Assembly (NCBI GenBank): GCA_002862785.1
Contig: PKDZ01000055.1
Coordinates: forward strand, 1-39,873
DNA length: 39,873 nt
From: Flavobacteriales bacterium
Lineage (GTDB): Bacteria; Bacteroidota; Bacteroidia; Flavobacteriales_D; Sanyastnellaceae
Reading direction: 5' to 3'
Shown here: piece by piece, positions 1 through 39,873 of the stretch
Layout: each line of letters opens with the position of its first letter
How positions within the stretch are numbered: position 1 is the first letter of the stretch
The notes under the pieces: model-generated
The model's input: the letters and a program-made list of their open reading frames with translations, nothing else
The model's database searches: none
Told to the model about the DNA's origin: nothing
Program-made: the position numbers and the translations under genes

Positions 1-1
1 C

Positions 2-589
2 AGCATCCTCGCGCGCAACGCCAACGTCACCCTCGACCGCATCACCGATCCACAACGCCTGCGCGACCTCGGTCCTGCGCTGATTGACTTGTACGACAAG
101 GTCTACGGCCGAGCGAGCATCGTGATGGGCGGACTGGAAGCCACCGACTTCGCGCGGCTCGCCGAACAATGGGGCGACGATTTCCTGCTGGTCACCCACC
201 ATTTCGAGGGGCGTCTCGTTGGCTTCCATTGCGGCCTGCACCACGCCGAGCCGGAAGGCGGCACCATCGAAGCCTACTTCGTCGGCTTCGAGCCAGAGTT
301 GAACAAGGAATGCGCGCTCTACCAGCGGATGCTCATCGAGTTCATCCATTGGGGCATTGACAACAACGCCCGCCGCGTGGTGATGGGCCGGACCGCCATG
401 GAAATCAAGAGCACCCTCGGAGCTCTGCCGGTCCCGATGTCAACGTGGGTGCACATCCGGCTGCCGCTGGCCATGCCCGTCATCCGCTGGATGATCCGCC
501 GCAGCCCGCCACACCCCTTCAAGCCCCGCCGCGCGTGGCGCGCCGGGTGGCTCGACCGCTGGGAGGCGGACGGGTTTCGCTTCAATTGA
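2..589 (+). CDS. GNAT/FemAB-like acyltransferase, C-terminal part (5' end outside window)
   Basis: The reading frame is open from the left edge, so the true start lies outside; a TTG at 89 is not a convincing start because coding continues upstream of it. About 195 residues remain. The part seen resembles the second half of GNAT-fold proteins of the FemAB / BioF2-like type: a beta strand with GRLVGFHCGL, then GTIEAYFVGF, then a helix with YQRMLIEFIHWGIDNNARRV, a layout typical of acyl-CoA or aminoacyl-tRNA dependent N-acyltransferases. The substrate cannot be told. The tail is rich in Arg, Pro and Trp. It converges on the YfhO-type gene with only four bases between the stop codons. The fold is likely; the precise family is uncertain. 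Confidence 0.55.
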   Translation, partial: SILARNANVTLDRITDPQRLRDLGPALIDLYDKVYGRASIVMGGLEATDFARLAEQWGDDFLLVTHHFEGRLVGFHCGLHHAEPEGGTIEAYFVGFEPELNKECALYQRMLIEFIHWGIDNNARRVVMGRTAMEIKSTLGALPVPMSTWVHIRLPLAMPVIRWMIRRSPPHPFKPRRAWRAGWLDRWEADGFRFN

Positions 590-593
590 GCCG

Positions 594-3146
594 TCAGGCC
601 TCCTCCTCGACCGTGCCCCGGCCGGTAAAAGCCGCCCAGAGGCTGCCGAGCAGAGCAAGCAGGATCAGCACGCTGCCCGCCGACGCCACCGTCCTCGCCG
701 TGCCCACCGCGGGCACATCGAACACCATCTCCACCTCATGGGCGCCCTCTGGCACAACGACCGCGCGCAACGCATAATTGACGCGAAGCATCTCCGCCGG
801 CTCACCGTCCACCGTGATGGACCAACCCTCCGGGTAGTAGATCTCGCTGAAGACGAGCAATCCCTTGGCAGGGGTCAACACGCGATAAAGCTGACGATCC
901 GGCGTGAATTCGGCCAATCCGACCCGACCGCCATCCGCCGCACCCGGCACAACGCCAGAGAGGGCATCCGAGTGAAGTTCCGGCACCACGGCCATGCGCG
1001 GGTCGGTCAGAGACTGCAGGGCGTCCATCTCGGCATCCGCACCCTCTTGAATCGTCCACCCTTTGGCAAACCAGCCATTGCCCAAGGCAAGACCATTGGG
1101 AATCGGAGGCTGCGCAGGATCGTACACGATGTACCGGGCATTCAACATGTGATGCACGGGCATGGAGGCCAAGGCCACATCCAATCCCTTGCTGTTGGCC
1201 TGAGAGGCGAAGGCCTGTTGCTCAGGTTGAAGGATCCGCTCGATCAAATCCTGATAACGGCGAAGCTTGGCGCCATGGTACCCTCCGATGCTCCTGTGGA
1301 AGTAGCTGGTCGTGGCATCACTGAATGGGCCTCGGAGATTCAGGACGCGGAAATGATCCACGGTCTGCAACCCGGCAAATCGAGCCGCATCCAAGACGCG
1401 CTCCTCCCGCTTTCCGATGCGGCCATCATAGGCTGCGCGAACGCGAGCAACCTCCGCATCGATGGCCTCTTGACGCTCGGGTTTCTGCCGCACCCGATCA
1501 GCCAAAATGGCCTCATCCGCCGTAGAGGGTGTGTAGGGGTATCGATACTCCACAGTGCGGACCCACCCTTGATCCGCAGGCTGGTAGCGGCGGTCCACCG
1601 ACTGCATGTCCATCAAGGTGGCGACAGCGAGCACCGCCACAGCGATCTGGGCCACCAGCGGCTTGTCCGGCCGCATGGCGCGCAGGCGCACGATGGCCAG
1701 CAACCCGCCGATGGCGAGCAGCACCAATCCGAAGCTGCGCCATACGTCCGCGTTGAAGACCTCGAGCCGCTGCTCCAGCGCCCGAGCGGCCCCGAGCTGC
1801 TCGACAGCCCGGTCTGGGCGGACGTGGCTCTCGAATTCAAAAACAAGCGTCGGCGCGAGCGCAAACAGCAGCATGAGCCCCACCGGCACCCCGGCGGCAA
1901 TGAACAGCTTCCGCCCCCATTCGACCTTCCCGGCCAATGCATCGCGCAGAAGCAGCCCGACGCCGATGGGCAGCATGCATTGGATCAGCATGAGCATCAT
2001 CTTGGTGTCCCGGAACTTGGCAAAACCGGGCACGCTGTCGAGGAAGAAGTCGGTCAAGCCGGACGCATCGCGCCACGACAACACGATGGCGAGCAACGCC
2101 ACCACGAGCATCGGCCAGCGGAGCACATCACGCCGCAGGATGAGGGACACCATGAAGAGCGCGATGAGAATGGCCCCGAAATAGAAGGCGCCCCCGCTGA
2201 AAAGCTGTTCGCCCCAGTACAACGGACTGTTGCCGCCCTTGACATCGGGGATGAGGACACTCCAGAACTCACCACGTCCCATGGAGTATTGGAGAATGTA
2301 GTCCTTGTCGAGGCCGGACTCCCCCACCTCCACCCCGCCGATCGGCGAGAGCAGGACCTCGCCCCGTGTCGTGTGGGGCGTGTAGTCGAGGGTCGGCCCG
2401 ATCAGCGCCGCGTTGGGCACCACCGCCAGGCCGGCCGCCGCCAGCAGCACGCCACCGGTCACCAGCGCCCGCCGGGTCGCCCCCGAACGCACCAGTCGAA
2501 TCGTTTCCGCAATCCCGAATCCACCGACCAGAAACGCGAGGTAGTACGTCATCTGCAAGTGGTTGGCCGCCAAGTTGATGGCGGTGAACGCACACGCCAA
2601 GCCCGCACCGAGCCACAGGTTGCGGCGGTACGCCACGAGCACCCCCGCGAGGATGCCAGGCAGCGTGGCGATGGACATCACCTTGGCCGCGTGGCCCGCC
2701 CCGAGGTAGAGGATGTTGAGCGTACTGAATCCAAATCCGAACGCCACCAACACCGAGACCCACGGCCCGCAGCCGAGCAACGCCGCCAACAGGTAAGCAC
2801 AGAGCAGGGCGACCAGCAGGTGGTCCGCCGGACGCGGAAAGCCGAGTCGCAACACCTTGCTGAGCCACGAACCGGCGTTGACGCCCTGCGTCCGCATCCC
2901 GAGCTGAAAAGTGGGCATGCCCCCGAATTGGCTGTCCGTCCAGAGCGCCTGCTCGCCAGTCCGGTCGCGGTGGTCGTTGACCTCCTTGGCTGTCGCAGTG
3001 AAGTGCTCGATGTCCGGCATCCGCAGACGGTACCCGTCAAACGACTTCGAATAGAAGGAGCCAGCCACGGCCGCGAGCAGGGCCATGGCAATCAGATGGG
3101 GCAAGGCAGAACGGAGGCGATGGGCAGGGTTCGGACGGTCGCTCAT
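594..3146 (-). CDS. YfhO-family polytopic membrane protein
   Basis: An 850-residue protein with a single N-terminal membrane helix (about residues 15-35), a soluble loop, many hydrophobic segments between about 90 and 500, and a large soluble C-terminal part ending in one more membrane helix just before the Glu-rich tail. The N-terminal loop (YSKSFDGYRL, then SQFGGMPTFQLG) and the late EIYYPEGWSITVDGEPAE segment match the Bacteroidota branch of the YfhO family, large GT-C-like membrane proteins. In Gram-positives YfhO is linked to lipoteichoic acid glycosylation; the role in Bacteroidota is not established, so sugar transfer to an envelope lipid or polymer is inference. I prefer the ATG ending at 3146 over a TTG nine bases upstream. 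It follows the small membrane gene by about 48 bases and is probably cotranscribed with carB. Confidence 0.82.
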   Translation of the reverse strand: MSDRPNPAHRLRSALPHLIAMALLAAVAGSFYSKSFDGYRLRMPDIEHFTATAKEVNDHRDRTGEQALWTDSQFGGMPTFQLGMRTQGVNAGSWLSKVLRLGFPRPADHLLVALLCAYLLAALLGCGPWVSVLVAFGFGFSTLNILYLGAGHAAKVMSIATLPGILAGVLVAYRRNLWLGAGLACAFTAINLAANHLQMTYYLAFLVGGFGIAETIRLVRSGATRRALVTGGVLLAAAGLAVVPNAALIGPTLDYTPHTTRGEVLLSPIGGVEVGESGLDKDYILQYSMGRGEFWSVLIPDVKGGNSPLYWGEQLFSGGAFYFGAILIALFMVSLILRRDVLRWPMLVVALLAIVLSWRDASGLTDFFLDSVPGFAKFRDTKMMLMLIQCMLPIGVGLLLRDALAGKVEWGRKLFIAAGVPVGLMLLFALAPTLVFEFESHVRPDRAVEQLGAARALEQRLEVFNADVWRSFGLVLLAIGGLLAIVRLRAMRPDKPLVAQIAVAVLAVATLMDMQSVDRRYQPADQGWVRTVEYRYPYTPSTADEAILADRVRQKPERQEAIDAEVARVRAAYDGRIGKREERVLDAARFAGLQTVDHFRVLNLRGPFSDATTSYFHRSIGGYHGAKLRRYQDLIERILQPEQQAFASQANSKGLDVALASMPVHHMLNARYIVYDPAQPPIPNGLALGNGWFAKGWTIQEGADAEMDALQSLTDPRMAVVPELHSDALSGVVPGAADGGRVGLAEFTPDRQLYRVLTPAKGLLVFSEIYYPEGWSITVDGEPAEMLRVNYALRAVVVPEGAHEVEMVFDVPAVGTARTVASAGSVLILLALLGSLWAAFTGRGTVEEEA

Positions 3147-3194
3147 GCGGCTCAAGTTAGGACCGACACGCCGCCCCGCACACCGTGCAGAAAG

Positions 3195-3425
3195 TCAACC
3201 CTTTCCGTCGTCCACTTCCTCGAAATCGACGTATTCACCAAGGTGATCATCCTTAGCCGGCGCCTGCGTCGCAGGACCGGATCCAGCACCGGAACTCCTG
3301 CCCGACGCACCACGGCCACGCTGCGAGGACGGCCGACGGCGCCCACCGAACACGCGGTCCAGGAAGCGGAAGACGAACCACGCCACAACGAGGCCGACCA
3401 GCGTCCGGAACAGCCCCGGCAGCAT
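3195..3425 (-). CDS. Small single-pass membrane protein, DUF4834-like
   Basis: A 76-residue protein: an N-terminal hydrophobic helix (LFRTLVGLVVAWFVFRFL, about residues 4-21), a basic, Ser/Gly-rich middle, and an acidic end GEYVDFEEVDD. This arrangement, with the conserved EYVDFEE-type terminus, is what I recall for the Bacteroidota-specific DUF4834 family, whose function is unknown. The ATG shares one base with the carB stop codon (TGATG), so translation is probably coupled; a GTG one codon earlier is also possible. The position between carB and the YfhO-type gene supports a real gene despite its size. Confidence 0.68.
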   Translation of the reverse strand: MLPGLFRTLVGLVVAWFVFRFLDRVFGGRRRPSSQRGRGASGRSSGAGSGPATQAPAKDDHLGEYVDFEEVDDGKG

Positions 3426-6241
3426 CACTTGGACAGGTAGAGGTTCCGCTCGGAATAGATCTTCCGGAAGAACGGATCACGCAGGGTGTCGATGAACTGG
3501 ATGGCTTCCCCCGTGGACTTCATCTCCGGGCCGAGCTCCTTGTTGACCTCCGGGAACTTCGAGTAGCTGAAGACTGGAATCTTGATGGCGTAGCCCCGCT
3601 TGCGCGGCTGGAAATCAAAGTCAGCGACCTTCTTCTCGCCCAGCATGACCTGGGTCGCGTACTGCACGTAAGGCTCTTGGTAGGCCTTGGCGATGAACGG
3701 CACCGTGCGGGAAGCCCGCGGGTTGGCCTCAATCACATACACCATATCGTCTTTGACGGCGAACTGGATGTTGAGCAGGCCCTGGGTCTCGAGCGCGACG
3801 GCCACCTTCTTGGTGATCTCCTCAATCTGCTCCAGCACGAGATCACCGAGGTTGTAAGGCGGCAGCACCGCATAGGAGTCGCCGGAGTGAATGCCGGCCG
3901 GCTCGATGTGCTGCATGATGCCGATGATGTACGTATCCTCACCATCGCAGATGGCGTCGGCCTCGCACTCGATGGCCCCTTCGAGGAAGTGGTCGAGCAG
4001 GATCTTGTTGTCCGGCATGTCGCGGAGAATGTCCACGACGTGGTGCTCGAGTTCGGTCTCATTGATCACAATCTTCATCCGCTGGCCTCCGAGCACGTAG
4101 CTCGGGCGCACCAGCAGTGGGAAGCCGAGTTCACGGCTGAGCTCGATGCCCTGCTCCGCGGAGGTGACCGAACCGAACTTCGGGTAGGGCACGCCCAGCT
4201 CTTTGAGGAGCGTGGAGAAGCGGCCGCGGTCCTCGGCGATGTCAAGGGCCTGATAGCTCGTTCCGAGCACGGGGATGCCGTAGCGGTCGAGCTTCTCGGC
4301 GAGCTTCAGGGCCGTCTGGCCACCGAGCTGGACGATGACGCCCTCCGGCTTCTCGTGGCGGATGATGTCGTAGATGTGCTCCCAGAAGACCGGCTCGAAG
4401 TAGAGGCGGTCGGCAGTGTCGCTGTCGGTGGACACCGTCTCCGGGTTGCAGTTGATCATGATGGCCTCGTATCCGGCAGCACGGGCCGCCATGACACCAT
4501 GGACACAGCAGTAATCGAACTCGATGCCCTGGCCAATGCGGTTCGGGCCGCTGCCGAGCACGACCACCTTGCGGCCCTCAGTCTTGGGCGACTCGTTGTC
4601 CTCGCAGAAGGTGCTGTAGTAGTACGGCGTCTGCGCCACGAACTCCGCAGCACAGGTGTCCACCAGGCGGTAGCTGCGCTCGATGCCGAGCTCGACGCGG
4701 CGGTCAAACACCTCGCTCTCGAGGCACCGCACGAGGTGCGCGATCTGGCGGTCGGCGTAGCCCTTGAGCTTCGCCTCCTTCATCAGGTCGTACGAGATGT
4801 CCTCCACGCGGCACGCCTCGATGCGCTTCTCCACGTCAAGCAGGTCCTCGATTTGGCGGAGGAACCACGGATCGATCTTGGTCTTCTCCCAGATGGTCTT
4901 CATCGGGATGCCCAGCTTGATCGCGTCGTAGAGGTGGAACAGGCGGTTCCAGGAGGGGAACTGGAGCGAATGCAGGATGGCGTCCTGATCGCGGAGCTCT
5001 TTGCCGTCCGCCCCGAGTCCGTTGCGCTTGATCTCCAGCGACTGACACGCCTTCTGGAGCGCCTCCTGGAAGCTGCGGCCGATGCCCATGACCTCGCCCA
5101 CCGCCTTCATCTGCAGGCCGAGTTGGCGGTCGCAGCCGTCGAATTTGTCGAAGTTCCAACGCGGGATCTTGACGATGACGTAGTCGAGCGTCGGCTCGAA
5201 GAACGCGCTGGTGGAGCCCGTGATCGGGTTGGTCAACTCGTCGAGGTGGTAGCCGATGGCCAGCTTCGCCGCGATCTTGGCAATCGGGTAGCCCGTGGCC
5301 TTGGACGCCAAGGCAGACGACCGGCTCACGCGCGGGTTGATCTCGATGGCGATGATGTCCTCCTTCTCGTCCGGCGACACCGCAAACTGCACGTTGCAGC
5401 CGCCAGCAAACGCCCCGATGGAGTTCATCATGTGGATGGCCATGTCGCGCATCCGCTGGAAGGTGGTGTCCGACAGCGTCATTGCAGGCGCCACCGTAAT
5501 GGAGTCGCCCGTGTGGATGCCCATCGGATCGAAATTCTCGATGGAGCAGATGATGACCACGTTGTCGTTGGCGTCACGGAGCAGCTCGAGTTCGAACTCC
5601 TTCCACCCCATCAGCGCCTTGTCAATCATCACCTCGTGGATCGGCGAGATGTGCAGCGCGCGGGTCAGCAGCTCATCGAACTTCTCCGGGTCGTGCACCA
5701 CCGACGCCCCCGCCCCACCGAGCGTGAACGAGGAACGGATACACAGCGGGAAGCCGAACTTCTGCGCGGCCTCCTTGCCCTCGAGGAAGCTCTTTGCGGT
5801 GGCCTGCGGCGCCATCGGCACGCCGATTTCGCCCATCAGCTGGCGGAAGCGCTCCCGGTTCTCGGTGATGTCGATCGCGTCGATGTTGACCCCGATCATC
5901 TTCACTCCGTACTCCTCCCAGATGCCCATTTCCTCGCAGGTGATGGCGAGGTTCAACGCGGTCTGTCCCCCCATCGTGGGCAGCACCGCATCGATGTCGT
6001 GCAGTTTGAGCACCTCTTCGATACAGGCCGGCTCAAGCGGCTTGAGATAGATGTTGTCCGCCACGACCGGGTCGGTCATGATGGTGGCGGGATTCGAATT
6101 GATGAGGGTGACCTCAATGCCCTCTTCGCGAAGTGAGCGGGACGCTTGGGATCCGGAGTAATCGAATTCGCAGGCCTGTCCGATGACGATGGGTCCGCTT
6201 CCGATGATCAGGACGGACTTGATGCTCGAGTCTTTGGGCAT
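3425..6241 (-). CDS. carB: Carbamoyl-phosphate synthase large subunit, short form
   Basis: CarB makes carbamoyl phosphate from bicarbonate, ammonia (from glutamine via CarA) and two ATP, for pyrimidine and arginine synthesis. Both ATP-grasp halves are present: IGSGPIVIGQACEFDYSG at the N-terminus and the matching GSGPNRIGQGIEFDYCCVHG near residue 560, each followed by its nucleotide-binding and metal-binding (IEINPRVSRSSA, VIEANPRASRTV) segments. The protein is 938 residues and stops after FFRKIYSERNLYLSK. E. coli CarB is about 1073, so the C-terminal MGS-like domain that binds UMP, IMP and ornithine is absent, as in other flavobacterial CarB proteins I know of. I chose the ATG at 6241 (MPKDSSIKSV), which matches family starts; a GTG ten codons upstream is in frame across a ten-A tract. 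carA is not in the window. Confidence 0.97.
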   Translation of the reverse strand: MPKDSSIKSVLIIGSGPIVIGQACEFDYSGSQASRSLREEGIEVTLINSNPATIMTDPVVADNIYLKPLEPACIEEVLKLHDIDAVLPTMGGQTALNLAITCEEMGIWEEYGVKMIGVNIDAIDITENRERFRQLMGEIGVPMAPQATAKSFLEGKEAAQKFGFPLCIRSSFTLGGAGASVVHDPEKFDELLTRALHISPIHEVMIDKALMGWKEFELELLRDANDNVVIICSIENFDPMGIHTGDSITVAPAMTLSDTTFQRMRDMAIHMMNSIGAFAGGCNVQFAVSPDEKEDIIAIEINPRVSRSSALASKATGYPIAKIAAKLAIGYHLDELTNPITGSTSAFFEPTLDYVIVKIPRWNFDKFDGCDRQLGLQMKAVGEVMGIGRSFQEALQKACQSLEIKRNGLGADGKELRDQDAILHSLQFPSWNRLFHLYDAIKLGIPMKTIWEKTKIDPWFLRQIEDLLDVEKRIEACRVEDISYDLMKEAKLKGYADRQIAHLVRCLESEVFDRRVELGIERSYRLVDTCAAEFVAQTPYYYSTFCEDNESPKTEGRKVVVLGSGPNRIGQGIEFDYCCVHGVMAARAAGYEAIMINCNPETVSTDSDTADRLYFEPVFWEHIYDIIRHEKPEGVIVQLGGQTALKLAEKLDRYGIPVLGTSYQALDIAEDRGRFSTLLKELGVPYPKFGSVTSAEQGIELSRELGFPLLVRPSYVLGGQRMKIVINETELEHHVVDILRDMPDNKILLDHFLEGAIECEADAICDGEDTYIIGIMQHIEPAGIHSGDSYAVLPPYNLGDLVLEQIEEITKKVAVALETQGLLNIQFAVKDDMVYVIEANPRASRTVPFIAKAYQEPYVQYATQVMLGEKKVADFDFQPRKRGYAIKIPVFSYSKFPEVNKELGPEMKSTGEAIQFIDTLRDPFFRKIYSERNLYLSK

Positions 6242-6250
6242 TTTTTTTTT
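6241..6250 (-). other. Ten-base A tract abutting the carB start codon
   Basis: Read on the minus strand, ten A residues run into the carB ATG, the last A being the first base of the start codon. Bacteroidota often use A-rich leaders in place of a Shine-Dalgarno sequence, so this is probably a ribosome-recruiting element. It is also the longest homopolymer I noticed in the window. Confidence 0.6.
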
Positions 6251-6287
6251 GCCGGTCGGCGCTGATGCCACCCGGAAAATCCGCGAG

Positions 6288-6295
6288 CAAAGCTA
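6288..6295 (-). promoter_or_regulatory. Bacteroidota -7 element for carB
   Basis: The minus strand reads TAGCTTTG, a full match to TAnnTTTG. Transcription would start near 6281-6283 and give a leader of about 40 bases that includes the A tract at the start codon. No clear -33 TTG is seen at the right distance. It lies in the divergent gap between carB and the hydrolase gene. Confidence 0.6.
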
Positions 6296-6359
6296 CCCCG
6301 GACCTTTAACTCCCCCGAACCGCGTTATCCACACGCTTTCCCGATTTGCTACCGATTCC

Positions 6360-7235
6360 ATGGCTGAACTTCGCATCATGAGCCTCGCACCAGACTCCAT
6401 ACCCGCAGGACTTCCGCCAGGGATGCAGAGGAACACGATCGAACACCTTGGAGTCACCCTTGAATTCACCGTACTCAAAGGGGAGGGAGATAGCAGAAGC
6501 ACCAGCATTGCCTTTCACGGTTTCAGCCGGCCTATGGAAGACATGGTTGCCATCCAGCCTGTGTTGGGGGACCGAACAAATTGCCTGATGGTGCACCTCG
6601 CGGCGCACGGGCGGTCGTCGGGGCACCACCGGCCGATGGATCCAGGCGACTGGTTTGCCGCCATCGATTCCTTGCTGGCCACCAAGGGCCTCGAATTCGA
6701 CGGCACCCTCATCGGCTACAGCCTGGGCGGCCGGGTCGCATTGTCGTGGTGGGCGCGGGATCCGGAGCGCTTTTCCCGTGTCGTGCTCATGGCCCCGGAC
6801 GGCCTCGTGAGGAACCCCGGATACCGCTTCGCCGTGGACACCTCCGTGGGCCGGGCGTGGCTCGGCCAAAGCGAACGCCAGCGCGAACGCATCGTCCGCC
6901 GCATGGGTTGGCTTAGGCAGCGTGGCCTGCTCCCGGAGCACTTCTACCAGTTCTCCCTCTTCCACCTCGAGACTGCCGAGATGTGGCGCATGGTCGTCGA
7001 CTGCTGGCTCTCCCTCCGCCGCTTCTGGCCGCCGGGTCGCCAAACGTTGAGGCGGTTGGCCACCGCCCACCCAGGCGTGCTGGAGGCCCACTTCGGGGAG
7101 CGCGACAAAGTCATCCCGCCCCGCAACGCGCGTGGGCTCGACGGCGTTTGCCCCGTTCACTTCCACCCCTGTGGACACGGGTTGCTCCGGCCCGACATTG
7201 TGAAACGCATCGCTGCCCCATCTTCGAAGTCCTGA
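6360..7235 (+). CDS. Alpha/beta-hydrolase fold protein
   Basis: A 291-residue alpha/beta hydrolase with a full catalytic set: HGFS (residues 53-56) for the oxyanion hole region, nucleophile Ser121 in the elbow GYSLGG, Asp249 in GERDKVIPP, and His273 in CGHGLLRP. The cap between about 155 and 235 is Arg- and Trp-rich. No signal peptide, so cytoplasmic. The substrate cannot be told. MenH-like and general esterase families share this pattern, but no men genes are nearby. The start is taken at the ATG at 6360; the ATG six codons later is nearly as good, and an upstream extension would run over the carB promoter. The stop overlaps the next start (TGATG), so it is translationally coupled to the GGGP synthase, which hints at a lipid-related role. 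Confidence 0.88.
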   Translation: MAELRIMSLAPDSIPAGLPPGMQRNTIEHLGVTLEFTVLKGEGDSRSTSIAFHGFSRPMEDMVAIQPVLGDRTNCLMVHLAAHGRSSGHHRPMDPGDWFAAIDSLLATKGLEFDGTLIGYSLGGRVALSWWARDPERFSRVVLMAPDGLVRNPGYRFAVDTSVGRAWLGQSERQRERIVRRMGWLRQRGLLPEHFYQFSLFHLETAEMWRMVVDCWLSLRRFWPPGRQTLRRLATAHPGVLEAHFGERDKVIPPRNARGLDGVCPVHFHPCGHGLLRPDIVKRIAAPSSKS

Positions 7236-8008
7236 TGGACGCGCTGCACACGCCCTCCCCACGGTGGATTTCCGCCCTCGAAGCCGACCGCGCTGCCGGC
7301 CGCAAGGGGCTGGCCGTGCTCGTCGATCCCGACCACGCCCGCACGCCGGCCGACCTCGCCTGGATGGCTGACCCGGCCTTTGCTGCAGTCCACACCGTCC
7401 TGCTTGGAGGCAGCCTCGTCACGGAAGGCTCCATGGACCTCACGGCCGCCCTCATCCGCGAGCGGACCGACCGGCCCATCGTGCTCTTCCCCGGCGCGCC
7501 CAGCCAGCTCACCGCCGAAGCGGACGCATTGCTGTTCTTGTCGGTCATCAGCGGCCGCAATCCTGAAGCGCTGATCGGCAAGCACGTCGAAGCCGCGCCC
7601 CGCGTTCGCGAGCTCGGACTTGACCCGGTTGGCTGTGGCTATCTGCTCGTGGATGGCGGCCGAACCACCACGGCCCACTTCATGAGCGGCAGCCTGCCCA
7701 TCCCGGCCGACAAGCCGAACATCGCCGCCACCACGGCCCTCGCCGGGCATTGCCTCGGCATGCAGTGCATGTACCTCGACACCGGAAGCGGCGCCCCCAA
7801 CGGCGTTCCAGCCGACATGATCGCCGCCGTGCGCCGCGCGGTCCCCTGCCCCATCATCGTGGGTGGCGGCCTCCGGACCCCCGACGCCGTGATGGACGCC
7901 TGGGCAGCCGGAGCCGATCTCGCCGTGGTGGGGTCGGCCATCGAGCGCGACCCCCAATTCCTTCAGTCCTTCGCCGCAGCCTCGGCTTCCGCGTCGACCT
8001 CGGCCTGA
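7235..8008 (+). CDS. Geranylgeranylglyceryl phosphate synthase family protein
   Basis: A 257-residue TIM-barrel prenyltransferase of the GGGPS/PcrB family, which joins an isoprenyl diphosphate to sn-glycerol-1-phosphate by an ether bond. Family marks in order: LAVLVDPDH near residue 30 (Mg and substrate binding), LLGGSLVTEGSMD, LFPGAPSQLTAEADALLFLSVISG, PNIAATTALAGHCLGM with the YLDTGSGA strand, and the phosphate-binding loops VGGGLRTPDAV and VVGSAIE near the end. Group members occur in Bacteroidota as well as archaea; the flavobacterial enzymes make geranylgeranylglyceryl phosphate in vitro, but their product in the cell is uncertain. The start is the ATG overlapping the hydrolase stop; a longer in-frame extension inside the hydrolase gene is rejected. 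The Ala/Ser-rich tail (AAASASASTSA) is unconserved in character. Confidence 0.9.
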   Translation: MDALHTPSPRWISALEADRAAGRKGLAVLVDPDHARTPADLAWMADPAFAAVHTVLLGGSLVTEGSMDLTAALIRERTDRPIVLFPGAPSQLTAEADALLFLSVISGRNPEALIGKHVEAAPRVRELGLDPVGCGYLLVDGGRTTTAHFMSGSLPIPADKPNIAATTALAGHCLGMQCMYLDTGSGAPNGVPADMIAAVRRAVPCPIIVGGGLRTPDAVMDAWAAGADLAVVGSAIERDPQFLQSFAAASASASTSA

Positions 8009-8027
8009 CCCCCGTTTTCTGTTTGTA

Positions 8028-10301
8028 TTAAAACTGATAGGTAAGGGCCACGTTGATGTGGCGCCCCGCCTGCGGATAGAAGAAATTCTCGCGCACCACG
8101 AAGTCCGGTCCTGCGCTGTACCCGTAGGTGTATCCGTTGGCGCTGTACTCGGCATCGAGCACGTTTTCCACCCACACGTCGAGGCGGGTCCGGTCGATCA
8201 CCTTGCCGTCCTTCACCGTCGGCAGGTGGAGGCTCGCCCGCAGCTGGGACACGGTGTAGGCCGGCAGCAGGGCCGTGCCTGTGTTGTCCATATACTGGTC
8301 GCTCACGTGCTGCGTCGCCCACTCGAGGTCGAAGGCCACACCGGACGGCGTCTTCGGACGCACCGCGTGCCACAGCAATTGACCGCCCCAGAGCAGGCGC
8401 GGGCTAAAGGCAATGTCCGTGTTGGTGTAGACCGTGGAGATTTCGTTGTACTCGTCGAAATTGGCCCCGTAGTCGTAGGACACCTCAGTGAATTCGTCAA
8501 TGGTGCTGCGGGACACCGTCGCCTGGGCGCCGAGCTCGAAGGCGTCTGAAATCTGCCAACCGAATTCCATCTCCACGCCCGTCCGGCTGCTCTTCGGCAC
8601 ATTCTGGCGGATGGCCGCCCCCACATCGTTGAGCGCGCCCGTCGGGATGAGCTGATCGGTGTACGCCATGTGGTACGCGGTCAGGCCCCACGCGTAGGTA
8701 TCGGTGTTGCGACGCCAGCCGAACTCGAAGTCGGTCAGGCGCTCGGCGCGATCCGCAAACCCGGCAGGGGCATCCACAAAGTCGTTGCGGCCCGGCTCTT
8801 TGTGCGCGATCGCCACCGAAGCAAACACGCGGTCCTCGTCGTTGAGGCGGTAGTCGAGGCCCACCTTGGGGTTCAGGAAGTCAAACGTGGCGCTGTCGCG
8901 CGGCACGTTGATCGCCACCTGGTCATTGTCCGTCCCCATCGTCTCGAAGCGGACGCCCCGGTACTGGAGCTCGGCCTGCGCCTGCAGGCGGCCGTCTTGC
9001 GAACGCTGAACGAACCGGGCAAACACATTGCGGTCCAGCTTCAAGCCGTCGCTGTCGTAGTAGGTGTAGTTCGGCGTGCCCGCGGTGGAGGCGTTCTCTG
9101 CCCAGATTACCCGGCCGAAGTGGTCGCCCTCGTAGCGGTTGGCGGCAGCGCCCAGTGTCAGGGCGGCGCGGTCCCAGCGGCGCTCCGCCCCGAGGACGGC
9201 ACCGTAGAAATCGTTGTCAAGCCAACGGCGGCGCACCAAATCGGTGGTCGTGACCGTGTCGTCGCCCACCACCACGTCGGGCAACAGGTAGTCGGCGAGG
9301 TCTTCGCCCCCTTTAAATTCTTCGAAGTAGCCCTCCCCGTGGGTGAAGTGGCCGGTGGCCGACAGACGCCAGTCTCCGAACTGGTGCTCGAGGTGAAGCT
9401 GCTGGTGGTCCTGGCCGTAGTTGTCGACCTGGTCTTCATAAGTGTAGTAATTGGCCTGACGACCAGAGTTCATGAGGTCGTCAATCTGCTGCTCAGAATA
9501 GCCGTTGTTTTGGCCCCACGTGCGAATCTCGTCTTCGGTGCCGATCAATGCCACCTCCGGGACGCCCCACCAGCTCTGGTAGGTGCGCTCGCGGCCGCTC
9601 AGAATCGTGTAGGTCATGGAGCCGCCGTCCCAGACGCGGTTCAGACCGAGCTGGAAGCTGTTGAGGTCGCTCGAGGCGCGGTCGACCCAGCCGTCGCTCA
9701 TGACGGTGCTGACCCGGCCCTCGGCCGCCCAGCCGCTTGCACTGCGACCGCTGTTCCATTGGAGGTTGGTGCGGAAGGTGTTGAAGCTGCCTCCGCCGAC
9801 CATCATCGATCCGCCGGCCTCCTCGGCGATGTCGAGGGTGTTCAGGGAAATGGTCGCCCCGAAGGCGCCAGCTCCCAGCGTGGACGTGCCGACGCCGCGC
9901 TGCACCTGGATGTCATCGGTGGCGCTGGCGAGGTCGGGCATGTTGACCCAGAAGACCGCCTGCGACTCGCTGTCGTTGATCGGAATGCCGTTGAGGGTGA
10001 CGTTGATGCGCGTCGGGTCCGTACCGCGGATGCGCAGGCCGGTGTAGCCCACGCCGGCACCGGCGTCGGAGGTGACGACCACCGACGGCGTGTACCGCAG
10101 GACGTAAGGCAAGTCCTGACCGGTGTTGCGGTCGGCGATTTCCTCCGCGTCGAGGGTCTCGGCGGCGAAGGGCGCGCGCTCGGTGGCGCGGACGGCGGTC
10201 ACGGCGGCTGGCTCGAGGAAGCGGCTCAGCGTGTCGGACGGGGTTTGACCGAGGCCGATCAGCGGCAGGGTCAAAGCAAACAGGAAAAAGGTTTTGCGCA
10301 T
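8028..10301 (-). CDS. TonB-dependent outer-membrane receptor, probably for thiamine or a precursor
   Basis: A 757-residue receptor that would import a ligand across the outer membrane using TonB energy. It has a signal peptide (MRKTFFLFALTLPLIGLGQ), a plug domain (about residues 50-160) with LRIRGTDPTRINVTLNGIPIND and the usual IQVQRGVGTSTLGAGAFG segment, then a beta-barrel of many short amphipathic strands ending in the terminal aromatic signature VALTYQF. There is no N-terminal carboxypeptidase-like domain, and no SusD partner follows, so it is not a glycan-type receptor. The substrate call rests on the TPP riboswitch directly upstream, a pairing known in Bacteroidota for outer-membrane thiamine transport. 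It converges on the GGGP synthase gene 19 bases away. Confidence 0.93.
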   Translation of the reverse strand: MRKTFFLFALTLPLIGLGQTPSDTLSRFLEPAAVTAVRATERAPFAAETLDAEEIADRNTGQDLPYVLRYTPSVVVTSDAGAGVGYTGLRIRGTDPTRINVTLNGIPINDSESQAVFWVNMPDLASATDDIQVQRGVGTSTLGAGAFGATISLNTLDIAEEAGGSMMVGGGSFNTFRTNLQWNSGRSASGWAAEGRVSTVMSDGWVDRASSDLNSFQLGLNRVWDGGSMTYTILSGRERTYQSWWGVPEVALIGTEDEIRTWGQNNGYSEQQIDDLMNSGRQANYYTYEDQVDNYGQDHQQLHLEHQFGDWRLSATGHFTHGEGYFEEFKGGEDLADYLLPDVVVGDDTVTTTDLVRRRWLDNDFYGAVLGAERRWDRAALTLGAAANRYEGDHFGRVIWAENASTAGTPNYTYYDSDGLKLDRNVFARFVQRSQDGRLQAQAELQYRGVRFETMGTDNDQVAINVPRDSATFDFLNPKVGLDYRLNDEDRVFASVAIAHKEPGRNDFVDAPAGFADRAERLTDFEFGWRRNTDTYAWGLTAYHMAYTDQLIPTGALNDVGAAIRQNVPKSSRTGVEMEFGWQISDAFELGAQATVSRSTIDEFTEVSYDYGANFDEYNEISTVYTNTDIAFSPRLLWGGQLLWHAVRPKTPSGVAFDLEWATQHVSDQYMDNTGTALLPAYTVSQLRASLHLPTVKDGKVIDRTRLDVWVENVLDAEYSANGYTYGYSAGPDFVVRENFFYPQAGRHINVALTYQF

Positions 10302-10344
10302 GGCGTTTCAGTTGTGGCCACGCAGGAACCCGATGAACGGATCC

Positions 10345-10360
10345 CACCGCTCGTGCGGTG
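10345..10360 (-). promoter_or_regulatory. Hairpin just downstream of the TPP riboswitch, candidate expression platform
   Basis: The minus strand reads CACCGC, loop ACGA, GCGGTG: a perfect six-pair stem with a four-base loop. Its first two bases are also the last two bases of the GAGACA strand that could close P1 of the riboswitch. No U-run follows, so a plain intrinsic terminator is unlikely; control of ribosome access or a Rho-linked effect is possible. Confidence 0.4.
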
Positions 10361-10440
10361 TCTCGCTTCCTTCCCGGCATGACCCGGACAGGTTCGGAGG
10401 GTATGATCTCAGCCTCTCGGCACCCCTGCGTACGGAGACA
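10359..10440 (-). promoter_or_regulatory. TPP (THI-box) riboswitch
   Basis: On the minus strand the conserved THI-box blocks appear in order: GGGGTGCC, GGCTGAGATCATACCC (the pyrimidine-sensing arm), GAACCTG, and CCGGGTCATGCCGGGAAGG (the pyrophosphate-sensing arm). GGGGT pairs with ACCC as P2. Outer strands TGTCTC and GAGACA could close P1, though the first may lie upstream of the transcription start. It sits 57 bases before the ATG of the TonB-dependent receptor. Binding of thiamine pyrophosphate should lower receptor expression. Confidence 0.92.
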
Positions 10441-10446
10441 AAACTA
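10439..10446 (-). promoter_or_regulatory. Bacteroidota -7 element for the TPP-regulated receptor
   Basis: The minus strand reads TAGTTTTG, a full match to TAnnTTTG. The start of transcription would fall near 10433, at or just inside the 5' edge of the riboswitch, so the aptamer would begin almost at the first base of the RNA. Confidence 0.6.
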
Positions 10447-10502
10447 ATCAAGCCGTCCATATGTTCGCCGCGACCTGACCCCAGCCCCGGCCGGACCGGA
10501 TT

Positions 10503-10510
10503 TACCTTTG
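10503..10510 (+). promoter_or_regulatory. Bacteroidota -7 element for cysQ
   Basis: TACCTTTG, a full match to TAnnTTTG, ends only four bases before the cysQ ATG at 10515. Transcription should begin at or within a base or two of the start codon, so the mRNA would be leaderless. Confidence 0.6.
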
Positions 10511-10514
10511 TGAC

Positions 10515-11339
10515 ATGGCCCTCGCCCCGAAGCCGGAAACGCCACTCGACCTCCAGTCGGTCCTCGACCACGCCCTCGGCGTGGTGCGCCTCGCTGCGGC
10601 CGAGTTGGCGCAACTGTCCCACACTGAACTCGAAGTGGAATACAAGAGCGACGGCTCCCCGGTCACCAACGCCGACCAAGCCAGCCACCGCATCCTCGCC
10701 GACGGCCTCGCCCCCTTGGGCATCCCCGTCGTGAGCGAAGAAGGCGGCCGAACCCCCCACGCCGAGCGCCAGACCTGGTCGCGAATGTGGCTCGTCGATC
10801 CGCTCGACGGCACGGGGTCCTTCATCCGCATGCGCTCCGGCTACGCGATCAACGTGGCCCTCATCGAAAGCGATGGCCACGATTGGCACCCCATCCTCGG
10901 CATCGTCGCCCTCCCGGACCTCGACCGCGTCTACTTCGGTGGTTGCGGCATCGGCACCTGGAAGGCGCGCATCGACGACGCGGCCCGGCCGCCCCGGGCC
11001 ATCAGCGCCGATGAGGACGTCACCCCGCCGTACAGCCTGCTGATCAGCTGGAACGAACCCGGCACGCTCAACGACCTCGTGGCCGGCACCGTCGACCCCA
11101 CACAGGTCCGCATGCGGCCCGCCAGCGGGGCAGCCAAGTTCTGCCTCGTCGCCGAAGGCAAGGCCGACCTGCACGCCCGCTCCACGGGCTACTTCGAATG
11201 GGACTGCGCCGCCGGCGACGCCCTCTTCCGGTCCCAAGGCCTTGCCGTCTGCGACATCGTCACGGGCCGCCCGTTGACCTACAACGGCCCCACCCTTCGG
11301 GTCGGCGGCCTCATCGCCTCGCGCCTCCCGCCAGACTGA
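10515..11339 (+). CDS. cysQ: 3'(2'),5'-bisphosphate nucleotidase, inositol monophosphatase family
   Basis: CysQ removes the 3'-phosphate from adenosine 3',5'-bisphosphate (PAP), a by-product of sulfate assimilation and carrier-protein modification. The 274-residue protein has all the lithium-sensitive phosphatase motifs: KSDGSPVTNAD (residues 44-54), SEEG (74-77), the metal-binding DPLDGT (95-100), and EWDCAAGDAL (228-237). Related enzymes act on inositol or fructose-1,6-bisphosphate, but the SPVTNAD and EWD forms favour CysQ. It is cytoplasmic. The nearest neighbours are unrelated in function: a divergent thiamine receptor, and rsgA converging with only two bases between stop codons. No other sulfate genes are in the window. 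Confidence 0.88.
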   Translation: MALAPKPETPLDLQSVLDHALGVVRLAAAELAQLSHTELEVEYKSDGSPVTNADQASHRILADGLAPLGIPVVSEEGGRTPHAERQTWSRMWLVDPLDGTGSFIRMRSGYAINVALIESDGHDWHPILGIVALPDLDRVYFGGCGIGTWKARIDDAARPPRAISADEDVTPPYSLLISWNEPGTLNDLVAGTVDPTQVRMRPASGAAKFCLVAEGKADLHARSTGYFEWDCAAGDALFRSQGLAVCDIVTGRPLTYNGPTLRVGGLIASRLPPD

Positions 11340-11341
11340 AC

Positions 11342-12340
11342 TCAAATGCCCTGGTTGCCCCGTTTCCCGCCGGCGCGGTAGGGTCCTTCGTCGAACTCCT
11401 CGACCATGTTGCGGTAGTTCCGGTAGCGCTCGTCGTCCACTTCACCAGTCTCCAGCGCCGCCCGAACGGCACAGCCCGGTTCGTCGAGGTGGCGGCAGTT
11501 GTGGAATTTGCAGTCCGGCAGCAGGCGGAACATTTCCGGGAAGTGGTGGTGCAGCGTCTCCTTCTCCATCCGGACGAGGCCGAAGCCCTTGATGCCCGGC
11601 GTGTCGATGATGAAGCCACCGTCCTCGCCCGGCAGCGGGAACATCTCGGCAAACGTCGTCGTGTGCTTGCCTTTGTCGTGGACGTCGGACACCTCGGCCG
11701 TCTTCTGTTCGAGCCCGGGAATCAGGGCGTTGAGCAGCGTCGATTTGCCCACCCCGCTGTGGCCGCTCACCAAGTGAATCCCGCCCTTCATGCGTTCCCG
11801 CACCTCCTCCAGGCCGATGCCCTCAGTCGCCGAAATCGGAAGGCATTCGTAGCCCGCCTCGCTGTACATCGTCATCCATGATGCGAGCAGCTCCTCGGCC
11901 TCCTCGCCGAGCTGGAGCAGCACTTCGACCTTGTTGAACAGCAGCGTCGTCGGCACACCGTAGGCCTCGGCCGTCACGAGGAAGCGGTCCACGAATCCAC
12001 TGCTGGTCGCGGGCTCCACGAGGGTCACCACGAGCCAGGCGCGGTCGAGGTTGGCCGCCACCACGTGCGCCTCGTGGCTGAGGTTCACGCTCCGGCGGAT
12101 GATGCGGTTGCGGCGCGGGGCGATTTCAGTGATGACCCCTGTACCGTCCTCCTCCTCGGTCCACGTCACGTGGTCGCCGACGGCGATCGGGTTGGTCGTC
12201 CGGAGCCCTTCCATCCGGAACTTCCCGCGGAGACGGCACTCTACACGCCGGCCATCGGGGGCCTGGACGTCCGCCCATTTGCCCGTCGACCGAAACACTG
12301 TGCCTTCGTGTCGTTCCTCCATGGCCGCAAGTTCGCCCAT
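11342..12340 (-). CDS. rsgA: Ribosome small-subunit maturation GTPase RsgA
   Basis: RsgA (YjeQ) checks late 30S subunit assembly and leaves after GTP hydrolysis. The 332-residue protein has an N-terminal OB-fold (GTVFRSTGKW to about residue 80), a circularly permuted GTPase domain with NKVE (G4, 136-139) before the P-loop GHSGVGKST (193-201) and DTPG (G3, 246-249), and a zinc knuckle with Cys277, Cys282, His284 and Cys290. The start is ambiguous: several in-frame ATGs exist at 12364, 12346, 12340 and 12322. I chose 12340 because AGGTAGGA lies just upstream; 12322 would start right at the OB-fold. The divergent ABC gene starts only about 22 bases away. Confidence 0.95.
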   Translation of the reverse strand: MGELAAMEERHEGTVFRSTGKWADVQAPDGRRVECRLRGKFRMEGLRTTNPIAVGDHVTWTEEEDGTGVITEIAPRRNRIIRRSVNLSHEAHVVAANLDRAWLVVTLVEPATSSGFVDRFLVTAEAYGVPTTLLFNKVEVLLQLGEEAEELLASWMTMYSEAGYECLPISATEGIGLEEVRERMKGGIHLVSGHSGVGKSTLLNALIPGLEQKTAEVSDVHDKGKHTTTFAEMFPLPGEDGGFIIDTPGIKGFGLVRMEKETLHHHFPEMFRLLPDCKFHNCRHLDEPGCAVRAALETGEVDDERYRNYRNMVEEFDEGPYRAGGKRGNQGI

Positions 12341-12362
12341 CCGCATCCTACCTTGCGCATCC

Positions 12363-13070
12363 ATGCTGTTGGAGGTTCACGACGTCACCAAGCGCTACGG
12401 TCCGCAAAAGGCCCTCGATGGGGTCTCCGTCTCCGTCCCCAAGGGACAGGTCGTCGGGCTCCTCGGGCCCAATGGCGCAGGCAAATCCACCCTCATGAAG
12501 TCCATCCTCGGCTACCTGCCGACCGATGGCGGGACCATCGCCTTCGACGGGACGGAGGTCCGCGACGGCGGCGATGCGATGCGCCGCCGGATGGGCTACC
12601 TGCCCGAGCACAACCCGCTCTATCCTGAGATGTACGTCCGGGAGTTCCTCGACTTCATTGCCGGGCTGCACGGCATCAAGAGCAAGGCCGCCCGCGACGC
12701 CAAGGTGGAGGAGACCATTAAGCGGGTGGGCCTATCGCCCGAAGCGCACAAACCGATCTCCGCCCTCTCCAAGGGCTACAAGCAGCGCGTCGGCCTCGCC
12801 CAGGCCATCCTGCACGACCCGGAGCTGCTCATCCTTGACGAGCCCACCTCCGGCCTCGACCCGCTGCAGCTCAAGGAAATCCGAAACCTCATCAAATCCT
12901 TCGGGGAATCCCGCACGGTCATCCTCTCCACACACATCCTGCAAGAGGTCGAGGCCATGTGCGACCGGGTGGTCATCATCAAGCAGGGCCGCATCGTGGA
13001 GGACGCCCCCCTCGGGGATCTCATCGCCCGCGGCGGTCTGGAACAGGCTTTCGACGCCCTCGCCGGCTGA
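12363..13070 (+). CDS. ABC transporter ATP-binding protein, GldA-like
   Basis: A 235-residue ABC ATPase with Walker A GPNGAGKST (35-43), a Q-loop region followed by MGYLPEHNPLYPEMYVRE, signature LSKGYKQR (135-142), Walker B LLILDEPTSGLDP (155-167) and the switch His in STHILQEVEA. The YLPEHNPLYPEMYVREFL stretch and LSKGYKQRVGLAQA closely resemble GldA, the ATPase of the GldA-GldF-GldG exporter linked to gliding motility, and related multidrug-type ATPases. It is about 60 residues shorter than typical GldA because the C-terminal extension is missing. No permease gene (gldF/gldG) is adjacent, so the partner must be elsewhere. A weak -7-like TACCTTGC (4 of 6 positions) sits six bases before the ATG. 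Confidence 0.88.
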   Translation: MLLEVHDVTKRYGPQKALDGVSVSVPKGQVVGLLGPNGAGKSTLMKSILGYLPTDGGTIAFDGTEVRDGGDAMRRRMGYLPEHNPLYPEMYVREFLDFIAGLHGIKSKAARDAKVEETIKRVGLSPEAHKPISALSKGYKQRVGLAQAILHDPELLILDEPTSGLDPLQLKEIRNLIKSFGESRTVILSTHILQEVEAMCDRVVIIKQGRIVEDAPLGDLIARGGLEQAFDALAG

Positions 13071-13076
13071 GCGCAA

Positions 13077-13106
13077 AGCGGCCCGCCCCCGAGGGAGCAG
13101 GCCGCT
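13077..13106. terminator. Possible bidirectional terminator between convergent genes
   Basis: AGCGGCC and GGCCGCT form a seven-pair GC stem around a 16-base loop that itself holds CCC/GGG. On the minus strand it is followed by a short TTTG, on the plus strand by no T run. It lies between the convergent GldA-like and acidic-protein genes, the right place for a shared terminator, but the U tract is weak. Confidence 0.4.
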
Positions 13107-13132
13107 GCTGAAATCATTGCAGAGCTTCAGGC

Positions 13133-14902
13133 TCAGTGCCGGACCAGCACGCGGCTGCGCATCACGCCCTCGGCGGTCCGCACCTCGAGCACGTAGGCTC
13201 CGGTGGACCAGGCATGGCACGGAACCTCTATGGTCTGGAGCCCATTGGACACCCAACGGCCGACCCAACGACCGTCCATCGTCCGCACCACGGCGGATTC
13301 GATGCCGGCTTCCGCCCGGATGCGGAAGGCATCCGCCGCCGGATTCGGGTGCACGTCCAGGGTCAGGTCCTGCTCGACCACGGCATTGATCGTCTGGCCG
13401 GGGAACAGAATGTTGAGCACCAGCTGCTGGCGCACCAGACCGTCCATGTCGATCATCAACGTGTCGCAGTGCGTCGCAGTGCACTCCAGGAAGTTGCCAA
13501 CCATCTGGGTGACGGTCAGGCAGACCTCGTAGTTGCCAACCTCTTCGTAGATGTGGGTCGGATTCGGCTCGTCGGACTCGTTGCCGTCGCCGAAGCTCCA
13601 GAAGTAGTACGTGTCAGCCTCCGGCTCGTCCACGTAGGCGACAATGTTATACGGCAGGGGCACCCCATCCTCGTCGAGGGCCTGTTCGAACTCAAACTCC
13701 ACCTCGCACTCGTCCTCGTCGTCCTCTTCCTCTTCGTCGTCATCCTCATCCTCCTCGTCCCAGAGATCCTCCAGCTCTTCGAGGAGCATCTCGAGCTCTT
13801 CGCATGCCTCCTCATTTCCATCGGCGCACGCCTCGATCAGTTCGAGAATGCCGCAGGCCATGTCCGGGTCGATGCCAAGGTCGTTGGGCACGTTGGAGCC
13901 ACAGATTTCCTCGAGCCATTCGATCAGGGCCTCCAGGTCCTCCTCATCGAACTCACCATCGTCCTCTCCCTCCTCGTCATCGTCGTTCTCTTCGTCATCG
14001 TCCTCTCCTTCCTCATCGTCGTCCTCTTCGTCATCGTCCTCTCCTTCCTCATCGTCGTTCTCTTCGTCATCGTCCTCTCCTTCCTCATCGTCGTTCTCTT
14101 CGTCATCGTCCTCTCCTTCCTCATCGTCGTCCTCTTCGTCATCGTCCTCTCCTTCTTCATCGTCCCAGAGATCTTCGAGGAGCATCTCGAGCTCCTCACA
14201 GGCGGCCTCTTCGCCATCCGCGCAGGCCTCAATGAGTTCAAGGGCAGCACAGGCCATCTCCACCTCGATGTCCCCTTCGAGGGTGTCGTTGGATGAACAG
14301 ATCTCCTCGAGCCAATCCATCAAATCGAGCCAATCCTCCTCATCGAGGTCGTCGTCACCGTCATCCTCACCTTCCTCGTCCTCCTCATCATCCTCTTCTT
14401 CGTCATCCTCTTCGTCATCTTCCTCTTCTTCCTCTTCTTCCTCGTCGTCCCAGAGGTTTCCGAATTCGTCCCACAGCGCTTCGAGCTCGGCACAGGCTTC
14501 CTCGCTGCCGTTGTCACAGGCCTCGATGAGGGCGAGCGCCTCGCAGGCCAACTCGACATCGACATCCACTTCGAGAGTGTCGTTGGATGCACAGATCTCC
14601 TCGAGCCAATCGATCAAATCGGCCCAGTCCTCGCCTTCGACCTCATCGTTTTCCTCGTCCCCGCCGCAGTCGTCGAGGTACTCGGAATTCGACACCCAGA
14701 CAAAACTGAACGCCGAGGGAATGCAGGTGAAGTTTTCACACGGATCATCTGACACCACGAGCTCCTCATAGGGGCCGTAGATGTTGCCCGCATCGTCCTC
14801 GCAGCCGTTCTGGGCGGCCAGGGAGAAGCACAGGGCAAACAAGAAGCTGAAGGAAGCAACGTGCTTCCAGAGAGCAGTGGGCTGGGTGGAGGTCAAACGC
14901 AT
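13133..14902 (-). CDS. Secreted acidic protein with three Cys-patterned modules, PKD domain and type IX sorting domain
   Basis: I do not recognise a named family. The 589-residue protein has a signal peptide (about 1-31, ending SLAAQ), a short Cys-containing N-terminal part, and three modules at about residues 91-152, 189-247 and 320-382. Each begins with D/E-rich text and a helix of the form DLIDWLEEIC and continues with ACxxLxLIEAC and EEACxELE. Cysteines lie at 104/120/129/137, 202/218/227/235 and 334/350/359/367, with identical spacing (16, 9, 8). Linkers are almost pure Asp/Glu, including five 12-residue tandem repeats (about 248-307). A PKD-like domain follows (about 400-485; FWSFGDG, HIYEEVGNYEVCLTV), then a type IX C-terminal sorting domain (about 515-589; LDVHPNPAADAF). 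It is presumably exported by the GldKLMN system and held at the surface or released. Cation binding or adhesion is inference. ATG 14902 gives a good signal peptide. Confidence 0.85.
   Translation of the reverse strand: MRLTSTQPTALWKHVASFSFLFALCFSLAAQNGCEDDAGNIYGPYEELVVSDDPCENFTCIPSAFSFVWVSNSEYLDDCGGDEENDEVEGEDWADLIDWLEEICASNDTLEVDVDVELACEALALIEACDNGSEEACAELEALWDEFGNLWDDEEEEEEEEDDEEDDEEEDDEEDEEGEDDGDDDLDEEDWLDLMDWLEEICSSNDTLEGDIEVEMACAALELIEACADGEEAACEELEMLLEDLWDDEEGEDDDEEDDDEEGEDDDEENDDEEGEDDDEENDDEEGEDDDEEDDDEEGEDDDEENDDDEEGEDDGEFDEEDLEALIEWLEEICGSNVPNDLGIDPDMACGILELIEACADGNEEACEELEMLLEELEDLWDEEDEDDDEEEEDDEDECEVEFEFEQALDEDGVPLPYNIVAYVDEPEADTYYFWSFGDGNESDEPNPTHIYEEVGNYEVCLTVTQMVGNFLECTATHCDTLMIDMDGLVRQQLVLNILFPGQTINAVVEQDLTLDVHPNPAADAFRIRAEAGIESAVVRTMDGRWVGRWVSNGLQTIEVPCHAWSTGAYVLEVRTAEGVMRSRVLVRH
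13981..14160 (-). repeat. Five tandem copies of a 36-base repeat inside the acidic protein gene
   Basis: Five consecutive 36-base units (13981, 14017, 14053, 14089, 14125) differ at only a few positions, such as gtt/gtc in the second codon-sized block. Each encodes a 12-residue acidic unit of the type DDEEGEDDDEEN. As the unit is a multiple of three, copy-number change would alter linker length without shifting frame. Confidence 0.92.
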
Positions 14903-14909
14903 GGTTCTG

Positions 14910-14917
14910 CAAATTTC
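14910..14917 (-). promoter_or_regulatory. Possible -7 element for the acidic secreted protein
   Basis: The minus strand reads GAAATTTG, matching five of six defined positions of TAnnTTTG, seven bases before the ATG at 14902. If used, the transcript would be nearly leaderless. The 149-base gap up to groEL otherwise holds only the groEL terminator and nothing else I can recognise. Confidence 0.35.
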
Positions 14918-14987
14918 GGCGAAACCGATGAAACGGTCCCGCCCTTGACAAACTCGCGGACGGCCCGAGAGGTTGTCGCCGGGCACG

Positions 14988-15010
14988 AAAAAGCCCCGCC
15001 GAAGCGAGGC
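14988..15010 (-). terminator. Rho-independent terminator of groEL
   Basis: On the minus strand GCCTCGC, loop TTCG, GCGGGGC (one G-U pair) is followed by TTTTT. It begins about 40 bases after the groEL stop codon and ends the groES-groEL transcript before the acidic-protein gene. Confidence 0.85.
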
Positions 15011-15051
15011 CTTTCCTGTTGTTGTGTGGGGTGTGAACCGCAGGGAAGCGA

Positions 15052-16716
<1,665 letters not shown>

Positions 16717-16725
16717 TCAATGAAA

Positions 16726-17001
16726 TCAGAGCACGGCGAGAATGTCGCTCTCACGCATGATCATGTAGTCCTTGTCCTCGAGCGTGAGCTCGGTTCCGGA
16801 ATACTTGCCATAGAGCACGGTGTCCCCGACCGTGACGGTCATGGGCTCATCGGGCTTGCCGGCGCCGACGGCGACCACGGTGCCGCGCTGCGGCTTCTCC
16901 TTGGCAGTGTCGGGGATGATGATGCCGCTGGCGGTCTTCTCCTCCGCGGCGGCGGGCTCGACCACGACGCGGTCGGCCAGGGGCTTAATGTTGACGGACA
17001 T
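16726..17001 (-). CDS. groES: Co-chaperonin GroES
   Basis: The heptameric lid of GroEL. The 91-residue protein starts [16 protein letters not shown] and contains the mobile loop [19 protein letters not shown] that docks on GroEL, then GTVVAVGAG and the conserved end [26 protein letters not shown]. The upstream extension of the frame into 17169 is rejected because it runs through the secG terminator and adds sequence no GroES has. The 180-base gap to secG holds the secG terminator, a palindrome and promoter-like elements; I see no CIRCE element. Confidence 0.99.
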
Positions 17002-17045
17002 GATATGTTGGGTTGTGATGTCTTTGCCTTGGGCGCTCTGTCCAG

Positions 17046-17061
17046 AACCAATCCCGTGCCA
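17046..17061 (-). promoter_or_regulatory. Sigma-54-like promoter candidate upstream of groES
   Basis: The minus strand reads TGGCACGGGATTGGTT. The -24 part TGGCACG is a perfect match to the sigma-54 consensus and the spacing is right, but the -12 part reads TGGTT where TTGCW is expected, so the key GC is GT. It would start transcription about 35 bases before the groES ATG. Confidence 0.25.
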
Positions 17062-17094
17062 GTCCTTCCGGCAACGGAAATCCCTGCCAATTCC

Positions 17095-17116
17095 GTCAGG
17101 TGACCTGACAAAATGA
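17095..17116 (-). promoter_or_regulatory. Palindrome next to a -7-like element upstream of groES
   Basis: 17095-17109 is GTCAGGT-G-ACCTGAC, a perfect seven-base inverted repeat with one central base. On the minus strand it directly follows TCATTTTG (17109-17116), which matches five of six defined positions of the Bacteroidota -7 element. The palindrome would therefore cover the start of transcription, a typical place for a repressor operator. Confidence 0.45.
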
Positions 17117-17128
17117 GGCCCGGGGCGC

Positions 17129-17160
17129 AAAAAAATGTCAGCCGTGACAGGCTGACATTT
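17129..17160 (-). terminator. Rho-independent terminator of secG
   Basis: On the minus strand AAATGTCAGCC, loop TGTCAC, GGCTGACATTT forms a perfect eleven-pair stem running into a T tract. It lies 21 bases after the secG stop and separates the secG group from groESL. The plus strand also shows A/T flanks, so it could work in both directions. Confidence 0.88.
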
Positions 17161-17181
17161 CGGATGCATTCGACTCGCGGC

Positions 17182-17487
17182 TCACTGCGCCGGGGAGGCC
17201 GGGACCTCGGTCGCGACCGGCGGAACGAACTCGTCCTCGGAAAAGCCATTGTCAGCTCCCGTGCCAGCGGAGAACGCGCCAGTGGCGGCGATGCACAGCA
17301 CGAAGAGGGCGGCGGTCAAGTACCAAGTGGCCTTCTCGAGGAAGTCCGTGGTGCGCTGGACGCCACCAATCTTGCCGGCGGACTCGAAGCCAGCAGCGAG
17401 ACCGGTGCCCTTCGGGTTCTGGACGAGGATGACAGCTCCAAGCAGGATGGAGATAATCAGAATAAGGACGAGGAGAACGTAGCCCAT
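17182..17487 (-). CDS. secG: Preprotein translocase subunit SecG
   Basis: SecG is the small helper subunit of the SecYEG channel in the inner membrane. The 101-residue protein has two membrane helices (about 3-22 and 56-75) joined by the family loop VQNPKGTGLAAGFESAGKIGGV, where the NPKG.GLA core is diagnostic. The C-terminal tail is acidic, then Pro/Ala-rich, as often in Bacteroidota. It follows the TPR-like gene by 57 bases; this gap has a weak GCCCG/CGGGC hairpin just after that gene's stop, without a U run in the direction of transcription. Confidence 0.94.
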   Translation of the reverse strand: MGYVLLVLILIISILLGAVILVQNPKGTGLAAGFESAGKIGGVQRTTDFLEKATWYLTAALFVLCIAATGAFSAGTGADNGFSEDEFVPPVATEVPASPAQ

Positions 17488-17544
17488 GGTGTCGTGTGTT
17501 GATCCCTTCTAATCGGCCCGGAAGCGCCCGTCATTTGCGGGCTT

Positions 17545-18618
17545 TTAGTCGTCTTCCGACTTGCGTCCAAGCGTTTTGGATTGGGCGGCAAAATAAACGC
17601 TTTTCTCCGGGTATTTCAAGGCCAGCAGTTTGTAGGCGCGGCGGGCGCGGCCCAACTGCCCCTGTGCGGCGTAGATGCGCGCCATCGTTTCGGTGATGAG
17701 CGAGGTGTCCTCCACCAGGCTCTCCTTGGCCAACTCCTTGATGGATGGGCGCTCCACCTCGGGCTGGATTGGGCTGATGACGGGCTCGTTGCGGATGAAC
17801 AAATCAATGAGCGCGGCCTGCTGCTCCAGACGGCCTTCGGACTCCTCCCCCGTCGGAACCGCATCGCTGGACAGCACCTCCTCAACATGCCCAGCCGCTT
17901 GCTCCACCCGCAGGGCGGGGGTGCCGGCGATGGCGGACTCCGCAAAACCGGTCTGCCGGGAGCGCTCATAGGCCCACCGCGCCAAAGGCGACAGGTTGGC
18001 CACATCCACGCCAGAGTCCTCCGTATTCGGCTCGGCCGCTGTCGGTGCTTCCTCTGGTTCCGGGTCAGGCGCATCGGCCGCCCGAACGGCTTCGATCTCC
18101 TGTTCGATGCTGCGCTCAATCGCACCGAGCACCACCTCGCGGGCCAACGACCCTTCGGGCGGCACCTCGACCTCGACGCGCTCCTCCGCTTCTTCGGCCT
18201 CCTCCGCTTCCGCACTGGGCTCCTGCCCCTCGGAATCCGGCTTCGGCTCGACTGGCTCGGGGGTCCAACGGAGGCGCAATTCTTCCTCGAGCTCCGGCTC
18301 CAGCGCCTCTACGGCCCGAGCAAACGTGGCTATCTCGGATTCGATGCCCGCCCGGAACAACAGGTCGAACAGGCGGCCCGGCACCGAAGCGAACACCGCG
18401 GCCTCCACCAAGTGGTCGGCCGCCTTCATGTGGCGCCCGTCCCGGGAAGCCTTGGCCCGCAGGAGCCGGCCAGCCCCGAACGCCGGGTAAGCCTCCACCC
18501 ACTCGCCCAACGTGGAAGACCACGAGGACCAGCGCTCGGCGTCAAACGCCTGCGTATCGCCGCGCACCTCGCTCAGGAGGGCGTCAATCGGATCGGATAG
18601 AGAATTGGACTCGGCCAT
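17545..18618 (-). CDS. TPR-like protein with a long acidic, Pro-rich linker
   Basis: A 357-residue protein of unknown function. The N-terminal ~110 residues look helical and TPR-like (AYPAFGAGRLLRAKASRD, HLVEAAVFAS). The middle (about 115-210) is low-complexity and rich in Glu, Pro and Ala, and the C-terminal ~55 residues hold a clear TPR motif (TMARIYAAQGQLGRARRAYK, LKYPEKSVYFAAQ). I see no signal peptide or membrane helix, so it is probably cytoplasmic, perhaps a scaffold. A TPR protein at this place between lptE and secG is, as far as I recall, common in Bacteroidota. ATG 18618 is preferred over a TTG four codons upstream. The gap to lptE is 25 bases. Confidence 0.7.
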   Translation of the reverse strand: MAESNSLSDPIDALLSEVRGDTQAFDAERWSSWSSTLGEWVEAYPAFGAGRLLRAKASRDGRHMKAADHLVEAAVFASVPGRLFDLLFRAGIESEIATFARAVEALEPELEEELRLRWTPEPVEPKPDSEGQEPSAEAEEAEEAEERVEVEVPPEGSLAREVVLGAIERSIEQEIEAVRAADAPDPEPEEAPTAAEPNTEDSGVDVANLSPLARWAYERSRQTGFAESAIAGTPALRVEQAAGHVEEVLSSDAVPTGEESEGRLEQQAALIDLFIRNEPVISPIQPEVERPSIKELAKESLVEDTSLITETMARIYAAQGQLGRARRAYKLLALKYPEKSVYFAAQSKTLGRKSEDD

Positions 18619-18643
18619 GCGGAAGCGCAATATGCAACCGCGC

Positions 18644-19147
18644 TCACCAGTTGCCGAGGCTCGCGTTGAAGACCTCCTGGGTCAGCTGCTCGTTGATCTC
18701 CTCCACCAGTTCCCCTTCCACATCGAAGAGATCACTCGTGGCGGGGAAATCCGCAAACCGGCTGAAGGTCTTCTCGAAGTCCAGCATGGGGTCGAGCGTG
18801 TGGACGTACCGCAGCTGGACCTGCATCGTCAGCCGGTTCTGGGAGGCGACCTCTTGGCCGCCGGCGACCGCACTCGTGCTCACGTCGTAGCCGACGATGC
18901 GGCCGGAGTATTGGATCTCTCCGCCTTCCTGCACCCAGCGCAACGTGCTCTGCCGCTGGATCAAATCCTTGAGGGCTTCGGTAAACTCTTGTCCCACCTC
19001 GGGGCCAGCGAGCGGAGCGACCGGCGTGAAATAGTCCACCGAGAAGGTCTGGGCACCCCCGGTCTGCGCGCCGTAAGGCGTGTAGACACCACAGCCGGCG
19101 TGGCCGAGGATCACCGCGAATCCGAGAAGGCAGACCCACATCCTCAT
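18644..19147 (-). CDS. lptE: LptE-family LPS assembly protein
   Basis: LptE is the outer-membrane lipoprotein that plugs the LptD barrel and helps insert lipopolysaccharide. The 167-residue protein has a hydrophobic signal (MWVCLLGFAVILGHAGC) with a Cys at residue 19 that could be lipidated, although the residue at -3 is His, so the lipobox is imperfect. The GVYTPYGAQTGGAQTFSVDYFTPVA start and a region with QNRLTMQVQLRYVHTLDP fit the Bacteroidota LptE family, which is poorly conserved in sequence. Its ATG overlaps the stop of the sigma-54 activator gene (ATGA), so they are translated together. The family call rests on these motifs and on the gene order. Confidence 0.78.
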   Translation of the reverse strand: MRMWVCLLGFAVILGHAGCGVYTPYGAQTGGAQTFSVDYFTPVAPLAGPEVGQEFTEALKDLIQRQSTLRWVQEGGEIQYSGRIVGYDVSTSAVAGGQEVASQNRLTMQVQLRYVHTLDPMLDFEKTFSRFADFPATSDLFDVEGELVEEINEQLTQEVFNASLGNW

Positions 19148-20403
19148 TTGAGCCCGAATTCCTTGATTTTGCGGTACAGGGTCCGCTCCGAGATGCCGAG
19201 TTCAGCGGCGGCTTGCTTGCGGCGGTTGCCGTGCTTGACCAGCGCCCGGCGAATCAACTCACGCTCGCTCTCCACGAGCGACAGCGTCTCCTCCACCTCG
19301 CGTGCCTCGGCAAACCCATTTCCTTCCCCCGGAGTCGACCACCCTGTGGAAGTCGACTCCATGCGAGATGGCGACCCTGCCCGCTCCGGCAACCGCAACA
19401 CCTCAGAGCCACCCTGATCACCGAACACCCGATTGACGAGGGCATGGTCCTCGCTCGACGCTGTGTCGATGCGGCCGTCCTGAATCATCTTGAGCACGAG
19501 TGACTTGAGATCGGACAGGTCCGACTTCATCTCGAACAGCAGTTTGTACAGGATCTCCCGCTCGTTCATACCGGGACCGGCCTCGGCCTCATCCACCGGA
19601 ATCGTGGTCAAGCTCCGACGCGGCAGTTCCGGCAAGTAATCGAGCAGCCGGTCCACATCCACAGTCCGCTCCGTCTCGATGGCGCTGATCTGCTCAGCAA
19701 TGTTCTTCAACTGGCGCACGTTGCCCGGCCAGGGATAGCGAACGAGCAGCTCCACGGCTTCTGGACCGAGCCGAATCGGAGGCATGTGGTGCCGGTCGCT
19801 GAAGTCGGCCGTGAACTTCCGGAACAGCAGATGGATGTCGTCTCCACGCTCGCGGAGCGGCGGCAACAAGAGCGGGACCTGATTGAGGCGGTAGAACAAG
19901 TCCTCACGGAACTTCCCGGCCGCCATGGCCTTGTCGAAATCGAGGTTGGTCGCGGCCACGACACGAACATCGGTCTTGCGGACCTTGGAGGATCCGACCC
20001 GCAGATACTCTCCCGTCTCGAGCACCCGGAGCAACCGCGCCTGGGTGGCCATCGGGAGCTCGCCCACCTCATCGAGAAAAATGGTGCCTCCGTCGGCCTC
20101 CTCGAAGTAGCCTTTGCGCACCTCGTGGGCACCGGTGAAGCTGCCCTTCTCGTGGCCAAACAACTCAGAATCGATTGTGCCCTCCGGAATCGCCCCGCAA
20201 TTCACGGCGATGTACGTCCCGTGCTTCCGGGCGCTGTTGTGGTGGATGATCTTGGGCAGCGCCTCCTTTCCCGTGCCCGACTCTCCGCGGACCAGCACCG
20301 TGATGTCAGCCGGAGCCACCCGCACCGCCGTGGCGAGGGCGCGCTCCAGGCCGGGGCTGTTGCCCACGATGCCGAAACGGGATTTGACGGACTGTAGGTT
20401 CAT
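19144..20403 (-). CDS. Sigma-54-dependent transcriptional activator without sensor domain
   Basis: A bacterial enhancer-binding protein that would use ATP to open sigma-54 promoters. The 419 residues contain Walker A GESGTGKE (40-47), the sigma-54 contact loop GSFTGA (87-92), Walker B GGTIFLDE (105-112), sensor I VVAATN (148-153), the Arg-finger segment [10 protein letters not shown] (166-174), and WPGNVRQL (225-232). A variable linker (about 265-365) is followed by a Fis-type helix-turn-helix (about 385-417; [19 protein letters not shown]). There is no receiver, GAF or PAS domain: the AAA+ domain begins almost at residue 10, so activity must be set by level, by another protein, or be constitutive. 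It overlaps miaB and lptE by four bases each. A longer frame reaching into miaB is rejected. Confidence 0.92.
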
Positions 20404-21851
20404 GCGATGAAACCCTCTTCCTGAGCGACCGCCTCTTCCACCAGTTCTCCGCGCAAGGTGATGGACGTGTGGTCCGTGGTGCGGACATAATGATACTGGC
20501 CCGGCTCCACGTCGCCTTTCGGGAAGACAATCATGGTGTTGTAGGTGTTCCGGCCCTGGAATTCCTCCGCGTTCTTCTTGGACGGCCCCTCCACCAACAC
20601 GCGGTAAATCCGACCGCACTGGGCGGCGGTCCGCTCCTTGCTGTGCTCTTGCTGGAGCTGGATGATCTCGGTGAGGCGGCGGCCCTTCTCCTCCTCCGGC
20701 ACGTCGTCCTCGAACTTCCGCTCGGCCAGCGTGCGCGGACGCTCGCTGTATTTGAACATGAAGGCCATCTCGTAGCGCACCTCGCGCATCAGGCTCAGCG
20801 TGGCCCCGTGCTGCTCCACGGTCTCGCCGCAGAAGCCGGCGATGACGTCCGTGCTGATCGCACAGTCCGGCATGATGCGGCGGATGGCGGCAATCCGGTC
20901 GAGGTACCACTCGCGGGTATAGCCCCGGTTCATGCGCTTGAGCACATCACTGTCCCCGCTCTGGACCGGCAGGTGGATGTACTTGCAAAGGTTGTCCTTG
21001 CGGGCCATCACCTCGAGCACCTCGTCGGTCATGTCCTTCGGGTGCGAGGTGGAGAAGCGCACACGCAAATCGGAATCCACGTCAGAGACGAGGTCCATCA
21101 GTTGGGCAAAGCGGACAACCGGTTGCCCCTCGTCTTTCACGTTGCCCTTGGCGTCGACATTCCACTTGTAGCTGTCCACGTTCTGACCGAGCAGTGTCAC
21201 CTCCCGGTAGCCCTTGGCAAACAGGTCACGGGCCTCGGCCACGATGCTCTGCGGATCACGGCTCCGCTCCCGGCCGCGGGTAAACGGGACGACGCAGAAA
21301 CTGCACATGTTGTCGCAGCCCCGCATGATGGAAATGAAGGCCGTCACCCCCTTGTCGTCGAGGCGGACCGGTTGAATCTCGGCGTAGGTCTCCTCCCGGC
21401 TGAGCAACGTGTTGACCGCCTTCTGGCCACCCTCGACCTCATCGACGAGGCGCGGCAGGTCGCGGTAGGCGTCCGGGCCGACCACGAGGTCGACCAGCTT
21501 TTCCTCCTCGAGCAGCTGATCCCGCAGCCGCTCGGCCATGCAGCCGAGGATGCCCACCTTGAGCTTGGGGTTGTTGCGCTTGCCCCCCTTCAAGTGCTGC
21601 AAACGGTGTCGAATCCGCTGCTCGGCGTTGTCCCGGATGGAGCACGTGTTGAGCAGAATCAAATCGGCTTCGGCCTCATTCTTGGTGGTGGCGTATCCGG
21701 CCTCGGCTAGGATGCTGGCGACGATCTCGCTGTCGCTGAAGTTCATTTGGCAACCGTAGCTCTCGAGATACAGCTTTCGCTCGCCCACGGCGCTCGATTG
21801 CAGGGCCTCGCCCTGGCGGGATTCGTCAATGGTATGGTGGCCTGGTCTCAT
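20400..21851 (-). CDS. miaB: tRNA-2-methylthio-N6-dimethylallyladenosine synthase MiaB
   Basis: MiaB is a radical-SAM methylthiotransferase that adds a methylthio group to i6A37 of tRNAs reading UNN codons. The 483-residue protein has the three N-terminal cluster cysteines Cys34 (YGCQMN), Cys70 (LNTCSIRD) and Cys104 (LGCMAE), the radical-SAM triad CxxxCxxC at 179/183/186 (GCDNMCSFC), and a C-terminal TRAM domain (about 410-475). The TTG eight codons upstream lies inside the -7 promoter element, so the ATG at 21851 is the start. The stop overlaps the next gene's ATG (ATGA), coupling MiaB to the sigma-54 activator. Confidence 0.98.
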
Positions 21852-21872
21852 GGAGTTCGGACTGGAGAAATG

Positions 21873-21880
21873 CAAATTTA
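21873..21880 (-). promoter_or_regulatory. Bacteroidota -7 element for miaB
   Basis: The minus strand reads TAAATTTG, a full match to TAnnTTTG, 21 bases before the miaB ATG. It should drive the miaB-activator-lptE group. A palindrome lies eight bases upstream of it. Confidence 0.65.
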
Positions 21881-21888
21881 CGCCGAAC

Positions 21889-21903
21889 CTGACAACGTGT
21901 CAG
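21889..21903. promoter_or_regulatory. Palindrome CTGACA-ACG-TGTCAG upstream of miaB
   Basis: A perfect six-base inverted repeat with a three-base centre, placed where the -33 region of the miaB promoter would be and about 130 bases upstream of the divergent topA start. It could be an operator. The rest of the 179-base miaB-topA gap shows no other clear element. Confidence 0.4.
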
Positions 21904-22030
21904 TCTCGAAAATTGTTTTGCAGACGTACCTACGGTAGGACAGACTGCACACACGAAATGACTGACAACTGTGCCCCTGGGGTTCTCTCGCATCGGGAAT
22001 CCCGTTTTCTTTGCCGCTCATTTTCCGATC

Positions 22031-24487
22031 ATGAGCAAGAACCTCGTCATCGTCGAGAGCCCCGCCAAGGCCAAGACCATCGAAGGATACCTCGGTGGGG
22101 ACTTCGTTGTCCGATCCAGCTATGGACACATCCGGGACCTGCCCGGAGGACAGCTGGCCGTCGACGTTGAAAACGGGTTCATGCCCACCTATGAAGTGAC
22201 CGCCGACAAAGGACGCTTCAGCGAATTGAAGAAACTCGCCAAGTCCGCCCAAGTCGTCTGGCTCGCAACGGATGAGGACCGCGAGGGAGAGGCCATCAGT
22301 TGGCACTTGCAGGAAGCCCTCAGTTTGCCCGAAGCCAAGACCAAGCGCATCGTCTTCAGCGAAATCACCAAGAAGGCCATCCTCCGCGCCATCGACAATC
22401 CCCGCCAGGTCAACATGCCTCTCGTGATGGCCCAGCAGGCCCGCCGGGTGCTCGATCGTCTCGTGGGATACGAGCTCTCTCCGGTCCTCTGGAAAAAGGT
22501 CCGCCCCTCACTGTCCGCCGGCCGGGTACAAAGCGTCACGGTTCGCCTCATTGTAGAACGCGAGCGGGAAATTCTCGCCTTCCAGCCGAAGGGCTACTAC
22601 AAGGTCACCGCCCAGCTGGCCGCAGGTGGCCAAGGCTTCAAGGCCGACCTCAACAAGCGCCTCGACACCCCCGAGGTGGCCACCGAGGTTCTCCAGTCCG
22701 CCCACGGCGCAGCCCTCAAGGCTGACCGCGTCGAGCGCAAGCCAACCCAGCGCAAGCCGGCCGCGCCGTTCACCACCTCCACCCTCCAGCAGGAGGCCTC
22801 CCGGAAGCTCGGCTTTTCGGTGTCCCGCACCATGCAGGTGGCCCAGCGACTGTACGAGGCTGGCCGCATCACCTACATGCGAACGGACTCGACCAACTTG
22901 TCCGACTTCGCCCTCGACGCCGCCCAGGCCCACATCACCTCGAGCTACGGGGAGAACTACCACGAGCGACGCGTCTTCAAAACCAAGAACGCCGGCGCCC
23001 AAGAGGCCCACGAAGCCATCCGACCGACCGACATGTCCGCCGCCACCCTGCAGGGCGAGAGCGACGAGCGCCGGTTGTACGAGCTCATCTTCAAGCGCAC
23101 CTTGGCCAGCCAGATGGCCAACGCCATCATCGAAAAGACCACGGTTGACATCCACCTGCCCGGCCGAGAAGAGATGCTCGTCGCCAAGGGCGAGGCCATT
23201 CAGTTTGACGGCTTCATGAAGGTCTACCTCGAAGGCACCGACGACGAAAAAGAGGACCGCGGCATGCTGCCCCGGATGGAGCAAGGCCAGGCCCTTGACC
23301 TCAAGGCCATGCAGGCCATCGAGCGCTTCACCAAGCCGACGGCCCGCTTCAGCGAGGCCGCTTTGGTCAAAAAGCTCGAGGAACTGCAGATCGGCCGCCC
23401 GTCCACCTACGCTTCCACCATCGGCACCATCCAGAAGCGCGGCTATGTCGTCAAGGAAGACCGGGAAGGCAAGGAACGCGCCTTCCAGACCCTGCACCTG
23501 CAGGACGATGGCACCGTCCGCGCTGAGGAAAACAAAGAGATGGCCGGATCCGAGCGCTCCAAGCTGTTCCCGACCGACATCGGCATGGTCGTGACGGATT
23601 TCCTCCAGGAGCATTTCCCCTCCATCATGGACTTCCAGTTCACCGCCAAGGTGGAGCAGGAGTTCGACGACATCGCCGCCGGAAAGGACGATTGGCAACG
23701 CATGGTGAAGGCGTTCTACATGCCATTCAACGCGCAGATCCAAGACACCACAGAGAACGCCGAACGCGCCAGCGGGGAGCGAGAGTTGGGAGTGGATCCC
23801 GCCTCCGGCAAAATGGTCCTCGTCCGCATCGGCCGCTACGGGCCCCTCGCCCAGATTGGCGCCCCGGACGACGAGGAGAAGCGATTTGCCTCCTTGCTCA
23901 AAGGCCAGACCCTCGAGGGCATCACGCTCGAAGAAGCGCTCAAGCTGTTTGACCTCCCGAGAGACCTCGGCCAGTTCGAGGACAAAAAGGTCGTCGCCGC
24001 CATTGGCCGCTTCGGACCCTACGTGCGCCACGATGGCAAATTCGTGAGCATCCCCAAGGACAGCGAGTACACGCCGTACGACATTCCCCTCGACACCGCG
24101 ATCGAGATGATCCTCGCCAAGCGCGAAGCCGACGCCAAAGCCCTGCTCCGCACCTACGATGAGGATCCGGACACCCGCGTACTCATGGGCCGCTGGGGAC
24201 CGTACATCAAGTCAGGCAAAGACAACGTCAAGATTCCCAAGGGCGAGGACATCGATGGTCTCGACTGGGACCGCGTCCTTCAACTCAAGGCGGGCATCAT
24301 CAAGGCCTTCGCCGAAGACGCCAAGTGGACCATCCGCCTGAAGGGCCGCCAGTATTACCTCGTGTCCGAGAAGCAATCCGTCCGCATTCCCGTGGGCGAG
24401 AAGATCCTCGAGATGACCTGGGAGCGCGCTCAGGAAATCATCAAGGGAAAGCCGAAAACCTCCCCGAAGAGGAAGAAAAAGGCCTGA
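22031..24487 (+). CDS. topA: DNA topoisomerase I
   Basis: Type IA topoisomerase that relaxes negative supercoils through a 5'-phosphotyrosine intermediate. The 818-residue protein has the TOPRIM domain with Glu9 (IVESPAKAKTI) and the Asp pair in ATDEDREGEAI (residues 79-89), the core with LSAGRVQSV, and the active-site Tyr282 in RITYMRTDST. The C-terminal ~250 residues lack the four-Cys zinc fingers of E. coli TopA; instead they hold repeats of the type VRIGRYGPLAQIG, AAIGRFGPYVRHDGKFVSIP and MGRWGPYIKSG, as in other Bacteroidota, and end in a Lys-rich tail. The start is the ATG matching MSKNLVIVESP; 20 upstream in-frame codons are not convincing. Confidence 0.99.
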   Translation: MSKNLVIVESPAKAKTIEGYLGGDFVVRSSYGHIRDLPGGQLAVDVENGFMPTYEVTADKGRFSELKKLAKSAQVVWLATDEDREGEAISWHLQEALSLPEAKTKRIVFSEITKKAILRAIDNPRQVNMPLVMAQQARRVLDRLVGYELSPVLWKKVRPSLSAGRVQSVTVRLIVEREREILAFQPKGYYKVTAQLAAGGQGFKADLNKRLDTPEVATEVLQSAHGAALKADRVERKPTQRKPAAPFTTSTLQQEASRKLGFSVSRTMQVAQRLYEAGRITYMRTDSTNLSDFALDAAQAHITSSYGENYHERRVFKTKNAGAQEAHEAIRPTDMSAATLQGESDERRLYELIFKRTLASQMANAIIEKTTVDIHLPGREEMLVAKGEAIQFDGFMKVYLEGTDDEKEDRGMLPRMEQGQALDLKAMQAIERFTKPTARFSEAALVKKLEELQIGRPSTYASTIGTIQKRGYVVKEDREGKERAFQTLHLQDDGTVRAEENKEMAGSERSKLFPTDIGMVVTDFLQEHFPSIMDFQFTAKVEQEFDDIAAGKDDWQRMVKAFYMPFNAQIQDTTENAERASGERELGVDPASGKMVLVRIGRYGPLAQIGAPDDEEKRFASLLKGQTLEGITLEEALKLFDLPRDLGQFEDKKVVAAIGRFGPYVRHDGKFVSIPKDSEYTPYDIPLDTAIEMILAKREADAKALLRTYDEDPDTRVLMGRWGPYIKSGKDNVKIPKGEDIDGLDWDRVLQLKAGIIKAFAEDAKWTIRLKGRQYYLVSEKQSVRIPVGEKILEMTWERAQEIIKGKPKTSPKRKKKA

Positions 24488-24509
24488 TCGGACGGGGTAG
24501 ATTTACCCT

Positions 24510-25676
24510 ATGGAATCCATTTTCGACTGGCTCGAGCCCACCGAGGCCGGGTTGTTCGACATCTCGGACGGAACCGACAGGCTCCGCGACGTCCTGCGCA
24601 TCCACCGCGCCGGCGAGCGTCCCGATCTAGACGGATGCGTCGCGGCCTTCGTCGGCGTGATGGACCGCCGCGGCAGCCTCGATGGCGCCCAGACGGACCG
24701 GGCCGCGGAATGGGTCCGCGGCAAGCTCTATGGTCTGACCGTGATGGACAAATGGGCTCCTGTGGCCGACCTCGGCAACATCATTGCCGCCCCCACCCCG
24801 GAGGACACCCGCGCCGCCCTCAACGTCGTCTGCCAGGAGCTCATGGCCCGCGACATCGTGCCCATCGTGGTCGGCGGATCGCAGATCCTCACCGTACCGA
24901 TGTACGCGGCTTATGCCCGACAGGAACGGCCCATCAACGTCGTCAACGTCGACTCCACCCTTGACTTCGGGGGCGACCCGCAGGAGGTCGACGGCCGCAA
25001 TTGGCTCAACGCCCTGATTCTGCCCGAGGGCGGCCACCTCTTCGACCTGACCCACCTCGGACACCAGCGCTACCGCACCGACGGCGACACCCTTCAGCTG
25101 ATGGAACGGATGCACTTCGACGCCGTGCGCCTCGGCCGCTTGCGCGCCGACATGGCCCAGGCCGAGCCCCTGCTGCGCGATGCGGACCTCGTGACCTTCG
25201 ACCTCGGGGCCGTTCGGGTCGCCGACCATCCGGCCAGCCCCTCCGTCCAGACCAACGGCTTGACCGGCGAAGAATTCTGTCAGCTCAGCCGTTACGCCGG
25301 CTACAGCGACCGGCTCAGCGCCATCGGGTTCTTCGAACATGACCCCTCCCGCGACGGAGATGGACGCGGAGGCCAACTCGTGGCCGAGGCCATCTGGTGC
25401 TTCCTCGAAGGCGTCATGCACCGCATTGGCGACCACCCTCGGGGATCCACGGACGACTACCTCCAATACCGCGTCGTCCTCGACGATTCCGAGCACGAAG
25501 TCGTCTTCTATAAGAGCCCCCGCAGTGACCGATGGTGGATGGACATCCCCACACCCGGGGCCGGCAACCGCAAAGGCCGCCTCCTGCTCGTCCCGTGCTC
25601 CTACAAAGACTACCAGACGGCCGCGGCGGGCACCCTGCCGGACCGGTGGTGGCGGACCCAGCAGAAACTGGCCTGA
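24510..25676 (+). CDS. Arginase/formimidoylglutamase-fold protein with degenerate metal site
   Basis: A 388-residue member of the ureohydrolase (arginase) superfamily, as found in Bacteroidota beside topA and the gldKLMN genes. The central alpha/beta fold is recognisable, but ligands of the two-manganese site are changed. Where active enzymes have GGDH there is GGSQ (122-125). Where they have DAHxD there is DSTLD (148-152), keeping both Asp but losing the His. Where they have DxD there is DLG (231-233), losing the second Asp. Three of six usual ligands are thus gone, so hydrolysis of arginine or formiminoglutamate is unlikely; a structural, regulatory or one-metal role is possible. Annotation as formimidoylglutamase should not be trusted. 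It follows topA by 22 bases, with a -7-like TAGATTTA (5 of 6 positions) four bases before the ATG. Confidence 0.78.
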   Translation: MESIFDWLEPTEAGLFDISDGTDRLRDVLRIHRAGERPDLDGCVAAFVGVMDRRGSLDGAQTDRAAEWVRGKLYGLTVMDKWAPVADLGNIIAAPTPEDTRAALNVVCQELMARDIVPIVVGGSQILTVPMYAAYARQERPINVVNVDSTLDFGGDPQEVDGRNWLNALILPEGGHLFDLTHLGHQRYRTDGDTLQLMERMHFDAVRLGRLRADMAQAEPLLRDADLVTFDLGAVRVADHPASPSVQTNGLTGEEFCQLSRYAGYSDRLSAIGFFEHDPSRDGDGRGGQLVAEAIWCFLEGVMHRIGDHPRGSTDDYLQYRVVLDDSEHEVVFYKSPRSDRWWMDIPTPGAGNRKGRLLLVPCSYKDYQTAAAGTLPDRWWRTQQKLA

Positions 25677-25804
25677 GTCGCTGAAACTGAGGGCGCCCCG
25701 ACATCATCACCCTTCGTAGAGTGCTGGTTTTCAACCTATTCACACGAAATCCACGATGAAGCTTGGATAATCGTGTTTGCAGGCGCAAGCTGCAGCATTT
25801 TGGG

Positions 25805-25812
25805 TATATTAG
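25805..25812 (+). promoter_or_regulatory. Possible -7 element for the type IX secretion genes
   Basis: TATATTAG matches five of six defined positions of TAnnTTTG. The leader of about 50 bases would contain a small hairpin (TCACC, loop CTCG, GGTGA, 25817-25830). The 191-base gap between the arginase-fold gene and the PorP/SprF gene is the only sizeable break before gldKLMN, and holds nothing else I recognise. Confidence 0.35.
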
Positions 25813-25867
25813 CCGCTCACCCTCGGGTGACCCATGCAAGGAACCGTTTGAAAATCAGCTGTTTGGA

Positions 25868-26818
25868 ATGAACCGCCTTCTGCTCGCTCTGTCTGTCCTC
25901 CTGTTCAGCACCGTCGCCACGGCCCAACAGGACCCCCAGCTCACGCAGTTTTATCAGGACCGCTTGTCCTTCAATCCGGCCTTCGCCGGTGCGGAGCGCC
26001 TGCAGTACGTCAATGCCTTCTACCGCAACCAGTGGAGCGGACTGGACCTCAGCCCGACCACGGCCCTGTTCCAGTACAGCGGCAAGCCCGGCTTCATCCC
26101 CGGCGGCATCGGCCTGAGCTTCTTCCAGGATGAGCTCGGTCAAGAACAGAACACCGTCGTCAAGCTGGCCTACGCCTACCACATGGAACCGGATGCCAAC
26201 GGAGGCATCCTGAGTGTCGGCCTGGCCGCCAACTACATGGGCAAGACCCTCGGCAACGAGTGGATCTACATCGACGATGGCGACGCCGTCATTCCTCAGA
26301 ACTCCAAGAGCGGTACCACCATCGACGCCGACCTCGGCGTGATGTACCGCGTGCCCGGCAGCTTCTACGCCGGCCTCAGCACGACCCGCCTCGCTGCCAC
26401 CGACCTGCAGGACCTCAACGTGTCCAGCGTGCGCCACCTCTACCTTCAGGCCGGCTACGAGCAAGCCCTGGGTGACGGCACCCTGCGCCTCCGCTCCCAC
26501 GTCCTCGCCAAGACGGACCTCAACGCCACCACGGTCGACCTGCACGCCAACGTGCTGTGGAACGAGCTCCTCTATGGAGGCCTCTCCATCCGCCCCGGCG
26601 ACGCCGTCGCCCCGGTGATTGGCTTCGAATACGGCAAGACCAAGTCCGAGAAGCTCAGCCGATCCGAGCAGATCTTCCGCTTCGGTTACAGCTATGACGC
26701 CACGCTGAGCGAAGTGGCGAACTACAGCTCCGGTTCCCACGAAATCTTCGTCTCGTACATGTTCAACTTCGAACGGATTCCCATGCAGTCCCGTCACGCA
26801 AACCCCCGATTCCTCTGA
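25868..26818 (+). CDS. PorP/SprF-family type IX secretion outer-membrane protein
   Basis: The 316-residue protein has a signal peptide (MNRLLLALSVLLFSTVATA), the family start QQDPQLTQFYQDRLSFNPAFAG, and then a predicted beta-barrel of about a dozen strands ending in FVSYMFNF followed by a short tail. The opening motif is diagnostic for PorP/SprF proteins, which anchor periplasmic and surface parts of the type IX secretion and gliding machinery in the outer membrane. In Porphyromonas porP starts the porPKLMN operon, the same order as here, so it is probably the core PorP equivalent and not one of the many cargo-linked SprF paralogues. It is 104 bases upstream of gldK. Confidence 0.9.
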   Translation: MNRLLLALSVLLFSTVATAQQDPQLTQFYQDRLSFNPAFAGAERLQYVNAFYRNQWSGLDLSPTTALFQYSGKPGFIPGGIGLSFFQDELGQEQNTVVKLAYAYHMEPDANGGILSVGLAANYMGKTLGNEWIYIDDGDAVIPQNSKSGTTIDADLGVMYRVPGSFYAGLSTTRLAATDLQDLNVSSVRHLYLQAGYEQALGDGTLRLRSHVLAKTDLNATTVDLHANVLWNELLYGGLSIRPGDAVAPVIGFEYGKTKSEKLSRSEQIFRFGYSYDATLSEVANYSSGSHEIFVSYMFNFERIPMQSRHANPRFL

Positions 26819-26922
26819 GGGTTGGGCAACAAATGACGAAACCTGCACGTTGACTTTCGCGTAGAGGGGAGTTCTGCAAGCCCCGCTACCGGACGGATAC
26901 CGTTCGACAAAGGATAGAAACC

Positions 26923-28290
26923 ATGAGAAACGCTGCGATCATCGCCTTGTGCGCCATCACGCTGGCCAGCTGCTACGGCGGCCCTGCCGGAGAGGTGGTT
27001 GGCGTGTACCCGCGGGAGGACTGGGTGCAAGTAAATCCCTATGGGATGAACTACATCCACTACGGCTCCTACACGATGGGCCCGAGCGACCAGGACGTGC
27101 CCTACGCCCTGACGTCCCGCTCCAAGACGGTCACCATCCCCGCCTTTTACATCGACATCCACGAGATCTCGAACAACGAGTACCGCCAGTTCGTCTACTG
27201 GGTCCGGGACAGCCTGTTCCGCGACGTGCTCCAAGAGAACGATTTCGAGGAGTACTTCCGCACGGAGGACGCCAGCGGACGGGAACTCGACCGCTTCGTA
27301 AACAAGGGATACGTCCTCAATTGGGATGAGCCCATCGATTGGCAGAACGAGGACATCTTCGACGCCCTCTATGATGAGTTCTACTTCCAAGGCTCCGACC
27401 GGTTCTACGACGCCAAGCAGATTGACACCCGGAAGCTGAACTTCAAGTACTTCTGGACCAACCTGCAAGCCGCGGCCCAAAAAGGGGGACTCGATTACGA
27501 AATCAACGAGCCCAACCAGCTCGGACAGCTGAACAGCATCCGGGGACACAGCGACCGCGCCCAGTTCGTGGTCGAGGAAAACACCAACGTCTACCCGGAC
27601 ACCCTCTGCTGGATTCGCGACTTCACCTACGGCTTCAACGAGCCGCTGACGGAGACCTATTTCTGGCACCCCGCCTACGACGATTACCCTGTGGTCGGTG
27701 TGACCTGGGGACAAGCACGAGCCTTCAACGCTTGGAGAACCCAACTCCTGGCCACGTGGAAGCGCGAGAACGACGAGACCATGGTCCAAAAGTTCCGCTT
27801 GCCCAGCGAAGCCGAATGGGAATTCGCTGCCCGCGGAGGCCTCGACCTGGCTCCGTTCCCATGGGGCGGTCCCTACATCCGAAACATCTACGGTTGCCCG
27901 TTGGCCAACTTCAAGCCGATGCGCGGTGACTACGTGGAAGACGCCGGTTGCCACACCGTGCCCATCGAGAGCTACAGCCCGAACGATTACGGACTGTACC
28001 AGATGTCCGGAAATGTTGCCGAGTGGACGAACACAGCCTTCGACGAGACCGTGTATGACTTCAGCCATGACATGAGCCCCGAGTACGAATACAATGCCAA
28101 GGCGGACGATCCCCCCAGCCTGAAGCGCAAAGTGATTCGCGGTGGCAGCTGGAAGGACATCGGATACTACTGCCAGACCGGCACGCGTTCCTTCGAGTAC
28201 CAAGACACGGCCAAATCGTACATCGGATTCCGCAGCGCCATGAGCTACCTCGGCCGCGGCAAGAATGTGGATCCGGAAGACTTCAATTAA
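26923..28290 (+). CDS. gldK: Type IX secretion lipoprotein GldK (PorK)
   Basis: GldK and GldN form the large periplasmic ring attached to the outer membrane. The 455-residue protein has a lipoprotein signal with lipobox LASC (Cys17), so it is lipid-anchored. A formylglycine-generating-enzyme-like fold follows, with ISNNEYRQFVYWVRD, VVGVTWGQARAFNAWR, RLPSEAEWEFAARGG, YQMSGNVAEWT and VIRGGSWKD, ending near IGFRSAM. In this family the fold is structural, without known catalysis. Genes gldL, gldM and gldN follow in the conserved order. Confidence 0.96.
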   Translation: MRNAAIIALCAITLASCYGGPAGEVVGVYPREDWVQVNPYGMNYIHYGSYTMGPSDQDVPYALTSRSKTVTIPAFYIDIHEISNNEYRQFVYWVRDSLFRDVLQENDFEEYFRTEDASGRELDRFVNKGYVLNWDEPIDWQNEDIFDALYDEFYFQGSDRFYDAKQIDTRKLNFKYFWTNLQAAAQKGGLDYEINEPNQLGQLNSIRGHSDRAQFVVEENTNVYPDTLCWIRDFTYGFNEPLTETYFWHPAYDDYPVVGVTWGQARAFNAWRTQLLATWKRENDETMVQKFRLPSEAEWEFAARGGLDLAPFPWGGPYIRNIYGCPLANFKPMRGDYVEDAGCHTVPIESYSPNDYGLYQMSGNVAEWTNTAFDETVYDFSHDMSPEYEYNAKADDPPSLKRKVIRGGSWKDIGYYCQTGTRSFEYQDTAKSYIGFRSAMSYLGRGKNVDPEDFN

Positions 28291-28368
28291 TCCCCAACCC
28301 TACCCGGTCTCCCCCATCACCAGCGCATGAAACCCGCCGGGGGTGAATCACCAGAACCTGCAAGCACT

Positions 28369-29178
28369 ATGGCAAAGAACAAGAAGAGCCCCACAGTCGG
28401 AGGCAAGAAGAAGAAGCCGTTCAACGAGAGCAAAGCCTGGAAATCAGGCATGGCCAAACTCTACGGCATCGGAGCCTCGATTGTGATCATCGGCGCCCTG
28501 TTCAAGATTGAGCACTGGGAAGGCGCCTCCGAGATGCTCATCATCGGACTCGGCACCGAGGCCTTCATCTTCTTGATGTCCGCGTTCGAGAAGCCGCACG
28601 CGGATCCGAAGTGGGAACTCGTCTACCCGGAGCTGGCCGTCGAGGACGGTGAGGCTGCGCCCAAAAAGCCGGTCGACCAGCTGGACGACATGCTCAAGGA
28701 CGCCGGTGTCGACAACGCGGTTCTCTCCCGATTGGGAGACGGCATGCGCCACCTTGGGGATCAGGCCATGCAGCTCAGCGAGGTGACGGACGCCGCCGCT
28801 GCCACCAGTGAGTACGGAGGTGCCCTCCGCTCCGCCACGGAAAAGGTGAACGGTTTGACCGATACCTACGCGCAGGTCAGCGAATCCCTCACGGGCCTGT
28901 CCGACAACAAGGACATGAGCCTTGCCGCCGGTGAGCAGCTCCAAAAAATGAACGAGAACCTCGGCAGCCTCAACGGCATGTACGAGGCCCAACTCCAGCA
29001 GATGGAGACAAGCCGCCAGCTCTTCTCCGGCATGGGTGAACTGATCCAGAACCTCAACGACAGCGTCGAGGACACCAAGAAATACAAGGACAACATCGCC
29101 GCGCTCTCCAGCAATCTGGAAGCCCTCAACACGGTGTATTCCAACATGCTCAACGCCATGGGCAACTCCCGCGGCTGA
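28369..29178 (+). CDS. gldL: Type IX secretion motor subunit GldL (PorL)
   Basis: GldL forms the five-subunit inner-membrane ring around two GldM helices and converts proton flow into motion. The 269-residue protein has a Lys-rich N-terminus, two membrane helices (about 31-47 and 53-73) and a long helical cytoplasmic part. The membrane Glu in FKIEHWEG (Glu48) matches the residue essential for proton use in the Flavobacterium protein. I chose ATG 28369 (MAKNKK); an in-frame ATG 14 codons upstream is less like the family. The gap to gldM is 29 bases. Confidence 0.96.
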   Translation: MAKNKKSPTVGGKKKKPFNESKAWKSGMAKLYGIGASIVIIGALFKIEHWEGASEMLIIGLGTEAFIFLMSAFEKPHADPKWELVYPELAVEDGEAAPKKPVDQLDDMLKDAGVDNAVLSRLGDGMRHLGDQAMQLSEVTDAAAATSEYGGALRSATEKVNGLTDTYAQVSESLTGLSDNKDMSLAAGEQLQKMNENLGSLNGMYEAQLQQMETSRQLFSGMGELIQNLNDSVEDTKKYKDNIAALSSNLEALNTVYSNMLNAMGNSRG

Positions 29179-29207
29179 TTATCCTCCTCTCCCACACGCA
29201 CTAGATC

Positions 29208-30923
29208 ATGGCAGGAGCGAAGGAAACACCGCGTCAGAAGATGATCGGGATGATGTACCTCGTCCTGACGGCCCTTCTGGCACTGAACATCTCGAAGGAA
29301 ATCCTTAACGGATTTGTCAAGGTGGAAAACGGTCTGCGCAAGACCGACCAGACCGTCCAGGGCAAGTCCCGGGAAACCATGCTGGAATTCGAGGCCAAAT
29401 ACCTCCAGGACCAGCAGAAAGTGAAGCCGTATTACGATGCCGCCAAAGACATCGAAAAGAAGGCCGACGACCTCTACGACCACATCACCCAGCTGAAGGC
29501 CAACATCATGGCCGTCGCCAGTGGCGATCGGGAAGTGGTGGACGCCGGCGGGGACCTGTCCAAGTACATCGCTCAGGACAAAATCACCCGCCGAGACACC
29601 GTCCTCAGCATCCAGTATTTAGAAAAGAAGGACGAGTACCAGGAAATCACGGCTTACCTCGTGGGCAGTGAACCTGGAAGCCCCAAAGACGGACCGTTCA
29701 CAGCCAGCGAACTGAAGAGCAAACTAGAAGGCTTCCGGGATGAGCTCAAGAACGTTAGGTTCACCGACTTCGTGGGCAATGAATTTGCCGTCTCACCCGG
29801 CCTCAAGGCCTCCTTCGACAAAACGTTTGTCTACAAACGGGAAATGGAGGATGGCAAGGAGGTGCTCTGGGAAGCCGCCAACTTCTTCGACGTTCCGATT
29901 GCCGCTGTGATTCCGATCCTCTCTAAGCTGCAGATCGACGTCGAAAACGCGAAGTCCAACCTCATGTCCGAGCTCATCGCCGGCATCGAGGGCAAGAGCT
30001 ACAAGTTCACAAACCTGATGCCGCTCGTCGTGCCGGAAAGCAACTACATACTCCGTGGTGACAGCTTCCGCGCCAGCGTGTTGCTCGCGGCCTTCGACGC
30101 CACGAACAGTCCAGACATCTACGTTGATGACCGTGCCTTCGACGGTCGAGATTCCACCAACCTAGAATACGACGGCATGGATCCGCTCCGCATCGACGGT
30201 GGCCTCGGCCAGCTCCGCATCTCTACCAAGGGCATGCCCCTCGGCGAGCGGAACTACAAGGGCCTCATCCGTTTCCAAGGACCGGATGGCAATGTGGGAG
30301 ACTACCCCTTCTACACGCCGGAGTTTACCGTGGCCGAGCCCGCCCTCGTGGTGAGCCCGACCAAGATGAACGTGTTCTACCGTGGCGTACCAAACCCCGT
30401 GGAGATCTCCGTTCCAGGTGTCAGCAGCGACAAGCTCGACGTCCGGATCACCGGAGGCCACCGCATTAAGCCTGACGGAGAGACGTTCATCGTCGATCCA
30501 GGTGCCGGTGAGAGCGCCGAAATCGTGGTGACGGCTACGTTGCCCGACGGCAGCAAGAAGAGCCTGCCCGGCCGTGAGTTCCGCGTCAAGAGGATTCCCG
30601 ACCCCTCTCCGCGTTTCGCCGGAAAGAAGCCGTCCGACAAGACCATCACCAAGGTCCTCCTCGAGAATGCTCCCTCAGTGGGTGCCCTCATGGAGAACTT
30701 CGACTTCGACGTGGAGGTCAAGGTGAAGCGGTTCAACGTGACCGTCACCAAGGGCGGCACCTTCGTCGAGCAAAGCAGCAACTCCAACATGGTGACGTCC
30801 AACATGAAGGAACTCTTCCGTTCCATCGGACGGGGCTCCGTCGTGTACATTGAGGACATCGTCGTCTCCATGCCCGATGGCACGGAGCGCGCGTTGCCCA
30901 CCATGAAACTCAAAGTGATCTGA
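29208..30923 (+). CDS. gldM: Type IX secretion motor subunit GldM (PorM)
   Basis: GldM is the rotor-like stalk: one membrane helix inside the GldL ring and four periplasmic domains reaching the GldK-GldN ring. The 571-residue protein starts MAGAKETPRQKMIGMMYLVL, with the conserved short basic N-terminus (Arg9) and single helix (about 12-30), then a helical domain (about 35-230) and several beta-rich domains up to the end. The length is slightly above the roughly 510-520 common in the family, with no obvious inserted domain. The stop overlaps the gldN start (TGATGATG). Confidence 0.96.
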   Translation: MAGAKETPRQKMIGMMYLVLTALLALNISKEILNGFVKVENGLRKTDQTVQGKSRETMLEFEAKYLQDQQKVKPYYDAAKDIEKKADDLYDHITQLKANIMAVASGDREVVDAGGDLSKYIAQDKITRRDTVLSIQYLEKKDEYQEITAYLVGSEPGSPKDGPFTASELKSKLEGFRDELKNVRFTDFVGNEFAVSPGLKASFDKTFVYKREMEDGKEVLWEAANFFDVPIAAVIPILSKLQIDVENAKSNLMSELIAGIEGKSYKFTNLMPLVVPESNYILRGDSFRASVLLAAFDATNSPDIYVDDRAFDGRDSTNLEYDGMDPLRIDGGLGQLRISTKGMPLGERNYKGLIRFQGPDGNVGDYPFYTPEFTVAEPALVVSPTKMNVFYRGVPNPVEISVPGVSSDKLDVRITGGHRIKPDGETFIVDPGAGESAEIVVTATLPDGSKKSLPGREFRVKRIPDPSPRFAGKKPSDKTITKVLLENAPSVGALMENFDFDVEVKVKRFNVTVTKGGTFVEQSSNSNMVTSNMKELFRSIGRGSVVYIEDIVVSMPDGTERALPTMKLKVI

Positions 30924-31783
30924 TGATGAAAGCAGCACGCCATCTCGTGACCCTCCTCTGCGTTCTCGCCGTGGCCCTCTCGGCCGAGGCCCAGACGCAA
31001 ACCGTCCTCGACGGTGCCTACGTGAAGGAAACCAACCTCACGAAGCGGGTCGTCCCCTACCCCTCCCTGCGTGAGGCGGACGTGATGTACGTGCGCCGCA
31101 TCTGGCAGGACATCGACCTGCGCCAGAAGATCAACCAGATGTTCTACTTCCCGGTCGATCCGATCGAGGACCGGAAGAACCTCTTCGATGTGATCCGCTA
31201 CGCCCTCGAGGTGGAAGGCTCTCTGACTGCCTACGGCACGGGACCGGCCGGTGACGATGACGAGTTCCGCTACCCCTACACGGGCACCCAGGTGGACTCC
31301 GTTCTCAATCCGGTGGTGATCATTCCGCAGTTCGACCCCGTGACCGGCGAGGTCATCGGTTCCATGGAGGCCCAGACTTCGATCAACAGCCAGGACATCG
31401 TCCGCTACCGAATCAAAGAGGACTGGGTGTGGGACCGCCAACGCAGCCAGCGCCATGTCCGCATCATCGGCATTGCCCCCATCATCGAGAAGAAGGACGA
31501 CGAAGGCAACTCACAGGGCCTCGCCCCGCTGTTCTGGCTCTACTACCCTGAGTGCCGCTACGTCTTCGCCAACGCGGAGTGCTACAACTACGAGAACGAC
31601 GCCCAGCGCCGCACCTTCGAAGAAATCTTCCAGAAGCGCTACTTCTCGAGCTACATCGTGAAGGAGACCAACGTCTTCGACCGCTCGATCGCCGATTACG
31701 CGCAAGGCCTCGACGCCCTCCTCGAATCGGAGCGCATCAAGGACGAGCTCTTCACCATCGAGCACGACCTCTGGCACTACTGA
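30923..31783 (+). CDS. gldN: Type IX secretion protein GldN (PorN)
   Basis: GldN binds GldK in the periplasmic ring of the type IX machine. The 286-residue protein (285 if the second ATG is used) has a signal peptide ending SAEAQ. The family body follows: READVMYVRRIWQDIDLRQK near residue 50, IKEDWVWDRQRSQRHVRIIGIAPI, LFWLYYPECRYVFANAECYN and the terminal ERIKDELFTIEHDLWHY. It ends the porP-gldKLMN group and is followed within 24 bases by a strong terminator. Confidence 0.95.
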   Translation: MMKAARHLVTLLCVLAVALSAEAQTQTVLDGAYVKETNLTKRVVPYPSLREADVMYVRRIWQDIDLRQKINQMFYFPVDPIEDRKNLFDVIRYALEVEGSLTAYGTGPAGDDDEFRYPYTGTQVDSVLNPVVIIPQFDPVTGEVIGSMEAQTSINSQDIVRYRIKEDWVWDRQRSQRHVRIIGIAPIIEKKDDEGNSQGLAPLFWLYYPECRYVFANAECYNYENDAQRRTFEEIFQKRYFSSYIVKETNVFDRSIADYAQGLDALLESERIKDELFTIEHDLWHY

Positions 31784-31806
31784 TCGCCCTCTAAAAGAAC
31801 CCCGAG

Positions 31807-31832
31807 AAACGCCCACCTTTGTGGGCGTTTTT
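31807..31832 (+). terminator. Rho-independent terminator after gldN
   Basis: AAACGCCCAC, loop CTTT, GTGGGCGTTT forms a perfect ten-pair stem followed by TT. It lies 23 bases after gldN and ends 18 bases before the ABC-F start codon, so the ABC-F gene must have a promoter within or beyond this hairpin, or rely on read-through. Confidence 0.88.
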
Positions 31833-31850
31833 CATTGCCCCCGGCCCCCT

Positions 31851-33827
31851 ATGCTCAACCTGAACCAGATCGGCGTCCATTTCGGAGAGCGCACCCTCTT
31901 CGAAAACATCTCGCTGGCCGTGGGCAACAAGGACCGGGTGGGCCTCGTCGGACGCAATGGCGCAGGCAAATCGACCCTGCTCAAGATCATCGCCGGCGTC
32001 CAGAACCCCAGCGAGGGAAACGTCGCTACCCCGAAGGAGTACCGCATCGGCTACCTCCCCCAAGAGATGGAGCACAACGAGGAAGCGACCGTCCTGGAAG
32101 AGGCCCAAAGCGCCTTCGCCATCTACCAGGAGCTCGAGGCCGAGGTCGCCCGGATCTCCGCCGAGATCGCCGAGCGCACCGATTACGAGAGCGAGGCCTA
32201 TTCCCGGCTGATTGACCGCCTGAGCGAGGCCAACGACCAGCTCGCCCTCATGGGACCCGGCGCCAAGGAGGAGCAGACCCAGCGCGTGCTCCAGGGCCTT
32301 GGCTTCCGGCCAGCCGACATGAATCGGAAAATGGGCGAATTCAGCGGCGGCTGGAAAATGCGCGTCGAATTGGGCAAACTCCTGCTCGTCGCTCCGGACC
32401 TCCTGCTCCTCGACGAGCCCACCAACCACCTCGACATCGAGTCCATCGAATGGCTTGAGGGCTTTCTGAAGCACTACCCGGGGGCCATGATCCTCATCTC
32501 CCACGACCGGACCTTCCTCGACAACGTGACCGATCGGACCGTGGAGATCACCTCCTTCCGCGTCCACGACTACAAGGCCTCGTACAGCAAGTACATGGCG
32601 TGGCGCGAAGAGGAAGCCGCGCGGCAGGAACAAGCCGCCAAGCAGCAGCAGAAGGACATCGCCCACACCGAGGAGCTCATCAACAAGTTCCGCGCGAAGA
32701 AGAACAAAGCCGCCTTTGCCCAGAGCCTCATCAAGAAGCTCGACAAGATGGAGCGCATTGAGGTGGACCAGTTCGAGAACGCCGAGATGCGGTTCCGCTT
32801 CCCCCCTGCCCCCCGGGCCGGCAAGGTGGTCGTGGAGGCCAAAGGACTCGCGAAGCGCTTCGACGACCTCGAGGTCTTCCGCGATGTGGACCTCTTGATC
32901 GCCCGCCAAGACAAGGTGGCCCTCGTCGGTAAGAACGGCGCCGGCAAGACCACCCTTACCCGCATCCTGCTGGGCGAGCTCGACGGAGACGGCGAATGTG
33001 GCCTCGGCCACAACGTCGACGTCGGATACTACGCCCAGAACCAGAGCGACGAGCTCGAAGGCGACTTGACGGTCTTCGAGACCATTGACAAAGAAGCCGA
33101 AGGCGAGGTCCGCAAAAAAGTCCGCGCCCTGCTCGGTGCGTTCCTGTTCAGCGGAGAAGACGTGGACAAGAAGGTCAAGGTCCTGTCCGGAGGAGAGAAA
33201 GCGCGTCTGGCCCTCTGCAAACTCCTCCTCCACCCCTACAACCTGCTCGTTCTCGATGAGCCAACGAACCACTTGGACATGAAGGCCAAGGACGTGCTGA
33301 AGCAGGCGTTGATGCACTACGACGGAACGCTCATCGTCGTCTCCCACGACCGGGACTTCCTGACCGAACTCACGGAACTCGTCTACGAGGTCACCCCCAC
33401 CGGACTGCGGCAATACATCGGCGACATCCAGCAATTTCTGGTCGAAAAGCGCTCCGACACCATCGCCGCCTACGAAGCCGGCCGCAGTGACGGTCCAGGC
33501 GGAAACCCCGGCGGCAAGGACACGAAGGGAAAGGCCAAGGCCGCGGCCAAGACCGAATCCAAGGAGCAAGGAAAGCAAGCCTACGCCGACCAAAAGGCCA
33601 TCCGCAAGCTGAAGAATCGCATCAGCAAACTCGAGAAGCAGATTGCCGAACTCGAGAATCAGGAAAAGACGCTCAACGAAGAGATGGCGGCCCTCGATCA
33701 AGACGACCGGATGGCCACCGTCGAGAAGGCCTACGAATTCGAGAAGGTGCAGACCGCCCTGCAGGAAGCGCTCAACGATTGGGAGTCCACCACCAACGAG
33801 CTGGAGACCCTCGAGTCCGGCTCCTGA
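31851..33827 (+). CDS. ABC-F family ATPase
   Basis: ABC-F proteins have two ATPase domains and no membrane part, and act on the ribosome. The 658-residue protein has Walker A motifs GRNGAGKST (35-43) and GKNGAGKTT, signatures FSGGWKMR and LSGGEKARLAL, Walker B LLLLDEPTNHLD and LLVLDEPTNHLD, the charged interdomain linker (about 250-320; KKNKAAFAQSLIKKLDKMERI), and a C-terminal coiled coil (about 575-655) after a Gly/Lys-rich spacer. This layout resembles the YheS/Uup type, not EttA. A resistance role cannot be excluded, but housekeeping translation support is more likely. The stop abuts the rluD-type stop with no base between. Confidence 0.94.
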   Translation: MLNLNQIGVHFGERTLFENISLAVGNKDRVGLVGRNGAGKSTLLKIIAGVQNPSEGNVATPKEYRIGYLPQEMEHNEEATVLEEAQSAFAIYQELEAEVARISAEIAERTDYESEAYSRLIDRLSEANDQLALMGPGAKEEQTQRVLQGLGFRPADMNRKMGEFSGGWKMRVELGKLLLVAPDLLLLDEPTNHLDIESIEWLEGFLKHYPGAMILISHDRTFLDNVTDRTVEITSFRVHDYKASYSKYMAWREEEAARQEQAAKQQQKDIAHTEELINKFRAKKNKAAFAQSLIKKLDKMERIEVDQFENAEMRFRFPPAPRAGKVVVEAKGLAKRFDDLEVFRDVDLLIARQDKVALVGKNGAGKTTLTRILLGELDGDGECGLGHNVDVGYYAQNQSDELEGDLTVFETIDKEAEGEVRKKVRALLGAFLFSGEDVDKKVKVLSGGEKARLALCKLLLHPYNLLVLDEPTNHLDMKAKDVLKQALMHYDGTLIVVSHDRDFLTELTELVYEVTPTGLRQYIGDIQQFLVEKRSDTIAAYEAGRSDGPGGNPGGKDTKGKAKAAAKTESKEQGKQAYADQKAIRKLKNRISKLEKQIAELENQEKTLNEEMAALDQDDRMATVEKAYEFEKVQTALQEALNDWESTTNELETLESGS

Positions 33828-34871
33828 TCAGGGCGCGGTCGTCGCCCCGAGGTAGCGGCGCCAGCGGTCGATCACCGTCGTCATGTCCTTCGGTAAGTCA
33901 CTCTCGAACTGCTTGAACTCGCCCGTCCCCGGATGGGTGAAGCCGAGCGACTTCGCGTGCAATGCCTGACGCGGCAGGATCTCGAAGTTGTTGGCGATGA
34001 ACTGATTGTACTTGCCGCTCGGCAAGCCCTTCACGATCTGGGCACCACCGTAGGTCTTGTCGCCAAACAGCGGGTGGCCGATGTGCTGCATGTGAACCCG
34101 GATTTGGTGCGTCCGTCCCGTCTCCAGCTTGCACTCCACGAGGGTGACCGGACCCAGCCGCTCCAGCACACGGTAGTGCGTGATGGCGTGTTTGCCTTCG
34201 TTGCCATCGGGAAAGACCGCCTGCACCTTTCGGTCCTTGTAGGAGCGGCCAATGTGGCCCTCCACCGTGCCATCCTCGGCGACATCACCCCACACGAGGG
34301 CGTGGTAGCGCCGTTCGGTCGTCCGCTCGAAGAACTGCTCGCTGAGCGAAACCATGGCGTGCTCGGTCTTGCCAATGACCATCAGGCCTGTCGTGTCCTT
34401 GTCCAGGCGGTGGACCAGACCGGGCCGGGGTGCGGGCTGGCCCTCTGCGGTCGGCAGCTGCTCGAAGTGGTGCAGCAGGCCATTGACCAGCGTTCCGGAA
34501 AAGTTGCCGAATCCGGGGTGGACCACCAGTCCGGCGGGCTTGTGCAACACCGCCACATCGACGTCCTCATACCGGATGTCGAGGGGAATGTCTTCGGCAA
34601 TGAGCTCGAATTCTCGCACCGGCTGCGGCAGCTCGAGCGTCACGATGTCGTGGGGACGGACCTTGTAATTGGACTTGACCGCACTGCCGTTGACGCGGAC
34701 ATAGCCGCTCTTGGCGGCCATCTGCAGCCGGTTTCGCGAGGTGTTGGGCAGCAGGTTGAACAGGAACTTGTCGACGCGCAGCAGGCTCTGGCCCTTGTCA
34801 GCCACAATGCGGTGGTGCTCGAACAGCTCATCCCCGTCCGGCAGGGCCTCCTCGGGAAGCTCTTCGGCCAT
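33828..34871 (-). CDS. rluD: RluD-type 23S rRNA pseudouridine synthase
   Basis: A 347-residue RluA/RluD-family enzyme that isomerises uridines in large-subunit rRNA. It has an N-terminal S4 RNA-binding domain (about 30-90; LRVDKFLFNLLPNTSRNRLQ) and the catalytic domain with VLHKPAGLVVHPG and HRLDKDTTGLMVIGKT, catalytic Asp157, followed by KLETGRTHQIRVHM and HPLFGDKTYGG. RluD itself modifies helix 69; RluA/C paralogues are hard to exclude without a tree. Its ATG shares one base with the stop of the upstream secreted-protein gene (TGATG). A much longer in-frame extension inside that gene is rejected. Confidence 0.93.
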   Translation of the reverse strand: MAEELPEEALPDGDELFEHHRIVADKGQSLLRVDKFLFNLLPNTSRNRLQMAAKSGYVRVNGSAVKSNYKVRPHDIVTLELPQPVREFELIAEDIPLDIRYEDVDVAVLHKPAGLVVHPGFGNFSGTLVNGLLHHFEQLPTAEGQPAPRPGLVHRLDKDTTGLMVIGKTEHAMVSLSEQFFERTTERRYHALVWGDVAEDGTVEGHIGRSYKDRKVQAVFPDGNEGKHAITHYRVLERLGPVTLVECKLETGRTHQIRVHMQHIGHPLFGDKTYGGAQIVKGLPSGKYNQFIANNFEILPRQALHAKSLGFTHPGTGEFKQFESDLPKDMTTVIDRWRRYLGATTAP

Positions 34872-36826
34872 CAGTGCAGGGCGATCCTTCGGGTGGTGCG
34901 CCGTCCGTCGGCACTTTCGATCACGACCAGCGCCAGGCCCCGCGGCAAGTCCGCCACGGCCAGCACTGTGCGGTCCGACCCGAGCGGCCAGAGCCCCGCG
35001 TCCAGCGTGCGTCCGGACAGGTCCGCCAACGACCAGCGGACCGGGCGGTCCATTCCGGACCACCCCAACGTCAATTGTCCGCTCGCCGGATTCGGCCATG
35101 CCTCGAGAGCCGAGGCCACGGACGCATTGTCCTGCTCCTCCACGGCCACAAACACATCGTCGACACCGGCCTGCAGGACCGGGCGAATCATGACCGTACC
35201 CTGGATGGTGGACAGCACCCATTCGGCCCCGAGGCCAAGCTGGTAGTGGACCCGCGTGAAATTGTAGTCGGTGTTTTTGTCGAGGCCGATGTTGAGCGAG
35301 AAGTCCATCTCCTGGACCATGCCCACGTAGACCGTCCCCTCCACCGGAATCGGATTGTCGTACTCGTAATAGGCAAACACATCATGGCCATCCGTGAAGT
35401 AGGCCGGCTGATGGAACAGGTAGTTCTCCCCCATTTCCTCGCCCGGCACGCCGTTGTCATCGGCCCACGCGCGCATCAGGAAGTTGAGGTTGGTCTGCTG
35501 ATTGTAGTATGGAGTGAAATGAATGGCCAGTCCGTAGAGGGTGTCCGGCATCGCAAGGTCATACCGCACCGCCAGCTTGCCCCCGCCGGTCGTCAGGCCA
35601 TACGCCTTCTCGGCGGTGCCGTCGTCGTAGGCATACTCGTTTCGGAAGCTCTGGACAAAGACGATGCTGTCGTTGTCCGGCACCCCGACCACCCCTTGAG
35701 TGATGTCGCCCGTCACATCCGAATAGAAGCTCACTTCAAACGTGGCCGCGGTGTCGTTGTCGGCATCCTCGAAGGTGAAGCCACTGGCCGGGATCAGCTC
35801 CAGGCCATTCTCCACGTAGGGCTCTTGGATGTAGTAGCCCATCGAGAAGGCACTGTTGGCCGGGACGTTGGGCTCGGAATAGGGATTCAGGAAATCCACC
35901 TCCACTTCTGTGGCGGTGTTCTTCACCTTGAATCCGGTGGTCACATTGTCCGCGAAGGGCCGCAGGTTGCGGTGCTCGGACCGGGCACTGTCCGCAATGA
36001 AGGTGGCCGGGTTGGTCAAATAATGCGTCCACGGCATCACCGAGTAGGGTGCGGTCATGGCGTGCGGGACCTCCACGAAAGCCAAATCGTTCCGGGGCAG
36101 GTTGTCGGGATCGAGGAAGTCGTCGAGGTAGACGTAGTCGATGTGCCAGAGGTCCACATTCCCGGCCTGAGCGCCGTGGTTCCGGAACCGGAACCGGAAT
36201 CCGTCCTGCAGGTGAATGAGCTGGTCGACGTGCACCGAAGCCAGGGCAAAGGTGTCCATCTCCGCCCCGGTGACCGACCAAACCTGGCTCCACCCGAACT
36301 CCTCGCCACCATCGGGCGCAAAAAATTCAACGACCAGGCTGTCGTTCTCGTCAGGGGCATTGCCCCGGCCTCCACCCTGGTAAAAGAAGGTCAGGTAGAT
36401 GTCGTCTTCGGGTGTCCGGCCCGCGAGGTTGACCGGCACGGACGTGAGCGTGTCCGCCCATCCAGTAGCGTCCTCGTTGAAGGCATAGGGAAATCCGTTG
36501 GCGCGAAGGCCATCGAGGGTGGCCACGCCGATGGTCGGCGGGTCGATGGCGTAGGTGGTTGTCCGGCGGGCCGACCCATCCGTCCAACGCACAAGCTCAG
36601 CCGGCCCCTCGTCCGAGGCGAACGTCGGCGAGGCAAAATCATCGAGGAACGGCAGCGACAGACTGCCTCCTCCCCGGGTCGACCGGGTCTCCAAGGCCGA
36701 GCGTTCCTGTGCCACGGGCACGAATTGCAGATCACATTCGACCTCCTGGGCGACCAACCCGGCCACCGGACATCCACCCACCACCCAGGCGGCCATCAGC
36801 AAACGGAACAAGACAGATCGAGTCAT
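34871..36826 (-). CDS. Secreted protein with type IX sorting domain
   Basis: A 651-residue exported protein of unknown function. It has a signal peptide (about 1-27, ending GLVAQ) and a beta-rich body with many Asp, Asn and aromatic residues, including early LPFLDDFASPTF and FRFRNHGAQAGNVDLWHIDYVYLDD, which looks like a jelly-roll module. The C-terminal ~75 residues form a type A sorting domain (ALEAWPNPASGQLTLGW, then LADLSGRTL, ending TTRRIALH). It would be carried by the GldKLMN system. It lies between the PASTA gene (ATGA overlap) and rluD (TGATG overlap), so translation of all three is probably coupled. I recall this order in other Bacteroidota, which suggests a general envelope role, but none is known to me. 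Confidence 0.84.
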   Translation of the reverse strand: MTRSVLFRLLMAAWVVGGCPVAGLVAQEVECDLQFVPVAQERSALETRSTRGGGSLSLPFLDDFASPTFASDEGPAELVRWTDGSARRTTTYAIDPPTIGVATLDGLRANGFPYAFNEDATGWADTLTSVPVNLAGRTPEDDIYLTFFYQGGGRGNAPDENDSLVVEFFAPDGGEEFGWSQVWSVTGAEMDTFALASVHVDQLIHLQDGFRFRFRNHGAQAGNVDLWHIDYVYLDDFLDPDNLPRNDLAFVEVPHAMTAPYSVMPWTHYLTNPATFIADSARSEHRNLRPFADNVTTGFKVKNTATEVEVDFLNPYSEPNVPANSAFSMGYYIQEPYVENGLELIPASGFTFEDADNDTAATFEVSFYSDVTGDITQGVVGVPDNDSIVFVQSFRNEYAYDDGTAEKAYGLTTGGGKLAVRYDLAMPDTLYGLAIHFTPYYNQQTNLNFLMRAWADDNGVPGEEMGENYLFHQPAYFTDGHDVFAYYEYDNPIPVEGTVYVGMVQEMDFSLNIGLDKNTDYNFTRVHYQLGLGAEWVLSTIQGTVMIRPVLQAGVDDVFVAVEEQDNASVASALEAWPNPASGQLTLGWSGMDRPVRWSLADLSGRTLDAGLWPLGSDRTVLAVADLPRGLALVVIESADGRRTTRRIALH

Positions 36827-37635
36827 TCGAAAAGGGTGTCGTCTCCCCCGGCAGCGTCGGCGCCTTCGGACAGCCGGACATCGAAATCGATCTCCGAGCC
36901 CGCGCGCACCCGGCGACCGGGCACGTACTCCGGGAGTTGGCTTGAAATTACGGCGAGGGCAGTGTCCTGCCCATTCGTCGGCAAAGCGGACCAGCGCATC
37001 CGTCCCGGCAGGAGTTCGGCCGTTTCAATCCGGTCGAGCGCCTCCAAGAAGGAGAGGCCGACGAAATCGGGAAGCTCCACCTGACGCTCAATGCGCTCTC
37101 CAATGACCAGCACGAGCTCCGCCCCTTTGGGCAACCGATCGCCCGGTCCAAGCGAGTCGCCCCGCAGGTCGCGCACCCCGAGCACCAGACCGGCAAGTTC
37201 ATCGGTGGGCTCATAGCGCTCCCGGAAATCGAAGCCCTTCACGTCGAGGAGGATCCGCGCCACACCAGCGTCCAAGCCCTCCTCAATCTCCAGGCGCTCA
37301 CTCGGCGGGGTGGATCGATACACGGTCAGATAGACATTGCGGGTGCCCTTCACCTCCACCCCGGCCCCCGGGTCCTGCTCGACGACGGCGCCTGGCTGGC
37401 CCTTGGCATTGTACAGGCTGTCGATGACCACGGGCCGCAATCCGGCCGCCTCGAGGGCCACGGCCGCCCCGGCACGGTCGAGTCCGACCACGGCAGGCAC
37501 GGCGATCCGTTCGCTGTGGCGGGTGAAGCCCCGCAGGCCCACGTTCAGCGCCACAAACCCCACCAACCCCAAGACCGCCGCCAGACCCAATTGGACCCAG
37601 AAGACACGGCTGATGAAGAAGCGGAGAAGGCGCAT
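36823..37635 (-). CDS. PASTA-domain membrane protein
   Basis: A 270-residue protein with a short cytoplasmic N-terminus, one membrane helix (about 12-34) and a periplasmic part of three PASTA-like units. Unit one (about 43-108; VPAVVGLDRAGAAVALEAAGL, VVEQDPGAGVEVKGT) is clear, unit two (about 115-180) is degenerate but ends GAELVLVIG, and unit three (about 187-258) starts VELPDFVGLSFLEALDRIE. PASTA domains bind peptidoglycan fragments or penicillin targets in Gram-positive kinases and PBP2x. Here there is no kinase or transpeptidase domain. It lies 30 bases after purL and overlaps the next gene by four bases. Confidence 0.88.
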   Translation of the reverse strand: MRLLRFFISRVFWVQLGLAAVLGLVGFVALNVGLRGFTRHSERIAVPAVVGLDRAGAAVALEAAGLRPVVIDSLYNAKGQPGAVVEQDPGAGVEVKGTRNVYLTVYRSTPPSERLEIEEGLDAGVARILLDVKGFDFRERYEPTDELAGLVLGVRDLRGDSLGPGDRLPKGAELVLVIGERIERQVELPDFVGLSFLEALDRIETAELLPGRMRWSALPTNGQDTALAVISSQLPEYVPGRRVRAGSEIDFDVRLSEGADAAGGDDTLFE

Positions 37636-37665
37636 GCGCAGGGGGGGAACGGGAAAAGGCCGAGG

Positions 37666-39873
37666 TTATTGGGCCATGGCCTCTGGGATGGCCGTCTCCA
37701 TGGCCGTCTCGTATTCGGAAATGAAGCCGTAATGCTGTCCATCCACGACACACTTGCCCTTGGTCGTGTGGCCGAGCAGGGTAACGGGAATGCCGGCCTC
37801 GGCCAGCACGTCGAGGAAGTCCTCTTGGTCGGCTTCGGTCGTCGTGATCACAATGCGGCCCTGGGCCTCCCCAAAGAGGAAGGCATCCAGACGCACCTCA
37901 CTGTCGCTCTCCACATCGAAGCCGAGACCGCGCGGCGAACCCATTTCCACGAGGGCCGTGAACAGGCCGCCATCGCTCACATCGTGGGCGCACGCGATAA
38001 ACTTGCGGTCAATCAACGTGCGCAGCGCAGCGTGCAGCTTGACCTCGAAGTCGAGATCGAAGTGCGGAGCCGGGCTGTACCGAACGCCGTGCACGGAAGA
38101 GAGGTACTCGGAACACCCGATGTCGTTGCGGGACTCGCCGAGCATAAAGATGAGCTCGCCCTTTTCCTTGAAGTCGAGGGTCATCTGGCGGTCGGCGTCC
38201 TCCATGAGGCCCAACATGCCGATGGTCGGGGTCGGATAGACCGGCTTCGCCGTACCGTCGGCGTCCACCGTCTGGTTGTAGAAGCTGACGTTGCCGCCGG
38301 TGACCGGGCTCTCGAAGGCGCGGCAGGCGTCGCCCATGCCTTGGATGGCCCCGACGAACTGCCAATACACTTCCGGGTTGTAGGGGTTGCCGAAGTTGAG
38401 GCAGTTGGTGATGGCACTCGGCGTGCCGCCCACACAGGCAATGTTCCGGGCGGCTTCGGCCACGGCGATGGCGCAGCCCTTCCGCGGGTCGGCCTCCACG
38501 TAGCGGCCATTGCAGTCCACGCTCAAGGCGAGGCCCTTCTTGGAGCCCTTCACCCGCACCACGGCGGCGTCGCCCGGACGGTTGGTGGACCGGTTGACTG
38601 TGCCCACCATGCTGTCGTACTGCTCGTAGACCCAGCGCTTGGACGCGAGATTGGGGCGGGAAACCAGCGCCTTGGCGGTGGCCACGTAGTCGGTCGGCTC
38701 CGGGATGCTGGCCATGTCAAAGGCCGCGATGTCCTTGAGGTAGCCGGGTTCGCTGTACTCCCGCTCGTAGACGGGGGCGCCACCGCCGAGGATGAGGCTG
38801 TCCGCCGGCACCTCGCCGATGAGCTCCTCTCCGTCGAAGTAGCGGAGGGTGTTGCCCTCGGTCACGACGCCAATCTCCACGGCGTGCAGGTCCCACTTGT
38901 CGAAGATGGCCTCGATCTTGGCCTCGCGGCCCTTTTTGACCACCACGAGCATGCGCTCCTGGCTCTCGCTCAGCAGGATTTCAAACGGCTCCATGTCAGC
39001 CTGGCGCGTGGGCACCAGGTCGAGGCGGATGTCCATGCCAACCCCGCCGCCACCGCTCATCTCGGAGGTGGAGCAGGTGATGCCCGCCGCCCCCATGTCC
39101 TGCATGCCGACCACGGCATCGCCGCCGGCGAGTTCGAGGGTGGCCTCGAGGAGGAGCTTCTCCTGGAACGGATCGCCCACCTGCACGGCCGGCAGGTCGG
39201 AGGCGCTGTCCTCGGTGATGTCCTTGGAGGCAAACGAGGCCCCCTGGATGCCATCCTTTCCGGTGGAGGACCCGACGATGTAGACCGGATTGCCCGGGCC
39301 GCCGGCCTTGGCGCTGATGATCCGGTTGCTGTCGACCAGGCCCACGCTCATGGCGTTGACGAGGGGGTTGACCTGGTACACCGGATCGAAGTAGACCTCT
39401 CCGCCCACGATCGGCACGCCAAAGCTGTTGCCGTAATCGCCAATGCCGCGGACGACGCCGTCGAGCAGCCACTTGGTCTTCGGGTTCTCGAGGTCTCCGA
39501 AACGAAGGCTGTTCAATTGGGCAATGGGGCGGGCGCCCATGGTGAAGATGTCGCGGTTGATGCCGCCTACGCCGGTCGCTGCCCCCTGGTAGGGCTCGAG
39601 CGCGCTAGGGTGGTTGTGGCTCTCGATCTTGAAGGCGCACCCGACGCCGTCACCGATGTCGACGATGCCAGCGTTCTCCTCGCCCGCCTTGACCAGCAGG
39701 TGCGGGCCGTCCTTGGGTAGGGTCTTCAGCCACTTGATGGAGTTCTTGTAGCTGCAGTGCTCGGACCACATGACCGAGTAGATGCACATCTCGGTGAAGT
39801 TGGGGGTCCGTCCGAGGATCTCCTTGATCAGGTCGAATTCCTCGGGGCGCAGGCCCATCTCCTGGGCTTGCTC
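37666..39873 (-). CDS. purL: Phosphoribosylformylglycinamidine synthase subunit PurL (5' end outside window)
   Basis: PurL converts FGAR to FGAM in purine synthesis with ATP and ammonia supplied by PurQ. About 735 residues are present and the frame is open to the right edge; a few N-terminal residues are probably missing, since [13 protein letters not shown] continues past the first visible Met. This is the short PurL type, which needs separate PurS and PurQ. Motifs: [11 protein letters not shown] with the catalytic His, [12 protein letters not shown], the [14 protein letters not shown] loop, [21 protein letters not shown], and [17 protein letters not shown] in the second half. No other purine genes are in view. 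Confidence 0.97.

Follow-up and report, generated by a model that had tools for sequence, protein, structure and literature searches.

Translation of the 589-aa open reading frame at positions 13133–14902 (minus strand) confirmed that it encodes a protein with the same four-cysteine module three times. The module is a real, undescribed domain restricted to one lineage, and the protein that bears it is otherwise of a familiar kind. The frame lies within the stretch of 39,873 nucleotides analyzed here (the window), and its features are collected in Table 1. From the N-terminus, the protein consists of a signal-like start, an N-terminal four-cysteine domain, three units of module plus Asp/Glu linker, a PKD domain and a sorting-tail match. 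Residues 31–589 contain 98 Asp, 127 Glu, 10 Arg and no Lys; both basic residues are absent over residues 31–490, the first Arg is residue 491, and no Lys occurs from residue 31 onward. The Asp/Glu linkers and the PKD domain that an earlier note on this DNA had described were confirmed. Linker 2 contains an in-frame tandem repeat of 36 bp (12 residues; 5.7 copies with 95% matches), and the array spans positions 13957–14164, thus beginning inside the end of module 2. The GC content is 0.56–0.59 over positions 13500–14999, compared with 0.60–0.69 in the rest of 10000–17999, as expected of GAN codons. After residue 30 there are 21 cysteines, an odd number; the odd one is C562, located in the tail and not kept in the orthologue from genome G005.

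Table 1. Features of the module gene and of other parts of the window, with the basis of each assignment.
Feature	Positions	Strand	Basis
Signal-peptide-like region, residues 1–30, ending ...LCFSLAAQ	14813..14902	(-)	translation by eye; model helix 8–31; no dedicated predictor score
N-terminal four-cysteine domain, residues 31–80	14663..14812	(-)	alignment of six sequences
Module 1 (C104, C120, C129, C137)	14450..14620	(-)	full-length model helices 90–105, 116–130, 134–151
Acidic linker 1	14327..14449	(-)	translation; pLDDT under 50 over residues 153–185
Module 2 (C202, C218, C227, C235)	14156..14326	(-)	full-length model helices 188–202, 214–228, 232–247
Acidic linker 2 with tandem repeat	13931..14155	(-)	pLDDT under 50 over residues 248–317
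Module 3 (C334, C350, C359, C367)	13760..13930	(-)	full-length model helices 320–334, 346–360, 364–381
Acidic linker 3	13709..13759	(-)	translation; pLDDT under 50 over residues 382–397
PKD domain region with four cysteines (C399, C461, C474, C479)	13448..13708	(-)	PF18911 over residues 414–469
Type IX C-terminal sorting domain, type A-like, residues 517–589	13136..13354	(-)	PF18962 and TIGR04183, both below cut-off
Terminator-like hairpin between groEL and the module gene	14993..15005	(-)	1 found; shuffles average 1.0, weak alone
gldK-like (FGE-sulfatase), gldM and gldN genes	26923..31783	(+)	profile scans; same window as the probable cargo gene

The spacing C-x15-C-x8-C-x7-C is exact in all three modules, as had been claimed, and 25 columns are invariant among them. 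With module 1 as the query, module 2 was recovered at E 9.7e-18 and module 3 at E 3.3e-13, so the repetition is not due to chance. The spacing had also been taken to be invariant; it is identical only in the window gene and three genus-level orthologues, and family-wide the first gap ranges from 8 to 15 residues and the third cysteine is missing in 8 of 42 modules. The four orthologues have 2 or 3 modules each. In a DNA tree of ten modules support was weak (25–60), except for one split at 98, which separates the window protein's middle module from a group that holds the third-type modules and G009's middle module. Separate duplications are thereby suggested.

The domain that precedes the modules has the motif GCxDDxGNxYxPYExLxVSxDxCENFTC...C (also ...DCG) and is a second unannotated four-cysteine domain in the protein. 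It is better conserved among the orthologues than the modules are. Its best match to VWC2L_1st was at E 0.37, in 2 of 6 members; no significant profile match supported a VWC-like identity and no VWC chain was found among the PDB sequence matches, suggesting that the domain is at most faintly VWC-like.

No Pfam or NCBIfam family covered the module, either in the window protein (E up to 1) or in 10 relatives (E up to 0.1 for Pfam and 0.01 for NCBIfam). When 19 modules were compared singly with Pfam, only weak matches to three families were observed, under HMMER filters that discard most Pfam matches above about 0.1 even when matches are asked for at E up to 10. The RH1 family (PF09744) was matched by 5 of the 19 (best E 0.0023), which we read as a short helical chance match. 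A profile of the 19 modules retrieved one PDB chain, 1wy6 (E 0.048 over 15 residues), and a profile of 14 modules retrieved two, at 0.13 and 0.25; 1wy6 and 3ldz (the chain at 0.25) were rejected as relatives for the same reason. A Foldseek comparison with the PDB gave nothing at E 0.001 or better (best E 4.6), and a second fold comparison, among 28 chains, reached a VIA Z of 5.2 to a designed binder, a value that means little for helical bundles. These fold matches are credible for no relative, yet they give no evidence for a new fold, and the predicted structure is best called a three-helix bundle and nothing further. Neither such a module nor acidic type IX surface proteins appeared in the titles and abstract openings of the literature surveyed. 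The view that the module belongs to no described domain was borne out, there being no credible Pfam, NCBIfam or PDB match.

Within one Flavobacteriales family, 25 of the 114 genomes, that of the window included, contain modules; they fall in 5 of 21 genera. In a sample of the order, 27 of 399 genomes gave matches at E 0.01, two of which are L051 and L052, from another family; both (E about 1e-3) resemble a helix of another protein and lack C1 and C2, L052 has an internal stop, and they were rejected. In the class and phylum samples, which may overlap and in which the reach of the profile is limited, only the genome of the window was recovered (1 of 395 each). A scan of named contigs with the N-terminal domain gave seven matches, six of them to metagenome-assembled genomes of uncultured Flavobacteriales or Bacteroidetes. 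The seventh, from an archaeon (L059), was attributed to chance: the match covers 25 residues at E 6e-5, and no such cysteine domain occurs in the plus-strand ORFs listed for it that reach 100 aa or more. Weak matches at L011–L020 and L027 cover 22–32 of 57 positions, have VCASGDPADL-type or other (L016) spacing without the four-cysteine pattern, and were discarded; L030 and L031 were dropped on the extent and position of the match alone (also 22–32 of 57 positions). A scan of named contigs with the whole protein gave no match, with most search patterns falling in the acidic runs.

AlphaFold2 was applied to module 3 alone with 14 module sequences (window plus six named contigs), and it predicted three helices (3–17, 29–43 and 47–67; mean pLDDT 85.1, pTM 0.66), bearing out the claim of a folded helical module. 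The full-length model (7 sequences) is weak as a whole (mean pLDDT 57.2), but it has the same three helices in all three copies, with PKD and tail as beta structure and with the linkers and residues 1–91 under pLDDT 50. The linkers, which had been described as charged and extended, are accordingly predicted to be disordered. In the modelled positions C1 closes helix 1, C2 sits a turn inside helix 2, C3 is near the end of helix 2 and C4 falls in the first turn of helix 3. The geometry of an up-down-up bundle would then put the pair C1 and C2 at the end opposite to C3 and C4. These helix positions, together with the exchange of C3 for an upstream cysteine described below, point to putative C1–C2 and C3–C4 disulfides in each module. 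The earlier proposal that the module is pinned by disulfides would fit both the two-and-two placement and the exchange.

The PKD domain matched PF18911 at E 8.1e-13 and 48.7 bits (cut-off 27), and so belongs to this family; the best PDB sequence match for the PKD region was the collagenase ColH. The sorting tail scored below both curated cut-offs: 18 bits for PF18962 (E 0.0037, cut-off 27) and 17.7 bits for TIGR04183 (E 0.0026, cut-off 23), or 22.3 bits when scanned with the whole genome. The match nevertheless covers almost the whole model and lies at the C-terminus. The Pfam count covers 26 scanned module proteins and leaves out L037, which has masked letters, and L025, which a contig end truncates; both enter the cysteine count given below. 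Of the 26, 24 match both PKD and the sorting tail (the latter at E 0.016 or better), and 13 of the 24 pass the Pfam tail cut-off; the window protein and its three orthologues, whose Pfam tail scores are also too low, are not among them. Hence the sorting domain of the earlier note is retained as a sub-threshold match with stronger tails in relatives, and a constant association of modules with such a domain does not hold, since 2 of the 26 proteins have no match at all. The genome of the window encodes a type IX secretion system (T9SS), with SprA over its cut-off and 49 sorting-tail matches, 36 of them over the cut-off. The tail is made credible by these T9SS genes and by relatives whose tails, in the same position, score higher, and export of the window protein by the T9SS is probable on these sequence matches. 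By the rule for type A tails, which lead to covalent linkage to anionic LPS (PMC9143113), the protein would be attached to the surface. The protein shares with type A PKD cargo of Bacteroidota the signal-like start, the PKD domain, the tail (a sub-threshold match here) and the T9SS genes in the genome. It differs in having a cysteine module, polyacidic linkers and a cysteine domain at the N-terminus, none of which credibly matches a Pfam or NCBIfam family. The ORF at positions 28327–29178 sits where gldL would be expected.

We propose, with a confidence just short of an even chance, that the gene product is an exported, surface-attached and polyanionic spacer or adhesin, built of disulfide-clamped beads and responsive to cations. 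The accessory protein would leave through the T9SS and most likely stay on the cell surface. Each repeated unit would be a small three-helix domain that folds on its own and is held by two disulfide clamps, C1–C2 at the helix 1/helix 2 end and C3–C4 across the three-residue turn that joins helices 2 and 3. Disordered Asp/Glu linkers would space these rigid beads, the PKD domain and the N-terminal cysteine domain, and the chain would project from the cell as a bristle of high charge. The linkers may hold Ca2+ or Mg2+ loosely and in this way set reach and stickiness, and the beads may prevent collapse of the chain and offer sturdy contact points. Fold and architecture are well supported by the predictions; the function, with its cation binding and adhesion, we infer from composition and analogy, and the role of cations is plausible. 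If the proposal is right, a small disulfide-clamped helical domain would be added to bacterial extracellular modules, in uncultured Flavobacteriales, and a natural bead-and-string design would become available for testing how polyanionic linkers and divalent cations set surface reach and stickiness.

Condensed-charge stretches of disordered proteins are described as binding Ca2+ at about 100 uM, Asp better than Glu, and the window protein shares dense disordered Asp/Glu stretches with acidic calcium-binding proteins such as Starmaker (PMC8391695); it differs in being bacterial and in having acidic stretches that link predicted folded beads. One charged peptide free of hydrophobic residues is described in the same source as binding no calcium (PMC8391695), and the linkers of the window protein are nearly free of hydrophobic residues, which argues against cation binding. 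The two scanned proteins that lack PKD and tail matches, L010 (G044:C392) and L035 (G025:C18), come from one genus; they have 4–5 modules on acidic, Asp-rich linkers and end in loops that by eye are thrombospondin-3-like (DxDGDG) and EF-hand-like. Pfam gave no match for either at E 0.1 or better. Such loops would give a calcium-rich context, and they were counted in favor of the proposed function.

The modules might instead be beads that bind a protein, peptide or glycan ligand, with the acidic linkers serving as solubilizing spacers only. Such a role would account for modules that align well among orthologues while the linkers vary in length, and for the WLEE and LxLIxAC motifs that are kept within the genus, and designed three-helix binders, whose shape suits binding, are among the best fold matches. 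The kept residues, however, may reflect mere core packing, the fold matches are as weak as given above, and no known binding family was matched credibly. We consider a pure ligand-binding role unlikely.

The distribution of cysteines among relatives bears on how they pair. We counted 42 distinct modules from 27 ORFs, leaving aside L044/L073 (G010), in which the contig start cuts the module. The counting expression fixes the x8 and x7 gaps; its total matches the 42 profile domains (L051 and L052 excluded), and hence the 27 ORFs hold no module with different gaps that escaped the count. All four cysteines are kept in 34 of the 42 modules, with C1–C2 gaps of 8, 10, 11 or 15 residues. In the remaining eight, from six genomes, Ala or Gly stands at the place of C3, and all eight have a cysteine before helix 1, at 17 (five modules), 19 (one) or 26 (two) residues before C1. 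None of the 34 four-cysteine modules has a cysteine 15–20 residues before C1; 10 of them have one at 22–27 residues, and by inspection these belong to the preceding domain, as its last cysteine, or, in L035, to the signal-peptide region. The start of helix 1 should lie at the same end of the modelled bundle as C4, and an upstream cysteine there (C0) keeps the cysteine count at four. The likely partner of C4 is thus C3 where C3 is present and C0 where it is absent, and the coupling of a missing C3 with an upstream cysteine is as expected if C1–C2 and C3–C4 are disulfides. When the PKD-tail part of 21 of the 27 ORFs was used to build a tree, the modules without C3 required two changes on the best tree and 2–3 in bootstrap trees, suggesting that the exchange reflects few events rather than eight; these may be one or two, a single origin also being compatible. 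This tree omits L010, L025, L035, L037, L038 and L039, in which the PKD start was not matched by the expression, and it places the four window-type proteins on a very long branch, so that the kinship of their PKD-tail part is uncertain. In L048, L049 and L050 a repeated motif, WDCPNL..NIG..C......EDCEC, with weak SprB-repeat matches lies beside the C3-less modules.

A broader reading combines these elements: a new domain family, spread over five genera of one Flavobacteriales family, of disulfide-locked beads on polyanionic strings, forming a cation-tuned surface bristle whose reach is altered by in-frame slippage of repeats and whose clamp has been re-plumbed (C3–C4 versus C0–C4) with the fold unchanged. 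Taken with all its parts, this is tentative and somewhat unlikely.

The four cysteines could also be ligands of a metal (copper, zinc or iron) instead of pairing as disulfides, with the acidic chain gathering metal ions for them. The chain is indeed very acidic, and no match to VKOR, DsbB or Thioredoxin_4 was found at E 0.01 in the genome of the window (G000, 98.5% complete), although the same searches were positive in controls (3/14, 6/14 and 10/14, respectively); our survey of the literature on VKOR in Bacteroidetes returned nothing relevant. The failure to find these three thiol-oxidation families counts against the disulfide reading, as does the odd number of cysteines, and it poses the question of how a probably exported protein with 21 cysteines after its signal peptide is made in such a genome. 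By the helix limits of the model, however, the cysteines would lie two and two at opposite ends of the bundle rather than in a single cluster, the C3-less modules keep this two-and-two pattern through the cysteine at the start of helix 1, and the N-terminal domain and the PKD region also carry four cysteines each. Metal binding is therefore very improbable as the main role of these residues, and the disulfide clamp remains the preferred reading.

Exported helical repeats stabilized by cysteines exist, among them HcpB/HcpC (PMC3851747) and the CagY repeat region of Helicobacter pylori (PMC2581425). In HcpB/HcpC, as described, successive repeats are tied together by a disulfide that links the end of the first to the start of the second (PMC3851747), and the module may be a far relative of these disulfide-tethered Sel1-like repeats, a peptide-binding alpha/alpha repeat. 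The predicted cysteine pair across the three-residue turn of two antiparallel helices resembles that of the Helicobacter proteins (PMC3851747), but the module has no sequence match to them (no Sel1 Pfam match in the 19 modules and no Hcp PDB chain for the module profiles at E up to 10), carries an extra cysteine pair between helices 1 and 2, and would form single three-helix beads between linkers rather than a superhelix, so that we give this kinship little credence. CagY is described as an exported protein whose helical modules, arranged in tandem, have conserved cysteines and lie in a chain rich in charged residues; the DNA repeats that encode them are prone to in-frame change (PMC2581425). 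This likeness, drawn from descriptions, is a resemblance only, and the secretion system differs. To our knowledge, the CagY repeat region has no long acidic linkers.

In the window and in G005, G014 and G009 (where the contig is short), groEL and an ABC gene flank the module gene on either side; G005 and G014 also keep the wider surroundings (secG, groES, rsgA, an inositol-phosphatase-like gene and a TonB receptor). In G007 (L086), G012 (L087) and G004 (L089) groEL adjoins the ABC gene without a module gene; the contig of G010 stops too early to score presence. The gene is an accessory insertion and the groEL/ABC junction (positions 13070–15052 of the window) is a presence/absence site, with 4 genomes against 3 within one genus. 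Identity to G007 is 97.7% on the stretch that runs from the TonB gene to the ABC gene (5,063 aligned bases) and 88.5% on the groEL side (2,047 bases), a drop across the site that suggests recombination at the junction.

Values of dN/dS, obtained from four sequences with saturated-dS pairs left out, were 0.00–0.03 for the N-terminal domain (0 amino acid changes to G009 over 49 codons, at dS 1.06), 0.03–0.05 for PKD, 0.04–0.17 for the last module, 0.08–0.26 for the first module and 0.10–0.37 for the tail (G005 left out). The folded parts are under purifying selection. That the gene is a repeat-expanding accessory of little function, with acidic repeats growing by slippage, would fit the 36-bp tandem repeat, the patchy presence at the locus and the variable number of modules, but these low values, the open frames in the three orthologues compared and the spread of the module across five genera leave it scarcely probable. 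A hairpin similar to that in Table 1 follows groEL at the empty site in G007, and the module gene is perhaps a separate transcription unit.
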